Part shown: in pieces, positions 1 to 64,000 of the stretch
Layout: the number at the start of each line of letters is the position of its first letter
How positions within the stretch are numbered: the first letter of the stretch is position 1
From: Caulobacter sp.
GTDB lineage: Bacteria > Pseudomonadota > Alphaproteobacteria > Caulobacterales > Caulobacteraceae
Length of the DNA: 64,000 bases
Direction of reading: 5' to 3'
Assembly: GCA_030680355.1 (NCBI GenBank)
Contig: JAUXVF010000018.1
Coordinates: 50,832-114,831 of the forward strand
Program-made: the position numbers and the translations under genes
Notes under the pieces: generated by a model
What the model saw: the letters and a program-made list of their open reading frames with translations, nothing else
Databases searched by the model: none
What the model was told of the DNA's origin: nothing

Positions 1-254
1 CGCCAGCCCGGCACCGAGGCGCCGCTGGCGGCGGCCTGGGCGAGCGAGATGCGCACGGCGGGCGCGCCGGCCTTGGGGTCCCCGGTGATGGTCACCAGGG
101 TCGCCAGGGTGAGTACGAACAGCAGCCCGGCGCCGCCGGCCCCGATGTAGGGGTTCTGGATCGCCGCCAGAGCCCGGGCGCGGACTTCCGTCAGCCGTCC
201 GGAACCGGCGGCGCTGATCGCGGCAAACGAGGGGATGGGCTTCTTTGAGAACAT
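1..254 (-). CDS. N-terminal fragment of a membrane-anchored protein, probably divergent polysaccharide deacetylase family (runs off window)
   Basis: Reverse-strand reading from ATG at 254 gives MFSKKPIPSFAAISAAGSGRLTEVRARALAAIQNPYIGAGGAGLLFVLTLATLVTITGD..., open to the window edge; family inferred mainly from position downstream of ctpA/envC. Confidence 0.5.
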   Translation of the reverse strand, partial: MFSKKPIPSFAAISAAGSGRLTEVRARALAAIQNPYIGAGGAGLLFVLTLATLVTITGDPKAGAPAVRISLAQAAASGASVPGW

Positions 255-311
255 GACGAGGATGAGGGAAACTCCGCGCCCTCATCCTCGCCGTTTATGG
301 TTAATGAAGCC

Positions 312-1739
312 CTATTTTGGCTTGTCGCCGCCGGTGGCCGGAACAACGCGGCCATCCACCACCGACGCGACCTGCGGCGAGGGCTTGGGAAGCTTGGGCG
401 TGGCCGCCACCGAGCCGTTGCGCAGGACGTCGAGCCCGCGCTGAAGCTGGAAGTCGCACTTCAGCTCAAGCATCGAGGTCGTGCGCTTCTTGCAGCCCTC
501 CTCGTCGAAGCTGGCCGGCGGCGCTTCGGCCGGAGCATGGGCGCCGCGACGCTTGCTGCCGTCCTCGGTGTCGAGCGCGCCGCGCAGGGAGGCCTCGCTG
601 TACTGGAACGAACGGGTGGCGATCAGCTGCGCCTGTTCGCGGGACGAGGCCACTTCCAGGTCCGGCTCGATGCCGGTGCGTTGGATCGAGCGACCCGACG
701 GGGTGAAGTAGCGGGCGGTCGTCAGCTTCAGGGCGCCGTCGGCGCCGCCGCGCAGCGGGATCACCGTCTGCACCGAGCCCTTGCCGAAGCTCGTCAGGCC
801 GACGATCTCGGCCCGTTTGCGGTCCTGCAGGGCGCCGGCGACGATCTCGGCCGCCGAAGCGGACCCGGAGTTGACCAGGACGACGACGGGCAGACCCTTC
901 AGCATGTCGCCGGCCCGCGCGTTGTAGCGCTCGATGTCGTTGGCCGCGCGTCCGCGCTGGCTGACGACCTCGCCGCCGTCGAGGAAGATGTTGGCCACGC
1001 CCACGGCCTGGTCGAGCAGGCCGCCGGGATTGTTGCGCAGGTCGAAGACCAGGCCCTTCATCTTCGGGTTCTGGGCCTGCAGGCCCTTGATGGCCGCGGT
1101 CACTTCGTCGGTGGCTTTCTCGTTGAAGCCGGACAGGCGAACGTAGCCGTAGTCGCCCTCCATCCGCGCCACGGCGGACTTCGGCTTGATCACTTCCCGG
1201 ACCAGGCTGACGTCGAAGGGATCGGTCTTCTCCCGAGCGATGGTCAGGGTGACCTTCTCGCCGGGGGCGCCGCGCATCAGTTTCACCGCCTGGTTGGTCG
1301 GCATGCCGATGACGCTCTGGCCGTCGACCGCGGTGATGTAGTCGCCCGACTGCAGGCCGGCGCGGGAGGCGGGGGTGCCGTCCATCGGGGCGATAATCTT
1401 CACCACCCCGTCCTCACTGGTGATTTCGATGCCCAGACCGCCGTATTCGCCGCGGGTGGTGTCCTGCATGTCCTCGAAACTGTCGGGGGCGAGGTAGCCG
1501 GAATGGGGATCCAGCGACGAGACCATGCCATCGAGGGCGGCCTCGATCAGCTTCCGGTCATCGACCTCGGTGACATACTGCTTCTGGACGATGTCGAGGA
1601 CATCGCCGAACAGCTCCAGCAACCGATAGGTCTGGGCGCGGGGCTGTGCGGTCGCCTGTGCGGTCTGACCGACATAGGCCATGGCCCCGGCGCCCATCAC
1701 GAAGGCGCATGCGCCGATCAGGAGGTTTTTCTTCAACAT
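312..1739 (-). CDS. ctpA: S41 family carboxyl-terminal processing peptidase
   Basis: PDZ plus S41 protease motifs (GGLGIEI, FDLRNNPGG, VLVNSGSASAAEIVAGALQD, GKGSVQ); start set at MLKKNLLIGACAF signal peptide. Confidence 0.93.
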   Translation of the reverse strand: MLKKNLLIGACAFVMGAGAMAYVGQTAQATAQPRAQTYRLLELFGDVLDIVQKQYVTEVDDRKLIEAALDGMVSSLDPHSGYLAPDSFEDMQDTTRGEYGGLGIEITSEDGVVKIIAPMDGTPASRAGLQSGDYITAVDGQSVIGMPTNQAVKLMRGAPGEKVTLTIAREKTDPFDVSLVREVIKPKSAVARMEGDYGYVRLSGFNEKATDEVTAAIKGLQAQNPKMKGLVFDLRNNPGGLLDQAVGVANIFLDGGEVVSQRGRAANDIERYNARAGDMLKGLPVVVLVNSGSASAAEIVAGALQDRKRAEIVGLTSFGKGSVQTVIPLRGGADGALKLTTARYFTPSGRSIQRTGIEPDLEVASSREQAQLIATRSFQYSEASLRGALDTEDGSKRRGAHAPAEAPPASFDEEGCKKRTTSMLELKCDFQLQRGLDVLRNGSVAATPKLPKPSPQVASVVDGRVVPATGGDKPK

Positions 1740-1853
1740 CGCCTTGCTGGAGGCTCCCTGTACGGCCGAACGCGCCGTGTTTCGTTTAAAGCCCCGGTCC
1801 GGGCCCAAATTGTGTCCTAAGCGGACGGTCACCCCGGGAATAGCCGCAATGGC

Positions 1854-2978
1854 TCATCGCGTCCCGTTTGATGCAACTCTGGCGCCGGTTTCCGACAGCC
1901 AGGGCGCGGGATTGATCGCCACGCCCGAACGCCGCAGTTCGAGATAGAGTTCGGGTCCGCTCGCGGTGTCATTTCCGGCCTCGCCCTTTTTCGCTATCCG
2001 ACCCACCGGCGCGCCCGCGGTCACCGTCTGTCCCGAGGCCACCGTCGCCTCGCCCAGCCCGGCCAGCACGACGTGATAGGCGCCCACTGTCCGGATGATC
2101 AGGATGACCCCCCAACCCGTCACCGGCCCAGCGAATTCAACCGTGCCTTGAGCCGGACTGACCACGGCGGCGCCGGGGAGCGCCCTGAACGATACGCCCT
2201 CGGCGCGGCCGCCGCCGGTCAGGGCGGCGCCGAAACCGCGAACCTGGGCGGCGCCGGCCGGTCGCAGAAGGGGGCCAGGGCCGCTGTCAGGCCCAGCGGC
2301 GCGGGGGAAGCTGTCGACGAGCTGCCCCGGACTGCCCGCTGACCGACCGACCGCGTCGGCGTCGCCCGGGCGACTGCGCTCGAAGGCGGCCTGTTCGGCC
2401 AGCAGCTTTTCAACATCGCCGCGACGGTCGGCCACCAGGCTCTCGGCCGTCAGCCAGTCGGCGTTGGCGGCGGCGGCCTGGCGCCGGAGGGCGGCGATCT
2501 CCCTCGCTTCGGCCCCGTAGGCGCGCGCCCTTGCTTCAAGGGCCGGAGTCATCGCCCGGATCAGGATGGCGGCCCGGACCGCGTCGCGCGCGTCCTCGGG
2601 GCGCACCAGCAGGGCCGGCGGCGGTTCCCGGCGGTAGAGCTGCAGGGCGCCCAGAAGCCGCGCCAGGCGGTTGCGGTCGCGACCGAGCTCGGCGATCAGC
2701 GCCGTCTCCCGGACATTGAGCATCTGCAGGCGGGCCTTGGCGTTGACGACGTCGCGATCACTTTGGGCCTGTTTCGAAGCCAGCCGCCGCAGGTCGGCCC
2801 GCAGGCCTTCGATCTGTCGGCGCGCTTCCAGCCGCCCCTCGGCCCCGGGGGGCCCGGGGGAGACGGAATAGACCGCCATCAGCCGCGGCGACGGGGCGTC
2901 AGCCGGCTCCTGCGCGGCGCCGGTGGCGGCGACCGCGCAGAGCGCGAGGGCGAAGAAGGTGGCCAGGCGACGGCGCAT
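1854..2978 (-). CDS. Murein hydrolase activator EnvC / M23-like peptidase domain protein
   Basis: Signal peptide, long coiled coil, C-terminal degenerate LytM domain (GTVEFAGPVTGWGVILIIRTVGAYHVVLAGLGEATVASGQTVTAGAPVGRI). Confidence 0.88.
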   Translation of the reverse strand: MRRRLATFFALALCAVAATGAAQEPADAPSPRLMAVYSVSPGPPGAEGRLEARRQIEGLRADLRRLASKQAQSDRDVVNAKARLQMLNVRETALIAELGRDRNRLARLLGALQLYRREPPPALLVRPEDARDAVRAAILIRAMTPALEARARAYGAEAREIAALRRQAAAANADWLTAESLVADRRGDVEKLLAEQAAFERSRPGDADAVGRSAGSPGQLVDSFPRAAGPDSGPGPLLRPAGAAQVRGFGAALTGGGRAEGVSFRALPGAAVVSPAQGTVEFAGPVTGWGVILIIRTVGAYHVVLAGLGEATVASGQTVTAGAPVGRIAKKGEAGNDTASGPELYLELRRSGVAINPAPWLSETGARVASNGTR

Positions 2979-3005
2979 GCCCGTCAGATAGCAGACCTGG
3001 CGCTG

Positions 3006-3470
3006 TCAGTCGCGGTGGTAGGGGCTTCCGGCGAGGATTGTGACGGCGCGATAGACCTGTTCGCCCAGCATGACGCGCGCCAAGGCATGCGGCCAGGTCT
3101 GCGGCCCGAAGGCCATCTTGCCGTCGGCGGCGTCGAGGATCGAAGGGTCCAGCCCGTCGGCCCCGCCGATCAGGATTACCAGCCGGCGAACGCCGTCGTC
3201 GCGCAGCCGCGCGACATGGCCGGCGAAATCCCGTGAGGTCCGCACCAGGCCATGTTCGTCGCAGGCGATGACGTGGGCGTCCTTGAGGTGCGGGAAAAGC
3301 ACCTCGGCCTCGGCCGCCTTGCCGGATTTGCGCGCCTCGACCTCGATGATCTCGACCGGGCCAAGTCCGAGCGAACGCCCGGCGGCCGTGGCCCGCCCGG
3401 CGTAGTCTTTCGCCAGCAGAGCCTCCGGCGCGCGGCCGAGCCGCCCGACCGTCAGGATCGTGATCTTCAG
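3006..3470 (-). CDS. rlmH: 23S rRNA (pseudouridine1915-N3)-methyltransferase RlmH
   Basis: Reading upstream of the 98-aa ORF gives LKITILTVGRLGRAPEALLAKDYAGRATAAGRSLGLGPVEIIEVEARKSGKAAEAEVLFPHLKDAH...LAGSPYHRD; full-length RlmH only if started at CTG (3468-3470). Confidence 0.85.
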   Translation of the reverse strand: MKITILTVGRLGRAPEALLAKDYAGRATAAGRSLGLGPVEIIEVEARKSGKAAEAEVLFPHLKDAHVIACDEHGLVRTSRDFAGHVARLRDDGVRRLVILIGGADGLDPSILDAADGKMAFGPQTWPHALARVMLGEQVYRAVTILAGSPYHRD

Positions 3471-3871
3471 TTGGCCGCCGGGGTGATGTGCGGCGAGTCG
3501 ACGGCCCAGATCTTCTCGATGTTGTAGAAGGTCCGCACTTCGGGCCGGAACAGATGGACGATGACATCGCCGGCGTCGATCAGCACCCAGTCACAATGCG
3601 GCATGCCCTCGACCCGAGCCTTTCCGTGGCCCGATTCCTTGAGCGCGCGGATGACATGGTCGGCCAGAGCGCCGACGTGACGATGCGACCGGCCGGACGC
3701 GACGATCATCGTGTCAGCCATGGGGCTCTTACCCCTCAGGTCGATGAGCACGACGTCCTGCGCCTTGTCGTCGTCCAGGCGGGACGCGATCAATTCTTCG
3801 AGCGCCCCGGTATAGTGTCGGGGTTCGTCGGGTGAGGCCCCCGAAAGGGCCTCGTGCGCCTCGGGCGCCAA
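3467..3871 (-). CDS. rsfS: Ribosome silencing factor RsfS
   Basis: DUF143/RsfS motifs: DVVLIDLRGKSPMADTMIVASGRSHRHVGALADHV, HCDWVLIDAGDVIVHLFRPEVRTFYNIEKIW. Confidence 0.93.
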   Translation of the reverse strand: MAPEAHEALSGASPDEPRHYTGALEELIASRLDDDKAQDVVLIDLRGKSPMADTMIVASGRSHRHVGALADHVIRALKESGHGKARVEGMPHCDWVLIDAGDVIVHLFRPEVRTFYNIEKIWAVDSPHITPAAN

Positions 3872-3950
3872 CTCGCGATTCAGCGGAATACTCCTTGTTT
3901 TCCGTCGCTAAGGCCGTGCCATAGCACGTTCCCGGCGCGGCGTCAGCGAA

Positions 3951-4610
3951 TCAAGTGGACGTGTGTCGCTGACGCTCGCGCATCGCCGTTGACGACGCAT
4001 AATTGAATGGGCCGCACAGATAGACCCAGGCCGGCGCCGTCATGGTCGCCAGCAGGGGCGCTTCGCGGCTCGGCCTGCGGAACCGGCCAAAGCGCCGGGC
4101 CGTGGGCGATGTCCGGGCCTTGAGCGCCGCCCACGGCCGCGAGATGATCGCGACCGGCAGGGCGCGCATGAGCTGGGTCCAGCCGCGCCAGCCATGAAAA
4201 CTGGCCAGGCTGTCGGCGCCCATGATCCAGACAAAATGAACCCCCGGAAAGCGGGCCTGCAACACTCGCACCGTGTCGATCGTGTAGCGGGACCCGATCC
4301 GGGTTTCGGCGTCGGAGACGATCATGCCGGGGCCATGGGCGACGGCCCGGACGCCGGCCATGCGCTCGGCCAGGGGCGCGGTCTCGCGCGTGGATTTCAG
4401 GGGATTCTGCGGCGAGACCAGCCAGATCACCCGATCCAGTCCCAGATTCTTCAGAGCTGTCTCGGCCACATGAACATGGCCTTCGTGAACGGGGTTGAAC
4501 GAGCCGCCGTAAAGTCCCACGCGCATTCCCGGCTCCAGATTGAAGCCGAGGCGCAGGGTGGCGGGCCGCCCGGCTTCAGGGACGAGTTTGGCCGGTCCCG
4601 CGAACCACAT
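3951..4610 (-). CDS. nadD: Nicotinate-nucleotide adenylyltransferase
   Basis: VGLYGGSFNPVHEGHVHVAETAL, FVWIMGADSLASFHGWRGW; start may be internal at 4526. Confidence 0.92.
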   Translation of the reverse strand: MWFAGPAKLVPEAGRPATLRLGFNLEPGMRVGLYGGSFNPVHEGHVHVAETALKNLGLDRVIWLVSPQNPLKSTRETAPLAERMAGVRAVAHGPGMIVSDAETRIGSRYTIDTVRVLQARFPGVHFVWIMGADSLASFHGWRGWTQLMRALPVAIISRPWAALKARTSPTARRFGRFRRPSREAPLLATMTAPAWVYLCGPFNYASSTAMRERQRHTST

Positions 4611-5850
4611 ATTTGTACGTTGTCAGTTGCTCGGCCCCGACCGGACCGCGGGCGTGAAGTTTGTCGGTGGCGATGCCGATCTCGGCCCCGAAGCCGAACT
4701 CGCCGCCGTCGGCGAATTGCGTCGAGGCGTTGATCAGAACGATGGCGGAATCGACCAGGGCGACGAACTGGTCCGCCGCCGCCGGGTCTTCGGTGACGAT
4801 GGCGTCGGTGTGACCCGAGCCGTAGGCGGCGATATGGGCAGCCGCGCCCTCGACGCCGTCGACCACGGCCACCGACAGGATCGGCGCCAGGTATTCGGTC
4901 GTCCAGTCCTCGCGCGTCGCCGGCTTCATCGACGGCTCGATGGCGCGGGCCGCGGCGTCGCCTCGCAGCTCGCAACGGGCCTGGATCAGGGCGTCGGCGA
5001 TGGGCGGCAGGAGGCGGCCCGCCGCCGCGCGATCAATCAGCAGGGTCTCCGTCGCGCCACAGACCGACACCCGTCGCATCTTGGCGTTGACGACGATGTC
5101 CCGCGCCTTGGCGACGTCGGCCGCCGCATGGACGAAGACGTGGCAGAGACCTTCGAGGTGACCGAGCACCGGCGCGCGGGCCTCGGCCTGGACGCGGGCG
5201 ACCAGGCTCTTGCCGCCACGGGGAATGATCAGGTCGATGGTGTGATCAAGGCCGGCGAGAATCTCGCCGACGGCCGCGCGGTCGGTGGTCCGGACGGCCT
5301 GGACGCAGCTGGCGGGCAGGCCGGCGGCCGTCAGACCCGCGACCACCGCGGCGTGCAGGGCCAGGTTTGTCCGCAGGCATTCGGAGCCGCCGCGCAGGAT
5401 GGCGGCGTTGCCTGAGCGGATACAGAGGGCCGCGGAGTCGGCCGTCACATTGGGCCGGCTCTCATAGATGATGGCGATCACACCGATCGGCGTGCGCACA
5501 CGGGCGATGTCGAGGCCGTTGGGCGGGGTCCAGCGGGCGGTCTCGACGCCGAGGGGGTCGGGAATATCGGCGACCGCCGCCACCGCGTCGGCCAGCGCCG
5601 CCAACCGCCCTTCGTCCAGCACCATGCGGTCGAGCATGGGGCCTGAAAGGCCGCCGGCCTTCGCTGCGGTCTGGTCGGCGAGGTTGGCGGCCAGGATGGC
5701 GTCGGCGCTCTGGCGAATGGCCTCGGCGGTCGCGCGAATGGCGGCGGTGCGTTGATCCGCGGTCGACAGACGAAGCGCGCGTGCGCCGTCGCGGGCGGCC
5801 CGTCCGGTCGCCAGCATTGTCGCCTGCAGGGATGCGCCCGCGTCGTCCAC
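4576..5850 (-). CDS. proA: Glutamate-5-semialdehyde dehydrogenase
   Basis: Full-length ProA-like translation (IGVIAIIYESRPNVTADSAALCIRSGNAAILRGGSE, FADGGEFGFGAEIGIATDKLHARGPVG). Confidence 0.96.
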   Translation of the reverse strand: MDDAGASLQATMLATGRAARDGARALRLSTADQRTAAIRATAEAIRQSADAILAANLADQTAAKAGGLSGPMLDRMVLDEGRLAALADAVAAVADIPDPLGVETARWTPPNGLDIARVRTPIGVIAIIYESRPNVTADSAALCIRSGNAAILRGGSECLRTNLALHAAVVAGLTAAGLPASCVQAVRTTDRAAVGEILAGLDHTIDLIIPRGGKSLVARVQAEARAPVLGHLEGLCHVFVHAAADVAKARDIVVNAKMRRVSVCGATETLLIDRAAAGRLLPPIADALIQARCELRGDAAARAIEPSMKPATREDWTTEYLAPILSVAVVDGVEGAAAHIAAYGSGHTDAIVTEDPAAADQFVALVDSAIVLINASTQFADGGEFGFGAEIGIATDKLHARGPVGAEQLTTYKYVVRGTGQTRP

Positions 5851-5879
5851 GGCCTGTCCTCTTTTGCTCAGGCTGAGCC

Positions 5880-7025
5880 TTAGCCGGTTTCCGGGAGACC
5901 GGCCAGCGCAAGGTCGTCGGCGTGAATCAGCGGCCCGGCGGTGTAACCGATCGCCGCTTCGATCGCGTCGGACCTCAGACCGGCGATTCGCGCAGCGTCC
6001 GCCGCGTCATAGCGGACCAGACCGCGGGCGATCTCGCCGCCGTCAGGCCCCAGCACCAGCACGGCGTCGCCCTTGCCGAAGCGACCCGCCACGGACTTCA
6101 CGCCCGCCGCCAGCAGGCTCTTGCCGCCGCGCAGGGCCGTCGCCGCGCCGGCGTCGATGCTGAGCGATCCGGCGGGCGCCAGCGACCCGGCGATCCAGCT
6201 TTTGTAGGCGGCGGTGACGCTGAGGCCCGCCTCGATGGTGGTGGCCGGCTCGCCGTCTTCGATGGCCTGGAGCGGCCGGGGGCGCTGGCCAAGGGTAATG
6301 ATCGTGGCGCATCCCGCCGCTCGGGCGATGCGCGCCGCAGCGAGTTTGGTGGCCATGCCGCCGGTGCCGACGCCGGAGGTCGCATTGGCGCCGCCGGCCA
6401 TCTCGAGAATTTCCGGTGTGATCTCGAGAACGGTGTCGAGGCGCCGGGCCGACGGGTCTTTCCGTGGGTCGGCCGTGTAGAGGCCGTCGATATCGGACAG
6501 CAGCACCAGGGCGTCGGCCCCGATCATCTGGGCCACCCGGGCGGCCAGGCGATCGTTGTCGCCGTAGCGGATCTCCTCGGTGACGACGGTGTCGTTCTCA
6601 TTGACCACGGGGACGACATTGAGGCCCAGCAGGGTCTCGACCGTGGCCCGGGCGTTCAGCCAACGCCGCCGCACCTCGGTGTCGTCCCGGGTCAGCAGCA
6701 CCTGGGCGACGGTCTGGCCGTGCGGTTCGAAGGCCTCTTCCCAGGCTCGCATCAGCAGGGACTGGCCGGCGGCGGCCGCCGCCTGCTTCTCGGGCAGGGT
6801 CAGGGCCTTGCGCTTGAGGCCGAGGCGCCGGCGACCCAGGGCCACAGCGCCGGAGGACACCACGAGAACCTGCTGCCCGCGCGCACGGAGTCGGGCGGCG
6901 TCCGCCGCGAAAGCGTTTAACCAATCCCGGTCGGGCGCGCCGGTCTCGGCGTCGACGACCAGGGCCGAGCCGACCTTGATCACCACGCGGCGGGCGCGGG
7001 AAAGCGCGGGGGACGTGTCCGACAT
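5880..7025 (-). CDS. proB: Glutamate 5-kinase
   Basis: [34 protein letters not shown]-terminal PUA-like domain; start [15 protein letters not shown] at 7025, ATGA overlap with upstream ORF. Confidence 0.95.
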
Positions 7026-7444
7026 CAGGCGGGCCGGAGCCGGTCGACAAACGCGCGGCAGGCCTCGGGCGCGCCGACGACAGCCCAGTCCAGCACGTTT
7101 CCAGCGCCGTCGAAGGCGATGGCCATGCGGCATTCCAGGGCCGGGTCGCGGTCGCATCGCATCGCGCCGGTCGCGGGGCTGATGCGGCAGTGGGTGTCCT
7201 GGGGCAGGCTGACCGACCAGGACGCCACTTCACCGTCGCGGGCCGCATGACGACCGGACGGACGCCCGAGTTTGGCCCTCAGCGGCTTGCCCGACGCTCC
7301 GCGATAGGGCGTGAGCAGGGCGTTGATCTCGGCGGTCACGGGATCGACCGCCGCCGGGATCTCGGGAGCCGCGGAGGTTTCAGCCGCAGCGGGCGCGGCG
7401 CCGGCAAGGACCAGCGCGACAAGGGCGAAGACGGGGGTCAGCAT
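7025..7444 (-). CDS. Hypothetical secreted protein
   Basis: 139 aa, signal peptide [22 protein letters not shown], stop overlaps proB start. Confidence 0.65.
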
Positions 7445-7462
7445 GGCGATCCTCCTGGCGCG

Positions 7463-8602
<1,140 letters not shown>

Positions 8603-8636
8603 CTACCGGCCCCGAACACCCCAGACGGAACCCATC

Positions 8637-9266
8637 ATGCGCGCCGCCCTCAGACTGCTGTTCGGATTGACCGTCCTGATTCTGCTGCCGGCGGCGGCGG
8701 CGGCCCGGCCGGCGCCGCGCGCCGACGACATGACGCTGGGCAACGCCAAGGCGACGGTGATGGTGGTGGAATACGCCTCGCTGAGCTGCCCCCACTGCGC
8801 ACGCTTCCACAACGATGTCTTCCCGGCCTTCCGCAAGGCTTTCATCGACACCGGCAAGATCCAGTTCGTGTACCGCGAGTTCATCACCGGCCCGATCGAG
8901 ATCGCCATTCCGGCCACCATGCTCGCCCGGTGCGCCGGCAAGGGCGGCTATTTCAAGATGGTCGAACGGGTTTTCGCCACCCAGGGCGAGATGTACGAGG
9001 ACGGCACGGTTGGCGGTGTCCGCCGCATTCTGCGCCGCGAGGCGGGGACGCTCGGCTTCGACGACGCCCGCTACGACGCCTGCATCAAGGACGAGGCCGC
9101 CTTTGAAGCCCTGAAGGCGCGGGTCGAGCGCGCCTCGACCGAGGACGGGGTCGAGGGCACGCCCACCTTCCTGGTCAACGGCAAACGCGTCGACCCGCCC
9201 CTGGGCAAGGAAATGGATCTGGCCACCCTCAAGGCCGCCATCGCCGCGGCGCGGACAGCGAAATAG
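8637..9266 (+). CDS. DsbA-family thiol:disulfide oxidoreductase (thioredoxin fold)
   Basis: Signal peptide; MVVEYASLSCPHCARFHNDVFPAF with CPHC active site; VEGTPTFLVNGKRV. Confidence 0.9.
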   Translation: MRAALRLLFGLTVLILLPAAAAARPAPRADDMTLGNAKATVMVVEYASLSCPHCARFHNDVFPAFRKAFIDTGKIQFVYREFITGPIEIAIPATMLARCAGKGGYFKMVERVFATQGEMYEDGTVGGVRRILRREAGTLGFDDARYDACIKDEAAFEALKARVERASTEDGVEGTPTFLVNGKRVDPPLGKEMDLATLKAAIAAARTAK

Positions 9267-9273
9267 CGCGCCT

Positions 9274-9807
9274 TCAGGCCAGCCAGATCATTCGCCGGGC
9301 CGGCGCGGCCTCCCGCCGGGCGCGCGAGTGCAAAAGGTCGACCTGGCCTGTGTAAAGAAATCCGGCGCGGCACAGCACCCGACCTGATGCGGGATTGTCC
9401 GAGAAGTGGACCGCCGCGACAACACGTTTGCGCCAGCAGCGGGCGGCCCAGTCCATCGCCCCGACCAGCGCCTCGCTGGCCAGGCCGCGGCCCTGCCATG
9501 CGCGACCGACCCAGTAGCCGACGCTCGCCCTGCCGGCCTCGCCGGTCGAGAAGCCCAGTCCGCCGACCACGCCCTGGTCGTCGAGTTCGATGAGGAAGGC
9601 CGCGTCCGAACGGGGGTCGGCCATCGCGGTCATGGCGATGAAGGACCGGGCGTCGTCCAGGCCATAGGGCCAGGGCATGGTCGACGTCATCCGGACAATA
9701 TCGAGGTCATCGCAAAGCCGCGCCAGGCGCGGCGCGTCTTCCGGGCGGGGCGGTCTCAGGGACAGCCGCCTGGTTTCGATCCGTGGCGTCGTGTCGACAG
9801 CACACAT
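9274..9807 (-). CDS. GNAT family N-acetyltransferase (RimJ/RimL-like)
   Basis: IETRRLSLRPPRPEDAPRLARL, GYWVGRAWQGRGLASEAL. Confidence 0.88.
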   Translation of the reverse strand: MCAVDTTPRIETRRLSLRPPRPEDAPRLARLCDDLDIVRMTSTMPWPYGLDDARSFIAMTAMADPRSDAAFLIELDDQGVVGGLGFSTGEAGRASVGYWVGRAWQGRGLASEALVGAMDWAARCWRKRVVAAVHFSDNPASGRVLCRAGFLYTGQVDLLHSRARREAAPARRMIWLA

Positions 9808-9847
9808 GGTCTGCCTCCCGACCCCTCTGCGGGGGCCTGAAATACAA

Positions 9848-9878
9848 AGCGGGGAGCCCGGCGTCCGGACTCCCCGCT
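9848..9878 (-). terminator. Terminator-like hairpin downstream of rpmA
   Basis: AGCGGGGAG ... CTCCCCGCT perfect 9-bp stem in the intergenic gap. Confidence 0.6.
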
Positions 9879-9933
9879 AGGGAATTTCATGTCCGGATCG
9901 CCTGTGGCGGTCCGGAGGGAGTGTCCTGGTCGC

Positions 9934-10206
9934 CTATTCGGCGGCCTGGGCCTCGGCCGGAACGACCGTAGCGTAGGTGCGGTTATTGCGCTTGGTCACA
10001 AACTTCACGGCGCCATGAACGAGGGCGTAAAGGGTGTGATCCTTGCCGATGCCTACGTTCATGCCCGGCCAGAACTTGGTGCCGCGCTGACGAATGATGA
10101 TGTTGCCGGCGAGGACTTTCTCGCCGCCGTATTTCTTCACGCCAAGGCGGCGGCCGGCGGAGTCGCGACCGTTGCTCGAGGAGCCGCCTGATTTTTTGTG
10201 AGCCAT
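9934..10206 (-). CDS. rpmA: 50S ribosomal protein L27
   Basis: [59 protein letters not shown]. Confidence 0.97.
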
Positions 10207-10237
10207 TGTGCTCTCCTACTCTCTGGGGGCGCCGCGC

Positions 10238-10861
10238 TTACGCGTCGCCGTCCTTCTTGGCGGCCGGCTTCTTGGCAGCGGCCTTCTTGGCGGGGGCCTT
10301 GGCTTCACCTTCGGCCTTGGCGGCCTTGGGCGCAGCAGCCTTCTTCGGCGCGGCGGCCTTGGCTTCAGCCTTGGGGGCTTCGGCCTTGGGCTCGGCGGCC
10401 TTCTTGGGCGCGGCGGTCTTGGCGACGACCTTCTCGGACTTGGCCGGCTTGGCGTCGGCCGGGGCCTCGACCTTCAGGCCGCGCGAGCGGGCGTTGAGCT
10501 CAAGCTTGGTGGTCATGTCCACCACGCCGTCCCACTTGTCGGTCTTGCCGCCGCCGGCGACGGCGGTGACGCGCAGCACGGTCTCATGCTGGCGGTGACC
10601 CTTGGTCCGGCGATAGCCCTGACGACGGATCTTCTTGAAGATCTTGACCTTCTCGCCCTTGCGGGTCTCGATCAGCGTGGCGTTGACCGACGCGCCGTCA
10701 ACCAGGGGCGCGCCCACGGTCACCGCGTCGCCGTCACCGAGCATCAGAACATCGCCGAAGGCGACATTCGCACCCGGCTCGCCGGCCAGTTTTTCAACAA
10801 CGAGCACATCGCCCGCTTTGACGCGGTATTGTTTCCCGCCGGTCTTGATCACCGCGTACAT
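10238..10861 (-). CDS. rplU: 50S ribosomal protein L21 with long Lys/Ala/Pro C-terminal extension
   Basis: MYAVIKTGGKQYRVKAGDVLVVEKLAGEPG..., KIFKKIRRQGYRRTKGHRQ; 207 aa, C-terminal half low-complexity AAPKKAA. Confidence 0.95.
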   Translation of the reverse strand: MYAVIKTGGKQYRVKAGDVLVVEKLAGEPGANVAFGDVLMLGDGDAVTVGAPLVDGASVNATLIETRKGEKVKIFKKIRRQGYRRTKGHRQHETVLRVTAVAGGGKTDKWDGVVDMTTKLELNARSRGLKVEAPADAKPAKSEKVVAKTAAPKKAAEPKAEAPKAEAKAAAPKKAAAPKAAKAEGEAKAPAKKAAAKKPAAKKDGDA

Positions 10862-10988
10862 CAGCGTGCGCCTTGAAAAGTCTTGTGTTCACAAAATGGA
10901 TAGCGCCCGCAGGATGGCCCACGGGCGAGGGAGCGGTCTTATACAGCCGGCGCTTTCCGAGTCAACGGCGGCAAGCCCCCTCTGGTGC

Positions 10989-11008
10989 GTTACTTTATAA
11001 CAAGTTAT
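10989..11008. promoter_or_regulatory. Zur-box-like operator upstream of zinc-associated operon
   Basis: GTTACTTTATAACAAGTTAT; overlapping near-palindromes GTTAC-TTT-ATAAC and ATAAC-AA-GTTAT, ending 10 nt before the GTG at 11018. Confidence 0.5.
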
Positions 11009-11017
11009 AGCCGCCAG

Positions 11018-11668
11018 GTGAACGCGACCCTCTTCATTCCCTTCGCCGCGGCCGGCTTCGGCGTCGCCCTGATGCATGTAACCATGCCGACCCACTGGCT
11101 GCCGTTCGTGCTGGTCGGCCGCGCACAGGGCTGGCGTCTGCGGCGGGTTCTGTCTGCGGCGACGGCCGCCGCGGTCGGCCATATCCTCACCACGAGCGTG
11201 GTCGGCGTCCTCATTCTTCTCGCCGGCCGGGTGATGGAGCGTTGGGTGCAGGGCGTGATGCACTACGCCGCCGCCACCCTGCTCTTCGGTTTCGGCGTCT
11301 TCTATCTCGCGAGGGCTTTCCGCAGGCGAACGGCTCTGGCGGGCATGACGACGGGGCAGGGCGAGGCCGTCTCCCCGGCGGTCACTGATCGCGCGGCCTT
11401 CTGGGGCCTGGTCGGAACCCTGGCCCTGTCGCCGGGCGAGGTCCTGCTGTCCTTCTATCTGACAGGAGACACCCATGGCTGGCCCGGTCTGGTCCTGCTC
11501 AGCACGATGTTCCTGGCAGGCACCCTGGTCGGCATGATCGCGGTGATCACCCTGACCTGGGCGGGGCTGGCCCGGTTCCGACTGGACCGCTTGGCGCGTT
11601 ATGAGTCGGCCATCCTTGGCGGCGTCCTGATCGCGCTCGGCGTCGTGGTTATGGTTTTCAAGGCCTGA
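11018..11668 (+). CDS. Polytopic membrane protein of unknown function (putative metal-related)
   Basis: About six TM segments; HVTMPTHWLPFVLVGRAQGW; followed closely by a COG0523 GTPase; start moved to GTG at 11018. Confidence 0.75.
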   Translation: MNATLFIPFAAAGFGVALMHVTMPTHWLPFVLVGRAQGWRLRRVLSAATAAAVGHILTTSVVGVLILLAGRVMERWVQGVMHYAAATLLFGFGVFYLARAFRRRTALAGMTTGQGEAVSPAVTDRAAFWGLVGTLALSPGEVLLSFYLTGDTHGWPGLVLLSTMFLAGTLVGMIAVITLTWAGLARFRLDRLARYESAILGGVLIALGVVVMVFKA

Positions 11669-11687
11669 GCCGCCTATCTAGTCGGCC

Positions 11688-12746
11688 ATGACCCAGACCG
11701 CGTCCCCCGCCCGTATCCCCGTCACCGTCCTCACCGGCTATCTCGGCGCCGGCAAGACGACCCTCCTCAACCGCATCCTCACCGAGGACCACGGCAAGCG
11801 CTACGCCGTGATCGTCAACGAGTTTGGCGAGATCGGCATCGACAACGACCTGGTCGTCGGCGCCGACGAGGAAGTGTTCGAGATGAACAACGGCTGCGTC
11901 TGCTGCACGGTGCGCGGCGACCTGATCCGGGTGGTCTCTGGCCTGATGAAGCGGAAGGGTGGTTTCGACGCCATCATCGTCGAAACCACCGGCCTGGCCG
12001 ATCCGGGCCCGGTGGCCCAGACCTTCTTCGTCGACGACGATGTGCGGGCGCGCACGCGGCTCGATTCGGTGACCACGGTTGTCGACGCCAAACACCTGCC
12101 CCTTCGCCTGGCTGACAGCCGTGAGGCGGTGGAGCAGATCGCCTTCGCCGACCAGATCCTGCTCAACAAGGCCGATCTGGTGACGCCGGCGGAGCTGGCT
12201 GCGGTCGAGGCCCAGATCCGCCGCATCAACCCGCTGGCGCCGATTCACCGAACAGAGCGTTCAAAGGTGCCCCTGGACGCGATCCTGGGCCGGGGCGGCT
12301 TCGACCTCGACCGCATCGTCGATCTGGAGCCGGAATTCCTCAATCCCGGTCACGGCGAAGCCGGACATGTTCATGACGAGCATTGCGAGGACGATCATGC
12401 GCACGGTCACCACCATGATCACGCGCCCGCCTATGACCATGTCGCCGAGGCCGGCATTCGCGGCGTGTCCCTGACCTTCGAAAAGCCGCTCGACGGCATC
12501 AAGGTGACCAACTGGCTCAACCAGCTTCTGGAGCAGCAGGGCCCCGACATTCTGCGGGCAAAGGGCATCCTCGATGTGAAGGGCGAAAGCCGCCGGCTGG
12601 TCTTCCAGGCCGTGCACATGATCCTGGAGGGCGACTTCCAGCGCGACTGGACGGCCGAGGAGCGCCGTTACAGCCGCATGGTCTTCATCGGCCGCAATCT
12701 TGACGAGGCGGCCCTGAAGGCTGGCTTTGAAGGGTGCGTGGCGTAA
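11688..12746 (+). CDS. COG0523 / CobW-like GTPase, putative zinc chaperone
   Basis: [22 protein letters not shown] motif [11 protein letters not shown], His-rich insert [25 protein letters not shown]. Confidence 0.93.
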
Positions 12747-12770
12747 GCGGGGACATGGTCCCTGACAGCA

Positions 12771-12800
12771 AAAAGGGCCGGTGTTTCCACCGGCCCTTTT
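12771..12800. terminator. Bidirectional terminator between convergent genes
   Basis: AAAAGGGCCGGTG-TTTC-CACCGGCCCTTTT perfect 13-bp stem. Confidence 0.9.
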
Positions 12801-12822
12801 CAGATCTGGCGTGTGGCCGACC

Positions 12823-13275
12823 CTATTCGATGTCTTCGTTGATCAGGCCGATTTTGAAGTAGCCGTTGGACTGCAGGACGTTGAGGACGGCCATGAACTG
12901 TTCGTACTGAACTTCCGCGTCGGCGCGAACGAAGATGCGCTCTTCCTGGAAGTTGCTGGTGATGCCTTCCTTCTGCATGGCGACGGGAATGTCGGCCGGA
13001 AGGTTCTCCAGGCTGGTCTGAACCGCCTCGCCCACGAAGATGGCGCCGGTTTCCTGGATCGAAATGAAGACCGGCTTCTTGGGCTTCACATTGTCAGGCT
13101 GAGGGATCGCAGGGGGCAGATCCAGGGCGATCGAGACGGTCGCCAAGGGCGCGGCCACCATGAAGATGATCAAAAGCACCAACATGACGTCCACGAACGG
13201 CGTCACGTTGATTTCGCTGTTTTGACCCAGATCGTATTTCTTGCCGCCGCCACCGCCGCCGAGCTTCGCTGCCAT
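12823..13275 (-). CDS. ExbD/TolR family biopolymer transport protein
   Basis: INVTPFVDVMLVLLIIFMVAAPLATVSIALDLP; no ExbB/TonB partner adjacent. Confidence 0.93.
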   Translation of the reverse strand: MAAKLGGGGGGKKYDLGQNSEINVTPFVDVMLVLLIIFMVAAPLATVSIALDLPPAIPQPDNVKPKKPVFISIQETGAIFVGEAVQTSLENLPADIPVAMQKEGITSNFQEERIFVRADAEVQYEQFMAVLNVLQSNGYFKIGLINEDIE

Positions 13276-13431
13276 TCCGACACTCCCTTATGCGGTTCGG
13301 CGCGTGCCGCCCGCTGTCATTCGGGGCCACCCATTACGCGGATGCCGCCGCTTGTAAAGCCTGTCTCGCGCGGCAGGCGAAATCGCCTCGCCGCTGTGCA
13401 AGCCCTGTCTCACCCTGATAAACGCGCCAAC

Positions 13432-14424
13432 ATGACTTTGGATCTCGACGCCTATGTGACCGCCGTCCATTTCGACCGTTCAGGGCGAACAATGTTCGCT
13501 TTGGGCGACGGCACGGTGAGACTTCTGGCCGGCCCGGGGTTCGTGACGGTGGAGGCTCATCAGGGCGCGATCCTGTCCGCCTGTCCCCACCCGTCCGGCG
13601 CCGGAATCATCACCGGCGGCGACGACGGCCGCGTGGTCTGGAGCCGGCTCGACGGTGACGATGTCGCCGCCAGCCTGATCGGCGAGGTCAAGGGCCGCTG
13701 GATCGACGCGGTGGCGGCCAGTTCCGAGTCCGGCCTGATCGCCTTCTCCGCCGGCCGCGAGCTGCATGTGCGGGACACCAGGGACGCCGCCTTCACCCGC
13801 ACCTTCACGCATGAAAAGTCGGTGGCCGATGTCGCGTTCGACCCCAAGGGGCGACGCATCGCCACGGCGACCTATAACGGCGCCGCCCTCTGGTATGCGC
13901 GGATCGCCGACCAGAAGCCGCAGCTTCTGAAGTGGGCCGGCAGTCATGTGGTGGTCGCCTGGAGTCCGGACGGCAAGTTCCTGATCAGCGCCATGCAGGA
14001 AAACCAGCTGCACGGCTGGCGGTTGTCGGATTCCAAGGACCTGCGCATGGGCGGCTATCCGGCCAAGGTGAAGAGTCTGGCCTTCCTGTCCAACGGCCTG
14101 ATGATGGCCACCTCGGGGGCCAGCGGCGCGGTGATCTGGCCCTTCGCGGGCGCCGGCGGGCCCATGGGCAAGGAGGCGGCCGAAATCGGCCATGACGAGG
14201 TTGCCATGGTCGTGCGGGTGGCCGGAACGCCGTCCGCCTCGGTGCTGGCCGCGGGCCTCGACGACGGCCGGGTCTGGGCCGCCGACCTCAAGAGCGGTCG
14301 CATCGAACAGATCAAGACCGGGAAGGGCGCGGCGATCAGCGCCCTGGCGGTCAGCGGCGATGGCGGTCGTCTCGCCTGGGGCGACGAGGACGGCGCCGCG
14401 GGGGTGGCCGAGACGGGGCTGTAG
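13432..14424 (+). CDS. WD40 repeat beta-propeller protein
   Basis: Repeated WD40-like units (GGDDGRVVWSRLDG, VAFDPKGRRIATATYNGAALWYA, VAWSPDGKFLISAMQENQLHGWRL); start trimmed to MTLDLDAYVT. Confidence 0.85.
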   Translation: MTLDLDAYVTAVHFDRSGRTMFALGDGTVRLLAGPGFVTVEAHQGAILSACPHPSGAGIITGGDDGRVVWSRLDGDDVAASLIGEVKGRWIDAVAASSESGLIAFSAGRELHVRDTRDAAFTRTFTHEKSVADVAFDPKGRRIATATYNGAALWYARIADQKPQLLKWAGSHVVVAWSPDGKFLISAMQENQLHGWRLSDSKDLRMGGYPAKVKSLAFLSNGLMMATSGASGAVIWPFAGAGGPMGKEAAEIGHDEVAMVVRVAGTPSASVLAAGLDDGRVWAADLKSGRIEQIKTGKGAAISALAVSGDGGRLAWGDEDGAAGVAETGL

Positions 14425-14462
14425 GGCCGCGCGTCCTTCGGCACGCCGCCCCGCGCGCCAGT

Positions 14463-15125
14463 TCAGTCAAACCCTTCCATGGTCGCCCAGGCTTCGAACG
14501 GGTCGCGCCGGGTGCGCAGGCCGTTGATCGGAGCGTCCTCGTCGGCCCAGCCCATGGCCATGCCGGAGAACAGCATGTGATCGTCCGGCAGATCGATGTG
14601 GTCGGCGACGGTTTTCGGATAGCGGGCCCAGAACTCCTGGGCGCAGGTCGACAGGCCGCGCTCTGTGGCCAGCAGCATCACCGTCTGCATGTACATGCCC
14701 ACGTCGGCCCACTGCGGCGGCCCCAGCTTGCGGTCGAGGCTGAAAAACAGACCCACGGGCGCATCAAAGAACTGGGTGTTCCTGAACAGTTGCCGCAGCC
14801 GGGCGGGCTTGTCGTCGCGGGGAATGCCGAGGGTGGCGTACAGATCCTCGCCGCATTCGAAACGGCGGGTGCGGAACGGGTCCCAGAGATTGGCCGGATA
14901 GACGTCGTACTCCGGCTCTTCGCCGCCGGGGTTGGCGGCCGCCTGTGCTTTCAGCGCTTCCAGCGGTTCGCCGGCCAGGGCGCAGACCCGCCAGGGCTGC
15001 AGGTTTCCGCCGGACGGCGCGCGGTGGGCGGCCTCGAGAATGTCCCGGATAACCGCGCCGGGAACAGGGTCGGGTTTGTAGGCCCGGACGGAGACGCGGC
15101 GGGCGACAGCCTCGGTGACGGTCAT
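14463..15125 (-). CDS. Nitroreductase family protein
   Basis: [22 protein letters not shown]...[34 protein letters not shown]. Confidence 0.93.
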
Positions 15126-15204
15126 GCTGGGCTTCTTTCGGTCGGCGACAGAACGGTCGCCAGTGGCTAGCATCCCGCCGTTGCGTCAAGGCAAGGAGCG
15201 GACC

Positions 15205-16113
15205 TTGAGTTCGGAATCATCGGAGAGCCCGAAGGCCGGCGGCGTTGGCTACTGGCTGCGCGCGATCATCCTGTGGGGCTTCATCCTGACCGTGGTCGTG
15301 CCCGTGGGCCTGACCCTGGTCTATCGTTTCGTGCCGCCGCCGGTGACCATCCTGATGATTCAGCGCGCGGCGCAGGGCAAGGGGCTGGACTACCGCTGGC
15401 GGTCGATCAAACGGATGTCGCCGGCGCTCGTCCAGTCGGCCATCGCCTCCGAGGACGCCCGCTTCTGCGAACACAACGGCTTTGATTTCGAGGCCATTGA
15501 AAAGGCCATGGCCAACAACAAGCGTCGGCCCGGCAAGGTGCGCGGCGGCTCGACGATCAGCCAGCAGACAGCCAAGAACGTTTTCCTCTGGCCGCAGCGG
15601 TCCTATGTGCGCAAGGGCCTGGAGGCCTATTACACGGTTCTGATCGAGACCCTGTGGGGTAAGCGCCGGATCATGGAGGTCTATCTCAACGTCGCGGAGA
15701 TGGGCGAAGGCATCTACGGCGCCGAGGCGGCGGCCCGCCACTACTTCGGTGTCGGCGCCAACCAGCTGACGTCGGCCCAGGCCGCCCGGCTGGTGGCCAT
15801 TCTGCCCAGCCCGCTGAAGTACAAGGCGGTGCAGGCCGGCCCTTATGTCGCCCGGCGTTCGCGGCGCATCGGGGCGGCGGCGGGTACGGTGCGCAGCGCC
15901 GGTCTGGCCGCCTGTGTTGGCCGGCTGGGTCCGGTTGTTCGCGGCGAGGCGGTTGCGGATCCGGGCCCGCGGCGGGCGTTGCCGGACAGGCCCGTGGCGC
16001 AACCGCCCGCCGATCCGGCGCCTCCTGTCGAGGCGCCGGCGCCCGATCTGACCCCGGTCGAACCGGTCCTGCCGCCGCCAACCGCCGAACAAGGGTTTCC
16101 CACAACCGACTAG
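15205..16113 (+). CDS. mtgA: Monofunctional peptidoglycan glycosyltransferase
   Basis: [70 protein letters not shown] start, proline-rich C-terminal extension. Confidence 0.93.
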
Positions 16114-16171
16114 GCGCGCGCTTGACGCGGGGGCCCGGCGCCCCTTCCATGCCGCGCCAGAGACTTCCCGT

Positions 16172-18031
16172 ATGAGGACCCTTCAGATGTTGAAGATGAA
16201 ACTGCTCGCGGCCGGCGCCGCCCTGGCCATGGCCGCCGGACTCGGCGGTCTGGCGACGAGCGCCCAGGCCCAGGCCCAGGCCCCCGCCGCCGCCACCGCC
16301 GCCAAACCAACCCCCGCCGAGGCCAGGGCGTTCATCGCCAAGGCCGAGACGGATCTGGCCCGGCTGTCGGAATATGTGAACAAGGCCGCCTGGGTGAGGG
16401 CGACCTACATCACCGAGGACACCCAGTGGCTGGAAGCCAAGGCCTCGTCGGAGATCACCGATATGGCCACGCGACTGGCGATCGATGCCGCCCGTTTTGA
16501 CGGGGTGGTCCTCGACGGCGTCACCCGCCGCAAGCTGGACATTCTCAAGCGCGCCCTGGTGGCGCCGGCGCCGCAACGCCCCGGTGCGGCTGACGAAATG
16601 GCCACCATCGCCTCGCGCCTGGACTCGACCTACTCGACCGGCAAGTTCGCCTACAAGGGCAAGCAGATCACGCTCAACGACGCCGAAGACATCCTGGCCG
16701 AGAGCCGCGATCCGGAAGAGTTGAAGGCTGTCTGGGAAGGCTGGCGCTCGATCTCACCGGGCATGCGCGACGACTATGCCCGTCTGGTGGCCATGTCCAA
16801 CGAGGGCTCCGTTGCGCTCGGATACAAGGACACCGGCGCCCTGTGGCGGTCCGGCTACGACATGGATCCAGACGCCTTCGCCGCCGAGACCGACCGGCTG
16901 TGGAAGCAGATCGAGCCGTTCTACAAGAACCTTCACTGCTACGTTCGGGCCCGCCTGAATGAAAAGTACGGCGACTCCGTCCAGCCGCGCACCGGCCCGA
17001 TCCGCGCCGATCTGCTGGGCAATATGTGGGCCCAGCAGTGGGGCAACATCTATCCGATCGTCGCGCCCAAGAGCACGACGCCGTCCTACAGCCTCGACAA
17101 GCTGCTGGTCGACGCCGACTACGACGCCACGAAAATGGTCAAGACCGGCGAGGCCTTCTATGTCTCGATGGGCCTGGCGCCGCTGCCCGACACCTTCTGG
17201 ACGCGGTCGCAGATCGTCCGCCCGGAGGGCCGCGAGGTGGTCTGCCACGCCTCGGCCTGGGACCTCGATGACGCCGACGACATCCGTATCAAGATGTGCA
17301 CCAAGGTCAACGCCGAGGACTTCTACGTCGTGCACCATGAGCTGGGTCACAACTTCTACCAGCGCGCCTACAAGGATCAGTCGTTCATCTTCCGCGGCGG
17401 GGCCAACGACGGCTTCCACGAAGCCATCGGCGACTTCATCGGCCTGTCGGCCTTGACGCCCACCTATCTCAAACAGATCGGCCTTCTCGACGAAGCGCCG
17501 GGGCCGGAGGGCGACATTCCCTTCCTGCTCAAGATGGCGCTCGACAAAATCGCCTTCATGCCGTTCGGCCTTCTGGTTGATCGCTGGCGCTGGGAAGTCT
17601 TCTCCGGTGAACTGACGCCGGCGCAGTACAATGACGGCTGGTGGGCGTTGCGCACCAAGTATCAGGGCATCGTGCCGCCGGGACCGCGGCCGCAGGACGC
17701 CTTCGACCCGGGCGCGAAATATCATGTGCCGGGCAATGTGCCGTACACGCGCTATTTCCTGGCCCACATCTACCAGTTCCAGTTCCAGCGGGCCGCCTGC
17801 AAACAGGCCGGCTGGAAGGGGCCGCTGCACCGTTGCTCGATCTATGGCGACAAGGTGGTCGGGGCCAGGTTCAACGCCATGATGGAGATGGGTCAGTCCA
17901 AGCCCTGGCCTGAGGCGCTGGAGGCTTTCTCGGGCGAGACCCGCACGGACGCTTCGGCGGTGGCCGAGTATTTCAAGCCTCTGAACATCTGGCTGACCAA
18001 GCAGAACAAGGGTCAGAAGTGCGGCTGGTAA
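16172..18031 (+). CDS. M2 family (ACE-like) zinc peptidyl-dipeptidase
   Basis: HHELGHNFYQRAYKDQ (HExxH), GANDGFHEAIGDFIGLSALTPTYL; signal peptide. Confidence 0.93.
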   Translation: MRTLQMLKMKLLAAGAALAMAAGLGGLATSAQAQAQAPAAATAAKPTPAEARAFIAKAETDLARLSEYVNKAAWVRATYITEDTQWLEAKASSEITDMATRLAIDAARFDGVVLDGVTRRKLDILKRALVAPAPQRPGAADEMATIASRLDSTYSTGKFAYKGKQITLNDAEDILAESRDPEELKAVWEGWRSISPGMRDDYARLVAMSNEGSVALGYKDTGALWRSGYDMDPDAFAAETDRLWKQIEPFYKNLHCYVRARLNEKYGDSVQPRTGPIRADLLGNMWAQQWGNIYPIVAPKSTTPSYSLDKLLVDADYDATKMVKTGEAFYVSMGLAPLPDTFWTRSQIVRPEGREVVCHASAWDLDDADDIRIKMCTKVNAEDFYVVHHELGHNFYQRAYKDQSFIFRGGANDGFHEAIGDFIGLSALTPTYLKQIGLLDEAPGPEGDIPFLLKMALDKIAFMPFGLLVDRWRWEVFSGELTPAQYNDGWWALRTKYQGIVPPGPRPQDAFDPGAKYHVPGNVPYTRYFLAHIYQFQFQRAACKQAGWKGPLHRCSIYGDKVVGARFNAMMEMGQSKPWPEALEAFSGETRTDASAVAEYFKPLNIWLTKQNKGQKCGW

Positions 18032-18057
18032 CAGGCCGCTGACGACGACGACGATCC

Positions 18058-18086
18058 AGGGGAGCGGAGTGATCCGCTCCCCTTTT
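18058..18086 (+). terminator. Intrinsic terminator of the M2 peptidase gene
   Basis: AGGGGAGCGG-agtgat-CCGCTCCCCT followed by TTTT. Confidence 0.9.
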
Positions 18087-18204
18087 TCGTTCGGGTCCAG
18101 CGGCCAACATGGTTTGCGGACTTTTACCCTGCCTTGAGGGCCAAGCGTTTACCGTGATCGGGTCATGATCGCCCCTTGTCTGCAACTGACGTCGGGGCTG
18201 GGCC

Positions 18205-19560
18205 ATGAAGACGGATATTTCCGTGCTGGGGCGCGTGAGCAGGTTCCTGCGCGGCTTTCGGCGGGACGACGGCGCGGTCGCCGTGCAGTTCGCGCTGGTG
18301 GCGTTGCCGCTGGCGATCACCGTGTTTGGCGTCTTCGACGTCAGCCGGGCCTCCAACGAGAAGATGCACCTTCAGGACGCCCTCGACGCCGCGGCCCTGG
18401 CGGCGGCGCGATCGCCGGCGACGACCGACAGCCAGCTTCAGGCCATCGGCGCGTCGGTTCTGGCCGCTGACCTCTCGGTGTCGAAGGCGGTGCTCAAGTC
18501 ATCCAGCTTCAAACTGGAAGGCTCGAAGGTCGTCGCCACCGCCCAGGCGACAATCTCTCCCTATGTCGCGGGCCTCTGGCTCGACGGGGACATGGTGCTC
18601 GGCGCGGAGACGGAAGTGACCCGCTCGGCCAACAACCTCGAGGTCGCGCTGGCTCTGGACGTCACCGGCTCGATGTCCGGATCGAAGATCAGCGACCTCA
18701 AGGACGCGGCCAAGGAGCTGGTCGATCTGGTCGTCCAGGACGTTCAGACGCCCTACTACACCAAGCTGGCGATCGTTCCCTACTCGATGGGCGTCAACCT
18801 GGGCGGCTACGCCCAGGCCGCGCGCGGGTCCTACAGCAGCGGGACCTGCACCTCGCCCGGCTGTCAGAACTACAAGTTCACCAACGCCCGGGGCAATCTG
18901 GTGACCTTTCCGATCAGCACCTGCGTGACCGAACGCACGGGCTCCCAGGCCTACACGGACGCCGCGCCCGGCGGCGCGCCCGTGGGCCGCAATTATCCGA
19001 GCACGAACAATCCCTGCCCGTCGGCGACCATCATGCCGCTCTCGACGGACCGTTCGGCGCTTAAGAGCCGAATCGACGATCTGCAGGCGGCTGGGTCGAC
19101 GGCCGGCCAGATCGGGGTGGGGTGGGGCTGGTACATGGTCTCGCCGAACTTCGGCAGCCTGTGGCCCGCGGCCAGCCGTCCGGCGCCCTACGGCACGGAG
19201 AAGCTGCTCAAGGTCATGGTCCTGATGACCGACGGTGATTTCAACACCACCTATTGCAACGGCGTGATCAGCAAGGACGCTGGTTCGGGCAGCGGGTCCT
19301 CCAACGACAAGATCAACTGCAACGCCACCAACGGCGACGCCTTCGCCCAGGCCAAGACCCTGTGCACGAACATGAAGGCGGCCGGCGTGATCGTTTACAC
19401 CGTGGGGTTTGACGTTGGCGGGGCGCAACAGGCGCAGAACCTCCTGCAATCCTGCGCCACTGACGCCAAGCACGTCTATCTGCCCTCGTCGGGGGCCGCG
19501 CTGAAAGACGCCTTCCGCGCCATCGGCCAGGATATTTCCCAGCTTCGCCTGTCCCGCTGA
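18205..19560 (+). CDS. TadG-like protein with vWA domain (paralog 1, short form)
   Basis: Tad N-terminal segment FRRDDGAVAVQFALVALPLAITVFGVFDVSRASNEKMHLQDALDAAALAAARS; VALALDVTGSMSGSKISDLKDAAKELVD. Confidence 0.88.
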   Translation: MKTDISVLGRVSRFLRGFRRDDGAVAVQFALVALPLAITVFGVFDVSRASNEKMHLQDALDAAALAAARSPATTDSQLQAIGASVLAADLSVSKAVLKSSSFKLEGSKVVATAQATISPYVAGLWLDGDMVLGAETEVTRSANNLEVALALDVTGSMSGSKISDLKDAAKELVDLVVQDVQTPYYTKLAIVPYSMGVNLGGYAQAARGSYSSGTCTSPGCQNYKFTNARGNLVTFPISTCVTERTGSQAYTDAAPGGAPVGRNYPSTNNPCPSATIMPLSTDRSALKSRIDDLQAAGSTAGQIGVGWGWYMVSPNFGSLWPAASRPAPYGTEKLLKVMVLMTDGDFNTTYCNGVISKDAGSGSGSSNDKINCNATNGDAFAQAKTLCTNMKAAGVIVYTVGFDVGGAQQAQNLLQSCATDAKHVYLPSSGAALKDAFRAIGQDISQLRLSR

Positions 19561-19662
19561 GCCACGCCGACCGGCAAGGCAATAACGCCGGATTCACTAC
19601 GTCCGTTTGCGGATTTCTCACCCTTTCCGCGCGATGATGAAAGATCGACAGGGTGACGGTCC

Positions 19663-21501
19663 ATGAATCGTGTTGCGAAGCGGTTTGACTCCCGGCCTGA
19701 AAAACCCGTCGTGGGCTTTCTCCGTCGATTCCGGAACGAGAGCGGCGCGGTCGCCATCTGGTTCGCCGTCCTGGCCCTGCCGCTGGCGGTGCTGTCCTTC
19801 GGGCTGATCGACGTCAATCGCGCCAGCGTCGAGAAACGCTACCTCCAGGACGCCCTGGACGCCGCCACCCTGCTGGCCGCCCGCTCGACCGCTGCAACGG
19901 ACAGCCAGCTGCAGAGCATTGGAGCCGCCGCCATGGCCGCCCAGCTCAGCGGTAGCAGTCAGGCCAAGCTGACCTCCACCAGTTTCACGGTCGTCGGCAC
20001 CAAGATCACCGGCACCGCCGTGGCGACGGTCAAGCCCGTCATCGCCAACCTCTGGCTCAAGGGCGACATGACCGTCGGGGCAAAGGCTGAGGTGATCCGC
20101 GCCTCGACCAACCTGGAAGTGGCCGTGGTGCTCGACATAACCGGCTCGATGTCGGGCTCCCGGATCACCGATCTCAAGACGGCGGCGACCGACCTGATCG
20201 ACATGGTCGTGTCCGATGTCCAGACGCCCTACTATTCGAAGGCCGCCATCGTTCCCTATTCGGTGGGCGTCAACGTCGGCGCCTACGCGGCGTCTGCCCG
20301 GGGCGCGGTGACGGCCGGCAAGACCATCACCGCAGCCTCGTGGGCGACCGGGACCGCGAAGACGATCACCGGCTCGACCAAGGCCAACCCGGTCGTGATC
20401 ACCTCCAACGGCCACGGCTTCAGCAACGGCGACGTTGTCTGGATCACCGGCGTCAAGGGGATGACCCAGCTCAACGATCGCGCCTACACGGTCGCCAACA
20501 AGTCGACCAACTCGTTCCAGCTCTCGGGCGTCAACGGGTCGAGCTACAGCACCTACAGCTCGGCTGGAACGGTCCAGAAATGTCAGGTTTCCGACTGTTC
20601 GATCGTGATCACGTCCACCGCGCACGGCTTCAATAACGGCGACAGGGTTCAGATCACCGGGGTCAACGGCATGACCCAGATCAACAACACGACGTTCACG
20701 GTGGCCAACAAGGCGACGAACACGTTTTCCCTGTCGGGGGTCAACGGGGCCGGCTACGGGACCTACAGCTCCGGCGGCACGGCCTACTGCGTCATGGCCG
20801 GCTGCCAATACTACGAGTTTACCAGCGCGACCGGGAGCACCGAGGTCTTCGGTATAAGCACCTGCGTCACCGAACGGATCGGGCTGAGCGCCGCGACCGA
20901 TGTCGCACCGAGCGGGTCTCCGGTCGGGCGCAACTACCCCAGCACGAGCAATCCCTGCCCGTCGGCTTCGATCACGCCGCTGACCAGCGACAAGGTCGCC
21001 CTGAAGAGCCAGATCAACAGCTTCTCGGCGACCGGCTCCACGGCCGGTCAGATTGGTGTCGCCTGGGGCTGGTTCATGGTCTCGCCGAACTTCGCCTACC
21101 TCTGGCCGAGCGGCCGTCAGCCCGCCGCTTACGGGACCAAGGAGTTGGTGAAGGCCGTGGTGATCATGACCGACGGCGACTTCAACACGCCCTACTGCAA
21201 CGGCGTCATCGCCAAGAACGCGGGAACCGGCAGCGGATCGAGTTCCGACAAGATCAACTGCAACGCCACCAACGGAGACCCGGTGAGCCAGGCCCTGACC
21301 ATCTGTACGAACATGAAAGCCAAGGGCGTGGTGGTCTATACGGTCGGCTTCGACGTCGACAAAGGCAGCAGCGCCGAGACCCTGATGAAGGGCTGCGCGA
21401 CGTCGACCGCTCACGTCTACCTTCCTTCGAGCGGCGGCGCCCTGAAGGACGCCTTCGCCGCGATCGGACGTGACATCATGAAACTGAGATTGTCGAAGTA
21501 G
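19663..21501 (+). CDS. TadG-like protein with vWA domain and inserted repeat modules (paralog 2)
   Basis: Same N-terminus and VVLDITGSMSGSRITDL vWA; about 160-aa insertion with two similar units. Confidence 0.88.
   Translation: MNRVAKRFDSRPEKPVVGFLRRFRNESGAVAIWFAVLALPLAVLSFGLIDVNRASVEKRYLQDALDAATLLAARSTAATDSQLQSIGAAAMAAQLSGSSQAKLTSTSFTVVGTKITGTAVATVKPVIANLWLKGDMTVGAKAEVIRASTNLEVAVVLDITGSMSGSRITDLKTAATDLIDMVVSDVQTPYYSKAAIVPYSVGVNVGAYAASARGAVTAGKTITAASWATGTAKTITGSTKANPVVITSNGHGFSNGDVVWITGVKGMTQLNDRAYTVANKSTNSFQLSGVNGSSYSTYSSAGTVQKCQVSDCSIVITSTAHGFNNGDRVQITGVNGMTQINNTTFTVANKATNTFSLSGVNGAGYGTYSSGGTAYCVMAGCQYYEFTSATGSTEVFGISTCVTERIGLSAATDVAPSGSPVGRNYPSTSNPCPSASITPLTSDKVALKSQINSFSATGSTAGQIGVAWGWFMVSPNFAYLWPSGRQPAAYGTKELVKAVVIMTDGDFNTPYCNGVIAKNAGTGSGSSSDKINCNATNGDPVSQALTICTNMKAKGVVVYTVGFDVDKGSSAETLMKGCATSTAHVYLPSSGGALKDAFAAIGRDIMKLRLSK
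20388..20574 (+). repeat. Intragenic module repeat 1 (paralog 2)
   Basis: NPVVITSNGHGFSNGDVVWITGVKGMTQLNDRAYTVANKSTNSFQLSGVNGSSYSTYSSAGTV. Confidence 0.75.
20602..20787 (+). repeat. Intragenic module repeat 2 (paralog 2)
   Basis: SIVITSTAHGFNNGDRVQITGVNGMTQINNTTFTVANKATNTFSLSGVNGAGYGTYSSGGTA. Confidence 0.75.
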
Positions 21502-21690
21502 ATATCGCTCCGGCCCGGGTCGCGAGGCTCGGCATTCGCCGTAGTCATCGAGCCTATGGACGGCCGGACTCGCGACGCCCAAGCCGATAGTCTCTGAGCG
21601 TCTCGGCGTCTGCTTGCCGAAAATAGGCGGCTTTGTTCGCTTTTCCCTTACCCTATCGCGTCATCCTTGTGGCCGAAGGGGTGAATTGTC

Positions 21691-23520
21691 ATGACCGATG
21701 CCACGCATCGACCCGCCTTCAGGCTCCCGATGTCTGTCGCGCGATTTCTCCGACGGTTCCGCCATGAGAGCGGCGCGGTGGCCATCTGGTTCGCCGTCAT
21801 GGCTCTGCCCCTGGCGGTGCTGTCCTTCGGCCTGATCGACGTCAACAGGGCCAGCGTCGAGAAACGCCACCTGCAGGACGCCCTGGACGCCGCCACCCTG
21901 TTGGCTGCCCGCTCCACCGCCGCGACCGACAAACAGATCCAGGCCATCGGCGCCGAAGCCCTGGCCGCCCAGCTCAACGGTCGAAAGAACGCCGACCTGT
22001 CGTCGGTCGTCTTCACGATCGTCGGGTCCAAGGTCACGGGCACGGCCAGCGCCAGCGTCACGCCAGTGATCGCCAACCTCTGGCTCCAGGGCGACATGAG
22101 CGTCGGCGCCCGGGCCGAGGTGATCCGCGCCTCGACCAACCTCGAAGTGGCGCTGGTGCTCGACATCACCGGCTCGATGTCAGGCTCGAAGATCAGGGAC
22201 CTCAAGGACGCGGCCAAGGACCTGATCGACATGGTCGTGGCCGATGTCCAGTCGCCCTACTATTCCAAGGCGGCCATCGTGCCCTATTCGATCGGCGTGA
22301 ACCTCGGCGGTTACGCCGCGGCCGCCCGCGGCCCGGTTCGCGGCGGAACGATCACCGACGCGTCCTGGTCCGAGGGCTCGGCCAAGTCGATCAACGGCGT
22401 CACCAAGGGCAATCCGCCGACGATCAAGGTCAATAACCATGGTTTCAGCGACGGCGACGTCGTCTGGGTGACCGGGGTTTCCGGCTCATGGAGCATCAAT
22501 GACCGCGCCTACACCGTGGCCAACAGGACCGCCAACACACTCCAGCTCCTCGGCCATCCGGGCAACAAGTTCAACAGCTACAGGTCCGGCGGCAAGATCC
22601 AGAAGTGCAAGGTCAGCGACTGCTCCATCGTGATCACGGCGAGCAATCACGGCCTTCCCAACGGCGGGCAGGTGTATATCGACGGCGTGAAGGGCATGAC
22701 CGAGATCAACGATCGGACATTCACCGTCGGCGACAGGACGACCAACAGCTTCAGCCTGTCTGGCGTCAACGGCGCCGACTATGACGCCTACAGGTCGGGC
22801 GGGACGGCGAGCTGCACCGAGCTGGGCTGCCTCTACTACGAATTCACCAACGCCAGGGGCGACAAGCGCGTCTTCGAAATCAGCGACTGCGTCACCGAAC
22901 GCACGGGCCTGGGCGCCTATATCGACGCCTCGCCCAACGGCTCGCCGGTCGGCCTGAACTATCCCAGTCCAAGCAACCCCTGCCCGTCGGCGACGATCAC
23001 GCCGCTGACCAGCGACCGGTCGGCGCTGAAGAGCCGGATCGACAGCTTCTCCGCCGCGGGCTCCACGGCCGGTCAGATCGGGGTGGCCTGGGGCTGGTAC
23101 ATGGTCTCGCCAAACTTCGCCTACCTCTGGCCCAGCGCCAGCCAGCCAGCGGCGTACGGGACCAAGGAACTGGTGAAGGCGGTGGTGATCATGACCGACG
23201 GCGACTTCAACACGCCTTACTGCAACGGGGTTGTCGCCAGGGACGCCGCCAACGGATCGAGTTCCGACAAGATCAACTGCAACGCCACCAACGGCGACCC
23301 GGTGAGCCAGGCCCTGGCGCTGTGCACCAACATGAAGGCCAAGGGCGTGGTGGTTTACACAGTCGGTTTCGACGTGAGGTCCGGCAGCAGCGCCGAGACG
23401 CTGATGAAGGGCTGCGCCACCAGCGCCGCCCATGTCTACCTGCCGTCCGGCGGCGGCGCCCTGAAGGACGCCTTCGCCGCCATCGGGCGGGACATCATGA
23501 AGCTGAGGCTGTCGAAATAG
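21691..23520 (+). CDS. TadG-like protein with vWA domain and inserted repeat modules (paralog 3)
   Basis: N-terminus nearly identical to paralog 2; VLDITGSMSGSKIRDLKDAAKDLIDMVV; two inserted modules at the same position. Confidence 0.88.
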   Translation: MTDATHRPAFRLPMSVARFLRRFRHESGAVAIWFAVMALPLAVLSFGLIDVNRASVEKRHLQDALDAATLLAARSTAATDKQIQAIGAEALAAQLNGRKNADLSSVVFTIVGSKVTGTASASVTPVIANLWLQGDMSVGARAEVIRASTNLEVALVLDITGSMSGSKIRDLKDAAKDLIDMVVADVQSPYYSKAAIVPYSIGVNLGGYAAAARGPVRGGTITDASWSEGSAKSINGVTKGNPPTIKVNNHGFSDGDVVWVTGVSGSWSINDRAYTVANRTANTLQLLGHPGNKFNSYRSGGKIQKCKVSDCSIVITASNHGLPNGGQVYIDGVKGMTEINDRTFTVGDRTTNSFSLSGVNGADYDAYRSGGTASCTELGCLYYEFTNARGDKRVFEISDCVTERTGLGAYIDASPNGSPVGLNYPSPSNPCPSATITPLTSDRSALKSRIDSFSAAGSTAGQIGVAWGWYMVSPNFAYLWPSASQPAAYGTKELVKAVVIMTDGDFNTPYCNGVVARDAANGSSSDKINCNATNGDPVSQALALCTNMKAKGVVVYTVGFDVRSGSSAETLMKGCATSAAHVYLPSGGGALKDAFAAIGRDIMKLRLSK

Positions 23521-23550
23521 GCGCCGGGGCGCCCGGGCCCGGTGTCGGCG

Positions 23551-25995
23551 TCAAGCACCCTGGGCGCTGATCGCGATCGCTTCGTCGGGCCGCTGGGCGC
23601 AGGCCGCTTCGAGGGCGCCAAACAGGGCGTCGGCGGAGACAGGCTTGCTCAGATGGCCATCGGCCCCGACCGCCATCGACGCGGCCACGTGCTCGGGGAG
23701 GGCGTTGGCCGAGAGCGCCCAGATCGGGGTTGAACGCCGCGATCCGGCCGCTTCGATCGCCCGGATCGCGGCGATCGCCGTCAGTCCGTCCATCACCGGC
23801 ATCTGCATGTCCATCAGGATCAGGTCAAAGCACCCTTCCCGGGCAGCCTGGACCGCCTCGGCGCCGTTCTCGACGCTGCTCAACTCGACGCCGGTTCCGG
23901 CGAAGAGCAACTCGACCACCTTTCGGTTGATCGGGTGATCCTCGGCCAGCAGCACCCGCGGCGGACGCGACTCGTCCAGCGCCGGCAGGATCGGCGTGGC
24001 CTTCTGGGCCAGGGGCTCCAGCGCGCCCGGGAGATTGACGGTCAAGGTGAAGCGCGAGCCTGATCCCGGCGTCGACTCCGCCTGAAGGACGCCGCCCATG
24101 GCCTCAGCCAGGGCGCGGGAGATGGCCAGGCCCAGGCCCGTGCCGCCGAAGCGCCGGGTGATGGAGCCGTCAGCCTGTTCGAACCGCTGGAAGAGCCGCG
24201 CCTTAACATCGGCGCTGAATCCAATACCGGTGTCGCTGACAACGACGAACAACCCGCCCTCGCCATCGACCCCGGCCTCGAGCCGGATATGGCCGGTGGT
24301 GGTGAATTTCACGGCGTTGGAGAGAAGGTTGGAGATCACCTGACGGAGACGCACGGCGTCGCCCAGGTAGGCGTCGCCGATCGCCGGATCGATGGCCAGC
24401 TGGAAATCGAGTCCCTTGTCGACGGCGCCGGGCTGGAACAGGGCGGCCGCCGACTTGAGACAGGCGACGAAATCGAATGGCTCCGGTTTCAGCTCCAATC
24501 GGCCCGATTCAATTCGGGCCAGGTCGAGAATGTCGGCCAGCAGAGCCTCGAGGGTCTGGCCGGAGGTCTCGATCAATCCCACCATTTCCGACTGGGCGGT
24601 GTTGAGTTCGGTGCGCGCCAGGGCGGCGGTGACCCCCATCACGCCATTGAGCGGCGTGCGGATCTCATGGCTCATATTGGCCAGGAATTCGCTCTTGGCC
24701 CGGTTCGCCGCTTCGGCCATTTGCCGCGCGCGCTCGGTCGCCGCCTCGACCTGTTTACGGCCGGTGATATTCTTGAGTACGCCCAGAACGCCGTTGACCT
24801 GACCGTCGTCGCCAAGGATCAACTCGGCGGCGGAGAAGGCCCACACTTCCCGACCATCGGGCGTGTTCATCCGGTAGTCGGTCCGGAAGGGGCGACCATC
24901 CTTGAGGTGTTGTTCCCAGCACGCGACAGCGGCGTCCCGGTCATCGGGATGGACGGTGACCCACATGTCGCGGGCGACGTCGTCAAAGGTCATCGCGCCG
25001 CCGAAAAAAGTGTCGGCCGCGCCGTCGTAGGTCAGCGTCCTGGTTGTGTAGTCGACCTCGTAGACAAGCACCTCGGCGATCTCCAGCGCCAGTTTGAGAC
25101 GCTTCTCCGAACGTTTGGCGCGTTGCAGAGACTCGATCACATCGGTGATGTCGTGGCTCATCGAGATCAGGCCGCCGATCTGCCCTTCCCCGTCACGCCA
25201 AGGGCCGATCGCGACCCGCAGCCAGCGATCCGAGCCATCCGATCTGGGGGCTCGCACCTGGTCGGCGGTGACCATTTCGCCGGCGAGGCACTGGTCGTAG
25301 GCCGCGCGGAATCCGGCAAAGGAGGCTGGAAAAACTTCCCCCATCGTCCGGCCGAGGGCGTCAGCCTCGGCTACAGCCTTCTCCCGCACCCATTGGTCGT
25401 TGACATAGAGGTAGCGCAAATCGCGATCTGTCATCGACAGCGATACGGGCGAGGCGTGCATGACGGCGTCCTTCAGGGACGTCGCCGCGCGGGCCTTGCG
25501 TTCGGCGACCTCGGCCTGCCGCTGCGCCCGCAGTCGTTCGATGGCGTCCCCCAGCAGGGCCGCGAGGTCGACAAGGGTGGCCACGACCACTTCGTCGCGG
25601 GCCCAGGGCTCGTTGTTGATGATGCACAGGCCGCCCAGCCGCACGCCATTCGAAAGAATGATCGGCGCCACCGCGTAGCCGCGGACGAAGGGCCAGCCGG
25701 TGACCCAGGCGTGGTCGGGGGCGTCGGCCCTGGCGTCCTCGAGCCAAAACGGCTCTTCGTCATTCAGGTGCCGGGCTGTCGTGGATTCGGCCATGGGAGC
25801 CGTTGAGTAGGGCAGGTCGTCGAGACCGCACTGCCAGACGTGGTCCTCCTCGACCAGCAGGACATAGGCGTAGGGCGCGCCCGAGGCGCGCCGGGCAAGG
25901 CGGGTCACCCGGTCGATCACCGGTTTCAGGGCGTTCAGATCAAGCGAGCGGATTTCCGCCACACGCGCGGCGTCGCTCGGCGCAGTCGGTGCCAT
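23551..25995 (-). CDS. Hybrid sensor histidine kinase (GAF-PAS-PAS-HisKA-HATPase-REC)
   Basis: FLANMSHEIRTPLNGVMGV, VISNLLSNAVKFT, RRFGGTGLGLAISRALAEAMGG, VLLAEDHPINRKV...LILMDMQMPVMDGL. Confidence 0.96.
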   Translation of the reverse strand: MAPTAPSDAARVAEIRSLDLNALKPVIDRVTRLARRASGAPYAYVLLVEEDHVWQCGLDDLPYSTAPMAESTTARHLNDEEPFWLEDARADAPDHAWVTGWPFVRGYAVAPIILSNGVRLGGLCIINNEPWARDEVVVATLVDLAALLGDAIERLRAQRQAEVAERKARAATSLKDAVMHASPVSLSMTDRDLRYLYVNDQWVREKAVAEADALGRTMGEVFPASFAGFRAAYDQCLAGEMVTADQVRAPRSDGSDRWLRVAIGPWRDGEGQIGGLISMSHDITDVIESLQRAKRSEKRLKLALEIAEVLVYEVDYTTRTLTYDGAADTFFGGAMTFDDVARDMWVTVHPDDRDAAVACWEQHLKDGRPFRTDYRMNTPDGREVWAFSAAELILGDDGQVNGVLGVLKNITGRKQVEAATERARQMAEAANRAKSEFLANMSHEIRTPLNGVMGVTAALARTELNTAQSEMVGLIETSGQTLEALLADILDLARIESGRLELKPEPFDFVACLKSAAALFQPGAVDKGLDFQLAIDPAIGDAYLGDAVRLRQVISNLLSNAVKFTTTGHIRLEAGVDGEGGLFVVVSDTGIGFSADVKARLFQRFEQADGSITRRFGGTGLGLAISRALAEAMGGVLQAESTPGSGSRFTLTVNLPGALEPLAQKATPILPALDESRPPRVLLAEDHPINRKVVELLFAGTGVELSSVENGAEAVQAAREGCFDLILMDMQMPVMDGLTAIAAIRAIEAAGSRRSTPIWALSANALPEHVAASMAVGADGHLSKPVSADALFGALEAACAQRPDEAIAISAQGA

Positions 25996-26065
25996 TCCGT
26001 TCCCTCATTTTTGTCTGTTCGAGACCATGCAGGGACAGGGTTAACTCCGAATGACCGGCGTTCGC

Positions 26066-27016
26066 TTAAAGCAGTTTAATCTCCTTGAGCCGCTGCGTCA
26101 GAAAGGCGTTGGCCGTCAGCGGATCCGGGTAGCGGTCGGGATTTTCCGCCGTGGCGCAGCCGGGCAGGGTTCTGATCTCATAGTCCGGCGCGAAATGCAG
26201 GAAGAAGGGCGTCGAATAGCGCGCCACGCCACGGCGTTCCGGCGGCGGGTTGACCACCCGGTGGATGGTCGAGGGCAGGACATGGTTGGTGGCCCGCTCC
26301 AGCATGTCGCCGATGTTGCAGACCAGGCAGCCGGGCGGCGGATTGATGGGCAGCCACTGCCCGTCGCGGTCCTTGACCTCCAGCCCGCCTTCCTCGGCGC
26401 CCAGCAGCAGGGTGATGGCGTTGATGTCCCCGTGGGCGCCCGCCCGTTCCCCGGTGGCGTCCAGCGGGATCGGCGGATAGTGCAGAAGGCGCAACACGCT
26501 GTTACCCTCGCCCACGGCGTCATCGAACTGGTGGCGCGGCAGGTTCAGGTAGTGGGCGATGGCCTGCAGAACGCGGACGCCAAAGCTGTCCAGCGCCGCG
26601 TAGAGCCAGGCGACCTTGTCGTGGAAATCCGCGACCTCCGCGGGCCAGACGTTGTCGGGCATGACGTCCCGATAGCGGTGGCCGGGCGGCAGGTCGCGGC
26701 CCATGTGCCAGAATTCCTTGAGGTCGAAATGGGTCGCGCCCTTGGCGGTTTCGATGCCGAACGGGATGTAGCCGCGCTGCCCGCCCTTGCTGACGGCGTA
26801 TTGTTTCTTCACCGCGTCGGGCAGGGCGAAGAAGCGTTTGGCGGCGTCGATGGCCGCGTCAATCTTCCGCTGATCCAGGTCGTAGTCGGAAATCACCGCG
26901 AAGCCGTAGCGGCGGAAGCTGTCGCCGAGCGCCGTCGAAAAGCCTTCGAAGTCGGCGTCATAGCGGGTGAACGAGACGGGCTCGATGGCGGAGGCTGCGG
27001 TCTGGGTGTCGGTCAT
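26066..27016 (-). CDS. Isopenicillin N synthase-like 2OG-Fe(II) oxygenase
   Basis: AHGDINAITLLLGAEEGGLEVKDRDGQWLPINPPPGCLVCNIGDMLERATNHVLPSTIHRVVNP. Confidence 0.93.
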   Translation of the reverse strand: MTDTQTAASAIEPVSFTRYDADFEGFSTALGDSFRRYGFAVISDYDLDQRKIDAAIDAAKRFFALPDAVKKQYAVSKGGQRGYIPFGIETAKGATHFDLKEFWHMGRDLPPGHRYRDVMPDNVWPAEVADFHDKVAWLYAALDSFGVRVLQAIAHYLNLPRHQFDDAVGEGNSVLRLLHYPPIPLDATGERAGAHGDINAITLLLGAEEGGLEVKDRDGQWLPINPPPGCLVCNIGDMLERATNHVLPSTIHRVVNPPPERRGVARYSTPFFLHFAPDYEIRTLPGCATAENPDRYPDPLTANAFLTQRLKEIKLL

Positions 27017-27119
27017 GGTCGATAATTACACCGCTGTTGCGTTTAGCGCACGGGAGATGATGGAACCTTTGGCAGCCCCGGGCATTGATAAACGAACCCA
27101 GTTTTCCGGAGACTACCCC

Positions 27120-27794
27120 ATGCTGAACAAAACGGCTCTCGCCGCCTGTCTGCTCGCCGCGACCGCTCTCGGCGCCTGCACCACCATCGATCCCTATTCG
27201 GGCCAGACCGTCCGCAACAACACCGGCACGGGCGCCATCGCCGGCGCGGTCGGCGGCGCTCTGCTCGGTTACCTGACCAACACCAGCGACGGCGAACAGG
27301 GCCGCAAGAACGCCCTGATCGGGGCCGGGGTTGGCGCGCTCGGCGGCGCGGCGGTCGGTAACTACATGGACAAGCAGCAGGCCGAGCTCAGCCGCGAACT
27401 GGCCGGCACCGGCGTCAGCGTCACCCGTCAGGGCGACAACCTGATCCTCAACATGCCCAGCGACGTCACCTTCGGCGTCGATCAGGCGGATATTCAATCC
27501 CAGTTCTACAAGGTTCTGGACGGCGTCGGGGTCATCCTGAACCGCTATCCCCAGACCCTGGTCGACATCACGGGCCATGCCGATTCCACCGGTGACGACG
27601 CCTACAATCAACGTCTGTCGGAGCGTCGCGCCAGCGCCGTCGCCTACTACCTGACCACCAACGGCCGGGTGCTGCGCGACCGTCTCTATGTGCAGGGTCG
27701 CGGCGAAAGCCAGCCGATCGCCAGCAACGCGACGGCCGAAGGCCGGTCGCAGAACCGGCGGGTCGAGATCGTGGTTCGCCCGTTCCGCGGCTAG
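27120..27794 (+). CDS. OmpA family lipoprotein with glycine-zipper domain
   Basis: Lipobox LGAC, AIAGAVGGALLGYL, OmpA C-terminal VDITGHADSTGDDAYNQRLSERRASAV. Confidence 0.93.
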   Translation: MLNKTALAACLLAATALGACTTIDPYSGQTVRNNTGTGAIAGAVGGALLGYLTNTSDGEQGRKNALIGAGVGALGGAAVGNYMDKQQAELSRELAGTGVSVTRQGDNLILNMPSDVTFGVDQADIQSQFYKVLDGVGVILNRYPQTLVDITGHADSTGDDAYNQRLSERRASAVAYYLTTNGRVLRDRLYVQGRGESQPIASNATAEGRSQNRRVEIVVRPFRG

Positions 27795-27816
27795 ATCGTC
27801 AGGAGCGCCGGGCGGG

Positions 27817-29703
27817 TCAGTCCCGTCCGGCGTCTCCGGCCTCGGCCTCATCGGGCCGCCAATCGTCCTCCGCGCCGGGCGTCATGGCGGCGAGATCGGC
27901 CTGGAGCAGGCGCTCCATGGTCTGGGCGGCGTCGCGTGACGCCAGGATATAGGCCTCTTCCTGACCCCATACGGGTCTGAGGTCCTCGAAGGTCCGCCGG
28001 TCATGCTGGCGGAAATAGTCCGAGGCGCGTTGCGCGCGTCGTTCATGAAAGCCCAGCGATTTCAGGGCCGTGACACCCAGGGCTAGCGCGCTTTCAAAGG
28101 TTTCCCGCTCGATCGCGTTCGCCCCGTTGGCGAGAAGGTCATAGGCATGCCGCCGGTCGAAGGCGCGGGCCAGAATAGTCAGGTCGGGGAAAGCCTCGCG
28201 GGCCTTCTCGACGATCTCGGTGGTCTTCTCCCGGTCATCCACGGCGACAATCAGCATCCGCGCCCGTTCGGCGCCCGCCGCCCGCAGCAGGTCCAACCGG
28301 GTGGCGTCGCCATAGTGCACCCGCCGGCCAAACCGCCGCAGCAGTTCGATCTGTTCGATATTGGAGTCCAGCACCGTGGACTTGAAGCCGTTGGCGATCA
28401 GAAGCCGTCCCGCGATCTGACCAAACCGTCCGAAGCCGGCGATGATGATGTCGGGCTCGGCGTCGACGTCCTCGAACTGTGGATCGGCCGGCGCGGCGTT
28501 TGGCCGGGCGGCCTCCATGGCGGTCACGATCCTGTCGAACCCCATCATCGCCAGCGGCGTCAGCGCCATGGAGACGGCCACCGCAGCCGTCAGCAGGTCG
28601 GCCAGGGGCTGGCTGGTCACGCCCGACCCGACCGTGAAGGCGAGCAGGACAAAGGCGAACTCACCGCCCTGGGCGAGGGCGACGGCCACGGTCGCGGCCA
28701 CCCGCATCGACGCTCCGCCGATCAGGGCCAGGCCGTACATGATCAGAAACTTCAGGGTCATCAGACCCAGCACGATGGCGAGCAGCAGCAGCGGTTCGCG
28801 AAGGATCAGGGCGAAGTCGATGCTGGCTCCCACCGTGATGAAAAACAGGCCCAGCAGCAGTCCGCGGAATGGCTCGATGTCGGTTTCCAGTTCGCGCCGG
28901 AATTCGCTCTCAGCCAGGACGACGCCGGCCAGGAAGGCGCCCAGGGCCGGTGACAGACCAACGACCTGCATCAGGGCGGCGACACCGACGACGATCAGCA
29001 GGGCCGAGGCGGTGAAAATCTCGCGCAGCCGCGCCTGGGCGATGAACCGGAACACCGGCTGGACCACGAAGCGGCCGCCGCCGACCACCGCGCCGACCGC
29101 GGCCAGCACCGCCAGCGCCTGAAGCCAGGCGGGCAGGTCCGCGACCAGGCTGGCGGAATGGGTCGCGGCGGTCAGTTGGACCGGCGCCGTCGCCAGCAGC
29201 GGCAGCAGGGCGAACAGCGGGATGATCGACAGGTCCTGCAGCAGCAGCACGCCGAAGGCCGCCCGGCCGACCGGCCCCTGTCGCAGGCCCTTCTCATCGA
29301 GGGTCTGCAGGACGATGGCCGTCGATGACATGGCCAGAACAAATCCCACGGCGAGCGCCGTGCGCCAGTCCAGACCCAGCGCCATACTGATCCCGGTGAT
29401 GGCCAGGGCCGTGGCCGCCACCTGGGCGCCGCCAAGGCCGAAGATGGTCTTGCGCATTGACCACAGCAGGGCGGGGCGGACCTCGAGCCCGATCAGGAAC
29501 AGCAGGATGACGACGCCGAACTCGGCGAACCGCATGACGTCCTCGGGGTCGCCGACCAGATTGAGGGCGAACGGGCCGATAAGGGCCCCGGCGATCAGGT
29601 AGCCGAGCACCGAGCCCAGACCGAGTTTCTTGGCCACGGCCACGGTCACGACCCCCGCGCCGAGATAGACCAGCGCCTGGATCAGGAGGTCTTCACCCTG
29701 CAT
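27817..29703 (-). CDS. CPA2 monovalent cation:proton antiporter (KefB/KefC-like) with TrkA-N domain
   Basis: LGLGSVLGYLIAGALIGPF, ALAQGGEFAFVLL, IIIAGFGRFGQIAGRLLIANGFKSTVLD. Confidence 0.94.
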   Translation of the reverse strand: MQGEDLLIQALVYLGAGVVTVAVAKKLGLGSVLGYLIAGALIGPFALNLVGDPEDVMRFAEFGVVILLFLIGLEVRPALLWSMRKTIFGLGGAQVAATALAITGISMALGLDWRTALAVGFVLAMSSTAIVLQTLDEKGLRQGPVGRAAFGVLLLQDLSIIPLFALLPLLATAPVQLTAATHSASLVADLPAWLQALAVLAAVGAVVGGGRFVVQPVFRFIAQARLREIFTASALLIVVGVAALMQVVGLSPALGAFLAGVVLAESEFRRELETDIEPFRGLLLGLFFITVGASIDFALILREPLLLLAIVLGLMTLKFLIMYGLALIGGASMRVAATVAVALAQGGEFAFVLLAFTVGSGVTSQPLADLLTAAVAVSMALTPLAMMGFDRIVTAMEAARPNAAPADPQFEDVDAEPDIIIAGFGRFGQIAGRLLIANGFKSTVLDSNIEQIELLRRFGRRVHYGDATRLDLLRAAGAERARMLIVAVDDREKTTEIVEKAREAFPDLTILARAFDRRHAYDLLANGANAIERETFESALALGVTALKSLGFHERRAQRASDYFRQHDRRTFEDLRPVWGQEEAYILASRDAAQTMERLLQADLAAMTPGAEDDWRPDEAEAGDAGRD

Positions 29704-29838
29704 CAGCTCGTCTCCCCCAGGTTTCCCGCCGATCAACCGCCATGATAGCGTTTCGGACGTCGCTTCATTTTATTCATCAACCCTTGAATTTCTCGTCCAT
29801 CCGGGCGAGACGAGCCGATCATTTCGAGCGGAGCGCGC

Positions 29839-30558
29839 ATGGCCGATAAGGTTCGCAAGAACGCCCTCGAAGCCCTGGACGGGCTTCTTTTTGATGGCAT
29901 GACGATCATGGCCGGGGGCTTTGGCCTTTGCGGCATTCCCGAAAACCTGATCGCGGCCATCCGCGAGAGCGGAGTCAAGGACCTCACGGTCGTCTCCAAC
30001 AACTGTGGCGTGGACGGGTTCGGACTGGGCATCCTGCTCGAGAACCGCCAGATCAAGAAGATGATCAGCTCCTATGTGGGGGAGAACAAGCTGTTCGAAC
30101 AGCTCTACCTCTCCGGCGAGCTGGAGCTGGAGTTCAACCCGCAGGGCACCCTGGCCGAGCGTATCCGCGCCGGCGGCGCGGGCATCCCCGCCTTCTTCAC
30201 CAAAACCGGCGTCGGCACCCTTGTCGCCGAAGGTAAGGAAGTCCGCGAGTTCGATGGCGAGCGCTATGTCATGGAGATGGGCCTCACCGCCGACCTGTCG
30301 ATCGTCAAGGCCCACACCGGCGATGCGGAAGGCAATCTGGTCTTCCGCAAGACCGCCCGCAATTTCAATCCGATGATGGCCACCGCCGGCAAGGCCACGG
30401 TCGTCGAGGTCGAGGTCCTGGTCGCCAACGGCCAGCTCGACAAGGACAATATCCATACGCCGGGCATTTTCGTCGACCGCATCTTCAAGGGCGCGGTGTT
30501 CGAAAAACGCATCGAGCGCGTCACCACCCGCCCCCGCGAAGAGAAGGCGACCGCCTGA
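29839..30558 (+). CDS. 3-oxoacid CoA-transferase subunit A
   Basis: [23 protein letters not shown]-type motif, [28 protein letters not shown]. Confidence 0.94.
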
Positions 30559-31199
30559 TGGCCTGGACCCGCGACGACATGGCCGCCCGTGCGGCCCGTG
30601 AGCTGAAGGACGGCTTTTACGTCAACCTCGGCATCGGCATTCCCACGCTGGTGGCCAACTACATCCCCGAGGGGGTGCATGTGACGCTGCAGAGCGAGAA
30701 CGGCATGCTGGGCATGGGTCCCTTCCCCTATGAGGGGGACGAGGACGCCGATCTGATCAATGCCGGCAAACAGACCATCACCGAGCTGGACAGTAGCTCG
30801 TACTTCTCGTCGGCCGACAGTTTCGCCATGATCCGGGGCGGTCACATCGCCCTGTCCATCCTCGGCGGCATGCAGGTGTCGGAGGACGGCGACCTGGCCA
30901 ACTGGATGGTGCCCGGCAAGATGGTCAAGGGCATGGGCGGGGCCATGGATCTGGTCGCCGGCGTCAAACGCGTCGTGGTGGTCATGGATCACTGCGAGAA
31001 GTCGGGCGCGCCCAAGCTGCTGAAGGAATGCAGCCTGCCGCTGACCGGCGCGAACGTGGTCGATCTGCTGATCACCGAACTGGGCGTCTTCGAGATCAAC
31101 CGCGGCAAGACGCCGGTGCGGCTGATCGAGCTGGCGCCGGGCGTCACGGTCGACGACGTGCGGGCCAAGACCGAGGCGGACTTCGAAGTCGCTCTCTAG
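30558..31199 (+). CDS. 3-oxoacid CoA-transferase subunit B
   Basis: [37 protein letters not shown]. Confidence 0.95.
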
Positions 31200-32773
31200 T
31201 CCGTGCGCGGGGCCGGCTGGAAGGTCTCACCCAGAATCAGCGTCGCCCGACGCCGGCAGCGGTGGTCGAATCGCTCAGGCGCTTCGTCCGGTTTTGACCG
31301 GCATTTTGGGCTGAGCAGCTGGCTGACGATCTCGACGGTCCTGGCCTCGCGGAAGTCGGCGGCGATACGGTCGGACTGAAGGCCTTCGAGACTGACCGCC
31401 AGCACCCGCCCGCCCTGGGCGGGGGTCAGGGGCGCGGTCGCCTCGGCCTGGTTGCCGGCGTGTTTGCCGGCGAACCAGGCGGTCAGCGGCGGCGCGTCCG
31501 GCCCGCCGAAATAGTCTCGCCCGTAGTAGGACAGGGAGTTGAACAGAAAACGGTCGTCGACGGCTACGGCCGTCAGTCCGCCATTCAGCTGTTCCAGGCG
31601 CGCCCGGTCGATGATCGCCCGGGTCATGGGCTCCCAGCCGCGCACCCGCTTGATGTCGTTGGACCGGCCGAGCGCGTCGGCGACCCCCGGGTCGACGGAG
31701 ACGACCAGTAGCAGCACGGTTATGACCGCCTGAAGCGCCAGACCGCCGCCCAGCCACCACCAGGCCCTCCAGCGCACCAGCAGCGCCGCCGCCAGCACCG
31801 CCCCGGCCACATAGGCGCTGGCCGCCCAGTTGGCGTTGGCCCGCGAGATCAGGGCCTGGGCGGTGACCACGACCAGGGGTGGGGCCGTCAGGCAGAGCAG
31901 CAGCAGATCCTGGGGCTGCAGCCGTCGCCGCCAGATGAACAGGGCCACGCCGCCGATCAGGGCGCCGAAGGGCACCGGCCCGAAGACGCCGAACTGTTCG
32001 GCGACAAAGCCCAGCATGCCGGCCGGGTTGAACAGCTTGCCGCCAAAATTGGCGTTGGCGGCGGTATGTCCCAGGGTCGCGAATTCGTGGGTAGCGTTCC
32101 AGATCAGATTGGGCGCCAGAACCAGCCCGAACGTGACGACCGCGAGAGCCGCCGTCTTCACGTCCCAGTCCTTGCGAGCCTCACGGGAGACGCCCAGGTG
32201 AAGCCCGATTCCGATCAGGGCGTAGATGGCCGCGTATTTCGAGAGCATGGCCAGCCCTAGCGCCGCCCCCAGGCCGGCGGCGAGGGCCAGGCGGCGCTCG
32301 CCGCGGCCGATCCCGACATAGGCCAGCAAGGCCAGGGAGAGGAAACAGAGCAGCAGCGCGTCGGTGGCGATGAGGCTCGACGAAAGGGCGACGCCCGGCA
32401 TCAGCATGTAGATGGCGGTGGCGGCCAGGCCGGTCCGGTCGTCGTAGAGCCGCTTGCCGATTCCGTAGACGGCCAGTCCGGCCACGGCATGGAACAGGGG
32501 CGCTGAAAAACGAACCCAGGCCTCGGAATCGCCGCCGATCGCCGTGGTCAGCCAGATCGCCCAGGCGATCATCGGCGGTTTGGAAAAATAGCCGAAGTCC
32601 AGGGTCCGGGACCAAAGCCAGTACTGGGTTTCGTCCGGATACAGCTCCAGCGGCGTGGCGAATATCGCGCTGAGACGCAGCAACGTCAGCGCAAGGACCA
32701 GCAGTATGGCCAGGCGCCAGGGGCGGCGAAAAAATTCGCCCGCGGGGGCGGTGTGGGAGGCTTCAATGGTCAT
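31196..32773 (-). CDS. ArnT-like family 39 glycosyltransferase (polytopic)
   Basis: [36 protein letters not shown], many TM segments. Confidence 0.9.
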
Positions 32774-32832
32774 GGATGGTGACGACGCTGGGCTCCCGGC
32801 AAAGGCGTGTAAAGGCCAGTAGTGACCAAATG

Positions 32833-32850
32833 TGTCGCAAACTTGCGACA
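32833..32850. promoter_or_regulatory. Perfect palindrome, putative operator
   Basis: TGTCGCAA-AC-TTGCGACA, perfect 8-2-8 inverted repeat in the divergent intergenic region. Confidence 0.55.
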
Positions 32851-33053
32851 AGATGACCCAAAAGCGACGAGTTCGTTAACAGCTTCTTGCGCGGTGGCGA
32901 CTCCGTTCTAAGAGTGAAACTGACTGACGTTCACGACCCCTCCGATTCCGTCACCGTAGCTTCGCATTGCCGCGCTACTGCGAGTGAAGGACGACCGGCA
33001 GGGGCTCAATTGGGCCACACGGCGCGTCGGGATTGAGAGGGGATACTCAAAAC

Positions 33054-36000
33054 ATGAACTTGATCAGCAGGCTGGCGGGAGGCACCGCCCTTGTAGCGCT
33101 GGCGCTTGCGTCATCCACGGCCGTCTATGCGCAGGAAACGACCAGCGCCGTGCGCGGCACGATCACCGGTGATGGCGGCATTCCTGTCGCCGGCGCCACG
33201 GTGACGGTTGTGCACATGCCGTCAGGCACGCGGTCGACCACCGTGACCGAATCCAACGGGACGTTCGACGCCCGCGGCCTTCGCGTCGGCGGTCCGTACG
33301 AAATCACCGTCCAGGCGTCCGACTTCGAAACCCGCAAGGTGACAGGTGTCTTTCTGACCCTGGCCGACACGGCCCGCGTGGATGTCGACCTCAACTCGGT
33401 CGGCACGGTTGAGGCCCTGACCATCACCGCTTCGTCCAAGAGCGACGGCGAGACCGGTCCCAAGACCGTGCTCGACCGCGACGCCATCGAGGCGGTCGTG
33501 TCCGTGAACCGCGACATTCGCGACCTGGCCCGCCGCGACATCCTGGTCACCCAGAACATTCGCAACGACGGCGGCATTTCGATCGCCGGCTCGAACCCCC
33601 GCACCAACCGCATCACCATCGACGGCGTTGCGGCCCAGGACCCCTACGGCCTGGAAACGGGCGGCCTGCCGACCTCGCGCGGCCCGATCTCGCTCGACGC
33701 GGTTGACCAGTTCAGCATCGCGGCCGTGCCGACCGACGTTTCGAACGGCTCGTTCACGGGCGGCGCCATGAACATCGTTCTCCGCTCGGGCGGCAACGAC
33801 TTCCACGGCTCGCTGTTCCTCAACTATCTCAACGACGGCCTCGTCGGTCGTCACCTGGGCACGGCCCGCGTCTCCCAGTCGATCAGCCAGAAGAACTACG
33901 GCGCCTTCCTGTCCGGCCCGATCTGGCGGGACAAGGCCTTCTTCGCGCTGTCCTATGAAACCTACGAGACCTTCGACAACACCCTCTACGGCCCCTCAGG
34001 CGCCGGCTTCGCCAACGCCTTCGCCAACGGTTTGAGCCAGGCGACGATCGACCAGATCGTCAACACCTACAACACCGGCTACGCCAGCGCCTTCGATCTT
34101 GGCACGATCGCGCGCACCGCGCCGGTCATCGACAAGAAGTACTCGGCCAAGCTCGACTGGAACATCACCGACCGGCAACGCCTCAGCGTCAGCTATCGTC
34201 GTGCTGAATCGGGCTTCACCTCGCGGACCGATCTGGGTTCGACCACGGCTTCGCTCAATTCACACTGGTACGACTCCACCTACCTGGATGAAGCCACCAC
34301 GATCGAATTGAACTCCGACTGGACCGACCGTCTGTCGACCACCGTCCGCGCCACCTACCGCGACTGGGTCAAGGGTCAGATGCCCAAGTCCGGCCAGAAC
34401 TACTCGGACGTTACTGTCTGCTCGGCGCCGACCGCCGACGCCGCCCCGACCAACAGCACCATCACCACCTGCGCCAGCGGCTTCTCGTCGGTTCGTTTCG
34501 GGCCTGACCTGAACCGCCACGCTAACCAGCTGGATATCCAGGAAGCGGTGTTCGCCGGCACGGCCACCTATTCGATGGGCGACCACCTGTTCAAGGTCGG
34601 CTACCAGGGCTCGAAGAAGGAAGTCTTCAACGTCTTCGTTCCGAACTCCCGCGGGACCTATTATTTCGACTCGATCGCCGACTTCGCCGCTGGCCGCGCC
34701 AGCTCGCTGACCTACAACAACTCGGTCACCGGCAACGCTTTCGACGCCGCCGCCAATTTCAATTACTGGCAGCATTCGGTCTTCGCCCAGGACTCCCTGG
34801 ACGTGACCTCCGATGTGACGGTCACCGCCGGGTTCCGGTATGACTGGATCAAGATGGACGATGTTCCGAACGAAAACCCGAACTTCGTCGCGCGCAACGG
34901 CTTCTCCAACACCAAGACGCTCGATGGCCTCGGCATCATCATGCCGCGCGTCTCGGCGACCTGGCGGGTCAGCGATGCGCTGAAGGTCAACGCGGGCTTT
35001 GGCCTGTTCAGCGGCGGCCAGCCGGAAGTCCTGTTCGCCACGCCGTTCTATAACAACGGCTATCAGACGGCGAGCACGACCATCCGTCGCTGCATCACCG
35101 CCGCCTCCAACTGCACCGGCGCCAACGGCTATCTGGAGGCCTCGACCTCCAGCAGCGTGACCCCCGGGTTCACCGCCGCGGTGGGTTCGGCCGCCCTGGA
35201 CGCCCTCAATACGGTGTCTACGTTCGGCTACCAGATCCCGACCTTGGTTCGGAACTTCCAGGAGGGCACCCTGGTCGGCACGCCGGGCATCAACCCGACG
35301 AACGAAGTGATCGCCCTGTCGCCGACCTTCCAGCTTCCGGCGGAGTGGAAGGTCTATGTCTCCGGCGCCTGGGAGGTCTACGACGGCTGGCGTCTGGACA
35401 TGCAGTATGTCGCCACCCAGGCCAAGGACGCCGTCACCTTCATTGACGTTCGCGCCAAGCCCCTGATCGTCAACGGCGTGCGCGCCCTGACGCCGGATGG
35501 CCGCCTGCGCTACGACGGTCTGTCCATGACGGCTCTCCAGCGTACGGCCCAGGGCGTCAGCTCGACCAACCCCGGCGACAACCGCGACCTGATCGCCACC
35601 AACACCGACGAAGGAAAATCGTTCACGGCCGGCTTCATGCTGTCCAAGGCGTTCGATTTCGGTCTCGACGTCGGCGTCGGCTACGCCCGTCAGAATATCG
35701 ACGAGTCCAACGCCGGTCTCCGCTTCGGCACCACGGGCAGCTCGCTGTATGACCGCGTGCCGGCCGGTCTCGACCCCGCCATCGACGCCGTCGGCACGGG
35801 CCTGGAAGAGATCCAGGACCGCTACAAGCTGGAACTGGGCTACCGGAAGAACTTCTTCGGTGACAACGAGACGCGCATCACCCTGTTCGGTGAGCGCACC
35901 TCGGGCCGTCCCTATGGCTTCGTGATGTCCGACGCCACGTCGGGCCGCAGCCCGGTGTTCGGCGTCAACCGCTCCTACCAGCTGCTCTATGTGCCGGATA

Positions 36001-36464
36001 TCGCGGGTGACACGAACACCACCGACCTGCAGATCGGCAACGTGTTCTTCTCCGACGCCGCCAACCGCGACCGCTTCCTGGGCTACGTGAAAACGTTCGG
36101 CCTGGCCCAGGGCGTGAACGAGAAGTACTCGAAGCGGAACAAGGACCTCAGCCGCCTTGACCTGCAGGTGAGCCAGGAGTTCCCGACCCTCATCGACGGG
36201 CATAAACTGAAGCTGCAGTTCGACGTCCGGAACGTCCTCAACCTGATCGACAGCGATTGGGGCAAGGTTTCGGAATACTTCGACGGCAACGTCCTGACCC
36301 GCGTCAGCTGCGTCGATGCGACGGGGGCCAACCTCAACGCCGCCGTCAACGGCGCCATCTGCCCGGCCTACAAGTACTCGAGCGTGGCGAGCTCCATCAA
36401 CAAGAGCACCAACACGTCCCAGTCCCTGTGGACCATGCAGATATCGCTTCGCTACGAGTTCTAA
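33054..36464 (+). CDS. TonB-dependent receptor with carboxypeptidase-regulatory-like N-terminal domain (Oar-like)
   Basis: Signal peptide; VRGTITGDGGIPVAGATVTVVHMPSGTRSTTVTESNGTFDARGLRVGGPYEI; terminal aromatic SLRYEF. Confidence 0.94.
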   Translation: MNLISRLAGGTALVALALASSTAVYAQETTSAVRGTITGDGGIPVAGATVTVVHMPSGTRSTTVTESNGTFDARGLRVGGPYEITVQASDFETRKVTGVFLTLADTARVDVDLNSVGTVEALTITASSKSDGETGPKTVLDRDAIEAVVSVNRDIRDLARRDILVTQNIRNDGGISIAGSNPRTNRITIDGVAAQDPYGLETGGLPTSRGPISLDAVDQFSIAAVPTDVSNGSFTGGAMNIVLRSGGNDFHGSLFLNYLNDGLVGRHLGTARVSQSISQKNYGAFLSGPIWRDKAFFALSYETYETFDNTLYGPSGAGFANAFANGLSQATIDQIVNTYNTGYASAFDLGTIARTAPVIDKKYSAKLDWNITDRQRLSVSYRRAESGFTSRTDLGSTTASLNSHWYDSTYLDEATTIELNSDWTDRLSTTVRATYRDWVKGQMPKSGQNYSDVTVCSAPTADAAPTNSTITTCASGFSSVRFGPDLNRHANQLDIQEAVFAGTATYSMGDHLFKVGYQGSKKEVFNVFVPNSRGTYYFDSIADFAAGRASSLTYNNSVTGNAFDAAANFNYWQHSVFAQDSLDVTSDVTVTAGFRYDWIKMDDVPNENPNFVARNGFSNTKTLDGLGIIMPRVSATWRVSDALKVNAGFGLFSGGQPEVLFATPFYNNGYQTASTTIRRCITAASNCTGANGYLEASTSSSVTPGFTAAVGSAALDALNTVSTFGYQIPTLVRNFQEGTLVGTPGINPTNEVIALSPTFQLPAEWKVYVSGAWEVYDGWRLDMQYVATQAKDAVTFIDVRAKPLIVNGVRALTPDGRLRYDGLSMTALQRTAQGVSSTNPGDNRDLIATNTDEGKSFTAGFMLSKAFDFGLDVGVGYARQNIDESNAGLRFGTTGSSLYDRVPAGLDPAIDAVGTGLEEIQDRYKLELGYRKNFFGDNETRITLFGERTSGRPYGFVMSDATSGRSPVFGVNRSYQLLYVPDIAGDTNTTDLQIGNVFFSDAANRDRFLGYVKTFGLAQGVNEKYSKRNKDLSRLDLQVSQEFPTLIDGHKLKLQFDVRNVLNLIDSDWGKVSEYFDGNVLTRVSCVDATGANLNAAVNGAICPAYKYSSVASSINKSTNTSQSLWTMQISLRYEF

Positions 36465-36490
36465 CGAACCCGTTACGAACGTGAACAGGA

Positions 36491-36519
36491 GGGCGGCCCG
36501 GCGACGGGCCGCCCTTTTT
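36491..36519 (+). terminator. Intrinsic terminator of the TonB-dependent receptor gene
   Basis: GGGCGGCCC-ggcga-CGGGCCGCCC + TTTTT. Confidence 0.92.
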
Positions 36520-36593
36520 GTTGCACCCTGTGTCTTGACCCGCCGGGTCGCCGGGGTCATCTGCCGCCCCGTTTGTTGACCAAGGTTTTGCCC

Positions 36594-37589
36594 ATGACCC
36601 CGACCGTTCCGGCCGAATGGTCCCCGCACCGCGCCATGTGGCTGGGCTTTCCCAGCCATGAGGACCTGTGGCTGGACGACCTCCAACGCGCCCAGGACGA
36701 GGTCGCGGCCCTGGCCAGGGCCCTGGCCGGCCCCGGGGCGGAACGGGTGCGGCTGATGGTCTGCGGCGACGCCGCCGAGGCCGCCGCCCGCGCCCGGCTC
36801 GACGATGTCGGCGGCGTCGAGATCGTTCGCGCCTTGTTTGGCGACATCTGGATGCGCGACACCGGCCCGATCTTCCGCGGCGACGGCCGGGCCATCGGCT
36901 TCCGGTTCAATGGCTGGGGCGGCAAATACGAGATGGAGGGTGACGATCAGGTCGCCGCCCAGATCGCCGCCGCCGCCGGCGCCCCGCTGGACGCCCATGA
37001 CTTCGTTATGGAGGGCGGCTCGCTCGACCATGACGGCCTGGGCGCGCTGCTGACCACCCGCCAGTGCCTGCTTAACCCCAACCGCAATCCGGGCTGGACC
37101 GAGGCGGCGGCCGAGGCGGCCCTGGCCGAGGCCCTCGGCGTTCGCAAGGTGCTGTGGCTGGGCGATGGTCTGCGCAACGACCATACCGACGGCCATGTCG
37201 ACAACCTCGCCCGTTTCGTGGCGCCGGGCGTGGTCGCCTGCCCGATCGCCTGGGGCAAGGCCGATCCCAACGCCAATCTCTATGACGAGACGGCCCGCCA
37301 GCTGGCGGCGATGACCGACGCGCGCGGCGGCCAGCTGCAGGTGATGCGGATTCCGTCGCCCGGCTGGATCGACGGCGAGGGCGGCCCGTCGCCGGCCAGC
37401 CACATGAACTTCATCATCGCCAACGGCGCGGTCATCGTGCCGCTCTATGACGACGCCCGGGCAGGGGCCTTCGCCGTCGACGCGGTTCAGAGCCTGTTCC
37501 CCGAACGCAAGGCCATCGGCCTGCCGTCCAGCGCCATCCTGACCGGCGGCGGTTCCTTCCACTGCATCACCCAGCAGGAGCCCGCCTGA
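36594..37589 (+). CDS. aguA: Agmatine deiminase
   Basis: MTPTVPAEWSPHRAMWLGFPSHEDLW, GDIWMRDTGPIF, EGGSLDHDG, THC-like GGGSFHCITQQEP. Confidence 0.95.
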   Translation: MTPTVPAEWSPHRAMWLGFPSHEDLWLDDLQRAQDEVAALARALAGPGAERVRLMVCGDAAEAAARARLDDVGGVEIVRALFGDIWMRDTGPIFRGDGRAIGFRFNGWGGKYEMEGDDQVAAQIAAAAGAPLDAHDFVMEGGSLDHDGLGALLTTRQCLLNPNRNPGWTEAAAEAALAEALGVRKVLWLGDGLRNDHTDGHVDNLARFVAPGVVACPIAWGKADPNANLYDETARQLAAMTDARGGQLQVMRIPSPGWIDGEGGPSPASHMNFIIANGAVIVPLYDDARAGAFAVDAVQSLFPERKAIGLPSSAILTGGGSFHCITQQEPA

Positions 37590-38467
37590 TGGCCCGCACC
37601 CTGAGCCTGGCGGCCCTCCAGACCAGCTACGGCATGGATCTGGACGCCAATATCCAGAAGACCGAGTCGCTGATCCGCCAGGCGGCGGCGGCCGGGGCCC
37701 AGGTCATCCTGCCGCCGGAGCTGTTCCAGGGCCCGTATTTCTGCGTCACCCAGGAGGAGCGCTGGTTCGCCGCCGCCCACCCCTGGCGCGAGCACCCCTG
37801 TGTGAAGGCGCTGGCGCCCCTGGCCGGAGAACTGGGCGTGGTCATCCCGATCTCGATCTTCGAGAAGGAAGGGCCGCACTATTTCAACAGCCTGGTCATG
37901 GCCGACGCCGACGGATCGCTGTTGGGCGTCTATCGCAAGAGCCACATCCCCGACGGTCCCGGCTATCAGGAGAAATACTATTTCCGGCCGGGCGACACTG
38001 GCTTCCGGGTCTGGGACACGCGCTTTGGCCGCATCGGCGTCGGCATCTGCTGGGACCAGTGGTACCCGGAAGCCGCCCGGGCGATGGCCCTGATGGGCGC
38101 CGAGGCGCTGCTCTATCCGACGGCCATCGGCAGCGAGCCCCACGACCCGACCCTCGACACAGCCCTGCCCTGGCGGCGGGCGATGCAGGGTCACGCGGTC
38201 AGCAATGTCATCCCGGTGGTCGGCGCCAACCGCACCGGCTTCGAGCCCTGGGACGGCTATCCGAACGGCGGCCAAGGCTTCTATGGCTCGTCCTTCATCG
38301 CCGACCATCGCGGCGATCTGGTCTCGGAACTGGGCCGCGATGACGAGGGGCTGGTCCAGGCCACCGTCGATCTCGATTTCCTGGCCACCCACCGCGCCGC
38401 CTGGGGCTTCTTCCGCGACCGCCGGCCTGACCTCTACGGCGCGCTCAGCAGCCCTCGCCCGGCATGA
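37589..38467 (+). CDS. aguB: N-carbamoylputrescine amidase
   Basis: Nitrilase-fold motifs LPPELFQGPYFC, YRKSHIPDGPGYQEKYYF, GVGICWDQWYPEAARAMALMGAE. Confidence 0.95.
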   Translation: MARTLSLAALQTSYGMDLDANIQKTESLIRQAAAAGAQVILPPELFQGPYFCVTQEERWFAAAHPWREHPCVKALAPLAGELGVVIPISIFEKEGPHYFNSLVMADADGSLLGVYRKSHIPDGPGYQEKYYFRPGDTGFRVWDTRFGRIGVGICWDQWYPEAARAMALMGAEALLYPTAIGSEPHDPTLDTALPWRRAMQGHAVSNVIPVVGANRTGFEPWDGYPNGGQGFYGSSFIADHRGDLVSELGRDDEGLVQATVDLDFLATHRAAWGFFRDRRPDLYGALSSPRPA

Positions 38468-38994
38468 TCGAGACGCCGCGCCTTATCCTGCGTGGCTGGC
38501 GGGAGGCCGACCTTGAGCCCTGGGCGGCGCTGAACGCCGATCCGGAGGTGATGCGTCATTTTCCGACGACCTACAGCCGAGTCGAGAGCGACGCGATGGC
38601 GGCCGTCAACCAGACTCATATCGAACAGCACGGCTTCGGCCTCTGGGCCGTCGAGCGGCGCGACGACGGCGCCTTTCTGGGCTTTACCGGTCTGATGACC
38701 CTGCGCGAGTCCAACCCGCTGGCGCCGGGCGTCGAGGCCGGTTGGCGACTGGCCCGTCATGCCTGGGGACAGGGCTATGCGACCGAGGCCGCCCGGGCGG
38801 CGCTGGACTTCGGGTTCACGCGCCTGGCGCTGGCGACCATCGTCGCCTTCACGGCGGCCCCCAACCTGCCGTCGCAGGCGGTTATGGGGCGTCTGGCGAT
38901 GATCCGTCGGCCGGACCTTGATTTCGATCATCCGGCCGTGCCGGAGGGCCACGTCCTGCGGCCGCACCGGGTCTGGTCGGCGGCGGCTCCCTAG
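38464..38994 (+). CDS. GNAT family N-acetyltransferase
   Basis: IETPRLILRGWREADLEPWAALNADPEVMRHFP, GWRLARHAWGQGYATEAA. Confidence 0.93.
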   Translation: MIETPRLILRGWREADLEPWAALNADPEVMRHFPTTYSRVESDAMAAVNQTHIEQHGFGLWAVERRDDGAFLGFTGLMTLRESNPLAPGVEAGWRLARHAWGQGYATEAARAALDFGFTRLALATIVAFTAAPNLPSQAVMGRLAMIRRPDLDFDHPAVPEGHVLRPHRVWSAAAP

Positions 38995-39737
38995 GCCGGG
39001 CAGTTCGCCGGCGTTCCGGCCTTGGCGGCTTCGGCCCTGGCCAGCGCCAGGTCCTTGAGAAACTCGGGATCGGCGTGCAGCCGCGCCACCGTCGCCGCGC
39101 CCATGGTCTGGCCGGCGATGATGTCACTGGCGAAGTGCAGACCGCAGACGGCGCGGCTCTCACCGAAGGCCTGGCCTCGCGCCAGGATCGCCGTGGCCCT
39201 GGCCGGTTCCACCTCGGTCAGCACCAGCGCCCAGGCCCAGCCGATGGCCGCATGGCCTGACGGGTAGGAGCCGTTGGTCTTCATCCAGTCTTCCCGCGGC
39301 ACGCAGATGGGAAGGCTGTCATCGACGATCAGGGGGCGTTTGCGATCGTAGTGGGCCTTGGCGGAGGAGACGCTGCGGCCGGCGTCGATCAGCACCCGAT
39401 CCATCATCCGCGACAGGACCGGCGTCTTCTCTTCGCTGATGGCGACGCCGGCGGCGCAGGCGAAACTGGCGTGCGCCTTGTCGCCGAACAGTTCGGCATC
39501 GGCGGTGGCCTGTGTCCAGCGGGCGGAGCCTTCGAGGGCGCGGCTGGCCCGGAAGGCCGCCATCTCGGCGGTCGCTCGGGGCGAGTCGGCCGCGGGCGGC
39601 GGACCGAGGATCACCATGCTGTCAGGAAGCGCTTCGGCGGCCAGGTAGCCGGAGGGCCGTTCGCCTTCGGCCATGACCGCCACGGTCATTGTCAGGGCGA
39701 TGGCGGCGCCCGCTGCGAGAGTTCCCAGTCTGAACAT
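38991..39737 (-). CDS. PAP2-superfamily acid phosphatase (class A nonspecific type)
   Basis: KAHYDRKRPLIVDDS, GSYPSGHAAIGWAWAL, ESRAVCGLHFASDIIAGQ. Confidence 0.93.
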   Translation of the reverse strand: MFRLGTLAAGAAIALTMTVAVMAEGERPSGYLAAEALPDSMVILGPPPAADSPRATAEMAAFRASRALEGSARWTQATADAELFGDKAHASFACAAGVAISEEKTPVLSRMMDRVLIDAGRSVSSAKAHYDRKRPLIVDDSLPICVPREDWMKTNGSYPSGHAAIGWAWALVLTEVEPARATAILARGQAFGESRAVCGLHFASDIIAGQTMGAATVARLHADPEFLKDLALARAEAAKAGTPANCPA

Positions 39738-39832
39738 GATCGTCGCCCCGTGATTGTCTTCACCATCGACCTCAATGAAGCGAACGCCCGGGTCAAGCCG
39801 GAAGTGACCACGAGGGGATTGACGACGTGGTA

Positions 39833-39847
39833 TGTTATTTCATAACA
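39833..39847. promoter_or_regulatory. Zur-box-like operator
   Basis: TGTTAT-TTC-ATAACA perfect 6-3-6 palindrome upstream of porin-like/znuA/znuB genes. Confidence 0.6.
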
Positions 39848-39905
39848 ACGAATTCATCCTGCGGACCCGGCCTGTCGCCGGCCGCCACGGTTGAGGGTGC
39901 GGGCC

Positions 39906-41300
39906 ATGCGGAAAGCTCCAATGAACAAGACTATGTCCCGGGTCGGCATGCTGGCTGTTGTCGCCGTCATGGCGACGGCGCCGCGCCCGGCCTCGGCGGC
40001 CGAGGCGGACGTCGCCGCCATCCGCGAGGAAATCGCGGCCATGCGCGCCGACTACGAAGCCCGGATCGCCGCGCTTGAGGCGAGGGTGGCCGCCGCCGAA
40101 GCCGCAGCCAGCACCCAGCAGGCCTCGATCGCGGACCTGTCGGCGGACAGCGCCGCGCCCCTCGCCCTGACCCTCGATGACGGCCCCGCGCCCGCGATGG
40201 CCGGCCCCGCGACAGCGGCCGGCAACGCGCTCAACCCGGGCATCTCCGTGGTTCTGAACGGCAACTATTTCGCCGCCTCGCGCGACCTGTCCGCTAGCCG
40301 CATGCCCGGCTTCGCGCTTGGCGATGAGGCGGGCCCGCCATCGCGGGGCTTCTCCCTGGCGGAATCGGAAGTCACCCTGGCGGCGAACGTCGACCCCTAT
40401 CTCAACGCCAACCTGACCGTCGCCTTCGATGGCCAGGGCGAGGCCGGGGTCGAAGAGGCCTATGTCCAGACCACGGCCCTGCCGGGCGGTCTGACGCTTA
40501 AGGGTGGCCGCTTCTTCTCCGGCATCGGCTACCTCAACGAGCGGCATGCCCACAACTGGTCGTTCATCGACATGCCGCTGCCCTACCGGGCTCTGCTCGG
40601 AAACCAGTACGGCGACGATGGCGTCCAGGTTCGCTGGCTGGCGCCGACGGACGTCTTCCTGGAGTTCGGCGGCGAATGGCTGCGCGGCGACAGCTTTCCC
40701 GCCGCCAACGGCGCCAATGCGGGCACGGGAACCCAGACCCTGTTTGTTCATACCGGCGGCGACGTCAACGCCTCGTCCAGCTGGCTGGCGGCGGGTTCGT
40801 GGATCCACGCCAAGGCCGATGGGCGCGAGACCCTCGATCCCGTCTTCGGGCCGGATATCTTCTCGGGCGACACCGATCTGGGCATCGTCTCGGCGGTCTA
40901 CAAATGGGCGCCGGGCGGCAATGGCGTTCAGCGCAACCTGATGCTCAGCGGCGAGTATTTCTTCGGAACCGAGCACGGCCGGTTCAACGGCGCGCCGGTC
41001 GATGTCGATCGCGCCGGCTGGTACGCCCAGGGGGTCTATCAATTCATGCCGCGCTGGAGCGTCGGCCTGCGCTACGCCGAACTCAAGGCCGGCGACCCTG
41101 GCGCGGCGTTCGCCGGCACGACCCTCGACGATTTCGGGAACCGGTCGTGGAGCGCCACCGCGCTGCTCGAATACGATTCAAGCGAGTTTGGCCGGTTCCG
41201 CGCCCAGTACAGCCGCGACGAAAGCGACGTCCGGGCCAGTGACCAGCTGATGCTCCAGTACACCGTTGTCTACGGCCCCCATGGCGCCCACCGCTACTAA
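39906..41300 (+). CDS. Outer-membrane porin-like protein of putative zinc-uptake locus
   Basis: Signal peptide, N-terminal coiled coil EADVAAIREEIAAMRADYEARIAALEARVAAAEA, beta-barrel-like remainder; directly upstream of znuA-like gene. Confidence 0.75.
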   Translation: MRKAPMNKTMSRVGMLAVVAVMATAPRPASAAEADVAAIREEIAAMRADYEARIAALEARVAAAEAAASTQQASIADLSADSAAPLALTLDDGPAPAMAGPATAAGNALNPGISVVLNGNYFAASRDLSASRMPGFALGDEAGPPSRGFSLAESEVTLAANVDPYLNANLTVAFDGQGEAGVEEAYVQTTALPGGLTLKGGRFFSGIGYLNERHAHNWSFIDMPLPYRALLGNQYGDDGVQVRWLAPTDVFLEFGGEWLRGDSFPAANGANAGTGTQTLFVHTGGDVNASSSWLAAGSWIHAKADGRETLDPVFGPDIFSGDTDLGIVSAVYKWAPGGNGVQRNLMLSGEYFFGTEHGRFNGAPVDVDRAGWYAQGVYQFMPRWSVGLRYAELKAGDPGAAFAGTTLDDFGNRSWSATALLEYDSSEFGRFRAQYSRDESDVRASDQLMLQYTVVYGPHGAHRY

Positions 41301-41310
41301 GGAAACCCCC

Positions 41311-42213
41311 ATGATCCGATCCCTTGTTCTCGCGGCCGCGCTGGCCCTGGGCGTCAGCTCGCCGAGCTGGGCCCTCAGTGTCTTCGCCTGTGAGCCGGAG
41401 TGGGCGGCCTTGGCGACAGAGATCGGCGGGCCCAAGGTCACCACCTATACCGCCACCACGGCCTTGCAGGACCCGCACCAGATCCAGGCCCGCCCCAGTC
41501 TGATCGCCAAGGCGCGGGCGGCCGATATCGCCGTCTGCACCGGCTCCGAACTCGAGGCCGGCTGGCTGCCCCAGATCGTCGCGCAGTCGGCCAACCGGAA
41601 GATCGCGCCGGGCGCCGCCGGCTTTTTCGAGGCGACGCGCTATGTGCCCCTGCTGGAAAAGCCCGCCCGCCTCGACCGGGCCGAGGGCGACATCCACGCC
41701 GGCGGCAACCCCCATATCCAGTCCGATCCCCGGGTGATGATCCCGGTGGGCAAGGCGATGGCCGAGCGGTTCGCCCAGATCGACCCGGCCAACGCCGCCC
41801 TCTATCAGTCGCGCTACGCCGCCTTCGCGGTGAAATGGCAGGCGGCCCTGGACCGCTGGCAGGTCCGCGCCGCGCCGTTGCGCGGTCAGCCGATCGCCGT
41901 CCAGCACAAGACCTGGATCTATCTGGAAACCTGGCTGGGGCTGAAGCGCGTTGTGGCGCTCGAGCCCAAGCCCGGCGTGCCGGCTTCCAGCGGCTATCTG
42001 GCCCAAGTGCTCGGCGTTCTGAACAAAACCCCTGTCAAAATGATCATTCGCTCGGCCTACGAGGACGGCCGGTCGTCTGAGTTCGTCTCGCAGCGCGCCG
42101 GGGTCCCGGCCGTGGTGCTGCCCTACACGATCGGCGGCACCGCGGGGGCCAAGGACCTCTACTCGCTCTACGACGACACCCTCACCCGCCTGCTCGGGGC
42201 CCTGAAACCGTGA
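41311..42213 (+). CDS. Zinc/metal ABC transporter substrate-binding protein (ZnuA-like)
   Basis: Signal peptide; ALSVFACEPEWAALATEIGG, DPHQIQARPSLIAKARAADIAVCTGSELE, HAGGNPHIQSDPR. Confidence 0.92.
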   Translation: MIRSLVLAAALALGVSSPSWALSVFACEPEWAALATEIGGPKVTTYTATTALQDPHQIQARPSLIAKARAADIAVCTGSELEAGWLPQIVAQSANRKIAPGAAGFFEATRYVPLLEKPARLDRAEGDIHAGGNPHIQSDPRVMIPVGKAMAERFAQIDPANAALYQSRYAAFAVKWQAALDRWQVRAAPLRGQPIAVQHKTWIYLETWLGLKRVVALEPKPGVPASSGYLAQVLGVLNKTPVKMIIRSAYEDGRSSEFVSQRAGVPAVVLPYTIGGTAGAKDLYSLYDDTLTRLLGALKP

Positions 42214-43001
42214 CCCTCAGCGCCATCGAACTCAGCATCCTGCTGCCGGCCTTTCTCGCCGGCCTGCTGGTGCTCTCCACCCACGTGCCCATGGGCCAGC
42301 AGGTGTTGAACCGCGGCATCGTCTTCATCGATCTGGCCATCGCCCAGGTCGCGGGACTGGGCGTGACGGTGGCCAGCGTGCTCGGCGCCGAACCGCACGG
42401 CTGGCACATCCAGCTGGCGGCCTGCACGGCCGCCCTCGTCGGGGCCCTGGCCCTGACCTGGACCGAGAAGAAATGGCCCGAGGTGCAGGAAGCCCTGATC
42501 GGCGTCCTCTTCGTTCTGGCGGCCTGTGTTGAGCTCTTGCTGCTGGCCAACAATCCGCATGGCGGGGAGCATCTGAAGGACCTGCTGGTCGGTCAGATCC
42601 TCTGGGTCCAGTCGCCCAGCCTGATCCCGATCGCCCTCTTCTACGCCGCGGCCCTCGCGGTCTGGTTCCTGCTGCGTCAGCGGCTCGGCCAGATCGGCTT
42701 CTATGTGTTGTTCGCCCTGGTGGTCACCCAGTCGGTGCAGCTGGTCGGCGTCTATCTGGTGTTCGCCAGCCTGATCGTGCCGGCCCTGGCCTCACGCCGG
42801 TTCGCGCTGCGCCTGAGGCTGGCGGTGGGTTATGCCGTTGGCCTGGCCGGCTATGTCGCCGGCTTGATCCTGTCGTCGAAGATGGATCTGCCGACGGGCG
42901 CCGCCATCGTGGTGACGCTGGTGGCCAGCTTTGTCGTGGCGGTGATCGCCTCGCTGATGGTCCCGGCCGCTCTGCGCGCCGAGTCGGAGCCGGCGCACTG
43001 A
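42210..43001 (+). CDS. Metal ABC transporter permease (ZnuB-like)
   Basis: LAIAQVAGLGVTVASVLG, YLVFASLIVPALASRRF, polytopic; ATGA-type overlap with ZnuA-like gene. Confidence 0.9.
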   Translation: MTLSAIELSILLPAFLAGLLVLSTHVPMGQQVLNRGIVFIDLAIAQVAGLGVTVASVLGAEPHGWHIQLAACTAALVGALALTWTEKKWPEVQEALIGVLFVLAACVELLLLANNPHGGEHLKDLLVGQILWVQSPSLIPIALFYAAALAVWFLLRQRLGQIGFYVLFALVVTQSVQLVGVYLVFASLIVPALASRRFALRLRLAVGYAVGLAGYVAGLILSSKMDLPTGAAIVVTLVASFVVAVIASLMVPAALRAESEPAH

Positions 43002-43135
43002 GGAAAGGGACGGGCGCTCAAGGGCCTATCGTCGCGCCATTGAGGGACTCTGGCCCGCCTGTCGTCACTCCTCCTGTACCGGACCCGCCCCCGACCCTCG
43101 GGGGCGTCGCCGGTCAGCACAGACAGGACCTTTCG

Positions 43136-43303
43136 ATGAGCATTTCTCCCGTCGGCGCGCCGCCGCCGATCCGCACACCCGAAGCCGCCGAGCCCGCGGG
43201 GCCTGATCGTGTGAACGACCACGATGGCGATGACGCCGCAACGGTCGCGCCGCGCCAGACGCCGCCGAAGGGCCAGGGCACGGTTGTCGACAGGACGGCC
43301 TGA
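43136..43303 (+). CDS. Hypothetical small protein
   Basis: MSISPVGAPPPIRTPEAAEPAGPDRVNDHDGDDAATVAPRQTPPKGQGTVVDRTA; low-complexity, weak support. Confidence 0.45.
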   Translation: MSISPVGAPPPIRTPEAAEPAGPDRVNDHDGDDAATVAPRQTPPKGQGTVVDRTA

Positions 43304-43312
43304 TCCGGGACC

Positions 43313-44164
43313 CTAGCCGAGCGTCGTCTTGCCGTTCTTGACGACGGTGACGCCCCGGTCCTTCACCCGCGCCTCGAAGGAGACCACGTCGCCGTCTTTC
43401 CACAGATCGACGGTGATCGTCTCGCCCGGGAAGACGGGGCTGGAGAACCGCACCTGGTGGCTCTTGATCCGCGCCGGGTCGAAGTCGGCGTAGGCCTGAA
43501 GCACCGCCCGGCAGGTGATCCCGTAGGTGCAGAGGCCGTGCAGGATGGGCCGCGGAAAGCCGGCGGCCTTGGCGAACTTCGGATCGGCATGCAGCGGATT
43601 GCGATCACCGCTCAGCCGGTAGATCAGCGCCTGGTCGGGACGGGTGGCGAAATCCAGCGACAGGTCGGGCGCCCGGGCCGGGACCGCGTGCGGCTCGGGG
43701 GCTCCGTCCGAGGGGCCGCCGAAATTGCCGTCGCCGCGGGCGAAGGTCGAACCGGTCAGGGTGGCGATGGCTTCGCCTGACCGGGCGTCCTTCAGCGTTG
43801 TCTCGACATAGATCACCGCGCCCTTGTCGCCCTTGTCGTAGACGCCGAGGATTCGACCCTCGGCGGTGATCTCGGCTTCGGACGGGAACGGCTTGTGGAA
43901 CTCGACCTTCTGCTCGCCATGAACGACCAGCAGAAAGTTGATGCCCATCTTGCCGAGGCTGGGCCCCGCGCCCCAGGCCACGGTCGTGGCCATGGTCGGC
44001 ACCGCCTTGAGGCCGCTCTCATAAACGAAGGGAAGTTCCTGTTCGTTCATGGGGTCGGCGCCCATGCCGACGCCCAGGGCGTAGAGCATGGTTTCGCGGT
44101 CCGTCCAGGCGAAGGGCTGGGGCTCGCTGGTGATCGTCAGAATCTCGGGGTAGGCGATAGGCAT
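43313..44164 (-). CDS. MaoC-family 2-enoyl-CoA hydratase
   Basis: DQALIYRLSGDRNPLHADPKFAKAAGFPRPILHGLCTYGITCRAVL. Confidence 0.94.
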   Translation of the reverse strand: MPIAYPEILTITSEPQPFAWTDRETMLYALGVGMGADPMNEQELPFVYESGLKAVPTMATTVAWGAGPSLGKMGINFLLVVHGEQKVEFHKPFPSEAEITAEGRILGVYDKGDKGAVIYVETTLKDARSGEAIATLTGSTFARGDGNFGGPSDGAPEPHAVPARAPDLSLDFATRPDQALIYRLSGDRNPLHADPKFAKAAGFPRPILHGLCTYGITCRAVLQAYADFDPARIKSHQVRFSSPVFPGETITVDLWKDGDVVSFEARVKDRGVTVVKNGKTTLG

Positions 44165-44323
44165 GGACGTCTCCCGGTGTTTTCTTCTTGCGGTGATTGA
44201 AGCGCGTTGACCCTAGGGACCGCAAGACGGGAGCTCGCATTGCCGGGGTGTTCCTGATCGGCTAGAAGCGCCGGCTTGACCTTCATCGCGGCTGAAACCG
44301 CCCGCAGCTTAAACGAGTCTCGA

Positions 44324-45112
44324 ATGGAACCGACCCAAGCCGATCCCGTCAGCGGCAGCCTCCTGTTTTACACGACTCCCGAGCCCCTGAGCCGCGAAGG
44401 CCACGGCGGCCTGGGCGTGCGTCGGCTGGACAAGCCTTTCCACTTCGCCGCGCCCGGCCATGTCGTGCCGCTGACCGTCGCCGAGTTCAATTTCGCCGCG
44501 ACCAGCTATCCGATCATCTTCGCCGGTCCCGAGCACATGCCGCTGGCGGTCACGGGCATCAACCCCGGCCAGAACCTGTTCGTCAACGAAGACGGCAGCT
44601 ACGTCGTCGGCGCCTATGTGCCGGCCTACGTCCGCCGCTATCCCTTCGTGCTGGCGACCGACGACGCCCAGGAGCGCATGGTCGTCTGCATCGAGCGCGG
44701 CGCCGACATCTTCGCCGACAAGAAGGACGCCGATACGCCCCTGTTCGACGAAAAGGGCGAGCCGTCGGAATACACCGTGGGCGCCATCAAGTTCTGCGAG
44801 GACTTCGAGACCGAACGTCGCCGGACCGAATCCTTCGCCAAGCTGCTCGGCGACCTGGACCTGTTTGAACAGCGCGACGCCACGTTCAACTTCCCCAACC
44901 AGGACGGCACGTCCCAGGCGGTGAAACTGGCCGACTACTTCGCCGTGTCGGAAGAGAAGCTCGCCGCCCTGCCGGCCGAGAAGCTCGCCGAACTGCGCGA
45001 CAGCGGCGCGCTGGAAAAAATCTACAACCACCTGACCTCGCTGGTCGGCTGGGACCGTCTGGTCGCCATCGCCAGCGACACCGCCGCCCGCAAGGCCGGC
45101 GTCGCCAAGTAA
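44324..45112 (+). CDS. SapC family protein
   Basis: HVVPLTVAEFNFAATSYPIIF, LFVNEDGSYVVGAYVPAYVRRYPFVLA. Confidence 0.9.
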   Translation: MEPTQADPVSGSLLFYTTPEPLSREGHGGLGVRRLDKPFHFAAPGHVVPLTVAEFNFAATSYPIIFAGPEHMPLAVTGINPGQNLFVNEDGSYVVGAYVPAYVRRYPFVLATDDAQERMVVCIERGADIFADKKDADTPLFDEKGEPSEYTVGAIKFCEDFETERRRTESFAKLLGDLDLFEQRDATFNFPNQDGTSQAVKLADYFAVSEEKLAALPAEKLAELRDSGALEKIYNHLTSLVGWDRLVAIASDTAARKAGVAK

Positions 45113-45126
45113 TATCCGCGCCCGGT

Positions 45127-45519
45127 TTACCGGGCGAAGATGCTGCGGGTCAGACAGGAAAAGACGAGGCGCCCGGCCTCGTCGAGCAGATCATGCTGGG
45201 CGATGACGATACCCTTGTCATCGCCCACCGGGTCCTTCCCCATCACCGTCATCCGTCCACGCAGCAGTTCGCCCGCGGGCGGATTTCGAGCCCAGCGCAG
45301 GGCGTCGACGCCCAGACGCTTGGTCTGGGGCCAGTCCGCCGAGGCGTGCGCCTCCAGGCGGGACCAGAGAGCGAAGATCATCGCGTCAGGCGCGCCGTCG
45401 TCGGTCTCCCAACCCGGTGCGAAGGCGCGTGCGAAGGTCTCCAGGGCCTGGGGGTCCACCGCCACCACGCCCAGGGTCACGACCTGACCGATCAGGATGT
45501 CGTCGAAACGTGCGGGCAT
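45127..45519 (-). CDS. MaoC-like hotdog-fold dehydratase
   Basis: RFDDILIGQVVTLGVVAVDPQALETFARAFAP, WARNPPAGELLRGRMTVMGK. Confidence 0.85.
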   Translation of the reverse strand: MPARFDDILIGQVVTLGVVAVDPQALETFARAFAPGWETDDGAPDAMIFALWSRLEAHASADWPQTKRLGVDALRWARNPPAGELLRGRMTVMGKDPVGDDKGIVIAQHDLLDEAGRLVFSCLTRSIFAR

Positions 45520-45523
45520 GCGC

Positions 45524-46540
45524 TCAAGGCTCCGGCGATATACGGACGAGCAGCTTGCCGTCATGGTCGCCGGTGAACAGCCGCTTGACCGCCTCGGCGG
45601 CGTTTTCGAGCCCCTCGACGACATGGGCCTTCCACTTGATCTTGCCCTCGAGCACCCAGGGGGCCAGTTCGGCCATGCCTTCGGCCGCGCGGGGCAGGTA
45701 GTCGATGACGATGAAGCCCTTGATCAGGATCCGCCGCATCAGCACCCGGGCGAAGTCGCTGGGGCCGGGCACGGGCTCGGTGCTGTTGTAGCTGCTGATC
45801 ATGCCGCACAGGGGCATGCGGCTGAAGTTGTTCATGCGGGCGATCACCGCATCCATGATCTCGCCGCCGACATTCTCGAAATTGACGTCGATTCCGCGCG
45901 GGCAATGCCGGTCGAGGGCCGCGCCGACGTCCTCGTTCTTGTAGTCGATGGCGGCGTCGAACCCGAGGTCGCCGGTCAGCCAGGCGCATTTGGCGGGTCC
46001 GCCGGCGATGCCGACGACGCGGGCGCCCTTGAGCTTGGCGATCTGGCCGGCGATCGAACCCACCGCTCCGGCCGCGGCCGAGATCACCACCGTCTCGCCC
46101 GGCTGCGGGCGGCCGATATCGGTCATGCCGAAAAAGGCCGTCAGGCCGGTCGCGCCCAGCACGCTCATATAGGCCGTCAGCGGCACGCCGGGCAGGGTCG
46201 GGACCGGATTGGCCATGGCCTCATGGACGATGGAATAGGTCTGCCAGCCCGACAGGCCGGCGTTGACCACCTGGCCTTCCTTGATGCGGTCAGAGCGGCT
46301 GGCCTCGACCACGCCGATGGTGCCGCCGCGCATGACGTCGCCGACCTCGACCGGCGGCAGATACTGGTCCTGGTCGCTCATCCAGATGCGGTTGGTCGGG
46401 TCCAGCGACAGATAGACGTTGCGGACCAGCACCTCGCCCGGCTCGAGCGGGCGTAGGGGCGCGTCGACAAAAGCCAGGTCGCCCGGGGCGATATCGCCCA
46501 CCGGCCGCTTCTTCAGAACCCACTGGCGATTGCCCGGCAT
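45524..46540 (-). CDS. NADP-dependent MDR-family oxidoreductase
   Basis: ETVVISAAAGAVGSIAGQIAKLKGARVVGIAGGPAKC, LSLDPTNRIWMSDQDQYLPPVEVGDVM. Confidence 0.95.
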   Translation of the reverse strand: MPGNRQWVLKKRPVGDIAPGDLAFVDAPLRPLEPGEVLVRNVYLSLDPTNRIWMSDQDQYLPPVEVGDVMRGGTIGVVEASRSDRIKEGQVVNAGLSGWQTYSIVHEAMANPVPTLPGVPLTAYMSVLGATGLTAFFGMTDIGRPQPGETVVISAAAGAVGSIAGQIAKLKGARVVGIAGGPAKCAWLTGDLGFDAAIDYKNEDVGAALDRHCPRGIDVNFENVGGEIMDAVIARMNNFSRMPLCGMISSYNSTEPVPGPSDFARVLMRRILIKGFIVIDYLPRAAEGMAELAPWVLEGKIKWKAHVVEGLENAAEAVKRLFTGDHDGKLLVRISPEP

Positions 46541-46623
46541 GACATTCCTCCCTGCACTGGCGGTGATCATGGCGGGCGAGCCGCCATTGTCGAGGGGGCT
46601 TGGCGCGCCATATAGCTGTGGGC

Positions 46624-48723
46624 ATGCGACTGACCCCGTTTCTCGCCCTGATCGCCGGCGCCTTGCTGCTGACAGCCCCCGCCCGCGCCGCGCCGGTCGA
46701 CACCGGCCATATCCAGGCCGAGCTGGTCGCCCAGGAGGCCGCGATCCCGGGCGGCACGGTCTACGTCGCCCTGCGTCAGAACATCGATGACGGTTGGCAC
46801 ACCTACTGGCGAAACCCGGGCGATTCCGGCCTGCCGACGACCATCGACTGGACCCTGCCCGCCGGCTGGACGGCCGGTGAGATCGTCTGGCCGGCGCCGA
46901 CGCGTTTGCCGGTCGGTCCGCTGCTCAACTACGGCTACACCGGCGATGTCTTGCTGCCGGTTGCCCTGGCGGTTCCGGCCTCGGCGCGGCCGGGTGAGTC
47001 GGTCCGGCTTGAGGCGGACGTGGTTTTCCTGGTCTGCAAGGAAACCTGTGTCCCCGAGGAGGCGCACCTCAGCCTGACGCTGCCGGTCGTGGCGGGACCG
47101 CCGCGGCTGGACCCCGTCTGGGGTCCGCGCATCGCCGCGACGCTCGCCGCGGCGCCCAAACCCGCGGGGCTGACCGCCGCCTTCCAGACCGCCGGATCGC
47201 GCCTGACCCTGGCGGTCACCGGGTCGCCGCTGGCGGGCGCGGATGTCGCCGACGCCTATTTCTTTCCGTTCAGCGGGACGGTGATTGAACACGCCGGGCC
47301 CCAGGGCATCGAGCGTGGCCCCGAGGGCCTGACCCTGACCCTACCGGCCGGTTACGACTTCACCGAGGGCCAGGCGCCGGCGGCGCTCGAGGGCGTTCTG
47401 GTGCTGCACGACCGGGCTTTCGAGATCAGCGCGGTCGCGGGACCGCCGCCGCCCGGCGCCGCGGGCCTGGGTCCGCCACCGGCGGCCGGCGGCGGCGCGG
47501 GTCTGGCGGCGGCGCTGTTGTTCGCCCTGCTCGGCGGCCTCATCCTCAACCTAATGCCCTGCGTGTTTCCGGTGCTGTCGATGAAGGCGGCGGCCCTGGC
47601 CGGTCATGCCCATGAACAGAAGGCCGCACGAGCCCAGGGCCTGGCCTATCTGGCCGGGGTGCTGGCCACCTTCCTCGCGCTCGCCGGGGTGCTGATCGCG
47701 CTCAAGGCGGCGGGCGCGGCGATCGGCTGGGGCTTTCAGCTACAGTCGCCCGCCGTGGTCGCCGGTCTGGCGGCGGTCATGCTGCTGGTGGCGTTGAATC
47801 TGTCGGGCGTGTTCGAGGCGGGCTCTCCTTTGCAGGCGGCCGGCGGCGGTCTGGCGTCACGGCGAGGCCTGGCCGGCAGCTTCCTGACCGGCGTGCTGGC
47901 CGTCACCGTCGCCGCGCCCTGCACGGCGCCCTTCATGGCCACGGCCATGGGCTACGCCTTCACCCAGAGCGCGGCGGTGACCCTGCTGGTCTTCGCGGCC
48001 CTCGGGCTGGGGCTGGCCGCGCCGTTCGTGGTTCTGTCGTTCGCGCCCGCCCTGCTACGGCGGATGCCGAAGCCGGGACCCTGGATGGCGACCCTGCGCC
48101 ACCTGCTCGCCTTTCCAATGTACGCAGCGGTGGCCTGGCTGGTCTGGGTGCTGGCCCAACAGACCGGGCCGGTAGGTCTGGCCTTCGGGCTGGCCGCCGG
48201 GCTGCTGACCGCCTTCGCCGCCTGGCTGTATGGCCTGGCCCAGCGCCGACGTCCCGCGCCGGTCGTCAGCGTCCTGTCGGCCCTGTCCCTGCTGGCCGCT
48301 GTCGGTCTGATCGCCGCGCTGGCCCTGGAGCGAGACACGCCGACGGCCGCCGCGGAAAACGCCGCCGCCGCGCTGCCGTCGGAGCCCTGGTCGCCGGCCC
48401 GACTGGCCGCTCTGCGCGCCGAGGGCAGGCCGGTGCTGGTCAATTTCACCGCCGCCTGGTGCGTGACCTGTCAGGTCAATGATCGTCTGGCCTTGTCGAC
48501 GACGACCGTGGCCGAGGCGGTCCGGCGCAACAACGCGATCTATCTGGTGGCCGACTGGACCAATCGCGACGCGGCCATCGCCGCGGCCCTGGCCGAGCAT
48601 GGCCGGGTGGGGGTGCCGCTATATCTGGTCTATGGCGTCGATGGCGGGGGGGCGGTGGCGCTGCCGCAGCTGCTGACGGCGGGCATGGTCGCCGGAGCGC
48701 TGGACGAGGCCGGCGGGCGCTAG
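46624..48723 (+). CDS. DsbD/ScsB-like protein-disulfide reductase
   Basis: N-terminal DsbD domain, LMPCVFPVLSMKAAAL, APCTAPFMATAMGYA, C-terminal FTAAWCVTCQVND. Confidence 0.93.
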   Translation: MRLTPFLALIAGALLLTAPARAAPVDTGHIQAELVAQEAAIPGGTVYVALRQNIDDGWHTYWRNPGDSGLPTTIDWTLPAGWTAGEIVWPAPTRLPVGPLLNYGYTGDVLLPVALAVPASARPGESVRLEADVVFLVCKETCVPEEAHLSLTLPVVAGPPRLDPVWGPRIAATLAAAPKPAGLTAAFQTAGSRLTLAVTGSPLAGADVADAYFFPFSGTVIEHAGPQGIERGPEGLTLTLPAGYDFTEGQAPAALEGVLVLHDRAFEISAVAGPPPPGAAGLGPPPAAGGGAGLAAALLFALLGGLILNLMPCVFPVLSMKAAALAGHAHEQKAARAQGLAYLAGVLATFLALAGVLIALKAAGAAIGWGFQLQSPAVVAGLAAVMLLVALNLSGVFEAGSPLQAAGGGLASRRGLAGSFLTGVLAVTVAAPCTAPFMATAMGYAFTQSAAVTLLVFAALGLGLAAPFVVLSFAPALLRRMPKPGPWMATLRHLLAFPMYAAVAWLVWVLAQQTGPVGLAFGLAAGLLTAFAAWLYGLAQRRRPAPVVSVLSALSLLAAVGLIAALALERDTPTAAAENAAAALPSEPWSPARLAALRAEGRPVLVNFTAAWCVTCQVNDRLALSTTTVAEAVRRNNAIYLVADWTNRDAAIAAALAEHGRVGVPLYLVYGVDGGGAVALPQLLTAGMVAGALDEAGGR

Positions 48724-49184
48724 GTCCCCGAGGTCGTCTTGGCCGGGGTGGTGATGACCTCGACATTGTCGCGCAGCAGCCAGAACATCTCCTTCAGGGC
48801 CATGTCCCGGGCGCGCTGGTCGGCGGCCGTCTCGACCTCCTTGAGCCGCACCGGCAGGTCCTGGGAAATGCCGCGCAGGATGCATTTCAGATCGCCGTCC
48901 GTACCGCGTTTGGCCAGCAGCAGGTGAGCCTGCATGTCGAGGGCGGAGAGTTCGCCGATCTGGCGGCTGAAGACGTCGAAGCCGGGCAGGGCGCCGTCCT
49001 GGCCCTTCCAGCCGTCGACCTGGCCTTTGAGAGCGTCGGCGCGTTTGACGATGTCCATAAACAGCGGCTCGCCAGCCACCGGCGCGGGGGCGGCCACGGC
49101 CACGGCCGGCGCGGCGGCGACGGCGGTCGGCGAGGCCGAGGCCATCCAGAGCATGGCGGAAAAGGCTATCGCGTCGCAGGACAT
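48720..49184 (-). CDS. Hypothetical secreted protein
   Basis: 154 aa with signal-like N-terminus, ends 4 bp overlapping dsbD stop. Confidence 0.65.
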   Translation of the reverse strand: MSCDAIAFSAMLWMASASPTAVAAAPAVAVAAPAPVAGEPLFMDIVKRADALKGQVDGWKGQDGALPGFDVFSRQIGELSALDMQAHLLLAKRGTDGDLKCILRGISQDLPVRLKEVETAADQRARDMALKEMFWLLRDNVEVITTPAKTTSGT

Positions 49185-49261
49185 CGGCGTCCCTCCGTGC
49201 AGGGGTGTTCGCCCTCTGATAACCCGGACATGGTAAACGGCGCCTTGCCATTGGAGATCGC

Positions 49262-50824
49262 ATGACCCAGCCCGCCGCCGCCTGGACCGCTCTTGAAGCC
49301 GCCGCCCGCAAGGATGGCGCGACGCGAATCGTCGATCATTTCAAGGCCGAGCCGGACCGGCTGGAGCGGCTGGTGGTGGACGCCTGCGGCCTGCGGCTGG
49401 ACCTGTCCAAACAACCTTGGAGCCGCGCTGGACTGGCCGCGGCCCTGGCCCTGGCCGGCGCCGCCGGCGTCGAGGCGGCGCGGGAGCGGATGTTCAGCGG
49501 TCAGGCGATCAATGTCACCGAAGGGCGCGCGGTCCTGCATATGGCGCTGCGCGCGCCGGACGGGGCCGCCTTCCACGCCGAGGGGCGACCGGTGTCCCGC
49601 GGGGTCGAGACGGTCCGCGCCCGCATCTACGCCTTCGCCGAAGCCGTCCGCTCGGGCGAGATCCGCGGCGCCACGGGCAAGGCCTTCCGGACCATCGTTC
49701 ATATCGGCATCGGCGGTTCCGACCTGGGGCCGCGTCTGGTCTGGCGGGCCCTGAAGCCGCTCGAGCCGGCCATCGACCTGCGTTTCGTGGGCAATGTCGA
49801 CCCCGCCGACGTGGCCCAGGCCCTGGCCGGTCTGGACCCCGAAACCACGCTGGTGGTGGCGGTCTCCAAGACCTTCACCACCCAGGAGACCATGGCCAAC
49901 GCCTTCGCCGCCCGGACCTGGCTGCGCGAGGCCCTGGGGCCGAAGGCGGACGGCCATCTGGCGGCGGCCTCGACCAACCTGCCGGCCTGCGCCGCCTTCG
50001 GCATCGCGGCTGACCGGGTGTTCGGTTTCGAGGACTGGGTCGGCGGCCGCTATTCGGTGATGTCGGCGGTGGGGCTGTCCTGCGCCATCGCCCTGGGCCG
50101 GGTCGCCTTCGAGGATCTGCTGGCCGGGGCCGCGGCGATGGACGACCACTTCCGCGCCGCGCCGCTTGCGACCAACGCCCCGGTGATGCTGGCCCTGGCC
50201 CATGTCTTCAACCGCAACGGCCTTGGCCGGCCCATGCGTGTCGTCGAGCCCTATGCCGAGCGGCTGGGCCTGCTGGCCAACTATCTGCAGCAGCTGGAGA
50301 TGGAGTCCAACGGCAAGCGGGTGACCCTGGGCGGCGAACCCGTCGGCCGGGCCACCGCCGCCGCCGTGTTCGGCAACGCCGGCACCAACGACCAGCACGC
50401 CTTCTTCCAGATGCTGCATCAGGGCGCCGACATCATCCCGGTGGACTTCGTCGCCGTGGCCCGGTCCGCCGAGGGGCCGCCGCGGCAACAGACCATCCTG
50501 CTGGCCAACGCCATCGCCCAGGCCGAGGCCCTGATGACCGGCAAGGCCAACGCCGCCGAGCCGCATCGCGACTTCCCCGGCGACCGGCCGTCCAGCTTCA
50601 TCCTGATGGACCAGCTGACGCCGCACGCCCTGGGCGCCCTGATCGCCCTCTATGAGCACAAGGTCTTCGTCGAGGGCGTGCTGTGGGACATCGACAGTTT
50701 CGACCAGTGGGGCGTGGAGCTGGGCAAGTCCCTGGCCGGCAAGGTGCTGGCCGAGCTGGAAGGCGGCGAGCCGGACGCGCATGATCCGTCGACCGCCGCG
50801 CTGATCCGGCGCCTGCGCGAGTAG
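49262..50824 (+). CDS. pgi: Glucose-6-phosphate isomerase
   Basis: HIGIGGSDLGPRLVW, FTTQETMANA, GGRYSVMSAVGLS, MESNGKRV, GTNDQHAFFQMLHQG. Confidence 0.97.
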   Translation: MTQPAAAWTALEAAARKDGATRIVDHFKAEPDRLERLVVDACGLRLDLSKQPWSRAGLAAALALAGAAGVEAARERMFSGQAINVTEGRAVLHMALRAPDGAAFHAEGRPVSRGVETVRARIYAFAEAVRSGEIRGATGKAFRTIVHIGIGGSDLGPRLVWRALKPLEPAIDLRFVGNVDPADVAQALAGLDPETTLVVAVSKTFTTQETMANAFAARTWLREALGPKADGHLAAASTNLPACAAFGIAADRVFGFEDWVGGRYSVMSAVGLSCAIALGRVAFEDLLAGAAAMDDHFRAAPLATNAPVMLALAHVFNRNGLGRPMRVVEPYAERLGLLANYLQQLEMESNGKRVTLGGEPVGRATAAAVFGNAGTNDQHAFFQMLHQGADIIPVDFVAVARSAEGPPRQQTILLANAIAQAEALMTGKANAAEPHRDFPGDRPSSFILMDQLTPHALGALIALYEHKVFVEGVLWDIDSFDQWGVELGKSLAGKVLAELEGGEPDAHDPSTAALIRRLRE

Positions 50825-50834
50825 GTCTCCAACC

Positions 50835-51263
50835 ATGGCCGGGCGCGATGAGAAATCCAGGCGGATGGAACTGCGACGCGCCAGCGGGACGCGCCTATCG
50901 CCCGAACCGCCCCCGCTGACCCTGGTGCGAAGCCCGGCCTACCGGGCGGCTCATGCCTGTTTCGGCTGCCGGCTTTCCTTCAAGCTGATTTGTGATCCGA
51001 CCCTGGAGCCGGACGTGGAGCATCGCTGTCCGGGATGCGGGGGCGCGTTGCACCGCATGGGGCGCAACTTCGCCGCGCCGAAGAAGACCAACCGCGATCA
51101 ATGGCGCAAGGTTGAGATCCTCTGGAAGGCGGGTTTCCGCTTCGACAGCTTCCGCAGTTTTCCCGACGCCGAGCCGCTGCCCGCCACCCTCGGCGAGGTT
51201 GAGGACTTCGTGCGCCGAAATCCCGATCATCCGTTGCGCAAGGGCGTTCCTCGCGGCGGATAG
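50835..51263 (+). CDS. Hypothetical zinc-ribbon protein
   Basis: CFGC...CPGCGG paired cysteines, LEPDVEHRCPGCGGALHRMGRNFAAPKKTNRDQWRKVE. Confidence 0.75.
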   Translation: MAGRDEKSRRMELRRASGTRLSPEPPPLTLVRSPAYRAAHACFGCRLSFKLICDPTLEPDVEHRCPGCGGALHRMGRNFAAPKKTNRDQWRKVEILWKAGFRFDSFRSFPDAEPLPATLGEVEDFVRRNPDHPLRKGVPRGG

Positions 51264-51330
51264 GCGGGTGCGCGTGATCCGTCGACGATGGCGCTGATCG
51301 CGCTCCGGCCGCGATGAGAGTGTGGGTGGG

Positions 51331-51359
51331 ATGACAGTGAGGGATTGCTTCGCTATAGA
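51331..51359 (+). promoter_or_regulatory. Putative sigma70-type promoter for the his leader / hisSZG
   Basis: ATGACA (51331-51336), 17-bp spacer, TATAGA (51354-51359). Confidence 0.5.
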
Positions 51360-51368
51360 CCCGCCCCG

Positions 51369-51443
51369 ATGACCCGCGCCGCGCACCACCATCATGCCCA
51401 CCACGCCATCCCTCGCGGGACGGAACGGGTAAGCGCGGCCTGA
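51369..51443 (+). CDS. Putative histidine-rich attenuation leader peptide (HisL-like)
   Basis: ATG...TGA encoding MTRAAHHHHAHHAIPRGTERVSAA, six His codons in seven residues, immediately upstream of hisS-hisZ-hisG. Confidence 0.75.
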   Translation: MTRAAHHHHAHHAIPRGTERVSAA

Positions 51444-51505
51444 GGCCAGCGCACTGCCCCTCCGGCCCCGCCCGACGCGGATGGGGCTGAAGACAGCTCC
51501 ATCCG
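51430..51505 (+). promoter_or_regulatory. Putative attenuator with alternative hairpins
   Basis: Hairpin GCGCGGCC-tga-GGCCaGCGC; hairpin CGGATGGGGCT (51478-51488)/AGCTCCATCCG (51495-51505); alternative pairing GCCCCTCC with GGAtGGGGC. Confidence 0.5.
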
Positions 51506-51533
51506 GCCTGACTGACCCGATGAGAGTTTTCCG

Positions 51534-53006
51534 ATGACCGACCAGCCTTTCCGTCCTGAAGCCCGCGCGCCACGCGGTTTCGCCGACAAGCGCGCCGCCA
51601 CCCTGCGCGCCGAGCGGCGCATCGTCGAGCAGGTGTCGAAGGTCTATGAGCAGTGGGGCTTCGAGCCACTCGACACCGGGGCGTTCGAATACGCCGACGC
51701 CCTGGGCAAGTTCCTGCCCGACAGCGACCGGCCCAACGAGGGCGTGTTCGCGCTGCAGGACGACGACGAACAGTGGATGGCCCTGCGTTATGACCTGACC
51801 GCGCCGCTGGCCCGGTTCGCGGCGCAGAACTGGGAGACCCTGGCCAAGCCCTATCGTCGCTACGCCTTCGGGCCGGTCTGGCGCAATGAGAAGCCGGGAC
51901 CCGGGCGGTACCGCGAGTTCATCCAGTGCGACGCCGACACCGTCGGCTCGGCCCGGCCCGAGGCTGACGCCGAGATCATCGCCCTGGCCGTCGCCGGGCT
52001 CGAAGCCGCCGGCCTGCCGCGCGGAACCGCGGTGATGAAGATCAACAACCGCAAACTGCTCAACGGCCTGCTGACGGCGGCCGGGGTGGCCACCGAAGGC
52101 CAGAAGCTGGGCGTACTGCGCGCGGTCGACAAGCTTGACCGGCTCGGGACCGAGGGCGTGACCCTGCTGCTCGGCGAAGGCCGCAAGGACGAGTCCGGCG
52201 CCTTCACCAAGGGCGCGGGCCTGACGGCCAAGGCCATCGATTCGGTGCTGGCCTTCGTGGCCGCCGGCCAGACTGATCGCGGCGCGACGCTGGACGCCCT
52301 GAGCAAGGTGATCGGCGGCTCGCCCGAGGGCGACGAGGGGCTGGAGGAACTGGCGAAGATCGACGCGGCCCTCAAGGGTCTGGGCGTCGGCGGCGACCAG
52401 GCGGCCTTCGACCCCTCGATCGTGCGCGGGCTGGAATACTACACCGGCGCCGTGTTCGAGGCTGATCTGCTGCTGGAGACCCTCGACGACAAGGGCCAGG
52501 CGATCCGCTTCGGCTCGATCGGCGGCGGCGGTCGCTATGACGATCTGGTCGCCCGGTTCACCGGCGAGCGGACACCGGCGACCGGCTTTTCGTTCGGCGT
52601 CTCGCGGCTGGCGGCGGCGCTGGCCGCGGCGGGGCGGACCGAGGCCGGGGAGACCCGCGGGCCGGTGGTGGTCATCGCCTTCGACCAGGCCCGGATGGCC
52701 GACTATTTCGCCGTCGCGGCCGAGCTGCGCAACGGCGGTCTGGCCGCCGAGGTCTATCTCGGCTCTTCCGGCATGCGGGCGCAGATGAAATACGCCGACC
52801 GCCGACTGTCGCCCGCCGCGGTGATCATCGGCGAGGACGAGTTCGCCGCCGGGACCGCCACGGTCAAGGACCTCGACCTCGGCCGCGACCTGTCCAGGGA
52901 CATGACCGACAACGCCGCCTGGAAGGCCGAACGGCCGGGCCAGCAGACCATTCCCCGCGCCGACCTGGTCGCCGTGGTCCGCAAGATCGTCGAGGCCGCC
53001 CAATGA
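51534..53006 (+). CDS. hisS: Histidine--tRNA ligase
   Basis: Class II motifs ALRYDLTAPLARFAAQN, YRRYAFGPVWRNEKPGPGRYREFIQCDADTVG, IVRGLEYYTGAVFE. Confidence 0.95.
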   Translation: MTDQPFRPEARAPRGFADKRAATLRAERRIVEQVSKVYEQWGFEPLDTGAFEYADALGKFLPDSDRPNEGVFALQDDDEQWMALRYDLTAPLARFAAQNWETLAKPYRRYAFGPVWRNEKPGPGRYREFIQCDADTVGSARPEADAEIIALAVAGLEAAGLPRGTAVMKINNRKLLNGLLTAAGVATEGQKLGVLRAVDKLDRLGTEGVTLLLGEGRKDESGAFTKGAGLTAKAIDSVLAFVAAGQTDRGATLDALSKVIGGSPEGDEGLEELAKIDAALKGLGVGGDQAAFDPSIVRGLEYYTGAVFEADLLLETLDDKGQAIRFGSIGGGGRYDDLVARFTGERTPATGFSFGVSRLAAALAAAGRTEAGETRGPVVVIAFDQARMADYFAVAAELRNGGLAAEVYLGSSGMRAQMKYADRRLSPAAVIIGEDEFAAGTATVKDLDLGRDLSRDMTDNAAWKAERPGQQTIPRADLVAVVRKIVEAAQ

Positions 53007-54133
53007 GACTGGAGCCCCCCGTTCCCGCCGCCGCCCTGGCGGCCGTTCGCGCGCCGTTCGTCGAGGCCGGGGCGGTGACGCTGGACGTCTCCGTTCTCCA
53101 GCCGCTGGCCCTGCTGCTCGAGCTGTCGGGCGAGGCCATGCGGCCGCGGCTGTTCGTGGTCCAGGCCGAGGGCGGCGAGGAACTGGCCCTGCGCCCCGAT
53201 TTCACCATTCCCGTGGCCCGCGCCCACATCGAGCGCGGCGCCGCCGAGGGTCGGTACGCGTATGAGGGCAAGGCCTTCCGGGCCGCGCCGGCCGGGTCCA
53301 GCCGGGCCGAGGAGTTCCTGCAGATCGGCGTCGAGGCCTTCGGCGGCGGTGACCCAGCAACGGCCGACGCCGAGGTCGCCGGCCTGGCCTGGCGCTCGGC
53401 CGCCGCCGGGGGCCGCAAGGACCTGTCGCTGGTCGTCGGCGACATCGCCCTGTTCGCCGCCTTCGTCGACAGCCTGGGCCTGGCGCCGGCCCTGGCGACC
53501 CGGCTCAAGCGGCTGTTCACCCGGCCGCGGCTGCTGCAGATCGAACTGGAGCGGGCCGAGGCGGGGCAGGGCGCCGCTCCGGCGACGATCATCAATCCGC
53601 TGGAAGGCGTGCCGGCGGGCCAGGGCGAGACCGCCCTGCGCCAGCTGTGGACCATCGCCGGCATCGAACCGGTCGGCGGCCGTCCGGCCGAGGAGATCGT
53701 CCGGCGTCTGGCCGAACGGGCGGAAGCGGCCCGCACGCCGAGCCTGTCGCCGGCCGAGGCTGGCGCGGTGCGCAGATACCTGGCGGTGTCCGGCGCGCCT
53801 GACAGCGCCTTCGCGGCCATCGCCGGCCTGGCCGGACCGGCCACGGCCGCGCTTGACGCCGCCTTGGCCGGCTGGACCCGGCGGCTCGCCGGTCTGGTCG
53901 AACGCGGCGTCCCGGCCGCGGCCGTCACCTTCACCGCCGCCTTCGGGCGCGCCTTCGGCTACTACGACGGTCTGGTCTTCGAGGTGCGCAGCGCCGCCCT
54001 CGGCGAAGAGCGGCCGGTCGCGGCCGGTGGTCGCTACGACAGCCTGCCCGAGCGGCTCGGCGCCGGACCGGGGCAGGGCGCCGTCGGCTGCATGGTGCGG
54101 CCGGCCCGCGCCGTTATGGGAGGCGTGGAATGA
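53003..54133 (+). CDS. hisZ: ATP phosphoribosyltransferase regulatory subunit
   Basis: HisRS-like fold (LRPDFTIPVARAHIERG, YYDGLVFEV, VAAGGRYDSLPERLG) between hisS and hisG. Confidence 0.92.
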   Translation: MRLEPPVPAAALAAVRAPFVEAGAVTLDVSVLQPLALLLELSGEAMRPRLFVVQAEGGEELALRPDFTIPVARAHIERGAAEGRYAYEGKAFRAAPAGSSRAEEFLQIGVEAFGGGDPATADAEVAGLAWRSAAAGGRKDLSLVVGDIALFAAFVDSLGLAPALATRLKRLFTRPRLLQIELERAEAGQGAAPATIINPLEGVPAGQGETALRQLWTIAGIEPVGGRPAEEIVRRLAERAEAARTPSLSPAEAGAVRRYLAVSGAPDSAFAAIAGLAGPATAALDAALAGWTRRLAGLVERGVPAAAVTFTAAFGRAFGYYDGLVFEVRSAALGEERPVAAGGRYDSLPERLGAGPGQGAVGCMVRPARAVMGGVE

Positions 54134-55086
54134 CCGCTCCGCTGATCATCGCCATCCCCTCCAAGGGGCGGCTGAAAGAACAGGTCGAGGCCTGGCTGGC
54201 CGAGGCCGGCCTGCCGATGAGCTCGGCGCCGGGCGGGCGCGGCTATACCGCCGCCATTCCGGCCCTGCCGTCGGTCGAGGTGCGGCTGCTGTCGGCCTCC
54301 GACATCGCCGCGGCCCTGGATTCAGGCGACGTTCACCTGGGCGTCACCGGCGAAGACCTGTTGCGCGAACAGGTGGCCGACCTCGACGCCCGGATCATGC
54401 TGCTGCGCGCCCTCGGCGTCGGCCGTGCCGATCTGATCGTGGCCGTGCCGAGAAGCTGGCTGGACGTCGACACCATGGCCGATCTGGAGGAGGTGGCCCA
54501 TCTGCACCTGCTCCGCACCGGCCGCCGCCTGCGGGTGGCGACCAAATACCTGGTCCAGACCCGGGCCTTCTTCAGCCGCTGTGGCGTGACCGACTACCGC
54601 ATCGTCGAGTCGGGGGGCGCCACCGAGGGCGCGCCGACCTCCGGCGCGGCGGAGATCATCGTCGACATCACCACCACCGGGGCGACCCTGGCGGCCAACC
54701 ACCTGAAGATCCTGAGCGACGGTGTCATTCTCAAGAGCCAGGCCCAGATGGCGGCGTCCCTGTCGGCCGACTGGGACGCGGAGCGGCTGGCGACGGTGCG
54801 ACAGCTGCTGGGCGTGGTCGAGGCGCGGGCGCGGGCGCGGGAGTCGATGATGCTGGTCTGGCCGGCCGAGCGCGACGCGGCGGCCCGGGACGCCCTGACG
54901 GCGCTGGTGGCGCGGGGCGCCCGGCCGCGCGCCAATGGCCTGCTGATCGCCGAGAGGGATCTGCTTGAGGCCCAGCGCCTGCTCGCCGGCGCGGGAATCG
55001 GTCCGGTGGCGGCCAGTCGACCCGAGCATCTCTTTGAACCGGTGTCGGCGGCGGCTGAGGCCCTGGCCGCGAAACTCGCACAGTAA
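54130..55086 (+). CDS. hisG: ATP phosphoribosyltransferase catalytic subunit (HisG)
   Basis: IAIPSKGRLKEQVEAWLAEAG, GVTGEDLLRE, IVDITTTGATLAANHLKILSDG. Confidence 0.94.
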   Translation: MTAPLIIAIPSKGRLKEQVEAWLAEAGLPMSSAPGGRGYTAAIPALPSVEVRLLSASDIAAALDSGDVHLGVTGEDLLREQVADLDARIMLLRALGVGRADLIVAVPRSWLDVDTMADLEEVAHLHLLRTGRRLRVATKYLVQTRAFFSRCGVTDYRIVESGGATEGAPTSGAAEIIVDITTTGATLAANHLKILSDGVILKSQAQMAASLSADWDAERLATVRQLLGVVEARARARESMMLVWPAERDAAARDALTALVARGARPRANGLLIAERDLLEAQRLLAGAGIGPVAASRPEHLFEPVSAAAEALAAKLAQ

Positions 55087-55234
55087 ACTGACGCGTTCGT
55101 CAAAAAATATGATCCGTAGGGGTTCTTTTGACTCGTGAGTCCAAGAAATCTCCCATTTTGGGTTGTTTTAGCGTGATTTGTTGCGCGGACAGGCGGCCCT
55201 GAGCCTTGACAGAGAAAGGGAAGTGCCGTCTTTT

Positions 55235-55362
55235 CAGGGGGCGCGAGGGACGGGAACCCCAGAGAGTTCCCACCTCACGGCGTTTCGGGGAGGAAACGCC
55301 CGCTTGAATCGAGTGATCGAGGAATAAGCCGAACCCGTCGCGATTATCCCCCGCGACGGGTT
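55235..55362 (+). ncRNA. Candidate structured RNA in the hisG-ATPase intergenic region
   Basis: Successive hairpins GGGAAC-cccagaga-GTTCCC, GGCGTTTC-ggggag-GAAACGCC and AACCCGTCGCG-attatccc(c)-CGCGACGGGTT; upstream TTGACA at 55206. Confidence 0.3.
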
Positions 55363-55370
55363 TGGTGTAT

Positions 55371-55392
55371 CTGACGGTACCGTCAAAAATAT
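55371..55392. promoter_or_regulatory. Putative operator, perfect 14-bp palindrome
   Basis: cTGACGGTACCGTCAaaaatat; related copy cTGACGcgttCGTCAaaaaatat at 55088-55110. Confidence 0.45.
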
Positions 55393-55474
55393 CCCGAGGC
55401 CGGAATGTCTCGCCGGGCGCCGCGCGCCGAACCGCCTTTTCAACCCGCCACAGCTATTTCGAAAGGGACCGACC

Positions 55475-56062
55475 ATGGGTCTCCAGGGCGAGGACGGCTA
55501 TCTGCTGTCCAGGATCGCTGACCGTCGCGACGGGCTGGTGGTCATCACCGGCTGCTCGGGCGGCGGCAAGTCATCGCTGCTGGCCGAACTGGCCCGGCGC
55601 GGCCATCGCGTCTTCGAGGAGCCGGGTCGCCAGATCGTCCGGGAACAGGACTGGCTGGGCGGCGACGCGCTGCCCTGGACCCAGCCCCTGACGTTCGCCG
55701 AACTGGCCGTGTCACGCTCGGTGCACAATCTGGTCAGCGCCGCCCGTTTGGAGGGGGCGGCCTTCTTTGATCGCGGCGTCGTTGATCAGCTCGCCGGGCT
55801 GGAGCGGCTGGGCCTGGCGGTCCCGGCGGTCATCGCCAACGCCGCTGAACGCTGCCGCTACGCCGAGACGGTCTTCGTGGCGCCGCCCTGGCCGGAGATC
55901 TACCGGACCGACGCCGAGCGTCGCCATGGCTTCGAGGGCGCCCTGGCCGAGTACGAGGTGCTGCTGGCGACCTACCGTCGGCTGGACTACCGGCTGGTCG
56001 AGATCCCGCGGAGGGACGTGGCCGCCCGCGCCGATTTCGTGCTCGGGCGTCTTGGCCTTTAG
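55475..56062 (+). CDS. AAA family ATPase / predicted NTPase
   Basis: VVITGCSGGGKSSLLAELARRGHRVFEEPGRQIVREQ Walker A; FFDRGVVDQLAGLERL. Confidence 0.88.
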   Translation: MGLQGEDGYLLSRIADRRDGLVVITGCSGGGKSSLLAELARRGHRVFEEPGRQIVREQDWLGGDALPWTQPLTFAELAVSRSVHNLVSAARLEGAAFFDRGVVDQLAGLERLGLAVPAVIANAAERCRYAETVFVAPPWPEIYRTDAERRHGFEGALAEYEVLLATYRRLDYRLVEIPRRDVAARADFVLGRLGL

Positions 56063-56072
56063 GTCCAACTCT

Positions 56073-56093
56073 CCCTCCCCTTCATGGGGAGGG
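56073..56093 (+). terminator. Hairpin downstream of the ATPase gene
   Basis: CCCTCCCC-ttcat-GGGGAGGG. Confidence 0.5.
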
Positions 56094-56134
56094 CTATCGC
56101 ATTTGCCCGGTGGGGCGCGTCAGGCTCCCTTCCC

Positions 56135-56269
56135 CCTCGATGGAGGAGGGTTGGGGATGGAGGTGTGGCTCGAGTGTTGCGGGATGGGTGCGGTTGGGCG
56201 CCGGCGCCTGGCAGAGCCTTCCCCCCAGGTCCCGCGGCCACACCACCACCCAACCCTCCTCCATCGAGG
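56135..56269. repeat. Intergenic element with 21-bp perfect inverted repeats
   Basis: CCTCGATGGAGGAGGGTTGGG (56135-56155) and its reverse complement (56249-56269). Confidence 0.75.
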
Positions 56270-56345
56270 AGGAGGGCTCTTAGGGGCGGCATCCGGCCTT
56301 TGACCGTCCCTCCTCAAGAAGGGAGGGAGGGCGCGTAGCGATGGT

Positions 56346-58469
56346 CTACCAGATGCGCACGCGCTCGGCCGGAGCGACATAGAGCTTGTCGCCCTCCTTG
56401 ACGCCGAAGGCGTCGTACCAGGCGTCAATGTTCCGGATCGTGCCGTCGACGCGGTAGTAGGCCGGCGAGTGGGGGTCGGAGACCACCTGCTGGCGGACGT
56501 AGTCCTCGCGGGCCTTCTGGCGCCAGACCTGGGCCCAGCCGAGGAACACCCGCTGCTGGCCGGTGAAGCCGTCCAGGACCGGGGCCGGCTTGCCGCCCAG
56601 CGACATCAGATAGGCGTCATAGCCCAGCGACAGGCCGCCCATGTCGCCGATGTTCTCGCCCATGGTCAGGGCGCCGTTGACCTTGGCGCCGGGGTAGGGC
56701 TCGAATGCAGAATACTGGGCGCCGAGACGGTCGGCCTGGGCCTTGAACTTGGCCGCGTCCTCCGGCGACCACCAGTCGCGCAGCACGCCGTCGCCGTCGC
56801 CCTTGCGGCCCTGGTCGTCGAAGCCGTGGCTGATCTCGTGACCGATGACTCCGCCGATGCCGCCATAGTTGACGGCCGGGTCGGCGTCGGGGTGGAAGAA
56901 GGGCGCCTGCAGGATGGCGGCCGGGAAGACGATCTCGTTCTTCACCGGGCTGTAGTAGGCGTTGACGGTCTGCGGGGTCATGCCCCACTCGGTCTTGTCG
57001 ACCGGGCCGTTGAGGCGGGCGACCTCATAGTCCCACTCGAAGGCGGCCGCGCGGAGCATGTCGCCGTAGAGGTCGTCGGCCCGGATCTCGAGGGCCGAAT
57101 AGTCGCGCCATTTATCCGGATAGCCGATCTTGACGCCGAACTTGGTCAGCTTGTCGAGCGCCTTGACCTTGGTTTCGGCGCTCATCCAGTCGAGGTGCTC
57201 GATGCGCACCTTCATCGCCGCGCGGATGTTGCTGACCAGGTCTTCCATCTTGGCCTTGGATTCCGGCGGGAAATAGCGGGCGACATAGACCTGGCCGACG
57301 GTCTCGCCGAGCGTGCCGTTGACGAAGCCGACGCCGCGTTTCCAGCGGGGCTTCTGCTCGGGCTGGCCGGCCAGGGTCTTGGAGCGGAAGTCGAAATGGG
57401 CGTCGACAAAGCGCTTCGACAGCAGCGGCGCGGCGCCGTCGGCGACGCGGAAGGCCTCCCAGGCCTTGAGGGTGTCGACCGGCGTTTCCGCGTAGATGGC
57501 CGCGAACTTGGGGAAGGCGGTGTTGGTGCTGACGATGTAGCGGTCAACGCCCTTCAGGCCCGTGCCGACCAGATAGCGGTCCCAGTTGAAGCCCGGCGTC
57601 GCCGCCTTGAGCTCGGCCAGGGTCATGGGGTTGTAGGTCTTGTCCCGGTCGCGGCGCTCGGCGCGGGTCCAGGACGCTTCCGCCAGCCGGGTTTCGAAGG
57701 CGACGATGGCCTTGGCGCTTTCGGCCGGCTTGCTCCAGCCGACCAGGGTCAGCATCTGGGTGATATAGGCCTGATAGGCGGCCTTCTTCTCGGCGAACTT
57801 GGCGTCGAGATAGTAGTCGCGGTCAGGCAGGCTCAGACCGCCGGAGCCGGCGTAGACGGCGTATTTCGACGGGTCCTTGGCGTCATCGCCGATGCCCAGG
57901 CCGAAGATGGCTCCAAAGCCGGTGGTGTTTGTCCGACCCATCAGGGCGGTGATGTCGTCACGGGTTTTGGCGGCCTTGATGGCGGCCAGCTCGGGGGCGA
58001 TCGGCTTGGCGTCGAGGGCCTCGACGCGGGCCTCGTCCATGAAGGCGGCGTAGGCGGCGCCGACCTTGGCCGCCTCGGGACCAGGAATGCGGCCTGCCGC
58101 GGAGTCCTCGATGATCGACCGCGTGCGGGCTTCCGACAGGATCGACAGGGCGTCGAAATTACCGAACCGGGTGCGGTCGCCCGGGATCTCGGTGCGGGCG
58201 TTCCAGGCCCCGCTGGCCCACATGTAGAAGTCGTCGCCGGGCTTCACCGACCGGTCCATGCCGCTCATGTCAAAACCCCAGGCGCCGTAGCGGGGGCTCT
58301 CCAGAGACACGGTCTCGCCGCCGCCCGTGGTGTCGGTGGAGGCGAACAGCGACTCGCTGAGACAGAAGGCGTCCAGACAGGCGTGGTCATCGCTCGCCAG
58401 GGCCGGGGCCGCGGCGAAGGTGAGAACGGCGGCGGCGGCCGCGCCCATCAAAAACAGCTTCATGGTCAA
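56346..58469 (-). CDS. M13 family metallopeptidase (PepO/neprilysin-like), copy 1
   Basis: VIGHEISHGFDDQGRKGDGDG, NAYYSPVKNEIVFPAAILQAPFF, MGENIGDMGGLS. Confidence 0.95.
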   Translation of the reverse strand: MTMKLFLMGAAAAAVLTFAAAPALASDDHACLDAFCLSESLFASTDTTGGGETVSLESPRYGAWGFDMSGMDRSVKPGDDFYMWASGAWNARTEIPGDRTRFGNFDALSILSEARTRSIIEDSAAGRIPGPEAAKVGAAYAAFMDEARVEALDAKPIAPELAAIKAAKTRDDITALMGRTNTTGFGAIFGLGIGDDAKDPSKYAVYAGSGGLSLPDRDYYLDAKFAEKKAAYQAYITQMLTLVGWSKPAESAKAIVAFETRLAEASWTRAERRDRDKTYNPMTLAELKAATPGFNWDRYLVGTGLKGVDRYIVSTNTAFPKFAAIYAETPVDTLKAWEAFRVADGAAPLLSKRFVDAHFDFRSKTLAGQPEQKPRWKRGVGFVNGTLGETVGQVYVARYFPPESKAKMEDLVSNIRAAMKVRIEHLDWMSAETKVKALDKLTKFGVKIGYPDKWRDYSALEIRADDLYGDMLRAAAFEWDYEVARLNGPVDKTEWGMTPQTVNAYYSPVKNEIVFPAAILQAPFFHPDADPAVNYGGIGGVIGHEISHGFDDQGRKGDGDGVLRDWWSPEDAAKFKAQADRLGAQYSAFEPYPGAKVNGALTMGENIGDMGGLSLGYDAYLMSLGGKPAPVLDGFTGQQRVFLGWAQVWRQKAREDYVRQQVVSDPHSPAYYRVDGTIRNIDAWYDAFGVKEGDKLYVAPAERVRIW

Positions 58470-58559
58470 AATTTCCCCGGATCAGCGAAAGGGCGGCAGA
58501 ATGCACGCCCCTGGGTCGGGCCGATGTTAAACATATTTAATGGGCGTCAATTTGACGAA

Positions 58560-58585
58560 AGGCCCTCCCCGCGGGGGAGGGCCCT
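58560..58585 (-). terminator. Terminator-like hairpin downstream of M13 copy 2
   Basis: AGGCCCTCCCC-gcg-GGGGAGGGCCct. Confidence 0.7.
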
Positions 58586-58590
58586 GGCGA

Positions 58591-60681
58591 TCACCAGATA
58601 CGGACGCGATCTTCCGGCTTCACGTACCATTTCTCACCGGCCTTGACGTTCCAGGCGTCATACCAGGCGTCGACGTTGCGCAGGGTGCCGATGACCCGGA
58701 ACATCGCCGGCGAGTGGGGGTCGGAAACCACCTGGTTGCGGACGGCGTCGTCGCGGTACTTGCTGCGCCAGATCTGGGCGAAGCCCAGGAAGAAGCGCTG
58801 GTCGCCGGTCAGGCCGTCGATGACCGGGGCCGGCTTGCCGCCCAGCGACAGGTGATAGGCGTCGAGGGCGATCAGGATGCCGCCCAGGTCGCCGATGTTC
58901 TCGCCCATGGTCAGGTCGCCGTTGACCTTGGCGCCGGGGACCGGTTCGAAGGCCGAATACTGGCCGCCCAGACGTTTGGTCTGGACCTCGAACTTCTCCG
59001 CGTCGCTCGGCTGCCACCAGTCGCGCAGGCTGCCGTCGGCGTCGTATTTGCGCCCCTCGTCGTCGAAGCCGTGGCTGATCTCGTGACCAATCACCGCGCC
59101 GATGCCGGCGTAGTTCACCGCCGCGTCAGCCTCGGGGTCGAAGAAGGGCGGCTGCAGGATGGCGGCCGGGAAGACGATCTCGTTGAGCGTCGGGTTGTAG
59201 TAGGCGTTGACCGTCTGCGGGAACATGCCCCACTCGTCGCGGTCGACGGGCTTGCCCAGCTTGGCGACCTCGAAGGCCCATTCGAAGGCCGTCGCGCGCT
59301 GGACGTTGCCGTACAGATCATCGGGCTTGATGGTTAGAGCAGCATAGTCGCGCCATTTGTTCGGATAGCCGATCTTGACCGTGAAGCTGGCCAGCTTGGC
59401 CTGGGCCCGGACCTTGGTCTCGGGGCTCATCCAGTCGAGCTTCTCGATCCGGGCCTTCAGGGCGACCCGCAGATCGGCGACCAGCTTCTCGGCCTTGGCC
59501 TTGGATTCGGCCGGGAAATAGGCGTCGACATAGAGTTTGCCGACGGCCTCGCCGAGGTTGCCGCTGACCAGGGTCACGCCCCGCTTCCAGCGCGCGCGCT
59601 GCTCGGGCTGGCCGCTGAGGGTCTTGGCCCGGAAGTCGAAATTGGCGTCGACGAAGGCCTTCGACAGATAGGGCGCGGCCTGGTCGGCGGTGTGGAAGGC
59701 CTGCCAGGCCTGCAGGGTGGCGACCGGGGTCGCCGCGTAGAGGGCGGCGATCTTGGTGAAGGCGGTCGGCTCGCCGACGATGACGCGGCCGGCCTTGTCG
59801 AGGCTCGCGCCCTTCAGCCAGGCCTGCCAGGGGAAGCCCGGCGCCAGGGTTTCAAGCTCGGCGAAGGTCCTGGGGTTGAAGGTCTTGTCCGGGTCGCGCT
59901 GCTCGGCGATCGGCCAGCTGGCCTCGGCGATGCGGGTTTCCAGGGCCAGGATGTCGTCGGCCGCCTTGTCGGCGCCGGCCCATCCCGCCAGGGTCAGAAG
60001 CTGGGCGACATAGGCCCGGTAAGCAGCCTTCTTCTCGGCGAACTTGGCGTCGAGATAGTAGTCGCGGTTGGGCAGGCCCAGACCGGCCTGGCTGACATAG
60101 CCGACGCTCTGGTCGGGGTCCTTGGCGTCCTGCGAGATATAGGTCCCGAAGAAGGAGCCGCCGAAACCGCCCTGGGTGGCGCCCATCATGGCGGCGAGAG
60201 CCTCGCGGGTCTTGGCGGCCTTGATGGCGGCCAGCGGCGCGGCCAGCGGCTTGGCGCCCAGCCCCTCGACCCGGGCCTCGTCCATGAAGCTGTTGTAGAG
60301 GCCGCCGATCTGCTGCGCCTCGCCCTTGGCGGCGGGGGTGGCGGCGGAGGTGTCGATCACCGCCTTGATGCGGGCGTCGGACAGTTCGCGCAGGACGTTG
60401 AACGACCCCCAGCTCGACCGGTCGGACGGGATCTCCAGCGTGTCCAGATAGCGGCCCGAGGCGAAACGGACGAAGTCGTCGCCGGGTTTGATGGACCGGT
60501 CCATGGCCTCGATATCGAAGCCCCAGGGCCCCATGCGGGGCGCCTTGGCCAGGTCGGCCTGGGTGGTGGCCGTAGCGGCGGTGGCCGTGGCCGCCGGCGC
60601 GGTGGCGGCGAAGGCCGGAGCGGCGCCGAGGCCGGCGGTGATCGCCAGGGCGGCGGCGGCGGAAAGCAGAACGCGTTTCAT
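58591..60681 (-). CDS. M13 family metallopeptidase (PepO/neprilysin-like), copy 2
   Basis: VIGHEISHGFDDEGRKYDADGSLRDWW, NAYYNPTLNEIVFPAAILQPPFF; clear paralog of copy 1. Confidence 0.95.
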   Translation of the reverse strand: MKRVLLSAAAALAITAGLGAAPAFAATAPAATATAATATTQADLAKAPRMGPWGFDIEAMDRSIKPGDDFVRFASGRYLDTLEIPSDRSSWGSFNVLRELSDARIKAVIDTSAATPAAKGEAQQIGGLYNSFMDEARVEGLGAKPLAAPLAAIKAAKTREALAAMMGATQGGFGGSFFGTYISQDAKDPDQSVGYVSQAGLGLPNRDYYLDAKFAEKKAAYRAYVAQLLTLAGWAGADKAADDILALETRIAEASWPIAEQRDPDKTFNPRTFAELETLAPGFPWQAWLKGASLDKAGRVIVGEPTAFTKIAALYAATPVATLQAWQAFHTADQAAPYLSKAFVDANFDFRAKTLSGQPEQRARWKRGVTLVSGNLGEAVGKLYVDAYFPAESKAKAEKLVADLRVALKARIEKLDWMSPETKVRAQAKLASFTVKIGYPNKWRDYAALTIKPDDLYGNVQRATAFEWAFEVAKLGKPVDRDEWGMFPQTVNAYYNPTLNEIVFPAAILQPPFFDPEADAAVNYAGIGAVIGHEISHGFDDEGRKYDADGSLRDWWQPSDAEKFEVQTKRLGGQYSAFEPVPGAKVNGDLTMGENIGDLGGILIALDAYHLSLGGKPAPVIDGLTGDQRFFLGFAQIWRSKYRDDAVRNQVVSDPHSPAMFRVIGTLRNVDAWYDAWNVKAGEKWYVKPEDRVRIW

Positions 60682-60835
60682 GGAGGGTTTTTCCCGGGAT
60701 GAATGGATTGCCGCGGACCATGCACGTTGCGGCGGTCGGCGCCTCTTACAAAAGAGTCATGAAAGCGTGGTTCTGGGCCTCAAACCCGGCGAATTGAAGG
60801 TGGGGAGGGGTCGATCGCGTGCATGGGAGGCTGGG

Positions 60836-60930
60836 TGCGGGGTTCGACACGCGCTGCGCGCTGCTCACCATGACCTGGAAAAAATGCGAGTCATCCTGAG
60901 CAGGCCCGAAGGGCCGTGTCGAAGGACGCA
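60836..60930. repeat. REP-like intergenic palindromic element
   Basis: GGTTCGACACG ... TCATCCTGAGCAGGCCCGAAGGGCCGTGTCGAAGGACG with TTCGACACG/CGTGTCGAA arms. Confidence 0.5.
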
Positions 60931-61350
60931 CGCTTTCGCCGCTTCACGCCGCAAGCGGCTGAAGGTGGGGAGGTGGTGCGGAGCGCCCCGGCTGTCGCCG
61001 GTTGCAGAGGGTGGTGTGGTGGACGCCTGCGGCAGTCGAAACGCTCCGCGATGACCGTTTTGTCGGGGGCGCCGGTAGGCAGCCGTTTGAAGGCTTAGCC
61101 GACGCGCTCCCGGCGGGCGGGCCGGCGCACTGATGCCGATCCCGATGGTTCCCCGCTCGATCATCGTCCCCGCCGCCGTAAGGTCGTATGCGCCTACGCC
61201 CTCCCCGTGCGGTGGGGATGGGAAGGAGTATGGGGGCGGTTGAAGGGGTGGGGACTGGTTGGGGTGAATGCACGGGGCAGGGCGGGCGAGAGGGTGTGGA
61301 ATCAAGGGGTTGGGCGCGGCAATCCGGCCCCTATCCACGGCCCTTCCTCT

Positions 61351-61359
61351 CCCGGAGGG
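61351..61359. repeat. Left flanking direct repeat (target-site duplication)
   Basis: CCCGGAGGG, repeated at 63610-63618. Confidence 0.75.
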
Positions 61360-61389
61360 GGTAACGATATACGTGACAAAGCAAACGCC
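61360..61389. repeat. Left terminal inverted repeat
   Basis: GGTAACGATATACGTGACAAAGCAAACGCC. Confidence 0.88.
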
Positions 61390-61588
61390 CGGCGCTACAG
61401 ATTCAAGCGACAGGCCGGCGCTTACTGAGGTTGAGGTTTCCGAGGCGATGATTGAGGCGGGCGTCAGCGCCCTTTCCCAGATATTCGGCCACTACGATCT
61501 ACAGCCCGCTTCGGAGAGGCGTGCTGCAAGAGCGGTGTTTCTCGCAATGGCGGCGGTGGCCCCATCTCGGGAAAGGCTGCAAACATAA
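61373..61588 (+). CDS. Passenger ORF, hypothetical small protein
   Basis: GTG inside the TIR; VTKQTPGATDSSDRPALTEVEVSEAMIEAGVSALSQIFGHYDLQPASERRAARAVFLAMAAVAPSRERLQT. Confidence 0.5.
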   Translation: MTKQTPGATDSSDRPALTEVEVSEAMIEAGVSALSQIFGHYDLQPASERRAARAVFLAMAAVAPSRERLQT

Positions 61589-62054
61589 GGTCGTTGTGGA
61601 CGACCTTGATTTCCACGACCAGGGCAACGATGTCCTTCTCCTTAACGATTATGCGCCGCGCCTGAGTGTCTGGGGTTTCTCGGTAGTCCCAGCGGCAGAC
61701 CCTGCCGCGTTCATCAACGCCCATCATGTGGTGGATGTAGACATTCCGCCTTTTGGCGAGCGATGAAACTTTGTCGAGGGCCGCGTTAAGTGCTGTTCGT
61801 GTTTGTTTGCTCGCCGTTCGGGCGGCCACCGCGCGGATGATTTCTATTTTTCCCGCGGTGCTGTTCAGGGCGAACAAGATGACCTGTGCGGGCTCTTCTT
61901 CAATGCCGAGGACCTTGGCCAACACCTTTGGGAACGTGTGCTCCAAGTAGGCCCATATGGTGGTAAGCTCTCCTAACTGGAAGGCGATATTCGGAGCCCC
62001 CGCAAGGGAGCCAACATGCCAAGTCTCGTTCTTCGGGAGTCCCGTTGTGCCCAT
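61464..62054 (-). CDS. Passenger ORF, HEPN-like hypothetical protein
   Basis: LGELTTIWAYLEHTFPKVLAKVLG..., AKRRNVYIHHMMGVDERGRVCRWDY; RNxxxH motif. Confidence 0.65.
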   Translation of the reverse strand: MGTTGLPKNETWHVGSLAGAPNIAFQLGELTTIWAYLEHTFPKVLAKVLGIEEEPAQVILFALNSTAGKIEIIRAVAARTASKQTRTALNAALDKVSSLAKRRNVYIHHMMGVDERGRVCRWDYRETPDTQARRIIVKEKDIVALVVEIKVVHNDLMFAAFPEMGPPPPLRETPLLQHASPKRAVDRSGRISGKGR

Positions 62055-62202
62055 GACCGACAAGCCCTCTGAAGCTGAAGAAAAGGCCGCTGAAGCCGAG
62101 TTTCAGCGGGTGCTGGGTAATCTGGCGAACATGCCGCACAAGCCGCACGCCCCGTCCAAGCCAGAGCCGGGACGAAAGCGCGGGCGACCGAAGGCTAATT
62201 GA
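62053..62202 (+). CDS. Passenger ORF, 49-aa basic-tailed protein
   Basis: MTDKPSEAEEKAAEAEFQRVLGNLANMPHKPHAPSKPEPGRKRGRPKAN; GGGAG upstream of ATG. Confidence 0.55.
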   Translation: MTDKPSEAEEKAAEAEFQRVLGNLANMPHKPHAPSKPEPGRKRGRPKAN

Positions 62203-62494
62203 CCGCGCCGCCCACGGCGCTCGGGTCCACGTAGCCATTTCGTTTTAGGTAGTCGAACAGGGCGACGGCCAGATCATGGGCCGCGTTCGGCGGCATGATC
62301 GCCCGCCCGATAACTACCCGATTGACCGGCCCCGGACTGGTCGAGTGATCAACCCGAATGGATTCCAGCGTAATGGCGACATTGCCCCCCACCGAACAAA
62401 GGCCGGAAAACGCCGAGGCAAAAACCTCTGGGGCGTGTGGATTGTCGATAAAGGCAAGCGGCACCGGCTCATCGGTCATCGTGCAAATGTCCAT
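62195..62494 (-). CDS. Passenger ORF, DUF3467-like hypothetical protein
   Basis: MDICTMTDEPVPLAFIDNPHAPEVFASAFSGLCSVGGNVAITLESIRVDHS...VVIGRAIMPPNAAHDLAVALFDYL. Confidence 0.6.
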   Translation of the reverse strand: MDICTMTDEPVPLAFIDNPHAPEVFASAFSGLCSVGGNVAITLESIRVDHSTSPGPVNRVVIGRAIMPPNAAHDLAVALFDYLKRNGYVDPSAVGGAVN

Positions 62495-62605
62495 GTGCGA
62501 CCCTGAGCGCCGGTTCTGGCGTTCAGCGGATGGGGGCCACAACTGGACCGTTATTTCTGCCGATTCGCAGCTTTCCGCATAACCTGAAGACGCTTCGCCT
62601 TCTGC

Positions 62606-63544
62606 TTACGCGTGCGCGGCCTCACCAGTCCGCCGATAAGTCAGGCGCTTGCCACCGATGCCGCGCAGCAGTTCGTCGGTGCGCATCGTGTCGTTGATGC
62701 CGAGAGCGATGCGGTTGGAGTAGCGGAAATCGAACTCGGCCAGATAGCGGGCGAGGTGGGCCTCGCTGACGTGATGGAAGGTCCCGACCACGCCGCGTTT
62801 CAGGAGGGAGAAGAAGCCCTCGACGGTGTTTGAGTGAGCGTTACCGCGCACATATTCCTCGATGCCGTGGTTGACCGTCTCATGGCTGGCGAACTCCTTG
62901 CCGACCGGGCGGTATTGGCCCGCATCGTCGGTCATGAGGGCCGACTTGCGGTCAACGTGCTTCACGAGAAGCGGACGCAGGGTTTTGCCGCTGACGTTGG
63001 CGACATGGAATGAACGGGCGCGGCCACTGCGCTCGACCAGGGTGAAGACAACCTGCTTGCCGACCGCGCCGATATTCTTGGCGTTGCGCTTGGACAGGCG
63101 CTTGTTCTTCTCCTTGCCGCCCACAACGCTCTCGTCGGCTTCGACGGTCTTGCCCTCGCCGCCCATCGGAGCGGGGTTCGCTTCGGCCATAGCCTCGCGG
63201 ATGCGGTGGCACATGAACCACGCGGTCTTGTAGGTCACGCCAAGGGTGCGCCCGACCTGATGGGCCGAGATGCCCTTCTTGCTGGACGACATGAGATAGG
63301 TCGCCAGCAGCCACTTGTTCAGCGGCACCTTGGAGCGTTCGAAGACGGTTCCGACGGTGATGGTGAACTGCTCACGGCAGGCGTTGCACTGATAGAGCCC
63401 GGCGCGGTGCGCAGAGCCCTTCAGAGCCGTCGCCTCATCAATCACGCCACAGTGCGGGCAGATCGGACCATGCGGCCAGCGGGTCGCTTCGAGGTGTTCG
63501 CGGGCCTTGTCGGCGTCGGTGAAGATCGGTGCGGTGAGGTTCAT
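62606..63544 (-). CDS. IS1595 family transposase (ISXO2-like)
   Basis: N-terminal zinc ribbon CPHC...CNAC, VEADESVVGGKEKNKR, LMTDDAGQY, NAHSNTVEGFFSLLKRGVVGTFHHVSEAHLARYLAEFDFRYSNR. Confidence 0.95.
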   Translation of the reverse strand: MNLTAPIFTDADKAREHLEATRWPHGPICPHCGVIDEATALKGSAHRAGLYQCNACREQFTITVGTVFERSKVPLNKWLLATYLMSSSKKGISAHQVGRTLGVTYKTAWFMCHRIREAMAEANPAPMGGEGKTVEADESVVGGKEKNKRLSKRNAKNIGAVGKQVVFTLVERSGRARSFHVANVSGKTLRPLLVKHVDRKSALMTDDAGQYRPVGKEFASHETVNHGIEEYVRGNAHSNTVEGFFSLLKRGVVGTFHHVSEAHLARYLAEFDFRYSNRIALGINDTMRTDELLRGIGGKRLTYRRTGEAAHA

Positions 63545-63579
63545 GGCTGTAGTCCTTCGATGAAGGAATCCTACCGAAC

Positions 63580-63609
63580 GGCGTTTGCTTTGTCACGTAT
63601 ATAATCACC
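63580..63609. repeat. Right terminal inverted repeat
   Basis: GGCGTTTGCTTTGTCACGTATATAATCACC. Confidence 0.88.
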
Positions 63610-63618
63610 CCCGGAGGG
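63610..63618. repeat. Right flanking direct repeat (target-site duplication)
   Basis: CCCGGAGGG. Confidence 0.75.
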
Positions 63619-63661
63619 AGAGGTGGCCTGGCGGAGCCAGGTCGGAGAGGGAGAAACCGCT

Positions 63662-63985
63662 CTATCCGAACGGAAACCCCGGCCCCCGCCAGCCCAGTTC
63701 CGAAGCGATCAGATCCAGCGCCGCGTCGACGTCCTCCAGCACCAACCGCGCGGGCAGTCGCAGCGTCCGGACGCCCTGCCCTGCCACCCAGGCGTCGCGC
63801 GCGGCGTCGCGCATTCTCTGGTCCTCGTCCTGGTGAACGCCGCCATCAACCTCGACGGCCAGCCTGACCCGGTCGCAGTAGAAGTCGAGCACGTAGGGGC
63901 CGAAGGGATGCTGGCGTCGAAAGCGGAGGCCCTGGAACCGGTTGGCTCGCAGGACGCGCCAGAGAGCCGTCTCGGACGGCGTCAT
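63662..63985 (-). CDS. DUF559 domain protein (Vsr-like endonuclease fold)
   Basis: MTPSETALWRVLRANRFQGLRFRRQHPFGPYVLDFYCDRVRLAVEVDGGVHQDEDQ. Confidence 0.9.
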   Translation of the reverse strand: MTPSETALWRVLRANRFQGLRFRRQHPFGPYVLDFYCDRVRLAVEVDGGVHQDEDQRMRDAARDAWVAGQGVRTLRLPARLVLEDVDAALDLIASELGWRGPGFPFG

Positions 63986-64000
63986 GGCCTGACGATGAGC

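Follow-up and report, generated by a model that had tools for sequence, protein, structure and literature searches.

The hisS-hisZ-hisG genes in the 64,000-nucleotide stretch of Caulobacter sp. DNA analysed here (contig JAUXVF010000018.1, hereafter called the window) are preceded by a small histidine-rich open reading frame (ORF) and a set of competing RNA helices, which probably constitute a ribosome-mediated attenuator of the three genes, sensing uncharged tRNA-His and having, most likely, a translational output. The conservation, covariation, linkage and homologues described here come from sequence comparison, whereas ribosome stalling, the direction of control and the translational output are what we infer. 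Helices were counted on a 60-sequence alignment of hisS leaders (A1) containing four segments; 1:2, 2:3 and 3:4 denote the pairings between these, and ON and OFF the folds predicted to leave the hisS start region less occluded or to leave segment 4 free to pair with it. The features, in window positions, are as follows.

51332 to 51360, + strand: putative promoter ATGACA-17-TATAGA, read from the sequence, with a predicted transcript start on the leader ATG or immediately ahead of it
51369 to 51443, + strand: leader ORF MTRAAHHHHAHHAIPRGTERVSAA, 24 codons, from the ATG at 51369 to the TGA ending at 51443
51384 to 51395 and 51399 to 51404, + strand: putative regulatory His codons of the leader ORF, within the His run
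51415 to 51424, + strand: segment 1 (GCGGGaCGGA), A1 columns 11-20, in the leader ORF past the His run; pairs with segment 2
51433 to 51452, + strand: hairpin GCGCGGCC-TGA-GGCCaGCGC at the leader stop codon, read from the sequence, inside the 1:2 loop
51461 to 51473, + strand: segment 2 TCCGGCCCCGCCC; pairs with segment 1 (ON) or segment 3 (OFF)
51478 to 51488, + strand: segment 3 CGGATGGGGCT; pairs with segment 2 (OFF) or segment 4 (ON)
51495 to 51505, + strand: segment 4 AGCTCCATCCG; 3:4 is the ON hairpin, and the 3' part is also able to pair with the hisS start region
51516 to 51522, + strand: segment 5 (CCCGATG), predicted to pair with the complementary stretch CATCcGG in segment 4
51534 to 53006, + strand: hisS, histidine--tRNA ligase, 490 aa (TIGR00442, 380 bits, above cut-off)
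53003 to 54133, + strand: hisZ, ATP phosphoribosyltransferase regulatory subunit (NF008949, 524 bits)
54130 to 55086, + strand: hisG, ATP phosphoribosyltransferase (TIGR00070, 163 bits)

A first-pass annotation of the same DNA had described a His-rich ORF of 24 codons ending 90 bp before hisS, in front of hisS-hisZ-hisG. The present analysis confirms this ORF, at 51369-51443 with the hisS ATG at 51534, and the three gene identities, each assigned by an NCBIfam equivalog match. The ORF contains HHHHAHH, six His in seven residues, which is the sole 7-residue stretch with at least six His in the six frames of the 64-kb window, the number expected in first-order Markov sequence (30 draws) being 0.0. 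From their coordinates, hisS and hisZ, and likewise hisZ and hisG, are joined by ATGA overlaps. About 160 bp past hisG there is a match to the CrfA sRNA (RF01527, 55243-55375, + strand, 106.8 bits), and many relatives have a similar arrangement.

Regions upstream of hisS were compared at 110 Caulobacterales loci, 71 of which have a His-rich small ORF, in keeping with the proposal that a His leader peptide in front of these genes is retained in relatives. The conserved ORF has 23-26 codons, typically reading MTRxxHHHGHHHPTxxxGxGRxRxA, and its stop codon lies 79-178 nt ahead of the aligned hisS start. His codons in 60 leaders are CAC or CAT in the ratio 230:130, a variation indicating that the residue rather than one nucleotide string has been kept. 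Caulobacter and Phenylobacterium widely carry the leader, which is absent from the sampled Brevundimonas and the single Asticcacaulis; on the HisS tree of 110 rows the trait requires approximately 7 changes. The RNA element scored 60-108 bits at leader-bearing loci and was not found at any of the 39 hisS loci lacking the leader ORF (best score 16 bits), so that by these scores the linkage of ORF and RNA element appears all-or-none.

HisS of the window has no His among its 490 residues, and the mean number of His per HisS was 0.86 at leader-bearing and 1.46 at leaderless loci (p = 0.005, kinship ignored); the low His content is consistent with synthesis under His starvation. Two loci from another family of the same order (L190 and L192) have a different short leader (MNTTLHHHHHHA / MNTKPHHHHHHA) approximately 267 nt upstream of hisS which is not accompanied by the Caulobacterales RNA scaffold, and is apparently a separate His leader.

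A TAnn box begins 11-16 nt upstream of the leader start codon in all 71 leaders, a spacing consistent with a leaderless mRNA for the leader ORF, and the earlier suggestion that the leader is translated (nearly) leaderless is thus supported by the relatives. The promoter proposed with it is present as sequence, but it was not called by a consensus promoter scanner in the window. In C. crescentus, 375 leaderless mRNAs have been reported and a leader coding sequence precedes trpS (PMC4117421).

The alignment of upstream regions from Caulobacterales that had been suggested as a check revealed conserved His codons together with compensatory changes in the helices. In A1, 87.2% of cells are paired in helix 1:2, 95.2% in 2:3 and 92.6% in 3:4, with 21, 13 and 32 double-change cells, respectively, versus 8.4, 4.2 and 10.7 in shuffles. 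The double-change cells of all three helices exceed those of every shuffle, a test that kinship among the sequences inflates, and the slid-register control, in which pairing is far lower (34-64% for helix 1:2), agrees in direction. One pair of 3:4 is U-A in 35 sequences and C-G in 21, and at several loci changes in the CU columns of segment 3 are matched in both segments 2 and 4. As read from the alignment, 1:2, 2:3 and 3:4 are mutually exclusive through their shared segments and backed by compensatory changes, as had been proposed for the hairpins of the window. The conservation of segment 1 is not that of RNA only, as this segment is coding. RNAalifold on A1 gave 9 pairs only, probably due to the competing alternative folds, and the helices were therefore counted one by one.

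In the window, the 3:4 hairpin has 11 pairs (51478-51488/51495-51505). The hairpin of GCGCGGCC and GGCCaGCGC named in the first-pass annotation does exist around the leader stop codon; it folds in the window and several relatives. The partner assigned there to GGATGGGGC has to be replaced, as the conserved one is GGCCCCGCC (51464-51472), not GCCCCTCC. Comparison of the window leader with Rfam gave chance matches only (E<=10, E<=5).

The position of the His codons bears on the direction of control. Counted from the first base of the final His codon, segment 1 begins 12-16 nt further on in 53 of 60 leaders, and a stalled ribosome reaches up to 12 nt downstream (PMC4833913), which places the beginning of segment 1 approximately at the leading edge of the stalled ribosome; in the other 7 leaders segment 1 would be covered if the ribosome stalled on the very last His codon. 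As segment 1 comes after the His codons, a stall would leave it free and run-through would mask it. The proposed sequence of events begins with a leaderless mRNA starting at or beside the AUG of the His-rich ORF. Scarcity of charged tRNA-His would stall the ribosome on the His codons, leaving segment 1 free to form 1:2, whereupon 3:4 would form and occlusion of the hisS start region would lessen (ON). With ample histidine, the ribosome would reach the stop codon and mask segment 1, so that 2:3 would form and segment 4 would be available for pairing with the hisS start region (OFF). The translational effect on hisS would be passed to hisZ and hisG through the ATGA overlaps. In the trp and his attenuators of E. 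coli, the first segment is occupied by the stalled ribosome; relative to that geometry, and to E. coli HisL, the control logic appears inverted, the His codons being ahead of segment 1 rather than inside it.

Folding of the 60 sequences with ribosome occlusion, a thermodynamic prediction in part dictated by the occlusion assumed, gave a probability of 3:4 of 0.42 with the ribosome stalled versus 0.01 at the stop codon, and of 2:3 of 0.39 versus 0.76. The predicted gain in start accessibility on stalling was modest, the unpaired probability of the start AUG being 0.38 stalled versus 0.24 at the stop (p = 2e-5), with accessibility taken in the clade of the window at the segment-5 AUG, 14 nt upstream of the hisS AUG.

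Relatives of the element occur before other genes. A covariance model made from hisS leaders alone (R1) was searched against 290 class genomes and had matches in 17. Eight of the matches are Thr or Thr/Lys leaders that immediately precede thrS or asd in other families, and 3 further scaffold matches precede other genes (L121, L128, L131). This finding of thrS and asd leaders with a model of hisS only is the independent test of a shared scaffold. Besides the match to the window itself, the matches L127, L129, L130, L132, L133 and L134 were judged to be chance (L133 by a partial match only). No R1 element was found at hisS of four other families in the order, nor were scaffold copies other than the hisS one found in the same genome. 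A second covariance model (R2), the training set of which included the window and three other hisS sequences, identified 49 places in 36 of 387 class genomes, 48 of them not hisS: 12 thrS, 14 asd, 7 dapA and 15 others, gene names having been checked with family models on representatives only. R2 scores the element of the window, a training member, at 84.4 bits (E 3e-16). In the phylum-wide sample scaffold matches were found within the class only, and the covariation also holds in the homologue set (alignment A4, fitted to the model).

Among residues 2-17, Thr makes up 35% in thrS leaders, Thr 32% and Lys 15% in asd leaders, and Lys 9%, a mild enrichment, in dapA leaders; dapA is probably a user of the scaffold, with the amino-acid specificity of its leaders uncertain. 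The mean number of T in the 9 nt past 2:3 was 6.4 for thrS, 6.2 for dapA, 5.6 for the others and 4.7 for asd (some asd being mis-parsed), suggesting that 2:3 with its U-run usually acts as an intrinsic terminator in the thrS, asd and dapA homologues. The thrS genes with leaders look short: one product (L138 1642-2826) has 395 aa and covers positions 170-559 of the thrS model, and such products may lack the N-terminal editing region. Scaffold members with no clear codon run precede GNAT acetyltransferases (L131, L174, L177, L178, L183), a methyltransferase (L146) and, from sequence reading only, an ABC ATPase (L172, L187); leaders of this kind are possibly drug- or stall-sensing.

These homologues permit a broader reading, which is possible but put forward tentatively, of a reusable alphaproteobacterial attenuator scaffold that differs between users solely in its regulatory codons (His, Thr, Thr/Lys or Lys). 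As a ribosome halted ahead of segment 1 would directly permit the ON fold, an untranslated leader would be constitutively ON, the opposite of trp/his, a 2:3 terminator and a 4:5 sequestor would be worked by one switch, and the members with no codon run may sense drug-stalled ribosomes.

At hisS the output step is probably translational, through a hairpin over the hisS start region, as far as folding can tell. The fold from segment 4 to the start codon was more stable than that of its shuffles at leader loci (mean z -1.65, n = 59) but not at leaderless hisS (+0.19, n = 39; p = 9e-9), which supports, as a possibility, the RBS sequestration that had been considered from the window alone. In a single register, helix 4:5 was 79.1% paired with no covariation, and its registers appear to differ between clades; a 4:5 duplex-versus-shuffle comparison gave a weak mean z of -0.80 for hisS and was flawed for thrS and asd, where segment 4 was mis-located, the local-fold comparison being the cleaner of the two. 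The start-region hairpin is able to coexist with 3:4 in Caulobacter loci such as L018, which accounts for the modest predicted gain in accessibility. The AUG of segment 5 is the hisS start in some relatives, and in the window it opens a 5-codon mini-ORF (51520-51537, + strand; ATG AGA GTT TTC CGA TGA), of which close relatives have short remnants at the same AUG. As the stop codon of the mini-ORF overlaps the hisS start, reinitiation may also contribute in the window.

With the same stall logic, hisS could instead be controlled by premature transcription termination at 2:3, weakly intrinsic or Rho-assisted. The conservation of helix 2:3 (95% pairing), the U-run terminator of most homologues and the retention of TTTTTCTTT past 2:3 in L024 speak for this, but the 9 nt past 2:3 contain a mean of 2.5 T in hisS, with at least 5 in only 3 of 60 sequences, no terminator was called in the window leader, and the start-region fold is confined to loci with the leader. 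Termination is made unlikely at hisS by the missing U-run, and, set beside the U-run of thrS, hisS reads as a derived variant. A canonical attenuator of the E. coli his/trp type, in which a stall masks segment 1 and 2:3 serves as antiterminator to a 3:4 terminator, would share the His-run leader and the mutually exclusive hairpins; it is very improbable, however, since with the His codons upstream of segment 1 a stall would favour 1:2 and 3:4, and the genes would be shut down by starvation. Furthermore, the window has no U-run past 3:4, the aligned relatives show no evident one, and homologues carry theirs past 2:3. The CGGATGGGGCT/AGCTCCATCCG hairpin, read in the first-pass annotation as a possible terminating structure, is best regarded as part of the ON fold.

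Two further explanations are considered extremely unlikely. One is that the conserved element is mainly an opposite-strand sRNA gene, Rfam RF01528 (CC3513), with the His ORF secondary. This family, modelled as an opposite-strand sRNA, coincides with the leader region in close relatives, its matches (57-158 bits) running across the leader at eight Caulobacter and Phenylobacterium loci, opposite hisS (L018 2751-2924, - strand; L094 3033-3206, + strand; L093, L087, L028, L043, L010, L035). There is no RF01528 match in the window, however; the His frame, the -10 box and the linkage to hisS favour the strand of hisS itself, and the homologues precede thrS, asd and dapA on the strand equivalent to that of hisS. 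An sRNA and a hisS-strand leader do not exclude each other, and the matches may reflect a genuine antisense RNA or else a strand assignment that deserves a second look. The other is that the leader ORF acts by coupling or reinitiation, or through its peptide in trans like peTrpL. Reinitiation from leader genes (PMC4833913) and trans-acting leader peptides (PMC7298713) have been reported, and the mini-ORF overlaps the hisS ATG, but the leader stop is distant from the aligned hisS start, by the 79-178 nt given above, and the covarying helices would be left unexplained.

If the attenuator reading is correct, a further aminoacyl-tRNA synthetase operon of a model genus acquires a regulator, and an orphan Rfam sRNA locus (CC3513) a candidate function on the hisS strand. 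One RNA scaffold would be reused class-wide with different codons and inverted ribosome logic, and in the hisS branch a terminator-based attenuator would naturally have turned translational. Judged by its homologues, the scaffold appears to sense amino-acid shortage and to be reusable.

Of the known systems, HisL of E. coli and Salmonella (Rfam His_leader) is alike in its leader with His codons, its alternative hairpins and its sensing of charged tRNA-His, but it controls the his operon, whereas the Caulobacter leader has hisS first. In the E. coli his attenuator the His codons form part of the first segment to pair, and the leader is closed by a U-run terminator, whereas in the leader of the window they precede segment 1 and there is no such U-run. 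The window leader has no match to the enterobacterial His_leader RF00514 (E<=10 and E<=5), nor an Rfam match to a T-box. In bacilli, a His-run ORF is likewise located upstream of hisS* paralogues and of hisZ (Naville and Gautheret 2010, PMC2965389), and no similarity of Firmicutes His leaders to proteobacterial leaders was reported (PMC2965389).

Closer in lineage, the 5'-UTR of an S. meliloti gene annotated as 'aspartate dehydrogenase' contains SEP5, a Ribo-seq-supported small ORF in which six codons are Thr and three are Lys (PMC10117765). It shares with the asd leaders a Thr/Lys-codon ORF in an alphaproteobacterial 5'-UTR and, likened in this way, is possibly an asd member of the scaffold; it would thereby offer independent experimental support for the translation of a Thr/Lys leader. 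The leader ORF of S. meliloti trpL/rnTrpL is leaderless too (PMC10117765), but it belongs to a tryptophan attenuator upstream of trpE. In the same genus as the window, the trpS leader coding sequence and ilvL of C. crescentus are leader ORFs before a synthetase gene and a biosynthetic operon, and hisS goes unmentioned in the main text of that study (PMC4117421). Translational variants of attenuators are recognised (PMC9413887). By its codon run and exclusive structures the hisS leader would fall within the definition of a leader-peptide attenuator, with regulation and the OFF structure as predicted elements. The comparative studies of Vitreschak in 2004 and of Lopatovskaya in 2010 may already predict some of these leaders. 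With such earlier comparative prediction possible, what looks new is the Caulobacterales hisS case, together with a common scaffold that takes different codons, its inverted geometry and the disappearance of the U-run at hisS.

Follow-up and report, generated by a model that had tools for sequence, protein, structure and literature searches.

A Caulobacter IS1595-family transposon with a fixed backbone and two exchangeable gene slots, one of which holds a putative HEPN-like ribonuclease

Results

A complete IS1595-family transposon

The window analyzed here is a 64,000-nucleotide stretch of a Caulobacter sp. genome (contig JAUXVF010000018.1), and positions given without a contig label refer to it. 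Positions 61360–63609 are occupied by a complete IS1595-family transposon ("tIS"), the ends and transposase of which are intact. The left (distal) terminal inverted repeat (TIR; GGTAACGATATACGTGACAAAGCAAACGCC, 61360–61389, plus strand) is identical at 27 of 30 positions to the right TIR (63580–63609), the minus strand of which reads GGTGATTATATACGTGACAAAGCAAACGCC. The element is bracketed by two copies of CCCGGAGGG, at 61351–61359 and 63610–63618, which represent the target-site duplication. According to the rule quoted in PMC8101967, the IS1595 family generates 8-bp target-site duplications. The 9-bp match observed here contains these 8 bp, which leaves the exact end of the element ambiguous by one base. 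The element is present in a single copy in its own genome, and GC content falls from ~0.67 in the left flank to 0.57–0.64 within it.

The transposase gene (62606–63544, minus strand) encodes a protein of 312 residues composed of an N-terminal zinc ribbon and a DDE domain, in which D137, D206 and E242 are invariant in our transposase alignment (A1). The protein matches the Pfam entries PF12762 (E 9.8e-40) and PF12760 (E 1.4e-13) and the NCBIfam entry NF033547 (E 7.8e-61). The combination of a DDE_Tnp_IS1595 domain, the zinc ribbon and the 27/30 TIRs identifies the element as a member of the IS1595 family. The original prediction had described an IS1595-type transposon with non-transposase ORFs, matching TIRs, precise boundaries and a transposase that fills about 940 bp of 2250 bp, and the transposase domains, TIRs and direct repeats agree with this description, save for the one-base ambiguity at the end.

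A σ70-like promoter sequence (GTGACA-17-TAGGAT, 63568–63596, minus strand) reads into the transposase gene, with its −35 box inside the right TIR; it is the only promoter-like site that was found within 61300–63700. This transposase-side pattern is enriched among the relatives described below (43 of 75 elements versus 8.2 expected). Both TIRs of the elements hold a TTGACA/GTGACA box, with −10-like hexamers at the proper spacing above expectation; on the distal side, such hexamers were seen at the right spacing in 24 of 63 elements (4.9 expected). In the left TIR, the GTGACA core is placed like the −35 box of a promoter-like arrangement directed inward.

The insertion site

The element is inserted in a hairpin, CCTCTCCC-GGA-GGGAGAGG, the two parts of which are now found around 61346–61359 and 63610–63624. 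The hairpin CCTCTCCC-n-GGGAGAGG is dispersed at about 20 places in the same genome (G000; for example, C27:96067–96085), as compared with one occurrence of the reversed control pattern, and the joined sequence expected of the empty site, CCTCTCCCGGAGGGAGAGG, is present elsewhere in the genome. A direct empty site was not found in the sister genomes, in which the flanking M13 gene is present (36 of 37) and the intergenic region and the DUF559 neighbor are not syntenic. To the left of the element, two neighboring M13-type peptidase genes that are 61% identical were noted (58591–60681 and G000 C17:107180–109252), and a DUF559 (endonuclease-like) gene is positioned directly to its right (63662–63985, minus strand).

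Exact 8-bp duplications flank 69 of the 81 related elements described below, and the empty sites of relatives are palindromic well above random positions, with a peak 4–8 bp from the center (0.48–0.64 versus 0.27). Among the empty sites of 69 relatives, elements with TIRs starting CCTAATT reside in AGG-N8-CCT sites and those with TIRs starting GGGAATT reside in CCTCCC-N8-GGGAGG-like hairpins; the sequence at the TIR tip is mirrored in its target.

Passenger genes

The remaining 1.25 kb of the element holds four ORFs. ORF1 (61373–61588, plus strand), which uses a GTG start inside the TIR and converges with ORF2, encodes a conserved small protein of 71 residues with a ...EIEITPEMIEAG...-type motif. 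Homologs of ORF1 occupy the same position in the related elements L031 (51% identity), L078 (43%) and L032 (45%), and the TIR and the 5′ part of ORF1 together form a distal conserved block (61359–61461; element coordinates 2163–2265) with 82% DNA identity to L031. ORF2 (61464–62054, minus strand) encodes a HEPN-like protein of 196 residues, a predicted ribonuclease, with the sequence RNVYIH at residues 103–108. It fills a segment, termed slot B (61462–62050), that shows no DNA homology to L031 despite an 83% identical transposase. The CATG palindrome at 62052–62055 contains the start codons of both ORF2 (minus strand) and ORF3 (plus strand), and marks the boundary of slot B. ORF3 (62053–62202, plus strand) encodes a K/P-rich protein of 49 residues (MTDKPSEAEEKAAEAEFQRVLGNLANMPHKPH...) that is near-universal in related elements. 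A second exchanged segment, slot A (62196–62582), is likewise devoid of DNA homology to L031 and holds ORF4 (62195–62542, minus strand; up to 115 residues), the product of which is weakly DUF3467-like (Pfam E 0.19). A relative of ORF4 outside the elements is a hypothetical protein encoded on a Rhizobium plasmid (47% identity), and none was found in the 81 related elements. All four ORFs had been predicted (61373+, 61464−, 62053+ and 62195−); two starts required correction, in that ORF2 most likely begins at the ATG at 62054 rather than the TTG at 62063, and ORF4 more plausibly begins at an internal ATG near 62494.

ORF2 and ORF3 look like real proteins under purifying selection, as judged from codon comparisons: ORF2 and its L078 counterpart share 43% of their residues (dN 0.57, dS 2.08, dN/dS ~0.27, a dS above 1 being imprecise), and ORF3 is 83% identical to that of L031 (dN 0.13, dS 0.73, dN/dS ~0.18). 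Because homologs of ORF1, ORF2 and ORF3 occupy the same positions in related elements, the three are more than chance ORFs.

Related elements share one layout

Scanning with three related transposases (A1) yielded 80 loci in genome contigs and 26 in viral contigs, and 118 loci with related transposases, many in metagenome-assembled genomes, were examined in total, including those from the search for relatives. A convincing TIR pair, together with 0.9–2.2 kb of cargo beyond the transposase C terminus, was identified at 81 of the 118 loci, a count that required 0.8–2.3 kb after the transposase. The concern that other copies with the same TIRs might lack the cargo is thus not realized. Of the four TIR-like pairs outside this size range, three (two very long, one short) have scores close to the TIR finder's background, and the fourth is L134. 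A complete cargo-free copy was not found among the 118 loci. The reading of the group as a bare insertion sequence was rejected, the sole compact TIR-bounded copy (L134) being an internal-deletion derivative with a truncated transposase.

The layout common to the elements is transposase, slot A, ORF3, slot B, ORF1 and TIR. Profiles detected ORF3 in 69, a HEPN-like slot-B protein in 42 and ORF1 in 30 of the 81 elements. Searching 289 genomes of the class with the ORF3 profile uncovered 19 further loci, 13 of which have an IS1595 transposase within 1.5 kb, and about a third to half of the loci with HEPN-type ORF2 relatives have neither ORF3 nor a transposase nearby. The suspicion that the cargo occurs mainly outside such elements, with conserved synteny, is not borne out for ORF3; ORF2 belongs to a wider gene pool. 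The original prediction had underestimated the feature: it is the slots that are fixed, and the gene set varies.

ORF2 and ORF3 start head-to-head on a single CATG in 44 elements (38–44 of 61 in a second count), a set that was chosen for having CATG and an ORF3-like partner. Shine-Dalgarno-like motifs precede both starts more often than in mononucleotide shuffles (21 of 41 versus 5.7 and 16 of 41 versus 6.8), each motif lying within the opposite gene. No signal of RNA structure was detected in the ORF2 leader or the ORF3 5′ region (mean z of −0.5 and −0.7, respectively).

Members of the group were also observed on IMG/VR contigs classified as viral (L111–L115 and L118–L133), and phage-borne copies may, therefore, exist. 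The Caulobacter genome itself contains a remnant of a related element, L003 (~1500–2240; contig C28, 132600–133340), which has one TIR end and no transposase, and retains a truncated ORF3, the CATG and a HEPN-like ORF2′ with the sequence RSIAAH. Two cargo variants thus coexist in this genome.

Slot contents are exchanged behind near-identical transposases

We compared 25 pairs of elements whose transposases are 78% or more identical. DNA homology extends over the entire transposase gene (1.00) and over none of slot B (0.00); in the same pairs, coverage is 5% for slot A, 51% for ORF3 and 54% for the last 100 bp. In the 14 measurable pairs, in which homology extends up to the ORF3 start, its end lies exactly at CATG in 9 and within 1 bp of it in 11, and per-position identity declines from ~0.65 to ~0.25 right after the CATG, which is itself 100% identical by selection. 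Six genomes with transposases that are 96–100% identical contain six different ORF2s, all joined at CATG, and unrelated slot-B genes are present in elements with transposases up to 99% identical. When the present element is compared with L031, the transposases are 83% identical and the ORF2s unrelated; when it is compared with L078, the transposases are 60% identical and the ORF2s 43% identical. The occurrence of unrelated slot-B genes next to near-identical transposases and the stop of homology at CATG argue that the contents of the slot were swapped, not diverged. The L033/L035 pair has slot A in common and differs in slot B, and therefore the two slots move independently. The group, which is widespread in Alphaproteobacteria, has a fixed backbone (TIRs, transposase, ORF3 island and ORF1 end) with two exchangeable gene slots. 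The transposon at 61360–63609 thus resembles a mobile carrier of interchangeable genes and not an isolated curiosity.

About a fifth to a quarter of the CATG-paired slot-B genes are not HEPN-like; slot B is, therefore, not HEPN-specific. The only Pfam-recognized family among the non-HEPN slot-B proteins searched is DUF3800, encoded in L101 (E 4.6e-15). A second recurrent family (L075, L077, L123, L259 and L264), which shows the pattern LDH ... GGN..LW.L ... KH, gave no Pfam match for the one member run, and a third (L103 and L257), without a recognizable domain, accompanies transposases 96–99% identical to those of HEPN-carrying elements; the grouping into families was made partly by eye. Elsewhere, slot A contains DUF1508, DUF3892 or a Cas2-like protein, among others. 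The slot-A products of L032, L038, L039, L081, L100 and L118 have a small Cas2/VapD-type appearance (Pfam Cas2, E 3.6e-4 for L118; the others by eye).

ORF2 resembles HEPN proteins

HEPN proteins are recognized by the sequence Rx4-6H with a polar residue after the R, mostly N, D or H, which is tied to RNase activity and to abortive-infection (Abi) and toxin–antitoxin (TA) roles (PMC3710099). RNVYIH of ORF2 has this form. Slot-B proteins are usually ~200 residues in length and contain R[ND]xxxH around residue 100, and R[NDHST]x3H was found in 35 of 43 of them, as compared with a mean of 2.3 in shuffled sequences, nearly always starting at residues 86–118. This comparison with shuffles is the fair test, since the members of alignment A2 (32 sequences, ~16% identical), in which the R and H of the motif are the only invariant columns beside M1, were picked by the motif. 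The A2 profile recovers ORF2′ of the L003 remnant, a protein of the same genome that was outside the training set, with E 5e-11. Pfam gave no HEPN match for ORF2; the protein matches the HEPN part of the PADLOC CARF-HEPN (E 2.7e-4) and Csx1 (E 0.0048) models. Too few sequences were obtained when HEPN_Cthe2314 and Csx1 family members were sought for a reference profile, and sequence searches of the PDB returned nothing useful.

The AF2 model of ORF2 (pLDDT 87.8) is a helical bundle in which R103 and H108 end the fourth helix, which is followed by a beta hairpin, and the model of a second slot-B member is also confident (pLDDT 81.2). Foldseek detected no significant fold match for the AF2 models. 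The VIA-align hits included HepS (9oij, Z 7.0), AF_0298 (Z 6.9) and HepT (7ae6, Z 6.3), scores that are not above those of unrelated helical bundles; the fold matches are consistent with HEPN without being decisive. We consider it likely that ORF2 is a divergent HEPN-domain protein and, going by the motif, it is probably a ribonuclease.

Discussion

We propose, with a probability of roughly 60%, that the transposon is a backbone with swappable slots and that the HEPN RNase of slot B is a conflict gene that pays for the carriage of the element. According to this model, the transposase would be transcribed from the promoter with its −35 box in the TIR and would move the unit into hairpin-like intergenic sites with 8-bp target duplications. 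Co-resident or newly arriving related elements would exchange slots A and B by recombination through short conserved blocks, and in the Caulobacter genome the present element and the L003 remnant, at a minimum, are potential co-resident partners. Homologous recombination, known only by its outcome, could be located in the ORF3 and ORF1/TIR blocks. The HEPN protein of slot B would be a metal-independent RNase that is kept nearly silent or inactive, and antisense overlap of the ORF2 5′ region with ORF3 might keep ORF2 expression low. Phage or another stress would trigger the RNase, which would then act as a conflict gene of the abortive-infection type; phage defense or addiction may be the function of the cargo. 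One could also envision a gene-capture platform, in which an active, site-precise mechanism beyond general homologous recombination inserts and swaps conflict genes precisely behind a start codon provided by the ORF3 island, constituting an integrase-free cassette system that provides a fast-changing anti-phage/anti-element RNase repertoire across Alphaproteobacteria. We regard this extension as distinctly improbable.

One alternative is that ORF2 is the HEPN toxin of an addiction module, with ORF1 or ORF3 as the antitoxin, so that cells losing the transposon would pay a penalty, as has been proposed for the TA modules of Tn3-family transposons. HEPN toxins are common among TA toxins (PMC3710099), Tn3 transposons hold and exchange TA modules, including one HEPN-MNT pair (PMC7157771), and ORF1 and ORF3 directly flank ORF2. 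However, ORF1 and ORF3 are on the opposite strand and form no operon with ORF2, and so neither is the adjacent, co-directional antitoxin of known family that characterizes a type II system; no MNT or other antitoxin family was matched in Pfam or NCBIfam. The retention of ORF3 beside wholly unrelated slot-B genes, including non-HEPN ones, also speaks against a specific pairing, and we think that an addiction module is unlikely. The slots might instead hold any captured short genes that lack a common function, and the variety of slot A and B contents (DUF1508, DUF3892, Cas2-like, DUF3467-like and DUF3800) fits such ordinary hitch-hiking. It is a quite unlikely explanation, given that a single motif class (RNxxxH) accounts for ~80% of slot B and that the arrangement with ORF3 is strict.

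A role of ORF1, ORF2 and ORF3 as accessory proteins that regulate transposition and do not serve the host would agree with the status of ORF3 and ORF1 as backbone genes tied to the element, ORF1 even beginning in the TIR. A regulator dedicated to one transposase would not be expected to give way to unrelated proteins, as happens in slot B, and ORF2 relatives are also encountered away from transposases; for the three genes together we judge this very improbable, and for ORF1 and ORF3 alone a transposition role is quite possible. Finally, most of the proteins encoded in slot B are alike in length and in having the HEPN motif, as would be expected if one ancestral HEPN gene had diverged in place under extreme diversifying selection and nothing had been swapped. 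This is scarcely credible when transposases that are 97–99% identical accompany ORF2s with no relationship recognizable to BLAST, including one from a different family, and when homology ends abruptly at CATG. Related ORF2s are, moreover, joined to distant transposases (43% and 60% identity, respectively, between this element and L078), and the dN/dS of ORF2 is below 1. The pattern of slot-B homology, with respect to L031, L078 and the stop at CATG, therefore makes divergence in place unlikely, and we favor a backbone with swappable slots.

The IS1595 family was reportedly established in the founding paper of Siguier et al. in 2009. Members with passenger genes include tISCpe8 and MTnSag1/tISSag10 (cited in PMC5704250); they have in common with the present element an IS1595 DDE transposase, TIRs, 8-bp duplications and extra genes between the ends. 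tISCpe8 carries lincomycin resistance, and both elements are described as mobilizable; the Caulobacter element has no resistance gene, and its HEPN-like cargo sits in one of two fixed slots within a conserved ORF3/ORF1 backbone. The closest precedent is provided by the exchangeable TA modules of Tn3-family transposons, including the HEPN-MNT case TnSod9 (PMC7157771). Both systems feature compact conflict-type genes in a fixed position, repeated recruitment and exchange between related transposons. They differ in that the elements described here have another type of transposase, no recognizable antitoxin and no resolvase or res site at which exchange would take place, the exchange boundary being an overlapping start codon. 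With the HEPN RNases (Abi proteins, Csx1/Csm6, HepT and HepS), ORF2 shares Rx4H with a polar residue after the R, a helical core with a hairpin and a weak CARF-HEPN/Csx1 profile match, but it is outside any Pfam HEPN family, has neither an MNT partner nor a CARF domain, and matches their fold at the background level of helical bundles. Near-identical mobile platforms with different genes in one and the same slot are reminiscent of integron gene cassettes, as a functional analogy only; each slot contains a single gene and an integron integrase was not found among the ORFs of the element. No description of this gene set in IS1595 elements was found in our literature search, which covered few subscription journals.

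The genes that small insertion sequences carry as passengers are commonly regarded as accidental. In the present group, the positions of the cargo are fixed and their borders base-precise, and one cargo gives way to another next to a transposase that hardly changes. Near-identical elements that differ in their cargo offer natural comparisons for studying both cargo function and the acquisition of genes by transposons. If the slot-B proteins are phage-defense HEPN ribonucleases, these ~2.2-kb transposons would rank with the smallest mobile elements that carry defense genes.
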